Assembly (NCBI GenBank): GCA_903829945.1
Contig: CAIKRV010000025.1
Location: 1-36,845 of the forward strand
Origin: an uncultured bacterium
Lineage (GTDB): Bacteria > Bacteroidota > Bacteroidia > CAILMK01
DNA length: 36,845 nucleotides
Reading direction: 5' to 3'
Shown: one piece after another, positions 1 through 36,845 of the stretch
Numbering within the stretch: the stretch's first letter is position 1
How the letters are laid out: every line of letters starts with the position of its first letter
Program-made: the position numbers and the translations under genes
The notes under the pieces: model-generated
What the model saw: the letters and a program-made list of their open reading frames with translations, nothing else
Told to the model about the DNA's origin: nothing
Database searches by the model: none

Positions 1-245
1 ATGGACCGGGGATTGAAGAGCAGTACAGAACCAAAGTATTTGACATTTTCCAAACCTTACATTCCAAAGATAAAATGGAAAGTACCGGGGTAGGATTGGC
101 CTTTGTTAAAAAAATAATTGAAGAATGTGAAGGCGAAATTTATATCACCTCCAGTGAATATGGTGGTGCTTCATTTGTATTTAGTATTCCAAAGGAACCG
201 GTTAATTTAACCGGAGCAAGCACTTTTAATTTGAAAACTGCTTAG
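1..245 (+). CDS. Sensor histidine kinase, C-terminal end (partial)
   Basis: Only the last 81 codons are present, read in frame from base 3 to the TAG at 243-245; the gene starts outside the window. The piece holds the end of a GHKL-type ATPase domain: GPGI (N-terminal part of the G1 box, its Asp codon cut by the window edge), a phenylalanine-rich F box (VFDIFQTLHSKD) and the G2 box STGVGLAFVKKIIEE, followed by the usual last strands and a 16-residue tail. This spacing is typical of HATPase_c domains of two-component sensor kinases, which bind ATP and phosphorylate a histidine in a preceding domain. Sensor domain, partner regulator and operon cannot be seen. The LHSKD pattern after the F box resembles PAS/phytochrome-type kinases. 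Confidence 0.85.
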   Translation, partial: GPGIEEQYRTKVFDIFQTLHSKDKMESTGVGLAFVKKIIEECEGEIYITSSEYGGASFVFSIPKEPVNLTGASTFNLKTA

Positions 246-400
246 TTACAACCAATTAGGCAGGCAAAACCACATAGCACCTCCTGAAAATTAAAAATGT
301 CGATTCCTGATAATATTACTTGAATCATATTCAAATAATTAATTTTCAGACTATTACAAATTATATACCCAAGCTTTTGCTTCAAATAATCAAAAAAATC

Positions 401-433
401 TTTGGGATGATTTAAAAATTATTCGTACATTTG
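401..433 (+). promoter_or_regulatory. Bacteroidota-type promoter of the L31 gene
   Basis: TTTG at 401-404 and TACATTTG at 426-433 match the Bacteroidota primary sigma-factor consensus TTTG / TAnnTTTG with a 21-base gap. They lie 22 bases before the L31 start codon. The rest of the 210-base gap behind the kinase is AT-rich and shows nothing else recognisable. Confidence 0.75.
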
Positions 434-455
434 CACCCTAAATTGAAAAAATAAA

Positions 456-704
456 ATGAGAAAAGATATTCATCCTGGCAGTTACAGATTGGTTGTTTTC
501 AGGGATATGACTAATGGAGACGAGTTTTTAACCCGTTCCTGCGTAGATAGCAAAGAAACAACTCAATTTAAGGATGGCAATGAATATCCACTATATAAGT
601 TGGATATCAGTAGTTCTTCACATCCTTTCTTTACCGGTAAAAAAGTATTCGTGGATACTGCAGGCCGTGTGGAGAAATTTATGAAGAAATACCAAAAGAA
701 ATAA
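456..704 (+). CDS. rpmE2: 50S ribosomal protein L31 type B
   Basis: An 82-residue protein starting [11 protein letters not shown], the hallmark N-terminus of L31. It lacks the zinc-binding cysteine set of type A L31 (its only Cys is in RSCVDSKE) and carries the longer C-terminal part [20 protein letters not shown], so it is the zinc-independent type B paralogue. It binds the large ribosomal subunit near the inter-subunit bridge. It has its own promoter and its own strong terminator, so it is probably a single-gene unit. Length and motifs are standard. Confidence 0.95.
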
Positions 705-721
705 TTCATTTAACTTCTATT

Positions 722-751
722 ACAAAGCCCCGAAATCGGGGCTTTGTTTTT
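722..751 (+). terminator. Rho-independent terminator after L31
   Basis: Perfect 11-bp stem ACAAAGCCCCG (722-732) and CGGGGCTTTGT (737-747) with an AAAT loop, followed by a T run. It ends only a few bases before the start codon at 759, so the next gene needs a start signal inside or after the hairpin, or some read-through. Confidence 0.9.
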
Positions 752-758
752 ATAACCT

Positions 759-1934
759 ATGGCAGTAAGTAATATTATTCTTTGGGATGGCCCAAGCAGG
801 GAAAATCTTCTTCCCTTTACCTACACCAGGCCTGTAGCTGATATTCGTGTAGGAATACTCACGATCCGCGAAAAGTATGAGTATTATTTTAAAACCAAAA
901 CATCCTTTTTAACTCAAGATTATTTAGCTCAAAAATTCCCGACGAATATAGAGGCTGATAATTTATTGTTCAATGCGGCCGTTATTCCTAATGCTGAACT
1001 TTTGCAAGCCCTATTATCCTTGCAAAATGCCCAAACTTTATGGCAAGGTGATGATTTCATAGCAGGAAGATTTGATGAAATTCAAATAGCTAATTATTCT
1101 GAATACCTCAATATTAATAAAATATCTTATTCCGGGACACTAAGTAAACTGGATGCCATTTGGAAAATATTTTTATTAAATGACCAAGAAATTAAATCCG
1201 ATTTTAAATTAATTACCCAAGGCAGAACCTCACAAAAAATTCATGAAAGCAATTTTGTACTTGGGTCGGAATTGATTTTTATTGAGGAGGGTGCCCATGT
1301 ATATCATGCCAGTTTAAATGCAAGTACGGGCCCTATTTATATCGGGAAAGATGCAGAAGTAATGGAAGGTGCATTAATCCGTGGTCCATTTGCACTCGGA
1401 GAACACAGCACCTTAAAATTAGGCGCAAAAATATATGGTGCCACAACCATTGGCCCGCATTGTAAAGTAGGTGGTGAAGTTAGCAATTCCGTGTTTTTCG
1501 GTTTGAGCAATAAAGCCCATGATGGATTTATCGGAAATGCAGTTATCGGTGAGTGGTGTAATATAGGTGCCGACTCCAATAATTCAAACTTAAAAAACAA
1601 TTACGAAGAGGTTAAAGTTTGGAGCTTTGCTGAAAAAACTTTTGTAAAAACCGGTTTACAATTCTGCGGATTATTCCTCGGAGATCATTCTAAATGCGGT
1701 ATTAATACTATGTTTAATACCGGTACGGTAGTGGGCGTAAGTTCCAATATATTTGGTGGAGGTTTCCCTCGTACCTTTATTCCATCTTTCAGTTGGGGCG
1801 GTGCCTCCGGCTTAACTGATTACAAAATCGACAAGGCATTTGAAACTGCTGCCAAAGTAATGGAGCGAAGAGGATTAGTTTTGGATGCACAAGAAAAATC
1901 AATATTAACGCATATTTATACCCATTACAAATAA
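759..1934 (+). CDS. GlmU-like sugar nucleotidyltransferase / acetyltransferase (Bacteroidota type)
   Basis: A 391-residue protein. The N-terminus NIILWDGPSRENLLPFTYTR followed by RPVADIRVGI is characteristic of the Bacteroidota 'alternative GlmU' family, thought to make UDP-N-acetylglucosamine for cell-wall and surface-polymer synthesis. From about residue 180 to 290 there is a left-handed beta-helix with hexapeptide-like repeats (IYIGKDAEVMEGALIRGPF, CKVGGEVSNSVFFG, VIGEWCNIGADSNNSN), the fold of the acetyltransferase half. The classic GlmU nucleotide-binding loop is not visible, as usual for this variant family, so the exact reaction is inferred. It begins 8 bases after a terminator and is followed 60 bases later by tpiA, which suggests a housekeeping unit. 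No clear promoter was found. Confidence 0.85.
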   Translation: MAVSNIILWDGPSRENLLPFTYTRPVADIRVGILTIREKYEYYFKTKTSFLTQDYLAQKFPTNIEADNLLFNAAVIPNAELLQALLSLQNAQTLWQGDDFIAGRFDEIQIANYSEYLNINKISYSGTLSKLDAIWKIFLLNDQEIKSDFKLITQGRTSQKIHESNFVLGSELIFIEEGAHVYHASLNASTGPIYIGKDAEVMEGALIRGPFALGEHSTLKLGAKIYGATTIGPHCKVGGEVSNSVFFGLSNKAHDGFIGNAVIGEWCNIGADSNNSNLKNNYEEVKVWSFAEKTFVKTGLQFCGLFLGDHSKCGINTMFNTGTVVGVSSNIFGGGFPRTFIPSFSWGGASGLTDYKIDKAFETAAKVMERRGLVLDAQEKSILTHIYTHYK

Positions 1935-1994
1935 AAAAATGGGGATGTAACCCTGCCCCTATCAGTTTTCAAAAAATATATTAAATTTTATAAA

Positions 1995-2756
1995 ATGAGA
2001 AAGAAAATTGTTGCAGGTAACTGGAAAATGTACACTACCGTAGAGGAAGGAATTTCACTTGTTAATAACCTTATTGCCGGATTAAGTAAAGAAGAAAATT
2101 TAAACAAAACTGTCATTGTTATTCCGCCGGCTTTGCATCTCACTTCAATTATTCAAACAGCTAAAAATAGTGCCGGCAAAATTCATGTTGGTGCACAAAA
2201 TTGCTATTTTGAAAAAGAAGGTGCATATACCGGTGAAATATCTCCGCGTATGCTTAGCCATGCCGGAGTAGAATATGTAATTTTAGGACACTCCGAAAGA
2301 AGACAATATTTCAATGAAAGCAATCAATTACTTGCCAAGAAAACAATAGCTGTATTAGAAGAAAAGATGACCCCAATATATTGTTGCGGAGAAACTTTAG
2401 AACAGCGTGAAAGCGGCAAATATAAAGACGTTATTAAGGCTCAAATTGAAGAAGGTTTATTTGATTTATCGGCAGCCCAAATTTCAAATATTATAGTGGC
2501 CTACGAACCGGTATGGGCCATCGGCACCGGTAAAACAGCCTCTCCGGAACAGGCGCAAGAAATTCATGCGTTTATACGATCACTATTTGCTTTAAAATAT
2601 GGTGCTGCCATTGCAGAACAATTGCCTATTCTTTATGGCGGAAGCGTAAAACCTGGTAATGCTGCCGAATTATTTTCCCAAGCGGATATTGACGGTGGAT
2701 TAGTAGGTGGTGCCGCCCTTAAAGCAGATGATTTCCTCGGCATTATTAATGCTTAA
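1995..2756 (+). CDS. tpiA: Triosephosphate isomerase
   Basis: A 253-residue cytoplasmic glycolytic enzyme interconverting dihydroxyacetone phosphate and glyceraldehyde 3-phosphate. All catalytic landmarks are present: N9 and K11 in AGNWKM, the electrophile H99 in LGHSERR, the base E171 in AYEPVWAIGTGKTA (which also contains the flexible loop 6), and the phosphate-gripping LYGGSVKP and GGLVGGAAL near the end. The length is normal for the family. It lies downstream of the GlmU-like gene on the same strand and is closed by a strong terminator. Confidence 0.98.
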   Translation: MRKKIVAGNWKMYTTVEEGISLVNNLIAGLSKEENLNKTVIVIPPALHLTSIIQTAKNSAGKIHVGAQNCYFEKEGAYTGEISPRMLSHAGVEYVILGHSERRQYFNESNQLLAKKTIAVLEEKMTPIYCCGETLEQRESGKYKDVIKAQIEEGLFDLSAAQISNIIVAYEPVWAIGTGKTASPEQAQEIHAFIRSLFALKYGAAIAEQLPILYGGSVKPGNAAELFSQADIDGGLVGGAALKADDFLGIINA

Positions 2757-2771
2757 AATTTTATAATTTGT

Positions 2772-2812
2772 AAAAAGAGTTGTTAGTATTACTATTAACA
2801 ACTCTTTTTTTT
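2772..2812 (+). terminator. Rho-independent terminator after tpiA
   Basis: A 14-bp perfect stem, AAAAAGAGTTGTTA (2772-2785) pairing with TAACAACTCTTTTT (2796-2809), loop of 10, followed by more T. It separates tpiA from the prmA unit that begins 15 bases later. Confidence 0.88.
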
Positions 2813-2826
2813 ATACCTATCAAAAT

Positions 2827-3654
2827 ATGCATATTCAATTAAGTATCCAATCCGGTTTTCCTGAAGCTTTTGAAATTCTAATTGCAGAATTATCAGAACT
2901 TAATTTTGAAGGATTTGTAGAGGAAGAGGAGCAATTACAGGCTTTTATTCCCCAAAACATTTTCGATAAAGATGAGGTTGAAACAATTTTATCTGCCTAT
3001 AAGGAAGCATATGCTTTGCAATGGCATTTTCATGAAGTGGCCAATGAAAATTGGAACCAGATTTGGGAATCTAATTTTGAACCGGTTCAGATTTCAAACC
3101 AACTATTAATACGGGCCCTATTTCACCCCAAGCAAGCAGATATTGAACGAGAAATTGTTATACAGCCAAAAATGTCCTTTGGCACCGGGCACCATGCCAC
3201 CACTTATTTAGTTTGTGAATTTCTTTTAGACATGGATTTACAAAATAAAAAAGTATTTGATTTTGGAACCGGTACCGGTATTCTTGCCATTTTAGCCCGA
3301 ATGCAGGGTGCCGATAAAATATGGGCCGTAGATAATGACCCGATGTGTATTGAAAACGCCCAAGAGAATTTTGTCTTAAATAATTGTCCTTCAATATTAT
3401 TAGCGTTAGGAGATCTCTCCGCCTTTGCTGAAGAAAATTATGATTTGATTATCGGGAATATTACCAGAAACGTAATTCTGCATTATTTTGAAGATATTTC
3501 AAAAAAATTGAAGAAAAACGCTCAATTTCTGGCCAGTGGATTTTATGAAAGCGATCTGGAATTGCTGAAATCTGCGTCTGATTCCTTAGGTTTGCAATTA
3601 GAATCATTCAAACTGAAGGATGCTTGGTGTGCAGCTTCCTTCCGCAAATTATAG
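2827..3654 (+). CDS. prmA: Ribosomal protein L11 methyltransferase
   Basis: A 275-residue S-adenosylmethionine-dependent methyltransferase that trimethylates ribosomal protein L11. After a shorter N-terminal substrate-binding part it shows the family signature PKMSFGTGHHATT, the SAM-binding motif VFDFGTGTGILAI, the acidic motif WAVDNDP that holds the ribose, and the catalytic-region NITRNVI (equivalent of the NIL motif). It is the first gene of a tight + strand run: the next start codon lies 2 bases after its stop, and that gene in turn overlaps plsY. Confidence 0.95.
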   Translation: MHIQLSIQSGFPEAFEILIAELSELNFEGFVEEEEQLQAFIPQNIFDKDEVETILSAYKEAYALQWHFHEVANENWNQIWESNFEPVQISNQLLIRALFHPKQADIEREIVIQPKMSFGTGHHATTYLVCEFLLDMDLQNKKVFDFGTGTGILAILARMQGADKIWAVDNDPMCIENAQENFVLNNCPSILLALGDLSAFAEENYDLIIGNITRNVILHYFEDISKKLKKNAQFLASGFYESDLELLKSASDSLGLQLESFKLKDAWCAASFRKL

Positions 3655-3656
3655 CT

Positions 3657-6600
3657 ATGTTCAAAAAGATATTTTTTATTTTGGCGCTAATGAGTACAAT
3701 GGCTCCCACTATTGCACTTAAAGCTCAATCTCAAACAGTAAAGGAATTTCCTACCGAATCCAAGGCATTTATTGCAGAACTGACAAAATTCTTTAGTGAT
3801 GCACAACAGGAGAGTTCTCAACAAAGCCTGAAAGCATTTACGGATTTATTTAATCAAGGACAATTTACAGCCGATGAACAAAATCGCATTATTGCAACGG
3901 CCAATATCATGCTCAAGCAAAAAATGCGTGCCTTGGGCGATTTTGATGCCTACCTCAATATGCTCAGTGCCTATAAAAATGCAAAATTGCCTGATGAAAA
4001 ATTAAACAGTGTTTGCCAAACCATCGAAGACCTTTTGGTTAAAAACAAAAAAGACTATCGTGATTTTGCAGCCACTATGATCTTATTGTTTTCAAAAAAT
4101 GAATTGTTTGATAATACAGTGAAAAGATGGACCGTAAGCGGTACAGATTATTTTGTAAAATTTGCCAAAGAACCTATCATTACATTTGCCAGAACAGATT
4201 TACAATTATTCACCCCGGGAGATACCTCCTCCATTTTTAATACTTCAGGAGATTTTTATGTAACCTCCAATAAATGGAAAGGACGTAGCGGGGAAGTGTA
4301 TTGGACCCGTGTCGGGTTTACCAAAGATGCTGTAAGTGCCAAACTAAAAAAATATCAAATTGATATTCGTAACTCCGATTATACTGCGGATTCTGTTAGT
4401 TTTTCTTATCCAAAAGTTTTTACGAAGCCTATATTAGGGCGTTTTGCAGAAAAAGCAACCTCCAGTCACCAAGGAGAACGCGCTTCCTACCCTCGATTTA
4501 CTTCTTATCAGAATGTATTCCGTCTTAAAAATGTATTTAATAATATTGATTACAAAGGCGGTTTCACTTTGGAAGGCGACCAAATAAAAGGCACAGGTAC
4601 CGATACCAATAGAGCTGAAATTACAATTACCTACAATAATAAAATTACCGTTCGCGCTCTTTCAAGATCATTTTTAATTACTCCTGATAAAATTTCCGCT
4701 GCTAAAGCATCAGTATCTATTTACTTAGATAAAGACTCTATTTATCATGCGCAATGTGTATTTAATTTTCAAAACAAATTACGCAAACTTACGGTCAGCA
4801 GAAAAGAAGAAGGTCTATATGCTGCACCATTTTCCAATAGCTACCACCAGGTAGAATTTACGGCGGATAATATTTTTTGGAATATTGATGACCCGATAAT
4901 GGATGTAAAATCAATTAGTGCCAGCGCAAAAGAAGCCATTTTCGAATCGTCTTACTTTTTTAATCCTGATAAAATGCTCCAAATGCAAGGCATTCTCGAT
5001 TATCAGCCTGTTACTAAATTGCGGAATTTTTACGACAAACACCAAGCCCGAACGGCCTTCCTGGACGAGGTGGCCAGCAGCTTTGGGAATGATCCTAAAT
5101 ACATTGAAAATTTATTATTTCTATTGGGTCGCGAAGGCTTTATATTTTATGATGCTGAAGGTTCTCAAGTTATTGAAAAAGATAAATTGATCCATTATGA
5201 CAATGCGTATAACAAAAATGAAGATTACGATGCCATTAAGTTTAAATCATTATTAATCGGAAAACCAAATGCAAAATTGGATTTAAAAACCTTAGATTTT
5301 AATGTGGACGGCGTCGATATTGTAAACATCAGTGATTCTCAACAAACCTATTTTATTCCTGCAGGAAAATCATTAGTCCTCAAAAAGAATCGAGATATGG
5401 TCTTTAACGGCCAGGTGCACTCCGGACGTTTTGATTTTTATGGTAAAAATTTTTATTTTAATTATGATTCTTTCAAGGTAACATTAACCAATGTGGACTC
5501 CGTAAAATTTAAATTTCCGCAATATGATAGCAATGGAAAATTTATAAAGCTTAGAGAGATTGAAAACTCCATTCAAAATGTAAGCGGATATATTTATATC
5601 GATAGTCCTATGAATAAATCGGGGCGGACAAATTTTCCACAGTTTCCTCGATTTGTATGTACTAAAGTTTCTTACGTTTATTATAATAGGCCATCCATTT
5701 TTAGAGGCATTTATAAAAAGGATAAGTTTTACTTCAAAGTAGATCCGTTCACTGTAGAAAACTTAGATAAATTTACGGCCAAAGGATTAAAATTCCCGGG
5801 TACTTTAATATCGGCAGATATTATTCCCGACTGGAAAAACAACCTCTATATTCAACCGGATTTTTCGCTGGGATTTGTAGACAATACCCCCGAAAAAGGT
5901 TTCCCTTTATATAAGAAAAAAGGAACGGTGACGGGAACTTTTGACTTAAGCAATAAAGGATTTAAAGGAAATGCAGTAATTGATTATTTGGTATCCCATA
6001 CCACGTCTAAAGACATTATGTATTTCCCGGATTCCATGAATAGTAAATCTGATAAATTCGAAATGCCTGAAGGAGCCGACCCTAAATTCCCACCGGTATT
6101 TGGAACCAATGTATATAATCACTTCAGGCCTTATCAGGATAGTATGTATATTTATAAAAGAACTGATCCAATTCAAGTTTATAAAGGCAAAATTAATTTT
6201 GAAGGATTCTTCATCCTTACCCCTACTGAGTTAATTGGTAATGGTATAATGAAATATCAAAACATTACCCTTAAATCTCAAAAATTCTCCTTCTTCTCAG
6301 ATAAGGTAAAAACTCTTAGTGCCAATCTTGAGCTATCTACTGATGCCTCGGAAGTATCGGCCTTATCGGCCAAAGACGTCACCGCAAACCTCGACTTGAC
6401 TAAGGATTTTGCAGATTTTAAAACCAATAATGATACGGATAAAGTACAATTACCTTCCAACGTATTTGCTACTACTTTAAATAATTTTACCTATGATATT
6501 AAATCAAAAGAGGTAGTATTTACTCGAACGGCGCAACAAACGGTAGAAGATGCATTCTTTATCTCAAATAATAAAGATCAAGAGCAATTATCTTTTACCT

Positions 6601-8084
6601 CCTCCAAGGCTAATTACAACTTAAATGATTTAAATTTAAAGGCACATGATATACCATTCCTTTTAATTGCCGACTCAAAAATCACGACCCCGAATAATGA
6701 ATTAACGGTTGAAAAAAATGGAGTCATCGGAAGTATAAAAGGCGCGATCATTATTACCAGTGATAAAAACCAATATCACAAAATTTATGATGCCACCGTT
6801 AATATTTTTAGTAAAAGTAAATTTACCGGTTTAGGCTATGCAGATTTTACGGATATTAATAAAAAAGTGACCAAATTTTATTATAATGATATCCACACTA
6901 CCCCGCAAAAAACCACAGTTGCTAAAGGAAAGATTGCCGATACTTCTAATTTCAGCATCTTCCCTAAAATCCTCTATCAGGGGGATGTGACTTTATACAG
7001 TACCGAATTGAATTTATGGTTTAGCGGTTACGTTAAACCGGATCATAAATTCCCGGGTTTACGTACGGAATGGATTGCTATTTCTGATACCCTTGATCCT
7101 GCAGATGTAGTTTTTGATTTAAAAAATCCTAAAGGCATTGACGGAAGCAATTTGTATTGCGGAACCTTTATTAACGGAGATTCCACAGGGAAAATGTACA
7201 CCGTATTTTATGGAAAGAAACAAAGTCCGGAAGATGTGCAGGTATTCGCTACCTCAGGTTTATTTTTCTATGAACCTAAGAAAAATATATTTGTAGTTGG
7301 AGAAAAATACAAACTCAATCCTCCGGCTAATGAAGATCCACTATTTGTTGGCGGGAATACCATGAAAATGGATTGCGATAAGGAAACATTATACACCGAA
7401 GGTATTTATAACTTCAATGCAAAATTTGGTGTGTTGGATTATTCTGTGGCCGGAAGTTATACTCTTGATTTACCTACTTGGAAACATTACTTTGATGTAT
7501 CCATGATTGTAAATTTCCCATTCAATGACGATGCAATGAAATTTGTAACTAATTTACTGTTACAAAATAGCTATGCTTTACCACCGATTAAAATTGCCGG
7601 CAAACCGACTTATAATGCCTACGCATTAATGATGAAAGATAAAAAAGACAGGAACAAAGTAATTAATGAATTGACAGGATTTGGATACATTGCTTCTGCG
7701 GATGCCATCAATAAAACATTCTCATTTTCTAAGGTAAAAATGGTTTATCATGATTCATCCAGAGCCTTTATTTCAGAGGGGGAATTAGGCTTGGCAACCT
7801 TAACCAAAACAGGTATTAATAAATCTTCTCCGGGGACAATTATGATTGCGGGATATGGTGGAAAATTTGATGATGTATTCGGTATATTTATTGAACCTAA
7901 TGCCAATGATTATATTTACTTCAAATTTTTAGGAAACACTTTAAATTATTTGGCCTCTGATTTGTACTGTGTAGATAAAATAAAAGAAACTGCGCCTAAA
8001 ACCGAGAAAATGAAAAAGGACTATAAACTCAAACAAGCCATGGTAGAGGATGTAGCAAAAATGAAATTGAAAAAATTGGAATAA
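3657..8084 (+). CDS. Very large exported protein of unknown function
   Basis: A 1475-residue protein not assignable to a family by eye. The start chosen is ATG 3657, two bases after the prmA stop, because it opens a textbook signal peptide (MFKKIFFILALMSTMAPTIA, then LKAQ); the longer ORF from 3624 would overlap prmA and put 11 residues in front of it. After an alpha-helical stretch of about 120 residues the protein is rich in beta-strand-like alternation, with many FxFxG and YxGxF patterns, no transmembrane segments after the signal and no visible catalytic motif. It ends in a lysine-rich helical tail. It is probably periplasmic or outer-membrane associated. Its stop overlaps the plsY start, so expression is likely coupled to phospholipid synthesis genes. 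Confidence 0.8.
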   Translation: MFKKIFFILALMSTMAPTIALKAQSQTVKEFPTESKAFIAELTKFFSDAQQESSQQSLKAFTDLFNQGQFTADEQNRIIATANIMLKQKMRALGDFDAYLNMLSAYKNAKLPDEKLNSVCQTIEDLLVKNKKDYRDFAATMILLFSKNELFDNTVKRWTVSGTDYFVKFAKEPIITFARTDLQLFTPGDTSSIFNTSGDFYVTSNKWKGRSGEVYWTRVGFTKDAVSAKLKKYQIDIRNSDYTADSVSFSYPKVFTKPILGRFAEKATSSHQGERASYPRFTSYQNVFRLKNVFNNIDYKGGFTLEGDQIKGTGTDTNRAEITITYNNKITVRALSRSFLITPDKISAAKASVSIYLDKDSIYHAQCVFNFQNKLRKLTVSRKEEGLYAAPFSNSYHQVEFTADNIFWNIDDPIMDVKSISASAKEAIFESSYFFNPDKMLQMQGILDYQPVTKLRNFYDKHQARTAFLDEVASSFGNDPKYIENLLFLLGREGFIFYDAEGSQVIEKDKLIHYDNAYNKNEDYDAIKFKSLLIGKPNAKLDLKTLDFNVDGVDIVNISDSQQTYFIPAGKSLVLKKNRDMVFNGQVHSGRFDFYGKNFYFNYDSFKVTLTNVDSVKFKFPQYDSNGKFIKLREIENSIQNVSGYIYIDSPMNKSGRTNFPQFPRFVCTKVSYVYYNRPSIFRGIYKKDKFYFKVDPFTVENLDKFTAKGLKFPGTLISADIIPDWKNNLYIQPDFSLGFVDNTPEKGFPLYKKKGTVTGTFDLSNKGFKGNAVIDYLVSHTTSKDIMYFPDSMNSKSDKFEMPEGADPKFPPVFGTNVYNHFRPYQDSMYIYKRTDPIQVYKGKINFEGFFILTPTELIGNGIMKYQNITLKSQKFSFFSDKVKTLSANLELSTDASEVSALSAKDVTANLDLTKDFADFKTNNDTDKVQLPSNVFATTLNNFTYDIKSKEVVFTRTAQQTVEDAFFISNNKDQEQLSFTSSKANYNLNDLNLKAHDIPFLLIADSKITTPNNELTVEKNGVIGSIKGAIIITSDKNQYHKIYDATVNIFSKSKFTGLGYADFTDINKKVTKFYYNDIHTTPQKTTVAKGKIADTSNFSIFPKILYQGDVTLYSTELNLWFSGYVKPDHKFPGLRTEWIAISDTLDPADVVFDLKNPKGIDGSNLYCGTFINGDSTGKMYTVFYGKKQSPEDVQVFATSGLFFYEPKKNIFVVGEKYKLNPPANEDPLFVGGNTMKMDCDKETLYTEGIYNFNAKFGVLDYSVAGSYTLDLPTWKHYFDVSMIVNFPFNDDAMKFVTNLLLQNSYALPPIKIAGKPTYNAYALMMKDKKDRNKVINELTGFGYIASADAINKTFSFSKVKMVYHDSSRAFISEGELGLATLTKTGINKSSPGTIMIAGYGGKFDDVFGIFIEPNANDYIYFKFLGNTLNYLASDLYCVDKIKETAPKTEKMKKDYKLKQAMVEDVAKMKLKKLE

Positions 8085-8716
8085 TGGTTTTGACCTTACT
8101 ATTTTTGGCAAGTTATCTGCTGGGCAGTATTCCTTTTTCAGTAGTGATCGGAAAATTGTTTTTTGGGGTGGATGTTCGTCAACAAGGCAGCGGGAATCCA
8201 GGAGCTACCAATACCATGCGTGTACTTGGAAAAAAAGCCGGTTTCGCGGTATTGTTGTTAGATATGGGCAAAGGTGCCTTGGCGGTATTATTGGCTTATT
8301 TAATCTCAATGAAATTTGATATAACTACGAATAGTCTTTCATTGAGCGATTGTAAAACTATTTGCGGTGGCTTGGCTATTCTTGGTCATGTTTATTCACC
8401 ATTTTTAAAATTTAAAGGTGGTAAAGGCGTAGCCACTGCTATGGGTACGGTATTGGCCTTGCAGCCTTTGATCGGATTAATAATGATTCTTACATTTACT
8501 TTGATTTTAATTTTATTTAAATACGTTTCCCTAGGTTCAATTATTGCCGCCGGATTATACCCGCTCCTATGTTATTTATTATTACCTGCTCCCGGCCTTA
8601 TTTTATATCTGTTTTCAATATCACTTGCCCTGTTAATTATTATAAAGCATAGAGAAAATATAAAAAGATTATTAGCAGGAAACGAGAATAGATTTAGCCT
8701 TAAAAGCAAAAAATAG
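8084..8716 (+). CDS. plsY: Acyl-phosphate:glycerol-3-phosphate acyltransferase
   Basis: A 210-residue integral membrane enzyme that transfers the acyl group of acyl-phosphate to glycerol 3-phosphate, the first step of phospholipid synthesis. The three conserved loops are present: GSIPFSVVIGK...GSGNPGATNTMRVLGKKAG, GHVYSPFLKFKGGKGVATAMG and KHRENIKRLLAGNENRF, separated by hydrophobic membrane segments (about five to six). ATG 8084 overlaps the preceding TAA by one base (TAATG), a classic translational-coupling arrangement. The length matches the family. Confidence 0.96.
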   Translation: MVLTLLFLASYLLGSIPFSVVIGKLFFGVDVRQQGSGNPGATNTMRVLGKKAGFAVLLLDMGKGALAVLLAYLISMKFDITTNSLSLSDCKTICGGLAILGHVYSPFLKFKGGKGVATAMGTVLALQPLIGLIMILTFTLILILFKYVSLGSIIAAGLYPLLCYLLLPAPGLILYLFSISLALLIIIKHRENIKRLLAGNENRFSLKSKK

Positions 8717-8724
8717 TACCTTTG
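8717..8724 (+). promoter_or_regulatory. Probable -7 promoter element of the aminotransferase gene
   Basis: TACCTTTG matches TAnnTTTG exactly and is followed by CA, as at other promoters here. It lies immediately behind the plsY stop and 71 bases before the aminotransferase start. The -33 element is weak. Confidence 0.6.
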
Positions 8725-8795
8725 CAAAGCTCGGTGGGCGTTTGTATATTTTTTAAATTAAAAATCAACTACTTACACTGAGATAAATACAAATA

Positions 8796-9914
8796 ATGTC
8801 GGATAAAATTTGGCTATCACCTCCTCATCTTAGCGGCGAGGAATTAAAATATATCAAGGATGCTTTTGATAAAAACTGGATTTCTCCTTATGGTGATAAT
8901 ATAGACAGTTTTGAGTCAAAATTAGAAGCATATTTTGAAGTCCCGGATGTGGCTCTTGTAAATTCCGGCACTTCGGCAATTCATCTTTCTTTAATTCTTG
9001 CAGGTATCGGCCCCGGTGATGAAGTCATTGTACCTACTTTAAATTTTGCAGGCTGTGTCAATCCGATATTGTATCAAAAAGCCATTCCATTATTTATAGA
9101 TAGCGAATCCGATACTTGGAATATTGACCCGATGATAGCAGAAGAAGTTATTATTTCAAAAATCAAATCAGGCAAAAAGCCTAAAGCCATTATTGCCGTT
9201 CATTTGTTTGGAATGCCCTGCAAAATAGAAGCAATTTTAGCCCTAGGAACAAAATATAATATCCCCGTTATTGAAGATGCCGCAGATGCATTGGGAAGTA
9301 CCGTCAACGGTAAAAAGACCGGCGCCTTCGGCCTATCCGGGATTATATCCTTTAATGGCAATAAAACCATCACAACCTCCGGTGGCGGTGTATTAATTTC
9401 TAAGGATCCGGAAATTATTCGTCAAGCTAAGCACTTGAGCAACCAAGCAAGAACTTTGAAGCCATACTATGTCCATGATGCCGTTGGATATAATTACATG
9501 ATGAGTAATATCCTTGCCGGCTTAGGTACCGCACAGATGGAAGTATTGGAACAACGCATTGCAAAAAGGCGTGAAATTTATAGTATTTATAAAAGCGAAT
9601 TAAGTCGGCAAAGCAATATATTTTTTCCGGAAGAACCGGAAGGGTCTCATTCTAATCGTTGGTTGACGAGCATCCTTTTGGATAATGAAAAATCCAGGGA
9701 TCATTTATATCATTCCTTGGCCGAAAATAATATAGAAAGCCGCCCGGTATGGAATCCGATGCATAGGCAACCCGCCTTCAGTAGTTTTCCGTTTTATGGC
9801 GCTGAAACTGCACAACAATTGTTTGAAAAAGGTTTGTGTCTACCCTCAGGCTCTTCCATGACCGAAGAACAATTGGAACGTATCATCGCTTGTATCAAAA
9901 AATACATGCAATAA
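8796..9914 (+). CDS. DegT/DnrJ/EryC1/StrS family aminotransferase
   Basis: A 372-residue pyridoxal-phosphate enzyme of the sugar-aminotransferase family. It shows NSGTSAIHLSL (cofactor phosphate region), VIEDAADALGSTVNGKKTGAFG (Asp contacting the pyridine ring), and SFNGNKTITTSGGG with K190 as the Schiff-base lysine. The family aminates keto-sugars for surface polysaccharides or glycoprotein glycans; the substrate cannot be told from sequence, and no sugar epimerase or glycosyltransferase gene is adjacent. It has its own promoter element and ends at a bidirectional terminator shared with the convergent gene. Confidence 0.92.
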   Translation: MSDKIWLSPPHLSGEELKYIKDAFDKNWISPYGDNIDSFESKLEAYFEVPDVALVNSGTSAIHLSLILAGIGPGDEVIVPTLNFAGCVNPILYQKAIPLFIDSESDTWNIDPMIAEEVIISKIKSGKKPKAIIAVHLFGMPCKIEAILALGTKYNIPVIEDAADALGSTVNGKKTGAFGLSGIISFNGNKTITTSGGGVLISKDPEIIRQAKHLSNQARTLKPYYVHDAVGYNYMMSNILAGLGTAQMEVLEQRIAKRREIYSIYKSELSRQSNIFFPEEPEGSHSNRWLTSILLDNEKSRDHLYHSLAENNIESRPVWNPMHRQPAFSSFPFYGAETAQQLFEKGLCLPSGSSMTEEQLERIIACIKKYMQ

Positions 9915-9930
9915 CTATTTAAATATTATA

Positions 9931-9967
9931 AATAAGAAAAGCGGCAATGTAAGCCGCTTTTCTTATT
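9931..9967. terminator. Bidirectional terminator between convergent genes
   Basis: Perfect 15-bp inverted repeat AATAAGAAAAGCGGC (9931-9945) and GCCGCTTTTCTTATT (9953-9967) with a 7-base loop. A-rich and T-rich flanks on both sides let it serve the + strand aminotransferase and the - strand gene ending at 9990. Confidence 0.9.
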
Positions 9968-9989
9968 TATGTAGTCACTCAAAACTGAA

Positions 9990-10871
9990 TTAATTAATTC
10001 TTTGTCCTGGCGCTTGCGGCATGTTTGCCGGAGGCATTGGCCTGTTGTTCGGCCCCGGAGGGATAGGTTTACCGTCAGGTCCCATGGTTGGAGGCACAGC
10101 CGGACCATTAGGCGCACCCGGCATATTTGGAGCACCCGGTGCACCCGGTGCCGGCATATTATTGCCATTAGGACGTCCTTTGGTGCCAGGAGGTACCGGA
10201 CCCGGATGATTTGGTATTTCGGATATTTGATAGCCTTCAGAGCTAAACATTGAGGCTTCTTGTGGGCCTTTCTTAATATTTTTAATACTGATGGTATGCT
10301 CTTCCTTAGTTTTTTTATCAGTAGTAACCATAAGAATCGGGCATCCCGGGATCATTCTACTGCCTAAGCCCATTCGATCACCTTGCGGGCCCCTGCCTGC
10401 GGTTAAAATAGCAGAAATTTGTTGTGCAGTAATTTCAACATCCGTAGTTACCCATACTTCCGAACGGGAAACAGAGGATTCAAAAATAAATTTTTTGCAT
10501 TTATAACCATCCACCACTTTCGTTTCCTTGGTTTCCGTCATTTTGGTATCATCATGGGAATTAATTCGCATATTGGCCTCATTCATCGGGCGGCGTATGG
10601 CATGCTTGTTCCCATTATTATCCATTAAAATAAGGGTCGTTTGCTCTTTTAAATTAATAATAATTTTAGTTTTTGGGCCTTTAGCTCCGGAGGAAGGCAT
10701 CATTAAAATTTCTTCACCCCTAACACTGATATTAATATCTTCAGGTGCTTGTTTTTTAACTTTGGATTTACCATCTTCCATGTGCACGGCAAAACTCCCT
10801 TCAAATTTTCCGGCTTTAACAATACTTAAATTTAAAAGTATTGCCACACTCATTAAAACAATTTTTCTCAT
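9990..10871 (-). CDS. Exported DUF4412-type protein with Pro/Gly-rich tail
   Basis: A 293-residue protein. Start ATG 10871 is preferred because AAGGAA lies about 8 bases upstream and it opens a signal peptide (MRKIVLMSVAILLNLSIVKA); an ATG at 10877 overlaps that ribosome-binding site and the longer ORF begins at 10895. The middle part, with KTKIIINLKEQTTLILMD, VDGYKCKKFIFES and EVWVTTDVEI, resembles the DUF4412 family, whose members are periplasmic or surface beta proteins of unknown role. From about residue 220 the chain is low in complexity, rich in Pro, Gly and Asn with collagen-like GAPGAP steps. It is transcribed divergently from the gene at 10942 with overlapping promoters. Confidence 0.75.
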   Translation of the reverse strand: MRKIVLMSVAILLNLSIVKAGKFEGSFAVHMEDGKSKVKKQAPEDINISVRGEEILMMPSSGAKGPKTKIIINLKEQTTLILMDNNGNKHAIRRPMNEANMRINSHDDTKMTETKETKVVDGYKCKKFIFESSVSRSEVWVTTDVEITAQQISAILTAGRGPQGDRMGLGSRMIPGCPILMVTTDKKTKEEHTISIKNIKKGPQEASMFSSEGYQISEIPNHPGPVPPGTKGRPNGNNMPAPGAPGAPNMPGAPNGPAVPPTMGPDGKPIPPGPNNRPMPPANMPQAPGQRIN

Positions 10872-10885
10872 ATTCATTTCCTTAA

Positions 10886-10915
10886 TTTGATTCAAAAATA
10901 ATAGAATTATCTTTG
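10886..10915 (+). promoter_or_regulatory. Promoter of the DUF3109 gene
   Basis: TTTG (10886-10889) and TATCTTTG (10908-10915), gap 18 bases, a near-ideal Bacteroidota promoter 26 bases before the start at 10942. It lies within the upstream region of the divergent DUF4412 gene. Confidence 0.75.
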
Positions 10916-10919
10916 CAAA
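10893..10919 (-). promoter_or_regulatory. Probable divergent promoter of the DUF4412 gene
   Basis: On the - strand TATTTTTG (10900-10893) matches TAnnTTTG, with TTTG (10919-10916) upstream at a slightly short 15-base gap. It overlaps the + strand promoter, so the two genes may compete for polymerase. Confidence 0.45.
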
Positions 10920-10941
10920 CTACTTCTAATGACCAAAAAAA

Positions 10942-11514
10942 ATGCTCGTACACGAAAATACCCTAATTTCTCTGGATGTAATTGAAGAAGAATTTGTTTG
11001 CAATTTAGCTGCATGCAAAGGGGCTTGTTGCATCGAAGGTGAATTTGGTGCGCCTTTGGAAGAAATTGAATTGGCAATTATTGAGCGCGAACTTCCGGCT
11101 ATTCTTCCTTTCATGGCCCCAAAAAGTGCCGATGCCATCCAAAAAGAAGGTTTTTATGAATTGGATACGGATGGCGATTGGGTCACCAAATGCATCAAAG
11201 GGCGTGATTGTGTTTTTGCCATTCATGAAAATGGCATCTACAAATGCGCTATTGAAAAAGCCTATGAACATGGAAAAACCGAATTTATAAAGCCTATTTC
11301 ATGTCATTTATATCCCATTCGTTTGGCAGAAGTTGGTACTTATACCGCCCTCAATTACAGTAGGTGGGACATATGTTCTGCCGCTTGCAAAAATGGGAAA
11401 AAGTTAAAAGTACCCATTTATAAATTCTTAAAAACTCCATTAACCAGACGTTTTGGAGCATCATGGTACGATGAATTAAGTCGCATTGCTGATGAATATT
11501 TAAAAACTAAATAA
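10942..11514 (+). CDS. DUF3109 family cysteine-cluster protein
   Basis: A 190-residue soluble protein with many cysteines: C-x4-C-x3-CC near residues 20-31 (CNLAACKGACC), then KCIKGRDC, YKCAIEK, ISCHLYPIRL and ICSAAC. This order is the pattern of the DUF3109 family, related to YkgJ-type cysteine clusters thought to bind zinc or iron-sulfur. The function is unknown. No signal peptide is seen, so it is probably cytoplasmic. It has a good promoter of its own and the next gene begins 41 bases later. Confidence 0.85.
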   Translation: MLVHENTLISLDVIEEEFVCNLAACKGACCIEGEFGAPLEEIELAIIERELPAILPFMAPKSADAIQKEGFYELDTDGDWVTKCIKGRDCVFAIHENGIYKCAIEKAYEHGKTEFIKPISCHLYPIRLAEVGTYTALNYSRWDICSAACKNGKKLKVPIYKFLKTPLTRRFGASWYDELSRIADEYLKTK

Positions 11515-11542
11515 AACCAAAAACATTAATCAAGGCTTTATT

Positions 11543-11550
11543 TAATTTTG
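11543..11550 (+). promoter_or_regulatory. -7 promoter element directly in front of the DUF4403 gene
   Basis: TAATTTTG, followed by CACCT and then the ATG at 11556. With only five bases between the element and the start codon the transcript would be leaderless or nearly so. No clear -33 element. Confidence 0.5.
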
Positions 11551-11555
11551 CACCT

Positions 11556-12992
11556 ATGAAAGCTAAGTTTTATTTTATCCACGCGCTTCTAATTTTAAGC
11601 ATCCTTTCTTTAAATGCTTGTAAAAGTACTAAAATCAGTGCTGAAGCACCCGTTAAAGTTGCTGAAAATCCCAAATATGAAAATAAAATCTCCACTATAA
11701 ATCTGCCACTGAGTTTACAAATAAAACAATTAGAAGCTTTAGCCAATAAAGAACTTGCCATTACCCTTTATAAAGATGATAACACCGATGATGACCACTT
11801 TGCAATAACGGTAAGCCGTACCGGAAATGTTAGCATCAGTGCAGAAAATGATCAGATAATTTATAGTTTACCGATTCATATTTATGCAATGGCAAAATAT
11901 GAATTTAGTATTTGTGATGGCTGTCCAAAAATTGGAAAAAGCCAAAGCACCGAATTTGATATTGTCGTAAAAAGTAAAACATCCTTATCATTAACAGAAA
12001 ACTGGACTGTAAATTCTAAAACTAAAACGGAATACGAATGGGGCAAAAAACCATATATTTCTTTAGGTCCGATTAATATTCCGATATCCAAAATCATTGA
12101 GCCTATTTTAGACAAACAAATTAATCAGGTATCGGAGTTATTAGATAAAGAAATTCAAAAGAGAGTTGAAATAAAAAGCAAGGTTCAAAAAGCTTGGGAA
12201 GATATTCAACAACCCATTTTGATGGATAAGGATCATGAGGCATGGTTATCTATCGTACCTACCGAAATTCGTATCTCTCCTATTCAATGTAAGAAAGACG
12301 AAATAAATATTAAAGTGGGCATTCGCTCCTATATAAATACCTATACCGGGATAAAACCAAACCCGGTAATTAACACAAAATTACCTAAACTCATTATTGA
12401 CCCAAAAATCGGGGATGATTTTGAAGTTTTCCTATCCGGAGAAATTCCATATGATTATGCTTCCAAGTTTGTACATGATGAATTCAGCGGTAAGTTTTTT
12501 AGTTTTGAAAACGGAAAATATATTATCAATGTCTTAGATGCTGAAATATTTGGTAGCCCCAGTGGCGTAATTCTTCGATTAAATATAGATGGAAGAGCCG
12601 GAAAAGGATTATTTTCAAAAAGAATACATGGCAATGTCTTTCTTCAGGGAATACCTTACTACGATGAGGCAAGTCAAAGTATTAAAGTTAAAAATTTTGA
12701 TTTTAGCCTAAAGACAAAAGATATATTATTAAAATCTGCCAGCTGGATTACGCGTATAGGTTTAATGCAAAAAATTCAGGAAAAAATTCAATTCCCCATT
12801 AAAGATAAAATAGAAGATGCGCGAAAAATGGTACAGGACGGCTTAAATAAAAATGGACGAATTAATAATTCAATTTTATTAAAAGGAACGATTACTTCAC
12901 TAGTGCCGCAAGGAATTTACCTTACGCCTACAGCTATAAAAGCGGTGGTTTATGGCAAAGGGAATGTTTCCGTAATTATTGATAAATTATAA
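11556..12992 (+). CDS. DUF4403 family lipoprotein
   Basis: A 478-residue protein with a lipoprotein signal ending in the lipobox LSLNAC (Cys22), so it is probably anchored in the inner leaflet of the outer membrane or the periplasmic face of a membrane. The layout, with NKISTINLPLSLQIKQLEAL near the N-terminus, a repeat-like central beta region and PTAIKAVVYGKGNVSVIID at the C-terminus, matches the DUF4403 family. Its members have two internally similar halves reminiscent of lipid-binding tubular proteins, but the function is unknown. The gene ends 7 bases from the convergent acylphosphatase gene; only a short AT-rich palindrome (12989-13003) lies between. Confidence 0.8.
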   Translation: MKAKFYFIHALLILSILSLNACKSTKISAEAPVKVAENPKYENKISTINLPLSLQIKQLEALANKELAITLYKDDNTDDDHFAITVSRTGNVSISAENDQIIYSLPIHIYAMAKYEFSICDGCPKIGKSQSTEFDIVVKSKTSLSLTENWTVNSKTKTEYEWGKKPYISLGPINIPISKIIEPILDKQINQVSELLDKEIQKRVEIKSKVQKAWEDIQQPILMDKDHEAWLSIVPTEIRISPIQCKKDEINIKVGIRSYINTYTGIKPNPVINTKLPKLIIDPKIGDDFEVFLSGEIPYDYASKFVHDEFSGKFFSFENGKYIINVLDAEIFGSPSGVILRLNIDGRAGKGLFSKRIHGNVFLQGIPYYDEASQSIKVKNFDFSLKTKDILLKSASWITRIGLMQKIQEKIQFPIKDKIEDARKMVQDGLNKNGRINNSILLKGTITSLVPQGIYLTPTAIKAVVYGKGNVSVIIDKL

Positions 12993-12999
12993 AATAATT

Positions 13000-13269
13000 T
13001 TATCGCAGTATTTCAAAACCCTTGTAGTCTTTATTTTCTATTTCCTCTTGTAAAAGTTGCTGAACAACGGCTCTGGCCGGCCCCTGATGACACCAAGCAA
13101 TAAACGAATCGAGTGCAGCTGCATTTCCGGAACATTCTATGTAAACAGAGCCGTCGGGTTTATTTTGCACCATCCCTAAAATACCTAAACGATCGGCTTG
13201 TTCTTTGGTTTCTACCCTAAAAAACACCCCTTGAACTTTTCCAATGACCGTCAGTGCAAAAGTTGGCAT
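13000..13269 (-). CDS. acyP: Acylphosphatase
   Basis: An 89-residue small enzyme hydrolysing carboxyl-phosphate bonds of acyl phosphates. The signature GKVQGVFFRVETKEQADRLG supplies the catalytic R18, and VQNKPDGSVYIECSG supplies N36; their 18-residue spacing equals that of animal acylphosphatase. The start ATG 13269 is chosen because the 16th residue of the longer frame (from 13314) begins the normal family N-terminus, and the longer version would overlap the upstream gene. It lies 7 bases behind the E1 dehydrogenase stop and is probably cotranscribed with it. Confidence 0.93.
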   Translation of the reverse strand: MPTFALTVIGKVQGVFFRVETKEQADRLGILGMVQNKPDGSVYIECSGNAAALDSFIAWCHQGPARAVVQQLLQEEIENKDYKGFEILR

Positions 13270-13276
13270 CAATAAA

Positions 13277-15655
13277 TTACCAAAATTTTCTCCAACTGCC
13301 GGGTTCACTTTCACTCATTATTTCATAAACCACTCTGAAAATATCTTCAGCATTTGGTTTAGAAAAATAATCCCCGTCTGTACCATAAGGCGGACGATGG
13401 GCATGGGCAGTTAAGCTTTGTGGAGCAGCATCCAAATAGAAAAATGCACCCTGTACTTCCATAACTTGCTGCATCATATATGCAGTACCGCCACCGGGAA
13501 CATCTTCATCCAAAAATAAAACCCTATTGGTCTTTTTTATGGATTTTAAAATATCATGATTGCGGTCAAAAGGCAATAAAGTTTGCACATCAATTAGCTC
13601 TATTGAAATACCTTCTTCGGAAAGTTTTTGAATAGCCTGTTGAGCAATTTCTACACAAGCACCATAAGTGACTATAGTAAGGTCGCTTCCTTCAGTAATT
13701 ATTTCCACTTGCCCTAAAGGTAGGGTCATGGTATCTATATTTACCGGCAATCTTTCCTTTTGGCGATAACCATTTAATCGTTCAATCACCAAGGCAGGCT
13801 CATCTGCTTGCAACAGGGTATTGTAAAACCTTGCCGCTTGGGTCATATTTCTAGGAACACAAATGTACATCCCTCTAAGCGCATTAATAACAACACCCAT
13901 TGGCGAACCGCTATGCCACACCCCTTCCAACCTATGTCCACGGGTACGCACAATAACCGGTGCTTTTTGACCACCTTTGGTTCTATAAAAGAGCGTAGAT
14001 AAATCATCACTCATAATTTGAAGGGCATACAATAAATAATCCAAATATTGTATTTCTGCAATAGGACGCAATCCACGCATCGCGGCACCGATACCCTGCC
14101 CCAAAATAGTGGCTTCACGTATGCCGGTATCACTTACACGCAGTGCTCCGAATTTTTCTTGCATTCCGGCCATTCCTTGGTTTACATCACCAATTTTTCC
14201 GGTGTCCTCTCCAAAGGTAAATACCCTAGGATCTCGTGCAAAAGCCTTTTCAAAAAATGATACTAAAATTTCACGACCATCTACCAGCGGTGCATTTTCA
14301 TCATACATCGGTAATACTTCCGGAACGCTCAATGCATTTTCATTATATAATAAAGAATTATATCTGTCGTAATTTGCAATTTCCTGATCTTTTTTCCACG
14401 CCAATAAATCTGCTTTAGTTTGAGAATTTACATCCTTAGCAGCACGCAATACTTCCCACATGGCTTTCAACATGGTTTTACGATCTACATCCAAAGAAGA
14501 CATCATAGCGTTATTTATTTCTATGATTTTCTCCGATTGCACGCTTTCCTCAGCCAATGCCAAAATCATTCTGCTCAACTCATCCCTATCAGATTTAATA
14601 GCCGATAAATAATCTTCCCATGCAGCTTTTTGCTCTCGTTTTGCTTCATCCTTAGTTTCCTTTTCAATCACATCCAATTCTTCTTCTGAAGCAGTTCCCG
14701 AAGCAATAAGCCATTCGCGCATTTTGCGAATACAATCAAATTCTTCTTCCCATGCTAATCGCTCTTTACTCTTATACCTTTCGTGGCTTCCGGAGGTAGA
14801 ATGCCCCTGTGGTTGGGTCATTTCTTTGATATGAAATATAGCAGGTGTATGATGCTCGCGAACCTGCCTTATTCCTTCTTCGTACATTTTCACTAAGCTT
14901 GGATAATCCCAGCCATTTGCAGCATACATTAAGTATCCTTGCTCTTTATTTTCATTGTAACGAAAGCCATCCAATACTTCCGATAAATCATCCTTGGTAA
15001 TTTGATATTTGCCGGGAACAGAAATACCATACCCGTCATCCCAAATGGAAACCGCCATCGGAATTTTCAATACACCGCCTGCATTAATAGATTCCCAAAA
15101 AAGCCCCTCTGCAGAAGAAGCATTACCAATGGTTCCAAAAGCAACTTCATTTCCTTGATTGGAAAATTGAGTGTATTGTTGCAATTCGGGAATATTTCTA
15201 TATAATTTAGAAGCATATCCTAAACCTACCAAACGCAACATTTGAGAAGCAGTAGGAGAAATATCTGCTGAGGAATTTTTTATTTTTGTTAAATCCTTCC
15301 AAGAGCCGTCTTTCTCCAATGAACGTGTAGCGAAGTGCCCATTCATTTGCCTACCGGCAGAGGATGGTTCACGCTCAACATCCATATCAGCATAAAGTTG
15401 TGCAAAAAATTTACGCACATCCGATTCTCCGATGGCAAACATAAAAGTTTGATCGCGATAATAACCGGAACGAAAATCACCCGCTTTAAAAGCCTTGGCC
15501 ATGGCTATTTGTGCCAGCTCCTTACCATCACCAAAAATACCAAACTTGGCTTTTCCGGTCAATACTTCCTTGCGTCCTAAAAGACTGGCTTGCCGGCTTA
15601 AATTTGCAAGTCTATAATCTGCAAGCACTTGCACTTTGAATTCTTCAAATGTCAT
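13277..15655 (-). CDS. 2-oxoacid dehydrogenase E1, fused alpha and beta subunits
   Basis: A 792-residue thiamine-diphosphate enzyme joining both E1 halves in one chain, as common in Bacteroidota; it decarboxylates branched-chain or related 2-oxo acids for the dehydrogenase complex. The alpha half (to about residue 340) has GRQMNGHFATRS, IGNASSAEGLFWESINAGG and WDDGYGISVPGKYQ. The beta half (from about residue 450) has FTFGEDTGKIGDVNQG, DTGIREATILGQGIGAA and RGHRLEGVWHSGSPMG. In the cofactor motif N178 stands where Asp is usual. Start 15655 (MTFEEFKVQ) is preferred; an ATG at 15691 in the same frame would add 12 residues. The E2 and E3 genes are not adjacent. Confidence 0.9.
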   Translation of the reverse strand: MTFEEFKVQVLADYRLANLSRQASLLGRKEVLTGKAKFGIFGDGKELAQIAMAKAFKAGDFRSGYYRDQTFMFAIGESDVRKFFAQLYADMDVEREPSSAGRQMNGHFATRSLEKDGSWKDLTKIKNSSADISPTASQMLRLVGLGYASKLYRNIPELQQYTQFSNQGNEVAFGTIGNASSAEGLFWESINAGGVLKIPMAVSIWDDGYGISVPGKYQITKDDLSEVLDGFRYNENKEQGYLMYAANGWDYPSLVKMYEEGIRQVREHHTPAIFHIKEMTQPQGHSTSGSHERYKSKERLAWEEEFDCIRKMREWLIASGTASEEELDVIEKETKDEAKREQKAAWEDYLSAIKSDRDELSRMILALAEESVQSEKIIEINNAMMSSLDVDRKTMLKAMWEVLRAAKDVNSQTKADLLAWKKDQEIANYDRYNSLLYNENALSVPEVLPMYDENAPLVDGREILVSFFEKAFARDPRVFTFGEDTGKIGDVNQGMAGMQEKFGALRVSDTGIREATILGQGIGAAMRGLRPIAEIQYLDYLLYALQIMSDDLSTLFYRTKGGQKAPVIVRTRGHRLEGVWHSGSPMGVVINALRGMYICVPRNMTQAARFYNTLLQADEPALVIERLNGYRQKERLPVNIDTMTLPLGQVEIITEGSDLTIVTYGACVEIAQQAIQKLSEEGISIELIDVQTLLPFDRNHDILKSIKKTNRVLFLDEDVPGGGTAYMMQQVMEVQGAFFYLDAAPQSLTAHAHRPPYGTDGDYFSKPNAEDIFRVVYEIMSESEPGSWRKFW

Positions 15656-15707
15656 AGTAATACTTTCAGTGTGATTTTGTTGCTTTAACATGCCCTGAAT
15701 TTTGCTT

Positions 15708-15715
15708 CAAAGATA
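15708..15715 (-). promoter_or_regulatory. -7 promoter element of the E1 dehydrogenase gene
   Basis: TATCTTTG read on the - strand (15715 to 15708) matches TAnnTTTG. It gives about a 50-base leader to the start at 15655, but almost none to the alternative ATG at 15691, which favours the shorter protein. Confidence 0.55.
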
Positions 15716-15792
15716 AGGAATAAAGCATATATTATTTATGCCTAAATAATGTTTATATAACACTATTTATCAAAGCATTATAAAGAATATTC

Positions 15793-17214
15793 CTAGGTAA
15801 ATATCCAACCCGGCGTCAGAAAATCATTAAATAAGTAGGCCAACCAAAACAGGTTACAAAAACCTAAGCACATCAACATGACATAGTACAATATTTTTCT
15901 TTGAGGTGGTACGAGATAAATAATAACCGCGGCGGCTATTAATTCAAACATCCCCAAAAAACAAAATTGAAATTTATGATCTCCGTATTTAACTACACTT
16001 AGAAAAACAGTCAGTAATATTACACTGCCCCCAAATAAAATAAATCGTTTTTGCAAAGAAAAATTTTGCACTTTTTCAAAACCCAAAATAGTTAAAATAT
16101 AAAAGAATGGCGTTGCTAAACTCAGTCTTGATAAACTATGGATATCTCCTCCATTTCTTCCAATAATAAGAACGCCAATAATGGTAAAATAAATTAAACA
16201 TACTTGCAATAAAAAATGCTTTTTAAAAACCACATGCTCTTTAAACATACCGGGCTCCGTTAATGAATTTTTCCGGGAGGTAAAAATTAAATAAAGCAGG
16301 TAAATAATTCCCGGAATGAAAATAAAACAAATACTAAAAGCACTCGTACCAAAACTTTCCACGGACCAATCACGAATTTCCTTGGGCCAACTGTAAATAA
16401 CCGGGTCCCAATGATCATGCGCATGGCTTATGGCTATCCAATCATGGGTATAATAAAATTGCATGAGCACCACTGCCGCATAGGCGAGCAGAAACGGAAC
16501 CAATTGAAAAAGCAAACCAAGAATTAAAGCTCTTTTATTATTGGCCTGATAAAAAATAATGGCATAGTAAATCAACAATGCGATGACATAAATTAAGGAT
16601 GCCGGCCTACACATTCCTGCCAAAAAAGCAGCTATAAAATAAAGTTTTTTATCTCCTAATATTAATGCATAAACTGTACAGGAAAACATCAATAAAAAAA
16701 CGGCCTCCGTATAGGGAATAATAAAAAAAATATCCTGGGGCATGCATAAAAACAATAAAAACACAGCCCATTTATTTCTGCTATCCACAATTAAAACTTC
16801 CAGTAAAATAATTAAGGATAAAATCAAGCAACAATAATTAAACGCACTGATACCCGCACTAGATAAATGTGAAGCTTTCCATATTAACGGGAACAAAGGG
16901 AAATAAGCCGGGCGTACTTTATTATCGCATCCGGTGCTGGTATCATAAAGTCTTTCCTTCATGCAGTAATAACTTACCGCATCCCAATGAATCAATTTAT
17001 CATCTTCAAAAGTTTCAAAACCTTTTTTCTCTTGAACAATATCAAAAGGACGATGCTCTTTGTTGGTATAATTATAGGAAATCTTGCCTAAGGTTTTGTT
17101 ATAAAACTTAGGTTGGTGTAATAAAACATTAATCCATATCAAAGCAAGTCCAAACCCTAAACCTATTGCCATAAACATGGCAATTCTTTTGTTCCTATTG
17201 AATTTAGATTCCAA
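15793..17214 (-). CDS. Multi-spanning membrane protein resembling Gpi18/PIG-V mannosyltransferases
   Basis: A 473-residue protein with about 10-12 hydrophobic segments. After the first membrane segment, the external loop carries LIHWDAVSYYCMKE and, further on, RPAYFPLFPLIWK. These match the HWDxxxY and FPLFP signatures of the bacterial family related to eukaryotic GPI mannosyltransferase 2, which use lipid-linked sugars (GT-C fold). The acceptor in bacteria is unknown, so transfer of a hexose to a lipid or protein on the outer face of the inner membrane is inference. It begins 21 bases behind the M1 peptidase stop and is probably its operon partner. Confidence 0.7.
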   Translation of the reverse strand: MESKFNRNKRIAMFMAIGLGFGLALIWINVLLHQPKFYNKTLGKISYNYTNKEHRPFDIVQEKKGFETFEDDKLIHWDAVSYYCMKERLYDTSTGCDNKVRPAYFPLFPLIWKASHLSSAGISAFNYCCLILSLIILLEVLIVDSRNKWAVFLLFLCMPQDIFFIIPYTEAVFLLMFSCTVYALILGDKKLYFIAAFLAGMCRPASLIYVIALLIYYAIIFYQANNKRALILGLLFQLVPFLLAYAAVVLMQFYYTHDWIAISHAHDHWDPVIYSWPKEIRDWSVESFGTSAFSICFIFIPGIIYLLYLIFTSRKNSLTEPGMFKEHVVFKKHFLLQVCLIYFTIIGVLIIGRNGGDIHSLSRLSLATPFFYILTILGFEKVQNFSLQKRFILFGGSVILLTVFLSVVKYGDHKFQFCFLGMFELIAAAVIIYLVPPQRKILYYVMLMCLGFCNLFWLAYLFNDFLTPGWIFT

Positions 17215-17235
17215 GATTTGATTTAAAAAACATCA

Positions 17236-20200
17236 TTAAAAAGATCTGCCCACACCAATAATCCATCTGAATTTAAAATGTGAAGGATCATCGTATGGAG
17301 TAGCATTGAGGAAGAATGGCATATCAAATCTTAAAGTAAATGGTTTAATATCGGTGTATTTTCCCCAACTTTTTATGGTCAATGCCGTACCCACACCGGC
17401 ATCCATCCTAATGTCATCCAACATAAGACCGGTGCTCAGACCATTATAATTAATGGCACCTGCATCCATAAACAGATAAGTACTCAGTGAAAAGTATTTA
17501 CTAATAACAGGAGGTTTAATTTTAACGATTTTATCAAAATCCAATTCCACATTAATGGCCGTTCCTGAAGTTCCGGCGAATGTAAAATATTGATTATTTC
17601 CTTTGGTGGTCGGTGCCAAATAACCTGCATATGCTCTTATATTTAATCCGCCGCCTTGTTGCAAATGATTTACATCGGCAGCATATCCAAGCCAGGATTC
17701 ATCTACAAAAGCCTTACTGCGCAAAAACTTATTGTCCATCATTTCTTCGGCATTTGCACCTGCCAACATTAATTGTGATTCCGGAGCTATAGAAGTCCCG
17801 GTAGCATAGTTAGCCACCCATCGGCTACGCAGTGATAATTTCCAAAAATTTATTGTATGCAACCATTGTGCATTGATGTTGGAATAATTATAATTGCTAA
17901 ACAAAGTTGAATTTCTTAAATTTATTGCAAAAGACCCGGCACTTCTATAATTATTATACCTTTTTAAATATGCTAAATTTAAAGTATTGTTCCATTTATT
18001 GGCATTCCACAATTCCGGATAGAGCAAATAATTCAAGTCATCCTGCATTGGGCGCCACATGGCTTTTGCGTATAGCCCTACGGTAGTATTGCCAACAAAA
18101 TTCTTTTCAATTCCTATTTTACCCAAATACAATCCATCTAATATTCTTGTATTGATAGACCAGCTCATATCTCGATCAATATTTACTAATGGATTTTTAT
18201 AATTAAAATTGAAATTAAAATATTTCTCAAAACCACTTTGATTCCTATAGCGCATATCTTTTCCAAGGTCGGTATTATACCACATGCTTAAATCAAAAAT
18301 ATGTTTTGCCGCAAAATAATTACCATCCAAATGAACACCGATTTTAACGCCGTCAATCGAATTAAACCATGCATCCGGACGCCAATTTATTAAATAATAA
18401 CGACGATCAGGCACAATGCCTGTTTCCTGGTTAAAATGCCATTTTTCCGGGCATTTCCATGCATTGTCCAATAAATTTACATCTGCAAGTCTGTAAGTGG
18501 TATCTATAACTACATTTTTTAAGTTACCTTCAATATGAATCTTTGCAGTATATTCTTCGCGAACATTGTCCCATCCTTCCCATTTTGGCAATACAACTGC
18601 TTGTGTCTTCTTTTTAAAATCTGAATTGGGTATATAAAAATTAAATGCCTTACCCTCGTTATTATAAACAGTAAAATCTATAGGCATTTGCATCCTGCCT
18701 TTGCGTTTAAAGGTAATATTATATTCATTGGCCTGATCGGTAGGTTTTACATGCTTAACTTTATAATCAATAACTTTAGAAGTTTCAATCCATTGATCAA
18801 AAAACCAATTTAAATCCACATGGGTAAAATTAATAATGCTGTTTCTGAAATCATCTACATAAGGATGACATATCTTCCATTGATTAAAATAATGTTTCAT
18901 AGCGGCACTAAACAAGGAATCGCCCAATACATATTGCAAATTATAAAGCATAGTGCTTGTTTTATGGTACACCATTCCATAGCCGCCACCATGACCTAAT
19001 GCTCCATTAAATTGATCGGAATGCGTATTCAGCGTGGTCTGATCGCCATACATCGCCGATCTCAAATAACCATTATAGCACCATGATTCGCGCACCGGTT
19101 TTAAATTAAACAAATTGGCATTGGTAGAATGAATAGGATATGTTCCATCGATCTTATTATAACTCCAAATCGTTAAAAATTGAGTGAATCCTTCATCCAG
19201 CATAGCTCGATAAGTTTCATTGTTTCCAATCATACCGAAAAACCATTCATGGCCCACCTCATGATTAATTACATATTTATTTTCCGGTTCTATGCCTCCG
19301 CATAAAGTAAGCATGGGATATTCCATACCATCGCGCGCATCGGCCACTACAATTTTTGGCCAAGCATATTTTCCAAAATCATTGCTATACGTTTCAATAA
19401 CCTTAGCAATATGTGCTGCTGTATGCTGCCAACCCCAAGCGACCGGCTCCTGTACCAATGCAATGCATCGAACCCCATTCCATGAGGATTCCCCTATCCG
19501 GAAAGAAGGATCTGCCACCCATGAAAAATCGTGTACATTTTCGGCATGATAGCGCCAAGTTTTCATACGGCCATCCCTTTTGATGATGGTAGTAATACCC
19601 GGTTTGCGCACGGCAAAATTTTTAAGATCCAATTTTTCGCGAAGCTCCTTAGGCAATACCACATTTTCATTTAATAATTCGCCGGTAGCCTCCACAATAT
19701 ATTCGGAAGGAAAGCTTAAAGAGGCATCAAAGGTACCAAAGTCACCATAAAATTCCCGCTCAAGGTGCTGGTCGGTCGTCCATCCGAATTTGCGATCATA
19801 AACAGAAACGCGAGGATACCAATGCACCCCATCATATTGAGTGACGCCATCATGACTGAACATTTTCATTCTGCGACGCACACCGCCATTATCGAAATAG
19901 GTTTTAAAAGCCATCTGAACCTTTATACTGGTATTAGGCAATAAAGGCTGATGTAACTTAATACGCATAATGGTATTATCAATTTCTCCTTGAACCGGCA
20001 TGCCATTTTCAATAATATTGCTTACGGTAGTACCCAAACCATTTTTTTCGTAATGACCAAAGCGTGTTGGCACCTTATTGCTCTTGTATTGGTCATCCAA
20101 AAAAGAACCGGGTTGAAATGCATTTTGGTACAAATGAAAATATAGTTCATGCAAGGTATCCGGAGAATTATTAAAATATTCCAATTGCTCTGTGCCATCA

Positions 20201-20403
20201 ACCATATTTAAGGAATCCACTAAAGTAGCTTCCAGCGTAACGTGAATATCTTGTTGCCAATAGCCGGGATGCGGCATTTTATTTTTCCAATACAAAGGAT
20301 TGGAAGCCGAACGATAATTACTTGCAGGATAAGTAAAATTCTGCCCAATAGCATATATAAAGGCAAAAAGAATGAAAAGAGAGGACATCAATAGCTTTTT
20401 CAT
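17236..20403 (-). CDS. M1-family metallopeptidase with probable C-terminal outer-membrane beta-barrel
   Basis: A 1055-residue exported protein. A signal peptide (MKKLLMSSLFILFAFIYAIG) precedes an M1 aminopeptidase-like region. This has GMEYP at 359-363 (substrate-binding GxMEN equivalent) and the zinc site H381-E382-x-x-H385 with E404 18 residues further in DEGFT, exactly the M1 spacing. From about residue 650 to the end the chain alternates polar and hydrophobic residues with many Tyr, Trp and Asn, and it ends in a phenylalanine (WIIGVGRSF), as beta-barrel proteins do. It is therefore inferred to be a peptidase tethered to the outer membrane. Promoter-like CATCTTTG lies four bases before the ATG. 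Confidence 0.85.
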   Translation of the reverse strand: MKKLLMSSLFILFAFIYAIGQNFTYPASNYRSASNPLYWKNKMPHPGYWQQDIHVTLEATLVDSLNMVDGTEQLEYFNNSPDTLHELYFHLYQNAFQPGSFLDDQYKSNKVPTRFGHYEKNGLGTTVSNIIENGMPVQGEIDNTIMRIKLHQPLLPNTSIKVQMAFKTYFDNGGVRRRMKMFSHDGVTQYDGVHWYPRVSVYDRKFGWTTDQHLEREFYGDFGTFDASLSFPSEYIVEATGELLNENVVLPKELREKLDLKNFAVRKPGITTIIKRDGRMKTWRYHAENVHDFSWVADPSFRIGESSWNGVRCIALVQEPVAWGWQHTAAHIAKVIETYSNDFGKYAWPKIVVADARDGMEYPMLTLCGGIEPENKYVINHEVGHEWFFGMIGNNETYRAMLDEGFTQFLTIWSYNKIDGTYPIHSTNANLFNLKPVRESWCYNGYLRSAMYGDQTTLNTHSDQFNGALGHGGGYGMVYHKTSTMLYNLQYVLGDSLFSAAMKHYFNQWKICHPYVDDFRNSIINFTHVDLNWFFDQWIETSKVIDYKVKHVKPTDQANEYNITFKRKGRMQMPIDFTVYNNEGKAFNFYIPNSDFKKKTQAVVLPKWEGWDNVREEYTAKIHIEGNLKNVVIDTTYRLADVNLLDNAWKCPEKWHFNQETGIVPDRRYYLINWRPDAWFNSIDGVKIGVHLDGNYFAAKHIFDLSMWYNTDLGKDMRYRNQSGFEKYFNFNFNYKNPLVNIDRDMSWSINTRILDGLYLGKIGIEKNFVGNTTVGLYAKAMWRPMQDDLNYLLYPELWNANKWNNTLNLAYLKRYNNYRSAGSFAINLRNSTLFSNYNYSNINAQWLHTINFWKLSLRSRWVANYATGTSIAPESQLMLAGANAEEMMDNKFLRSKAFVDESWLGYAADVNHLQQGGGLNIRAYAGYLAPTTKGNNQYFTFAGTSGTAINVELDFDKIVKIKPPVISKYFSLSTYLFMDAGAINYNGLSTGLMLDDIRMDAGVGTALTIKSWGKYTDIKPFTLRFDMPFFLNATPYDDPSHFKFRWIIGVGRSF

Positions 20404-20407
20404 AATG

Positions 20408-20415
20408 CAAAGATG
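20408..20415 (-). promoter_or_regulatory. Possible -7 element of the M1 peptidase gene
   Basis: CATCTTTG on the - strand, one mismatch from TAnnTTTG, followed by CATT and then the start codon. If used, the mRNA would be leaderless or nearly so. Confidence 0.35.
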
Positions 20416-20516
20416 ATTAATTTTAGCAAAAACTAAAAAAAAGTAAGCATAAGTTGAAGAAAAACCCGATTTAACTTGAAAAGTTTATAAATTTACACCT
20501 TTAATTACCCAAAAAC

Positions 20517-21368
20517 ATGAAACACTTTAAGTTAATCCTCTTATTCAGTAGCGTAATTTTAGCTTACGCCTTTCCTTTACAAGCACAAAGAAATTCATGT
20601 TGTGCATTATCAACCAACCAACAATTTGCAAGTATGGCCGCAGACAATTCCTTTATTAAAGACCACGAATCACCGCTACCCTTCAGCTTGGACAAGCCCA
20701 AAGGCTCTATGATTGAATTTAAAACAAATGATGGTCATCCGGCACATGCTTATGAGGTAAAAACCCTCAAGCCAAGCAATAAGTTTGTTATTATGATTCA
20801 TGAATGGTGGGGCTTGAATGATTACATCAAACAAGAAGCAGAGAAACTACAAGCGGCACTTGGCGATGTAAATGTTATTGCCTTAGATATGTTTGATGGC
20901 AAAGTAACTTCTGACCCGGCAGAGGCCAGTAAGCAAACCCAAGGCCTAAGTGAGGAACGTTCCAAAGCAATTATCAGCGGCATTATAAGCTATGCCGGAC
21001 CAAAAGCTAAGATAGCTACCATTGGGTGGTGCTTTGGCGGCGGCATTTCTTTGCAAACAGCCATCAGTGCAGAAAAGCAATGTCTGGCCTGTGTTATGTA
21101 TTACGGCATGCCTGAAAACGATTTGAGCAAGCTTAAAAAGCTACAAGCACCGGTATTGGGCATTTTCGGTACACAGGACAAATATATTAATCCGGAAGTA
21201 GTCTCCAAGTTTGAAGCAAATATGAAAAGTGCCGGTAAAAATATACAAATAAAAAATTATGATGCCGTGCATGCTTTTGCTAACCCAAGCAACCCGCATC
21301 ATGATCCAAAAGCAACAGCAGACGCCTATGCGCTTGCTGTAGCGTTTATTAAAAATAAATTAGGCTAA
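20517..21368 (+). CDS. Exported dienelactone hydrolase family protein
   Basis: A 283-residue alpha/beta hydrolase with a signal peptide (MKHFKLILLFSSVILAYAFP, then LQAQ). The catalytic triad of the dienelactone hydrolase family is complete: C172 in TIGWCFGGG, D221 in GTQDKYI and H252 in DAVHAFANP; the upstream MIHEWWGLNDYIKQEA is also typical. The family cleaves lactone or ester bonds; the substrate here is unknown and export suggests a periplasmic one. Two cysteines just after the signal (NSCCAL) do not form a convincing lipobox. It is a single + strand gene ending at a terminator shared with the convergent neighbour. Confidence 0.88.
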   Translation: MKHFKLILLFSSVILAYAFPLQAQRNSCCALSTNQQFASMAADNSFIKDHESPLPFSLDKPKGSMIEFKTNDGHPAHAYEVKTLKPSNKFVIMIHEWWGLNDYIKQEAEKLQAALGDVNVIALDMFDGKVTSDPAEASKQTQGLSEERSKAIISGIISYAGPKAKIATIGWCFGGGISLQTAISAEKQCLACVMYYGMPENDLSKLKKLQAPVLGIFGTQDKYINPEVVSKFEANMKSAGKNIQIKNYDAVHAFANPSNPHHDPKATADAYALAVAFIKNKLG

Positions 21369-21370
21369 AA

Positions 21371-21412
21371 TAAATAGCGCCCTGCATCAAGGTTCATGCA
21401 GGGCGCTATTTA
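21371..21412. terminator. Bidirectional terminator
   Basis: Perfect 17-bp inverted repeat: TAAATAGCGCCCTGCAT (21371-21387) and ATGCAGGGCGCTATTTA (21396-21412), loop of 8 bases. It lies between the convergent hydrolase and the - strand gene ending at 21427. Confidence 0.88.
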
Positions 21413-21426
21413 TAGTTTATTTAAAA

Positions 21427-22893
21427 TTACTTCATGCCCTTATACGGTTCTGATAATAATTTTAACATTTTATCATCCAAATTTACAAAACTAAGGATCC
21501 TTTCATGGCCTTGGTTTTCTTCCTGGAATCGTTTCCATAATTGATTCATCTTAGCATATTTCTTTTTGAATTCGCCGGGCTTAATGGCTACACCTAGCAT
21601 TTTCAAGAAGCTTCTAATGCTTTTCCATTCTGCCGATTCATCACTGATTTGACGTTTAACGCTATTGATCAGCTGTGTGGCTAATTCTTCATCCCCAATC
21701 AATGCATATTGCAAGGCTTGGAACATTTTTAATTGCACATCTGCAAAGAAATAATTTCTTAATGAAATGGAATTACGCAAATCATTTAATAAGCGTGCTG
21801 TTTTGGAATAATCCCCTTCATAAAATTTACTTATCGCAAAAAATTGCTTTAAATAAACAAAGTGATAGGTTTCATCCTTGTCCACATCAAACATTTCTTC
21901 AATTTCATCATTGGCCGCAACTAAATAATTCAAGTCCGAAGTATTCATATAAATTCCTACTCTGCCATAGAGGAATTCTACAATATAAAAGTTCAGAATA
22001 TGTTTTTTTGCTAATTCGGACAATTGAGGAATAACGCGCTTATAATAATAATCGGCACGCACCACATTATTTGTTTTTTGATAATATTCAAAGTAAAGCA
22101 TATCCACCAAAGCTTTATTATTTTGGTAGAAAGTATCCAAATCGTATTTATTAATAATGGTGCTTATTTCCTTGAGCGTATTATCAATTTCAATTTCTTT
22201 TAATTTCAAGGCATGTTCATCATTGGTGAGCATACATTGAAAATAAATATTGACGATATTGTATAATACAAATAATCGATGCGATTCATACAAATCGCGA
22301 ATGTTTGATAATTCTCTGCGAAGCGATTGAATATTTTCTAAATCTACTTCAGAACGGGTTAATTGATATTTTCCGACCCGTGTTATAAATTCATAAAATA
22401 AATTTTCAGCTTTAACTACCGCTAAGGAATAAGCTACATATTTGTTATATAATTTATTATAATATTCGTAATCGTAATTATGTAAATTTAATCGAGCCAA
22501 AGTCTTATAAACAATAATTAACTCATTGCTTAAATCATATTCCAATAACTGCTTTTCCAAATCCTTGAGGGCACGGATGGATACTTCCCTACTGGTACCG
22601 TAAAGGTTAGCAGGTACCCTGGCCACTTCCTCCATTAATACACTGATGGGATTATAAACTTTTTTGGATAAGATACCGGCAACTTTTGCATTCAGTCTTG
22701 ACTTTAATGTATAATAGGTGCTGCTATTAACGGCCAGCTTTTCCATCATCTCATTATCGTCATAATCATGCAGCCTGGCTGCTTCCAATACCATATAAGG
22801 CTTGCTTTCTTTCCTATCGGAAGAAACCTCTTTGAGCAGTAAATCATACTCTTCTTCTGAGAGTTTCTTAATCGTCCGATTAAACGCTTCCAT
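21427..22893 (-). CDS. All-helical protein of unknown function
   Basis: A 488-residue protein not recognised. No signal peptide or membrane segment is seen, so it is probably cytoplasmic. Residues about 30-75 include MMEKLAVNSSTYYTLKSRL, which could fold as a helix-turn-helix. The rest is made of amphipathic helices rich in Leu, Tyr, Asn and Glu, with a spacing reminiscent of tetratricopeptide-type solenoids but without a clean TPR consensus. A role as a regulator or scaffold is only a guess. It is a single-gene unit: the next start upstream is divergent and the terminator at 21371-21412 closes it. Confidence 0.7.
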   Translation of the reverse strand: MEAFNRTIKKLSEEEYDLLLKEVSSDRKESKPYMVLEAARLHDYDDNEMMEKLAVNSSTYYTLKSRLNAKVAGILSKKVYNPISVLMEEVARVPANLYGTSREVSIRALKDLEKQLLEYDLSNELIIVYKTLARLNLHNYDYEYYNKLYNKYVAYSLAVVKAENLFYEFITRVGKYQLTRSEVDLENIQSLRRELSNIRDLYESHRLFVLYNIVNIYFQCMLTNDEHALKLKEIEIDNTLKEISTIINKYDLDTFYQNNKALVDMLYFEYYQKTNNVVRADYYYKRVIPQLSELAKKHILNFYIVEFLYGRVGIYMNTSDLNYLVAANDEIEEMFDVDKDETYHFVYLKQFFAISKFYEGDYSKTARLLNDLRNSISLRNYFFADVQLKMFQALQYALIGDEELATQLINSVKRQISDESAEWKSIRSFLKMLGVAIKPGEFKKKYAKMNQLWKRFQEENQGHERILSFVNLDDKMLKLLSEPYKGMK

Positions 22894-23199
22894 ATTCTGT
22901 ATATTTTTTTGATTTTCAGTCGATGTGTGTGCGTGCCGTTTACTTATCGATTTCTCCTTAAATCAAATTTTAAGTACGCAAGATAAAATAAAAAATCAAC
23001 ATATTCTAAAAATCATACACAGGCCTAAGTTGAATTTTATCATACTTTACAAAACGAACATTTAATAAATTACTGTATATCATCGTTTTAATAAAATGCG
23101 CTACTAAAAGTTATTTAAAAAAATCTTCGACCAAAGCCTAATTTCTTACAGATGTAATCCGGAAGGCTTGTTTATATTTATTTAGCTTGGTGCCGGAAG
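22894..23199. other. Intergenic stretch, nothing recognised
   Basis: About 300 AT-rich bases between divergent genes. No coding frame, RNA gene or strong hairpin was found. It must hold the promoter of the - strand gene that starts at 22893, but no exact TAnnTTTG copy with a good -33 element was identified. Confidence 0.5.
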
Positions 23200-23207
23200 T
23201 AGTTTTG
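23200..23207 (+). promoter_or_regulatory. Possible -7 promoter element upstream of a small ORF and the PKD gene
   Basis: TAGTTTTG matches TAnnTTTG, 27 bases before ATG 23235. No convincing -33 element. It could drive the small ORF alone or a transcript that continues into the PKD gene. Confidence 0.35.
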
Positions 23208-23234
23208 ATGCTAATATTAAATAAATACATCGAT

Positions 23235-23453
23235 ATGAACGGAAAATTTACACAAAATGCTCAGTTAACTGCTGAAAAAGAGTCATTTAAAATCTTTTCT
23301 AAGCAAACAGAACCCAACCAATGGTTCAGGACCTTGCAAGTAATTCAAAGGAGAGTATTTAAGATTCTTTTTGGCAACAAGTCAAAGCAAAATGCTGTGA
23401 TTATTCCTATAACGATAAATAACGATACCCCATTTTTTGGAAATAGGGCATAA
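23235..23453 (+). CDS. Small hypothetical ORF upstream of the PKD gene
   Basis: A possible 72-residue basic protein beginning MNGKFTQNAQ, with no recognised motif, signal peptide or membrane segment. Support is weak: a promoter-like TAGTTTTG 27 bases upstream, the same direction as the PKD gene, and a position 39 bases before that gene. A longer frame from 23187 adds 16 hydrophobic residues but has no better start signal. It may equally be chance, since an antisense frame of similar length is open over the same region. Confidence 0.35.
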   Translation: MNGKFTQNAQLTAEKESFKIFSKQTEPNQWFRTLQVIQRRVFKILFGNKSKQNAVIIPITINNDTPFFGNRA

Positions 23454-23492
23454 TAAAGTACGATAAGTTTTTGACCCATTAAATATGAGCGT

Positions 23493-26400
23493 ATGAACCA
23501 AATTTTTACAAACCCCCTTAAAAAATCCTTCTTGTTATTGGCATTTAGTATTCTAAGTGCATTGGGGACGAAGGCTGCGGTTACTGCATCTTTCAGCGTC
23601 AGCGATACGGTTGGTTGTATTCCATTAACGATAAAGTTTACCAATGGCTCCTCAGGAGCTACTTCCTATTATTGGGACTTTGGAAACGGGAATACATCTT
23701 CTTTAACTAGTCCTTCTAATGTATATACTGTTTCCGGTACTTATACTGTTAAGCTTATAGCAAAGGATGCTTCCGGTAATAAGGACTCCGTGATAAAAAC
23801 TTCATTAATTAGAGTTGTAGCCGATCCAAATGCAGATTTTTCTGCCAAGGATACTACTGTTTGTCCGGGAACGGCCGTAAACTTTGTAAATAATTCCACC
23901 AATGCCAGTGCTTATATTTGGGACTTTGGCGATGGTAATTCTTCAACTTCAAAAAATCCATCTCACAGTTATTCCAACCCCGGTTATTATACCATAAAAC
24001 TTATTGCAAAAAATGCTTATGGATGTGATGATGCCTTATCCAAAAGCAATTATATATACATATATAGTACCCCTACTTCTAAGTTTACCAGCAGCAGTAC
24101 TTTTGTATGTGATACCACAAAATCTTTTACATTAACTGATAAAACCAGCAGTGCTTACAGTTGGAAATGGGATTTCGGCGATGGAACTTCTTCCACCACC
24201 CAAAATCCAAGTCATAAATATTCCAGCCCCGGCACTTATACCATAAAACTTACGACCACCAATGCCAATGGTTGTTCCGGTACTACTACGATGTCAAATT
24301 ATTTAACAGTAGATAGCATTACCGCACCTACATTTAGTGCTTCTGCTACTTCCGGTTGTAATCCATTTACCACTATTTTCAAAACATCCTCTGCTAAAAG
24401 TTATAGCTGGGATTTTGGTGATAGTAGCACCAGTACTCTTCAATCACCATCACACGTTTATAAAAAAGACGGAACCTATACAGTTACCTTAAGTATTATA
24501 AATTCCAACGGTTGTAATAGGACCATCAGTAAATCATCATATATAACGGTCAATAAAAATCCGGATGCCAGCTTCACCGTAAAAACTACTAAGGCTTGTA
24601 AATATGACGGCATACAATTTAATGCGAGCGCCGGTTCCAGCAATAAATTTGTTTGGGATTTTGGTGATGGTTCCCAATCAAAACTTCAAAATCCAACCCA
24701 CGAATATATTACTCCGGGTTCTTATACGGTCATGCTAAAAGTTAGTAATTCTAATGGCTGCAGTGCCATTGATACTATCAAAAATGCAGTGACCATTGTT
24801 AGTCCTACTACTAAGTTTACCGTTTCTAAAACCACCGGTTGTAATCCGCTAACGGTAACCTTCCAGGATTCATCCGTTTCAGCATCTAAATGGTATTGGG
24901 ATTTTGGTGATAGTTCTACTTCTACCAGTCAAAATCCAACCCATAAATATACTGCATTGGGCACCTATAATGTAAGCCTTATTGCAGAAAACTCTTTTGG
25001 ATGTAAGGATACCCTCATTAAAAAATCATACATAACCGTAGCAAATTTACCGACTACCTATACTACTCCTTCTCCGGTTAAAACATGCGCACCATACAGT
25101 GCTACTTTCTCTGATCCTTCCACCGGTTCTACCTCATGGTACTGGGATTTTGGGGATAGTACTACTTCTACAGATTCCATGCCTACGCATATTTATAAAA
25201 ATGCAGGTACCTATACGGCCAGTTTGGTAGCTACCAAAGCCAATGGTTGTAAATTAGTAATAAGTAAATATAAAACTTTTATTTTGAAAGGTGCTACTGC
25301 TGCATTTAGTTTAAAAAGCACTACCTGCCCTCCTTTTGCAGCGGCATTTAAAGATAGTACGTCCAACATAAAATCATATTTCTGGAATTTTGGAGATGGG
25401 ACGTACAGCAATATGCAAAGTCCTACCCATACCTATAGTACAGGCGGGTATTATACCGTCACCCATACCATTACTACCAAGGATGGATGTACCAATACCA
25501 ATGTACAAAATAACGTAGTTTATTTTAGTCCTTTTGAGGCTTCCTTCTCCTTTGTAGAATTGGATAGTACTTTCCCGCAAAGGGTACAATTTACCGGTAA
25601 AGCCAAAGGTGCTACAGCTTATTCTTGGGATTTTGGAGATACTTCCACTTCCACGGTTTTAAGTCCATTGCACAAGTATAAATATAAAAAAGATTATACT
25701 GTTAATTTTACTATCACTAACCCTACCTGTACACTTACCGTAGCAGGAACCGTTTATAATGTTACTACCCCTCCTAACGGAACTAAAACCAAGGGCAGTG
25801 CCGGTACTACAACTACCGGTGGCGGCAGTAAGAGGTCCAATTCTAAAATCTTAAGTTGTGCTCCGGTATCTGTCGATTTTAAAGACACCAGTTCCGCCGG
25901 AACTTCATGGTTATGGAATTTTGGTGATAGTACTACTTCTACCAGTCAAAACCCTACCCATAGATATACCAAAGCAGGCATCTATGATGTTAGTGTTATT
26001 GTAAAAAATAAAAACGGTAAAGTGGATACTACTGTTTACAAAAAATATATTCAAGTTAATGCTCCTTTGGCAAGATTCAATTTAACACAATTAAATTCCT
26101 GCCAATATGCCACGCTGATGCTTAAGGATTCTTCAGTAAATGCTGCCAGCAGTTATTGGGATTTCGGAAATGGAGATACCGCCTCCGGCACCAAGGTAAA
26201 ATATGCCTATGGTGTAGACGGGAAAACCTATACGGTTTCCTTGATGGTGATGGATACTATAGGCTGTATCAGCACGGCCAGCAAAAATATTGTGGCCGGT
26301 GCCGTGAATGCTGTTTCGGTTAATAAAGTGAATGCTTGTTATTCCGATACCATGAAATTTAAATCTAATCTTAGTAATTTTTCAAAATACAGTTGGAACT

Positions 26401-29270
26401 TTGGTGATAGCTCCAAATCTTCAGCCATTAATCCTACGCACAAATATGATAGTGCCGGTACGTATTATGTCAGCCTGACCGTAAGTGATACTGCCGGTTG
26501 TACCCGAACTTACAACTTGGGCAGTGCCATAGTGGTGGATAGACCTGATGTAGGATTTACTGCCGATACTACCAGAGGTTGTACTTCCCTCACCGTAAAT
26601 TTTGATAATGCTACCCATGGCGTTCATAATTGGTATTGGGATTTTGGTGATGGTGCCTATTCTTACAGAAGATATCCTACGCATACGTATTCCAAAACCG
26701 GTAGCTATACCGTAACCATGTCTGCCGAACTTAATGGTTGCAAAGCCACCATAACGAAGCCGAAGTACATCAATTTGGAAAAACCTGCTGCTAATTTTAC
26801 CATCAGTCAAAATACTGCTTGTTTCCCGATTACTATTAATTTCAAAGATTCCAGCCACCGTGCTAAAACTTGGGCATGGAATTTCGGAGATAAGGATACT
26901 TCTTCCGCGCAAAATCCTAGTCATATATTTACTAAGGCACCGGCCGGTAACGTCACTTTAAATATTACCGACTCCAACGGTTGTACTGCCAGCGTATCCA
27001 AACCGGTAATTCATTACTTAAGTGCAAAATTCGCTGCTAAAAATACCAACGGTTGTGTGCCTTGGAACTCCAATTTTGTGGATTCTTCCGTAGCTGCTAC
27101 CAATTGGTTATGGAGCTTCGGTGATGGTGATACTTCCCATGCTCAAAATCCAAAACACCTGTATAAAAATGCCGGCACTTATGATATTTCTTTAGTAGTA
27201 AGTTATAATGGTCAATGTGCAGATACCATGACCAAGGTGGCATACATGTCTGCCTTTAAACCAAAAGCTGATTTTTACACCAATGATAAAGCTGCTTGTG
27301 CACCTTCATATGTGAGCTTTAAAGATACTTCTACAGATGCTACCGCATGGTACTGGGATTTTGGAGATGGCGGTAATTCATATTTGCAAAATCCTTCTCA
27401 CATTTATAATACACCTGGATTATATACTGTAAAATTGGTCATCAAAAATAAAATCGGATGTTCCGATAGTTTAATTAAGGTTAATTATATCCGTGTATTG
27501 GGTCCGATTACTTATATTAAAGCCATGGATAGCATCGCCTGCGGTATAGTAAATATGCAGTTTCATGATGCCTCTACCGGTGCGGTTTCCTGGGTATGGA
27601 ATTTCGGAGATGGCAGTACTGATTATACCGAAAATCCAACGCATACTTATACCAATACCGGAAAATATACCGTTTCTTTAATTACTAAAGATTCTACAGG
27701 ATGTAAGGCGCTTTATACCTATCCGAATAAAATTGTAATTAACCCTAAACCTTTAGCCAACTTCCATACAATTGATACCATGGGTTGCGCTCCTTATACG
27801 ATTGATTATAAAAATAACAGTTCCAATGCTACTGACTATTATTGGAATTTCGGGGATGGCTTTACTTCTACCCAAGCCTCTCCTACCCATACCTATGATT
27901 CATCCGGTGAATTTAGCATATACATGGTTGCTAAAAATCATTTGGGTTGCAGTGATACCATGAGATATGGAAAATCACTGCACGTTAATCCAAGTCCTAA
28001 GAGTGAATTCTCTGTCAATGTAGATCGTGGTTGCTCTCCATTATATATTACTTTCAAAAATCAATTCCACAGCAATCAGCAAGTGAATTTCTATTGGGAT
28101 TTTGGACATGGTATCACTTCTACGGATGAAAATCCTCAAATGACTTTCCGTACGCCGGGATTGTATGATGTGCATTTAGTCACTCAAAATAACTATGGTT
28201 GTACCGATACTACTACCAAAAAGAATTTTATTGAAGTATTCCCTACTACCCCTCCGGTAAGTAGCCATACCTTAGGAGTAAGTGTAATATCCGATACCCG
28301 CACCATATTGTTATGGGATAGTTCCAGGGTTCATAATTTCGGTGCATACAATATTTACAGATTAAATAATAGCACCGGTCAATTCGAAAAAATACAACAT
28401 ATTTTAGATCGCTTTACCACCAGCTTTATTGATAAGGATTTGAATACGCTTTACAATTCCTATACTTATAAAGTACAAACGGAAGATATGTGCGGTAATG
28501 CACTGCCTTTGGATAGCCTCATCGGACATACCACCATCAATGTAACTGCGCAAGCACGCAGAGAAAATGTATTGGTAGGATGGTCACCGTACAAGGGCTG
28601 TACCGTTTCCAAATACGAAGTATATCGTACCCAATTGGGCACTGCTGATACACAATTTGTAGGCTCAACTACTCCTGATGTAACTACTATACTTGATAGC
28701 GGATTTATCTGCCCGGTATATTATTTTTATAAAGTAAAAGCCATTTCACTATGTGGTACCAGTCTCAATTCTTGGAGCGATACTTCCGTAGCTAAACCGG
28801 AAAACTTATTAAACTTACAAAAAGTAGATATTACCCGCTCTACCGTAGTGAATGATGCCTCCGTCCTTACCGAATGGAAAGCACCGGAAATTGCTCCGAG
28901 CAAAGTAACCAAGTATCACGTATATCGATCCCTTGATAATATGAATTTTGAATTCATAGCCGCAGTGCCTAATTATCAATTGAGCTTTATTGATTCCAAT
29001 GCCAATGTGCATGCACAAAATTATTATTACAAAATAGTGCCGGTCAATAATTGTGATATTCACGGACAGGATGGTGAATACAGTTCTTCCATATTGCTTA
29101 TTGCCAGAAAGGATCGTTCAAATGAAAAGATTCTCATTAGCTGGACCCCTTATTTAAAATGGGCCAATGATGTAGACTACTATATTATTGAAAAGCAAAA
29201 TGAAGATGGCACCTGGGAAACATTCAAACAAGTAAATGGTAAAACACTTCATGCAGAAGATGAAAAGTAA
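23493..29270 (+). CDS. Giant PKD-repeat surface protein, apparently truncated at the C-terminus
   Basis: A 1925-residue exported protein. A signal peptide (residues 1-29, KKSFLLLAFSILSALGTKAA) is followed by 19 PKD-like units of about 80-85 residues. Each centres on W(D/N/S)FG(D/N/H) and NP(T/S)HxY...GxYTV, and most open with a GC and close with NGC, suggesting disulfides. A Gly/Thr linker (GSAGTTTTGGGSKRSN) lies near residue 770, between units 9 and 10. From about residue 1590 there are roughly four fibronectin-type units (WDSSRVHNFGAYNIYR, VGWSPYKGC, EWKAPEIAPSKVTKYHVYR, ISWTPYLKWANDVDYYIIEK). Such proteins in gliding Bacteroidota are adhesins exported by the type IX system and end in a CHU_C-type domain. 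Here the chain stops within the last unit and no such domain is present. Confidence 0.9.
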   Translation: MNQIFTNPLKKSFLLLAFSILSALGTKAAVTASFSVSDTVGCIPLTIKFTNGSSGATSYYWDFGNGNTSSLTSPSNVYTVSGTYTVKLIAKDASGNKDSVIKTSLIRVVADPNADFSAKDTTVCPGTAVNFVNNSTNASAYIWDFGDGNSSTSKNPSHSYSNPGYYTIKLIAKNAYGCDDALSKSNYIYIYSTPTSKFTSSSTFVCDTTKSFTLTDKTSSAYSWKWDFGDGTSSTTQNPSHKYSSPGTYTIKLTTTNANGCSGTTTMSNYLTVDSITAPTFSASATSGCNPFTTIFKTSSAKSYSWDFGDSSTSTLQSPSHVYKKDGTYTVTLSIINSNGCNRTISKSSYITVNKNPDASFTVKTTKACKYDGIQFNASAGSSNKFVWDFGDGSQSKLQNPTHEYITPGSYTVMLKVSNSNGCSAIDTIKNAVTIVSPTTKFTVSKTTGCNPLTVTFQDSSVSASKWYWDFGDSSTSTSQNPTHKYTALGTYNVSLIAENSFGCKDTLIKKSYITVANLPTTYTTPSPVKTCAPYSATFSDPSTGSTSWYWDFGDSTTSTDSMPTHIYKNAGTYTASLVATKANGCKLVISKYKTFILKGATAAFSLKSTTCPPFAAAFKDSTSNIKSYFWNFGDGTYSNMQSPTHTYSTGGYYTVTHTITTKDGCTNTNVQNNVVYFSPFEASFSFVELDSTFPQRVQFTGKAKGATAYSWDFGDTSTSTVLSPLHKYKYKKDYTVNFTITNPTCTLTVAGTVYNVTTPPNGTKTKGSAGTTTTGGGSKRSNSKILSCAPVSVDFKDTSSAGTSWLWNFGDSTTSTSQNPTHRYTKAGIYDVSVIVKNKNGKVDTTVYKKYIQVNAPLARFNLTQLNSCQYATLMLKDSSVNAASSYWDFGNGDTASGTKVKYAYGVDGKTYTVSLMVMDTIGCISTASKNIVAGAVNAVSVNKVNACYSDTMKFKSNLSNFSKYSWNFGDSSKSSAINPTHKYDSAGTYYVSLTVSDTAGCTRTYNLGSAIVVDRPDVGFTADTTRGCTSLTVNFDNATHGVHNWYWDFGDGAYSYRRYPTHTYSKTGSYTVTMSAELNGCKATITKPKYINLEKPAANFTISQNTACFPITINFKDSSHRAKTWAWNFGDKDTSSAQNPSHIFTKAPAGNVTLNITDSNGCTASVSKPVIHYLSAKFAAKNTNGCVPWNSNFVDSSVAATNWLWSFGDGDTSHAQNPKHLYKNAGTYDISLVVSYNGQCADTMTKVAYMSAFKPKADFYTNDKAACAPSYVSFKDTSTDATAWYWDFGDGGNSYLQNPSHIYNTPGLYTVKLVIKNKIGCSDSLIKVNYIRVLGPITYIKAMDSIACGIVNMQFHDASTGAVSWVWNFGDGSTDYTENPTHTYTNTGKYTVSLITKDSTGCKALYTYPNKIVINPKPLANFHTIDTMGCAPYTIDYKNNSSNATDYYWNFGDGFTSTQASPTHTYDSSGEFSIYMVAKNHLGCSDTMRYGKSLHVNPSPKSEFSVNVDRGCSPLYITFKNQFHSNQQVNFYWDFGHGITSTDENPQMTFRTPGLYDVHLVTQNNYGCTDTTTKKNFIEVFPTTPPVSSHTLGVSVISDTRTILLWDSSRVHNFGAYNIYRLNNSTGQFEKIQHILDRFTTSFIDKDLNTLYNSYTYKVQTEDMCGNALPLDSLIGHTTINVTAQARRENVLVGWSPYKGCTVSKYEVYRTQLGTADTQFVGSTTPDVTTILDSGFICPVYYFYKVKAISLCGTSLNSWSDTSVAKPENLLNLQKVDITRSTVVNDASVLTEWKAPEIAPSKVTKYHVYRSLDNMNFEFIAAVPNYQLSFIDSNANVHAQNYYYKIVPVNNCDIHGQDGEYSSSILLIARKDRSNEKILISWTPYLKWANDVDYYIIEKQNEDGTWETFKQVNGKTLHAEDEK

Positions 29271-29306
29271 TACATCGATTATCGCGTAATTCTCTCGCGT
29301 TCTCTT

Positions 29307-29345
29307 TAGAAGCCCTGTCCTCATGGATGGGGCTTCTATTTTTAC
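29307..29345 (+). terminator. Terminator after the PKD gene
   Basis: Stem TAGAAGCCC (29307-29315) pairing with GGGCTTCTA (29330-29338), with an inner TCC/GGA pairing in the loop, followed by TTTTTA. The left arm includes the TAG that would end the frame 12 codons beyond the PKD stop. Confidence 0.75.
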
Positions 29346-29633
29346 CATAATGATAAACTTTTTGTAGTCCCATTAACTGCTAAAATGTTGGAAGGCCCTA
29401 ATACCTAGGCTATTTTTAAATACATTAATGGATTTCTACTACAAATTCAAGCATTTCTAACCTGGTCATAAATAATTTATCTTTCTCCTTTATTCTTTTT
29501 TATATACTGTTATACAACAAGTTACAAAACATTCTCCCCTATATACCCGCTTTGAAAGTCAACAAAAAAATAAAAAACCTTACAACTGAATGAGTTTTTA
29601 TAAGCTTGTATTATTAGCCCCTTCCGCCGGATA
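29346..29633. other. Intergenic stretch, nothing recognised
   Basis: About 290 AT-rich bases behind the PKD terminator. No coding remnant of a CHU_C-type sorting domain was seen in the frames examined, and no RNA gene or strong hairpin. Confidence 0.5.
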
Positions 29634-29641
29634 TAGCTTTG
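29634..29641 (+). promoter_or_regulatory. -7 promoter element of the following gene
   Basis: TAGCTTTG followed by TATCAT, 50 bases before ATG 29692. The same string TTTGTATCAT also follows the promoter element at 30957-30964. Confidence 0.6.
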
Positions 29642-29691
29642 TATCATAACAACGATAAAAAAATTAAATCACTGAATAAACATTTACAATT

Positions 29692-30612
29692 ATGAGTAAG
29701 CGCTCCTACATTCATTTAGCCACCCAACAAAGAATGCTCTTGTCACGCAAGACATTGATCATCGGGTGCTCCGTAATTGCCATCGCTACTGCCGGTATTA
29801 CCTTATGGCAGCTTTCAAATTCTGAAAGAAGTATGGCAAGTACATTAAAGACTGAAGCTAAACATATGCAAGTTTTAGCTACAGCTTCTGAAAATACCGG
29901 TGCCGCTACAGCTCGTAGTGCCAGTATAGAGAAACAATTAAATGCCGCTACCGCCACTGAAAAGGCTGCTGCTGCTGCCTATACGACCACCGAAGCGAAA
30001 GCATTTGTGGCATCCATGGCTACTGAAGAACAAGCTTTGGACATTGTAGCAAAACAATTATCCGAAGATTTTAATGGCAGAAATTTTGCCGTAATGATGG
30101 AAACGCCTGCCGGCAAAGTTGATCTTAAAACAACTTATACCTATCCCGGACGTCCTGACTTGAGCAGAGACGAGTTGGCAGCCCTTCGTGAAAGCAATCG
30201 CAATAACAGTGCTCCGGCTGCGCTGACCGCCTCTAATGAAGCTCCTACGCCTGATTTATCCGCGAATGATAATAATAATGGCTTGCGTAAGTTTGAGGTA
30301 GTAAGTGCCGATCAGGTAGCGATGCAAAGCGTGAACCTTCAAAAATTCGACATTAAACGTAAATTTAATACCGTACTTCTTTCCTGGAATACCGGTACTG
30401 AAAAATACAATGACTTCTTTGCTATTGAAAAAAGCACGGATGGCAAAACGTTCAAAGAAATCGGACGTGTAAACGGTGCAGGCGACTACAAAAACAATTT
30501 ATTATATGCTTTTGTAGATAGAAATCCTTCCGAAGGAGCTGCCTGGTACCGCATTCGTCAATTCGATTTCAGCGGCAATGAAAAGACCTTCCCTGCAAAG
30601 AAAGTGAAATAA
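29692..30612 (+). CDS. Membrane-anchored protein with a C-terminal beta domain of the T9SS-cargo type
   Basis: A 306-residue protein. Residues about 18-40 (KTLIIGCSVIAIATAGITLW) form one membrane helix preceded by basic residues, so it is probably an inner-membrane anchor with the rest in the periplasm. Residues 45-110 are Ala/Thr/Glu-rich and probably helical. The last 90 residues (LLSWNTGTEKYNDFFAIEKS, then TDGKTFKEIG and AWYRIRQFDFSGNEKTF) match the fibronectin-like domain that usually stands right before a type IX secretion sorting domain. Here the chain stops at KKVK without that sorting domain. The function is unknown; its place behind the PKD gene suggests a surface or secretion role. 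Confidence 0.75.
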   Translation: MSKRSYIHLATQQRMLLSRKTLIIGCSVIAIATAGITLWQLSNSERSMASTLKTEAKHMQVLATASENTGAATARSASIEKQLNAATATEKAAAAAYTTTEAKAFVASMATEEQALDIVAKQLSEDFNGRNFAVMMETPAGKVDLKTTYTYPGRPDLSRDELAALRESNRNNSAPAALTASNEAPTPDLSANDNNNGLRKFEVVSADQVAMQSVNLQKFDIKRKFNTVLLSWNTGTEKYNDFFAIEKSTDGKTFKEIGRVNGAGDYKNNLLYAFVDRNPSEGAAWYRIRQFDFSGNEKTFPAKKVK

Positions 30613-30733
30613 ATATACTGCGCAATTGCCCGGCGCATTTATCCACTGAGCGTTTCCAATAAACCAATGAAACCAGGCGATGCGAAAGTGAGTTCAAGGG
30701 CAGTTTAGAGGTTTAAATGATTAATTAGTACTT

Positions 30734-30761
30734 AAATCCGGCTTAGGCCGGATTTTTGTTT
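30734..30761 (+). terminator. Rho-independent terminator
   Basis: A 9-bp stem AAATCCGGC (30734-30742) and GCCGGATTT (30747-30755) with a TTAG loop and a T-rich tail, 120 bases behind the stop at 30612. The bases in between hold only a short GC-rich hairpin near 30618-30640. Confidence 0.8.
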
Positions 30762-30935
30762 TACCCCCTCACCCTACCTCAATAAATGGCGCAACTATAT
30801 TGCATATATTTAAAAATCAACGTTTTAAATTAATAACCTGTTTATTTTGGAAACTATTTTTAAGCATAAAGTTTCCGCTAATTCCCGTATTCGTCCGTTT
30901 ATTAATCAAAACCCGCCATTGCTTCATTCCGGCTT

Positions 30936-30964
30936 TTTGAGGCACTTTAGTCGCCGTAAGTTTG
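30936..30964 (+). promoter_or_regulatory. Promoter of the thioredoxin-fold gene
   Basis: TTTG (30936-30939) and TAAGTTTG (30957-30964) with a 17-base gap, 53 bases before the ATG at 31018. The remainder of the 405-base gap (30613-31017) holds the terminator at 30734 and otherwise nothing recognisable. Confidence 0.7.
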
Positions 30965-31017
30965 TATCATCATTTAGATAAAACGTAAACACAAGGAACA
31001 ATTAAACAATTAAACTC

Positions 31018-31470
31018 ATGAAATTATCTTCACTACTCGTCGCCCTTTTAACCTTAATCGCAGTATCCCTATTCACTATATCATTTAAAAGTGGTAGCAA
31101 AGCAGCCAGCACCCGTTTTATGGAATGGAAATGGAGTGATGTAGAACACCAGGCAGAGCTGCGCAACAAACCGATATTTGTATTTGTAGGCGCTACCTAT
31201 TGCAATATCAGCGCGCGTATGAATTTTACTTTCCGCAACAAAGAAGTAGGAGCCGTACTTAATGAAAACTTTATTTGCAATAAAATGTTCAGCGATGATG
31301 GCATCTTAAACAATTTAAGAGCCAGCAACTGGGGCGTAACCACAGTACCGACCTATTTATTCTTTACCCCAAAAGGAAAATTAGTGTACAAATCAGAAGG
31401 ATATAAAGACAAAGACAATATGTTGGCAGAAATAGAAATTGCCATGAAAAAAATCAACGAGTCAAAATAA
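31018..31470 (+). CDS. Exported thioredoxin-fold protein with a CxxS motif
   Basis: A 150-residue protein with an N-terminal hydrophobic segment (SLLVALLTLIAVSLFTISF), a signal peptide or anchor, followed by a thioredoxin fold. It has KPIFVFVGATYC leading to C62-N-I-S65 in the active-site position, the cis-proline loop VTTVPTYLFFTPKG, and a C-terminal helix. Family members normally have CxxC; the second cysteine is Ser here, so it may act as an isomerase, a monothiol protein or a chaperone rather than a dithiol oxidoreductase. One more Cys (FICNKMF) lies near residue 87. It sits between a good promoter and a strong terminator. Confidence 0.85.
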   Translation: MKLSSLLVALLTLIAVSLFTISFKSGSKAASTRFMEWKWSDVEHQAELRNKPIFVFVGATYCNISARMNFTFRNKEVGAVLNENFICNKMFSDDGILNNLRASNWGVTTVPTYLFFTPKGKLVYKSEGYKDKDNMLAEIEIAMKKINESK

Positions 31471-31493
31471 TCCCCCCCAATAAACACACGTAC

Positions 31494-31523
31494 AAGGCGC
31501 CCCGTAAGGCGCCTTTTTTTTTA
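31494..31523 (+). terminator. Rho-independent terminator
   Basis: AAGGCGCC (31494-31501) pairs with GGCGCCTT (31508-31515), loop of 6, followed by a run of T. Confidence 0.88.
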
Positions 31524-31579
31524 CAACAATAAGTGTTTAATAAATATTCCGGATTTTATCTACACGTTATTGCTAGTGA

Positions 31580-31616
31580 TCACTCACGACAAATCTTCGG
31601 AAGGGAGAATGAGTGA
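31580..31616. repeat. Short inverted repeat
   Basis: TCACTCA (31580-31586) and TGAGTGA (31610-31616) flank a loop with CTTCGGAAG, followed by GCGAGGGG. The right end resembles the GCGAGCGAGGG next to the palindromic repeat at 32466-32488, so it may be a decayed relative. Confidence 0.3.
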
Positions 31617-31649
31617 GCGAGGGGTAATAATTTTCTATTCAGAAATTAC

Positions 31650-32195
31650 TTATTGTTGCTTAAAATCAAATTGTCCATCTGTAATATGAACCACTTCGCT
31701 TCCCCCAACTAATTTCGCATCAAATGAAAATGTCCCGGAATAGATTTTGTTTTTTAAGTCACATTTTTTCAAAGTAATATTTCCATTGTAAATTGAATCT
31801 GTGAGATAATCTTTATTATCAGGAATTTGGTAGTAATATTGAGCCTGTCCGCCATTTTTACCTCCAAAATTAAACGTACCAACCCCTGTGACATTTGGTA
31901 CATTTGATATCCATATGTCACCCTCAATTCCGGAGGATGTTTTTCCTCCGCCAACACCAAATAATTTTGTACTGGGGTTATAGCCACCGGAAATGTTATC
32001 TTGAATTAAATCACCACCACCATTTACCCATATCTTACCATTTATTTTACAAGCAAAAGTATTGGCTCCATTTTCAGTGTAAGGTGGCATTTGATCTGAA
32101 AGTGATGAAGAACTGCTTAGAGTGCTTTTTTTACATGAACTTGAAGAAAGGAGTAATAAATATAATGGAATTGCAATTACCTTAAGATGTTTCAT
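31650..32195 (-). CDS. Small lipoprotein, DUF6252-like
   Basis: A 181-residue protein with a lipoprotein signal (MKHLKVIAIPLYLLLLSSSS, then C21 followed by KK) and a Ser-rich linker. The mature part begins with FACKINGKIWVNGG, the opening strand pattern of small Bacteroidota lipoproteins such as DUF6252, and continues as a glycine-rich beta protein with GVGTFNFGGKNGGQAQYYY and a final GTFSFDAKL...ITDGQFDF. The function is unknown; the family is usually found on the cell surface. It stands alone, transcribed away from the repeat cluster at 32257. Confidence 0.7.
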   Translation of the reverse strand: MKHLKVIAIPLYLLLLSSSSCKKSTLSSSSSLSDQMPPYTENGANTFACKINGKIWVNGGGDLIQDNISGGYNPSTKLFGVGGGKTSSGIEGDIWISNVPNVTGVGTFNFGGKNGGQAQYYYQIPDNKDYLTDSIYNGNITLKKCDLKNKIYSGTFSFDAKLVGGSEVVHITDGQFDFKQQ

Positions 32196-32256
32196 TAATA
32201 TTCGATTAAAATGGGTAATTTGACATGTTTTTTTATCTTTAGTGCGGACAAACCTC

Positions 32257-32335
32257 GCTCGCGCGAGAGTTAGCGATAGCGCTCTCGTGTGTTAATAATA
32301 GGGCGGTCTCCGACCGCAAGCTACGAAAAACTCTG
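32257..32335 (+). repeat. Palindromic GC-rich repeat, copy A
   Basis: The core at 32257-32293 (GCTCGCGCGAGAG ... GCGCTCTCGTGTG) is itself partly palindromic. It is followed by GTTAATAATAGGGC, a hairpin GCGGTC-TCC-GACCGC (32303-32317) and AAGCTACGAAAAA. It is nearly identical over the core to the inverse complement of copy B and is related over about 90 bases to copy C at 36432. Confidence 0.85.
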
Positions 32336-32406
32336 CAAAAAATAAAAATAATATTTAACTTGCTTTTGATTTGTAAAAATGGATGATAAGAATCCTTTGG
32401 ATTATT

Positions 32407-32466
32407 GCGGTTAAAAACCGCCTGATTTTGTACACACGAGAGCGCTTCGCTAACTCTCGCGCGAGC
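32407..32466 (-). repeat. Palindromic GC-rich repeat, copy B (inverted)
   Basis: The core at 32432-32466 is the inverse complement of copy A with one base missing. Next to it, at the position equivalent to copy A's hairpin, lies GCGGTT-AAA-AACCGC (32407-32421). A and B thus face each other across about 140 bases as a MITE-like or BIME-like pair. Bases 32467-32693 behind it are AT-rich and show nothing else. Confidence 0.85.
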
Positions 32467-32693
32467 TAAGGACTTGGTGCGAGCGAGGGCCTTTTGTACA
32501 AAAATAAACCACGGATATTTATTTTATTATTAGGACGTCTATAAACATTAAAATCCAAGTGACTTATTTCATAATAAAACTTAAGTTGTTTTTAAGAATA
32601 ATGATTTAGATTACTTACATAATAGGCTTGATAAATTATGAGGTAATATCACTTTGTAAGACTTTCAAAAGGTAAATACAAATTTCTCATAGT

Positions 32694-34898
32694 TTAAAAT
32701 TCGCCCATCATCATTTTATAATGCTCTGGATGCCCCATTTGGGTAAATATCTTTTTAAATACCTCAAAGTATTTATCAACAGTCATATTTTGATGTTCAA
32801 TAAATAAGTCATCAGGGACGCTATGTGACCCGTCATTAATCCAACTTAACAAGGACCTACATATCTCCCGATCTTGTTGGTTATCAAATTTTTTAATCAA
32901 ATCATCATCACCAAATTTGCCTAATATCTTAAAATAGTTTTCTATGATACGACGCATAGTATTTTGAATAGTTATGCCTGAACTATTATCCTTGTTCTTT
33001 AATTCTTGCCACAACAATTCATATGAATTGTGTATCGGGTTTCGCATTCCGAATGATTGAATTGCAGAAACATTATTGTTCCTTCTCAAAATCCAATATG
33101 CTGTATCTCCATTTTCTGGTGTTCTGCCATCCACAAAGGAAACTTCTTTATGGAAATATACATTATGGGTAAGTAGGATCATTTGTTTGATATTTCCTTC
33201 GTTTTTCTTTATTGATTTTATGATTTCCTTAAGCAAAGAGCTTACCACGAAAAGAACATTACTATCTAAGCTGGAAATAGGATCATCTACTACTAAAATT
33301 CTTTCTTCAGTAATAGATTCTTGATTAGTACTTCCTTTAGCCAACTGTAAAAAGTACAGAAATGTAATAAACGTTATCTCTCCTTCGCTCAAAGTAGATT
33401 CTGCAATTGATCCATCTTGTCTTTGAATTTGATACTGATTTATTGCAATTTTTGATGGAACAATTTCAAAGTTAAAAAAGCCATATGATTTAAGAATACG
33501 GTTTATTTCATCTACTGAAGGCTGCACACTTGTAACATTCCTATTTGCATCCTTAAGTTTTTTATCAATATCAAGGTGGCTTTCTATTAAACTTTGATAT
33601 TGCTTTTGAAGCGCACCAATTCCACGTTCCATACCATTTATCTTCCTCCTATATAATTCAATTCCCGCCCTGTTTTCCTCTGCTAAATAATTCCAAATGG
33701 ACTTAATTAAATCCTCTCGTTCTTTTGCGTAATTTGAAACGATGGAATTATGTATATTGATCGCAACATTAGAGGATTCAATAATTTTCTTTATGTTATC
33801 GGCTTGTTCGTTTGATGAGATTAATTCAAAACTTCGACTTGGCTCTTTGATTTTGTTTCCTAGGAACTCTTTGTTTGAGATAAACTGACTTGTTAATGTT
33901 TTTAGGTAAGCGGTAAATTTTTCAACGTTAAGTTTAGTTTCCAAATAATTTTTTTCCGTGCTTTCAATTTGTTGTAAAACATTGAGTAGGTTCTGTACAA
34001 TAAGATTATATTCTGCAGCAAGTTTCTTTACTAATGTTGTATCAATAGTAAATGTTTCATCAAAATAGTTATCTAATTGTTTTTTAAAATCCTTACTTAT
34101 TGTTAATTGCTGGCAAAAGGGGCAGGTTTCATCTTCTTGCAGGTATGATTTGCCTTCAAGAACCCAATCATTCAAATTTAGTTTTTGAATCAATCTTGAA
34201 ATTTCAACATCTGCTTTTCCTAATATTTTTTTACCCCATATTTTATCATTTTCAATTTCAATCAGGCGTTTAAAATCAATTCCTGTGATAAAATTCATTG
34301 CAGTTGGTGCTTCCCCGAAAATTGTTTTTGCCTTTTCTTTTAATTCATCATAAGATTTTGGTTTGGTGATCTTTGTTTGAAACTCCGTAAGAATTTTACT
34401 CTTAAAAGTTTCTTTTTTCATAAAGCCTACAAAAGCTTCCTTAAAATCAGTTTCATACTTTTTATAAATATCTATCCAGACGCTTTCTCTGAATTCATTT
34501 TCGAGCTCCTCTTTTGTTGCTATTAATGTATCTAATGCTACTTTTTTCTTTATCCCTTTATCTTTTAACTCAGCTAAAGCAATTTGCATTTGATTTATTG
34601 CTTCAATTTGTTCTTTAGAGGCTTGACCAAGAGTAAAAACACCCACAATATTGCCCTTCCCAAAATTTCTCTCTCTAAAATCTTTATTATAGACCAAGGC
34701 ATTTATTACTAATCCATTTTGCCAAAGAAGATCACAATCGTCAAATAGGCTTTCTGCTGGCTTGTCAACTAGCTTCGTAATAGTTGTTTTACCGCTTCCA
34801 TTTACGCCATAAATGAAGTTTATTTTCTTTAAACCAGTAATTGCTACACCTTCATTGTCATATGTAGCGACATTTTTTAAAGTGATACTTTCAATCAT
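32694..34898 (-). CDS. AAA_13 / RloC-like ABC-type ATPase with coiled coil and zinc-hook motif
   Basis: A 734-residue protein. Domains in order: Walker A GVNGSGKT (31-38); long coiled-coil arms interrupted by C259-P-F-C262, a zinc-hook-like CxxC; returning arm; ABC signature LSEGE (503-507); Walker B ILVVDDPISSLDSN with D538 and D539; H-loop LLTHN; and a C-terminal helical region with R649-R-I-I-E653 and WINDGSH with H692. This is the AAA_13 architecture that includes the anticodon nucleases PrrC and RloC, whose C-terminal catalytic triad is Arg-Glu-His. Nuclease activity here is inference; the E-to-H spacing of 39 is longer than in PrrC. It lies in a repeat-flanked accessory region, 40 bases downstream of a decayed gene on the same strand. 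A candidate anti-phage gene. Confidence 0.85.
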   Translation of the reverse strand: MIESITLKNVATYDNEGVAITGLKKINFIYGVNGSGKTTITKLVDKPAESLFDDCDLLWQNGLVINALVYNKDFRERNFGKGNIVGVFTLGQASKEQIEAINQMQIALAELKDKGIKKKVALDTLIATKEELENEFRESVWIDIYKKYETDFKEAFVGFMKKETFKSKILTEFQTKITKPKSYDELKEKAKTIFGEAPTAMNFITGIDFKRLIEIENDKIWGKKILGKADVEISRLIQKLNLNDWVLEGKSYLQEDETCPFCQQLTISKDFKKQLDNYFDETFTIDTTLVKKLAAEYNLIVQNLLNVLQQIESTEKNYLETKLNVEKFTAYLKTLTSQFISNKEFLGNKIKEPSRSFELISSNEQADNIKKIIESSNVAINIHNSIVSNYAKEREDLIKSIWNYLAEENRAGIELYRRKINGMERGIGALQKQYQSLIESHLDIDKKLKDANRNVTSVQPSVDEINRILKSYGFFNFEIVPSKIAINQYQIQRQDGSIAESTLSEGEITFITFLYFLQLAKGSTNQESITEERILVVDDPISSLDSNVLFVVSSLLKEIIKSIKKNEGNIKQMILLTHNVYFHKEVSFVDGRTPENGDTAYWILRRNNNVSAIQSFGMRNPIHNSYELLWQELKNKDNSSGITIQNTMRRIIENYFKILGKFGDDDLIKKFDNQQDREICRSLLSWINDGSHSVPDDLFIEHQNMTVDKYFEVFKKIFTQMGHPEHYKMMMGEF

Positions 34899-34938
34899 TT
34901 ATTAACTTACTTAAAGGGGTACAATATTTTAATACTTA

Positions 34939-35270
34939 TTAAGCTTGAATTTGTTTCGCTATAATCTCTATTAAAATTAATTCTTTATCATTTTCATAGA
35001 ATACACTACAACTTCCACAATTGATTCCTTCTTTACATTTGCTTTACTCAGGGAAACCACATTATAGCCAATCTCCACCCAATAGTCCTACACGCTTATT
35101 CCCATAGATGCTTCCTCTCCGACTTCATCCTCCTCCAACTGAAATCAATATTCAATTATCCCTTCAGACTTCTTTATTTTTAATCCAAAAAATACTTTTT
35201 TATTAACTTCAAGATCTAATGACGAATTTAAGAATTTTAATTCAAATACAAATCATTTAACATCAATGCT
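34939..35270 (-). pseudogene. Decayed gene directly upstream of the ATPase gene
   Basis: On the - strand a protein-like frame runs from about 35270 through FVFELKFLNSS, LEVNKKVFFGLKIKKSEG, FQLEEDEVGEEASMGISV and DYWVEIGYNVVSLSK. It is broken by in-frame stops at 35253-35255 (TGA), 35145-35147 (TGA) and 35088-35090 (TAG). Near 35035-35055 the coding character moves to another frame, which gives CKEGINCGSCSVFYENDKEL and ends IEIIAKQIQA at TAA 34939-34941. Together this looks like a gene of about 110 codons or more inactivated by several stops and one frameshift. The family is not recognised. It ends 40 bases before the ATPase start and was probably its operon partner. The rest of the gap up to 35450 is AT-rich without other features. 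Confidence 0.55.
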
Positions 35271-35450
35271 TAAATAAATTTTTAGCCGGATATTAATTAA
35301 AGATTTAAGTAAATAATTTACTTAAAAAATATTATTTGTTTAATTGTCAACCTGTTAACAATATCATTATTTTTGTGTACCCCAATTTAGGGAGCAATTT
35401 TTCCCTGAAAATATTATCATTTCTTTCATTCAGCGCTCCCCTCCCCCTCC

Positions 35451-35482
35451 TTTTTTTGACAACTTCCTAGCCCTTATCGTTA
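35451..35482 (+). promoter_or_regulatory. Shared upstream element, copy 1
   Basis: TTTTTTTGACA (35451-35461), 14 bases, then ATCGTTA (35476-35482), ending 7 bases before the ATG at 35490. The same two blocks with the same spacing stand at 36682-36713 upstream of the second terminase-like gene. It could be a promoter or an operator. Confidence 0.6.
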
Positions 35483-35489
35483 TTCGGGT

Positions 35490-36416
35490 ATGAATGCAGT
35501 TTGTACCGAAATTATTTCCTTATTATCTCAATCTTATGATTTGAGGGAAATTTGTGCCATGGAGCATATTCCCGATTATAATACCGTTTCTATGTGGCTC
35601 AGCAATAGCATGTACAATGATAAATTTGCTGAATTCAGAGCGCATTATGCCGAAACCAAAAAGAACTTATTAATGCTCATGGCGGATGATGTGTATCATT
35701 CTGCGAAACAATTACCCAAACATACTTTTTTAAACACAAAAACAGGAGAGGAAAAAATCCAAACCGGCGTATTGCAGGCACATAAAGAATTGCAAAGTGC
35801 TTATAAGGTACAATTAAGTACTTTTAAAGATTATGGCAAAAGCACCGGCACTGCAAAAAGCAAGGAGGCTCCCCGAGGTCAATTATATAAAGACATGATA
35901 TCATTAGGACATTTTTCTAAATTCCCCATAGAAGAAGAACATTACCGCTACGTCAGCGGAAAACTGGAATTAGCCGTACCCGTCAGCATGGAGCAAGCGA
36001 CAATATTCTCAGGTATTCCTGAAGAAGATCTATTAAAATTAATGCGTCAGGAAATCACCACTTATCAAGGCGAAGAGATTTTAGATAAAGAACATCTGAA
36101 TTGCATTATCTTGCCCAATTTCAAACAAACAGAAATATTGCATCTGAATAAATTTTATCATACCACCGACCAATTAAACAGAGCGCCCCTACCTTCCTGC
36201 ACCGAACTGGAAAACGGTCGCCCGATAGATAAAATAATCGGAGACAATATACACCCGAAATTAGTTCCCTATATTCGGATCGATGATTTAGGATATTATA
36301 ATTATTTAGGCATCAGCAAACGCGACCAGCATTTATACATCATGAGCAGATGGCCCAAAACCGATTGCTGGATCCACAAAACCAATGGCTCCGTGATTTA
36401 TGAACCTTTGGAATAA
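35490..36416 (+). CDS. Protein with an N-terminal phage terminase small subunit-like domain
   Basis: A 308-residue protein. The first 80 residues (EIISLLSQSYDLREICAM, IPDYNTVSMWLS, KFAEFRAHYAETKKNLL) follow the pattern of Sf6-type terminase small subunits, IC..la.G.SLR.IC....MP...TV..WL....F...YA.AR. This is a DNA-binding helix-turn-helix domain that recognises phage packaging sites. The remaining 230 residues are not recognised; VSMEQATIFSGIPEEDLLKL (about 166-185) might form another helix-turn-helix, and the C-terminus (IRIDDLGYYNYLGIS, LYIMSRWPKTDCWI) looks beta-rich. No large terminase or other phage gene is seen, so a domesticated DNA-binding protein is as likely as a prophage remnant. 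A paralogous gene starts 320 bases downstream. Confidence 0.6.
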   Translation: MNAVCTEIISLLSQSYDLREICAMEHIPDYNTVSMWLSNSMYNDKFAEFRAHYAETKKNLLMLMADDVYHSAKQLPKHTFLNTKTGEEKIQTGVLQAHKELQSAYKVQLSTFKDYGKSTGTAKSKEAPRGQLYKDMISLGHFSKFPIEEEHYRYVSGKLELAVPVSMEQATIFSGIPEEDLLKLMRQEITTYQGEEILDKEHLNCIILPNFKQTEILHLNKFYHTTDQLNRAPLPSCTELENGRPIDKIIGDNIHPKLVPYIRIDDLGYYNYLGISKRDQHLYIMSRWPKTDCWIHKTNGSVIYEPLE

Positions 36417-36431
36417 AAATAAGAGGCACGT

Positions 36432-36529
36432 TCGAGTTTAGCGAAGCGCTCTCGGATGTTAATAATAAGGCTCCGCTGCGGCGGATGACCGCAAGCTTCG
36501 AAAAATATACCTCAGATAAAAATATAACA
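36432..36529 (+). repeat. Palindromic GC-rich repeat, copy C
   Basis: It shares with copy A the blocks TTAGCGAAGCGCTCTCG (36438-36454; copy A has one additional base), GTTAATAATAAGGC (36458-36471) and GACCGCAAGCTTCGAAAAA (36487-36505), in the same order and orientation. It lies just behind the terminase-like gene, so this family borders both ends of the accessory block 32257-36529. Confidence 0.8.
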
Positions 36530-36552
36530 TCAAACCTCAGCGAACTTAATAT

Positions 36553-36571
36553 GTTTTGACGAAGTCAAAAC
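36553..36571. repeat. Perfect hairpin
   Basis: GTTTTGAC (36553-36560), GAA, GTCAAAAC (36564-36571). No T run follows, so a terminator role is uncertain; it belongs to the repeat-rich gap 36417-36736. Confidence 0.7.
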
Positions 36572-36620
36572 TCCTCACCTTAGCAAGGGGAGGTGGACGC
36601 GAAGCGGACGGAGGGGATGG
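36571..36620. repeat. GC-rich dispersed-repeat-like sequence
   Basis: CTCCTCACCTTAGCAAGGGG followed by AGGTGGACGCGAAGCGGACG and GAGGGGATGG. It has the look of dispersed intergenic repeats frequent in Bacteroidota genomes, with a short GACGC-GAA-GCG hairpin; only one copy is in the window. Confidence 0.4.
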
Positions 36621-36681
36621 TTATCAGAGCCAGAAACAGTAAAAGAGCAAATAATTATTTATTTACAAAAAAACCTCAAAC

Positions 36682-36713
36682 TTTTTTTGACATTCCTCAC
36701 CCCATCATCGTTA
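36682..36713 (+). promoter_or_regulatory. Shared upstream element, copy 2
   Basis: TTTTTTTGACA (36682-36692), 14 bases, ATCGTTA (36707-36713), the same spacing as copy 1 at 35451-35482. Confidence 0.6.
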
Positions 36714-36733
36714 AGCTATTTATAAACGATGAT
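36704..36733 (+). promoter_or_regulatory. Inverted repeat in front of the TTG start
   Basis: ATCATCGTT (36704-36712) and AACGATGAT (36725-36733) form a perfect 9-bp stem with a 12-base loop, ending three bases before the presumed TTG start. It could be an operator, or an RNA hairpin that limits ribosome access. Copy 1 upstream of 35490 lacks the right arm. Confidence 0.5.
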
Positions 36734-36736
36734 ATT

Positions 36737-36845
36737 TTGAATCGCTATTGTAAAATAATACTAAACGATCTATCTCGGGGGGTGAGCCTATTCGATTTGT
36801 GCGAACGCCCGGGGATGCCTTCGGTTTATGTAGTCAAGCAATGGC
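36737..36845 (+). CDS. Second terminase small subunit-like gene, 5' end only (TTG start)
   Basis: An open frame running off the window end, 36 complete codons from TTG 36737. The product LNRYCKIILNDLSRGVSLFD followed by LCERPGMPSVYVVKQW aligns without gaps to the start of the protein encoded at 35490; I count 10 identities in 36 positions, including the Cys, LS, IC/LC, P, V and W positions. It fits the Sf6-type small terminase consensus even better. TTG is chosen because the alignment puts it exactly opposite the ATG of the first copy and no in-frame ATG exists upstream. Length and C-terminal part lie outside the window. Confidence 0.6.
   Translation, partial: MNRYCKIILNDLSRGVSLFDLCERPGMPSVYVVKQW

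Follow-up and report, generated by a model that had tools for sequence, protein, structure and literature searches.

The window is a complete contig of 36,845 nucleotides (G000:C25) from a genome of 2.91 Mb in 97 contigs; the other contigs of this genome are given below by their C numbers. By its gene content, with PKD and T9SS-type proteins, the organism looks Bacteroidota-like. Two genes, A and B, lie at its end on the forward strand, each preceded by a leader, with palindromic repeats between them. The features are as follows.

35443-36416, + strand: unit A, leader together with gene; 96% identical by blastn to C8:2425-3398 (L007:2425-3398), flanks unrelated
35452-35482, + strand: leader of A; TTTTTTGACA (35452-35461), 14 bases and ATCGTTA (35476-35482), in the order and spacing of the B copies
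35490-36416, + strand: gene A; ATG start, 308 amino acids
35496-35798, + strand: segment of gene A for the Sf6 small-terminase-like domain (residues 3-103; PF20901, E=1.1e-8)
35820-36413, + strand: C-terminal part of protein A, about 200 residues, of no recognisable family
36421-36640, no strand: palindromic repeats between A and B; R1-like at about 36433-36505, R2 at about 36519-36640
36683-36736, + strand: leader of B; TTTTTTGACA (36683-36692) and the dyad ATCATCGTT-N12-AACGATGAT (36704-36733)
36737-36845, + strand: start of gene B; TTG start, 36 codons, then the contig ends within the gene

Upstream of A, a large protein is encoded on the minus strand (32694-34898). Its match to the candidate defence family PDC-S06 is full-length (E=3e-264); a weaker one is to PrrC.

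An earlier note on this DNA had described A and B as tandem paralogues whose first 36 residues align without gaps. The alignment was borne out: it has 11 identities and a BLOSUM62 score of 54, which was reached by none of 200,000 shuffles, and profile-profile comparison extended the homology to about residue 102. With N-termini that are about 30% identical, the two proteins represent two subfamilies and not the products of a recent tandem duplication.

The resemblance to small terminases, also proposed in the note, was seen on profile search. PF20901 (Sf6_terminase) matched A over residues 3-103 with 35.5 bits, above the curated cut-off of 27, and phrog_1482, 'terminase small subunit', matched it with E=6e-7. 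B matched the same families (PF20901 and the PHROG small terminase) more weakly; with PF20901 the fragment in the window gave E=9e-4, and the full-length copy on C76 (L011:9316-10233, minus strand, about 306 residues) gave 21.2 bits, under the cut-off. Sf6 gp1 ranked first for both A and B in a sequence search of the PDB, and phmmer aligned A to the Sf6 gp1 structures with E=0.0035. The five best PDB matches of the AlphaFold model of B were all Sf6 gp1 (probability 0.96-0.99, E 0.0065-0.03). This model has a mean pLDDT of 45 and that of A, at 37, was too poor for use; the fold match of B is therefore taken as supportive. The C-terminal part of A had no significant match in Pfam, PHROG, NCBIfam or PADLOC, in agreement with the note, and no catalytic or transposase domain was found in A or B in Pfam, PHROGs or NCBIfam.

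Whole-genome search revealed at least 11 dispersed genes of the family, in line with the variable multi-copy family that had been suggested. A is present at three loci: the C25 and C8 copies are complete and 97% identical as proteins, and C14 has a 5′ end (C14:40856-40980). B is complete on C76 only; six 5′ ends (C76, C31, C67, C96, C61, C25) and eight 3′ ends (C76, C68, C4, C11, C85, C14, C6, C60) indicate at least eight B loci. Contig ends truncate nearly all B copies, which is what a repeated family that the assembler failed to resolve would give. The reading frames of the copies in this genome are open over the assembled part, from the TTG start on in B. The copies are solitary and intergenic, among ordinary genes identified by eye (dnaA, transaldolase, secreted PKD-type proteins and others). 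The note had seen no phage genes around the pair, and the same holds for the family: no integrase, portal or large terminase (TerL) was recognised, largely by eye, among the open reading frames beside the complete copies and in the readable flanks of the others. The sole TerL found genome-wide, with the PF03237 model only, lies in a prophage on C40, and no family member was found on that contig. Of the findings that the note had named as refuting, a missing profile match is contradicted by that of A, and no large terminase or structural phage gene was seen up to 36845, where the contig ends. The prophage-like region (L179:12743-19006; G000:C40:37742-44005) encodes a CI-like repressor, a sigma-like protein and the terminase large subunit, and runs off the contig end.

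The repeat between the two genes, described earlier as a host-type dispersed repeat, is real. R1/R2 repeats occur at about 23 loci genome-wide, and eight of these lie within 500 bp of an A/B unit, a space that makes up 0.8% of the genome; the locus between A and B, from which the query was taken, is ascertained. Eight further repeat loci are at contig ends. R1/R2 repeats are also present in the window at 32252-32470.

Relatives of the full A and B proteins were not found in phage records or IMG/VR. The N-terminal alignment of B gave only short matches in IMG/VR, 28-54% identical across the helix-turn-helix region, and these are presumably ordinary small terminases of phages. A was found neither in plasmids nor in 60 relatives, and in overlapping samples B was not found in 395 genomes of the class, nor A in 395 of the phylum. 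Neither gene, the N-terminus of B included, was found in a same-genus genome (78% complete) or in two same-family genomes. The place beside the transaldolase gene of C8 was compared as a putative empty site: the same-genus genome has this gene without A, but synteny breaks at the same place. A scan of 84,980 species genomes with B, which reaches close relatives only, gave one contig, L064, from a pond sample. L064 carries two B-like genes and the same dispersed repeats. It belongs to a MAG labelled Methylophilaceae (isolate name Umea2p1), and we infer that it is misbinned and derives from a relative of the organism of the window. In one B copy (L064:992-2300) an R1 repeat interrupts the frame near codon 80; a Fic-family gene and an HTH_3 gene come next, possibly as a toxin-antitoxin pair. 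In the second, TAG occupies the position of the conserved TTG start (L064:2900-2902); this copy is dead or uses another start. At the point of L064 that corresponds to 36677/36678 of the window, an inserted R1 repeat of about 150 bp is also present. From these insertions the repeats appear mobile in that lineage. No literature on solitary multi-copy small terminases was found.

To address the selection acting on the copies, substitution rates were compared. The A pair (C25/C8) has a dN of 0.015 and a dS of 0.16. Among B pairs dN/dS is at most about 0.12 in the N-terminal domain and about 0.1-0.5 in the C-terminal part. The copies are under purifying selection, and the domestication that the note had considered fits with this, although selection is no proof of it. 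These values disfavour decaying prophage remnants, the leftovers of several small terminase genes, as an account of the family. The TerS (small terminase) profile match would be expected of such remnants, and the pond relative does have one repeat-truncated copy and one with a stop at the start position; the copies of this genome, in contrast, are open from the TTG start over their assembled part, have conserved leaders and are accompanied by no other phage genes. An origin of the present copies by decay is very improbable.

Identity among B copies is patchy, with stretches of 100% next to stretches of about 80% or to unrelated alternative tails. The C11 and C6 copies share 111 identical bases adjoining stretches of 83-88%, and the C85 and C60 copies are 100% identical in the tail and 68-78% upstream of it. 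This pattern points to recombination or gene conversion among copies. The edges of the units are sharp. The alignment of the two A copies begins just before CTTTTTTTGACA and ends with the stop codon, with unrelated sequence on both sides, and the C68 and C4 copies of B (dS 0.11) have the gene in common but not the sequence past the 3′ hairpin. A unit thus measures about 1 kb; it comprises leader and gene, to which B adds a 3′ hairpin spanning the stop codon. Either the units were copied whole or old copies were homogenised inside the unit.

Copying of whole units would be explained if each were a minimal mobile element of about 1 kb, inserted between genes by its own protein or by some other enzyme that works on its ends. 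Sharp edges between unrelated flanks at low dS, the solitary intergenic placement, the clustering of the repeats by the units and the lack of units in the same-genus, same-family and other relatives searched are all consistent with it. However, A and B have no catalytic domain that could be found, neither a target-site duplication nor a common terminal repeat was seen, and C4 and C14 have lost the 3′ TTTTTTGACA of B. The same observations would be made if old copies, whose flanks diverged long ago, had undergone gene conversion, and the mosaic pattern of identity speaks for this. The mobile element is considered rather unlikely.

The leaders of A and B have the pattern TTTTTGACA-N14-ATCGTTA in common. 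In B, TTTTTGACA sits within a T-run and is followed by a perfect 9-12-9 dyad that stops three bases short of the TTG start position. All eight B leaders (six here, two in L064) agree fully in TTTTTGACA and in the two arms of the dyad, and vary in spacer and loop. The exact dyad occurs six times in the 2.9 Mb genome, at all six B starts and nowhere else; the next-best sites have three mismatches, which is the control level. This argues against a broad regulon using the dyad. In the A leader there is a single half-site, ATCGTTA, with TTTTTGACA and the 14-base spacing kept as in B. The half-sites of the dyad are 21 bp apart, that is two helical turns; this spacing fits two protein units on one face of the DNA and suggests an operator. 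The dyad also folds as an RNA hairpin (z = -2.6) and may have a role in the mRNA. The 3′ hairpin over the stop codon of B is much stronger (z about -7) and may act as a terminator.

Other elements were tried with the leader sequences and rejected. TTTTTTGACA has 37 sites genome-wide against 11 for the reversed control; of the 30 that were read in context, the ones outside A/B units look like chance, many being apparently coding, and it was not retained as a genome-wide element. A direct-repeat cassette with TTTTTTGACA flanking B on both sides was also dropped, as the 3′ copy is the loop of the hairpin, lost from two copies. The one match of the leader in IMG/VR lies within a gene of an unrelated phage and was taken as chance.

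These results are best accounted for by a family of DNA-binding proteins that derive from TerS, are confined to one lineage and recognise their own leaders, a reading to which we give an even chance. The protein would bind the conserved leaders in front of its own gene and of the sibling genes, with the dyad as the site in B, and would thereby control its own expression, as a self-regulating DNA-binding protein that is domesticated or selfish. DNA packaging is probably not its present role. The DNA targets envisaged in the earlier note find support in the confinement of the dyad to B starts, and the leaders can be regarded as putative sites. Against self-recognition are the poor structure models, the score of B under the Pfam cut-off, the single half-site in A, the possible action of the dyad in the mRNA and the TAG in L064. 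Since the helix-turn-helix of the SF6 small terminase shows little sequence specificity in binding pac DNA (PMC4737164), specific binding follows less readily from the dyad.

A suggestive parallel to the A/B leaders is offered by the pac sites of P22 (PMC9611059) and SPP1 (PMC4737164), which lie in or beside the small terminase gene; that of SPP1 covers promoters and the start of the gene (PMC4737164). The same parallel would suit packaging parasites or decoys, which with a pac-like leader interfere with or redirect the packaging of an infecting phage or the resident prophage. The TerS-like N-terminus, the TerL-bearing prophage in the genome and the PDC-S06 defence candidate upstream of A are in keeping with this. 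So is the variable C-terminus of A/B, as phage TerS proteins vary most at their C-terminus, a region that the TerS of P22 needs to associate with TerL (PMC9611059). On the other hand, no satellite genes (integrase, replication, capsid remodelling) were recognised, largely by eye, among the open reading frames near the copies, the prophage contig C40 gave no TTTTTTGACA site, and the pairing of TerS with TerL is putative. Such a role in packaging is improbable. It is distinctly unlikely, too, that a small-terminase-like protein and its adjacent recognition site form a free-living single-gene unit that multiplies in the chromosome, either by using host enzymes to mobilise itself or by tagging DNA that passing phages would package.

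A family of TerS-derived proteins that is selected, mosaic, solitary and present in many copies with a private DNA site would show the small-terminase fold in another role. How small terminases read DNA is still debated (PMC9611059, PMC4737164), and such a family would also offer natural pairs of protein and site with which to study the question. Like Sf6 gp1 and other PF20901 members, A and B would have an N-terminal region of helix-turn-helix and helical hairpin, as judged from the profile and a tentative fold match, and a gene that adjoins a putative recognition site. Unlike them, they are 306-308 residues long with an unrelated long C-terminus, outside the protomer size of about 15-21 kDa of small terminases (PMC9611059), and occur as solitary genes in many chromosomal copies without an adjacent TerL, portal or other phage gene.

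Small terminases, the subunits by which phage packaging machines recognise DNA, are known as packaging components in phages, satellites and gene transfer agents (GTAs). Satellite-encoded TerS proteins interfere with or redirect phage packaging, and the TerS of PICI/SaPI satellites resembles A and B in being a small-terminase-like protein outside a complete phage; A and B differ in lacking satellite gene content and in their many dispersed single-gene copies. GTA terminases serve a particle gene cluster. A and B share with the GTA small terminase that they are chromosomal, non-phage homologues, but no particle gene cluster was seen beside A/B copies. RAYT genes, which travel with REP repeats, are like A and B solitary genes often flanked by dispersed palindromic repeats; a discrete unit in unrelated flanks, which gene conversion can mimic, is likewise common to A/B, insertion sequences and RAYT-REP. 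Unlike RAYT, A and B have no transposase domain that was found, and the repeats here also occur away from the A/B genes and, in L064, inserted into a related copy.
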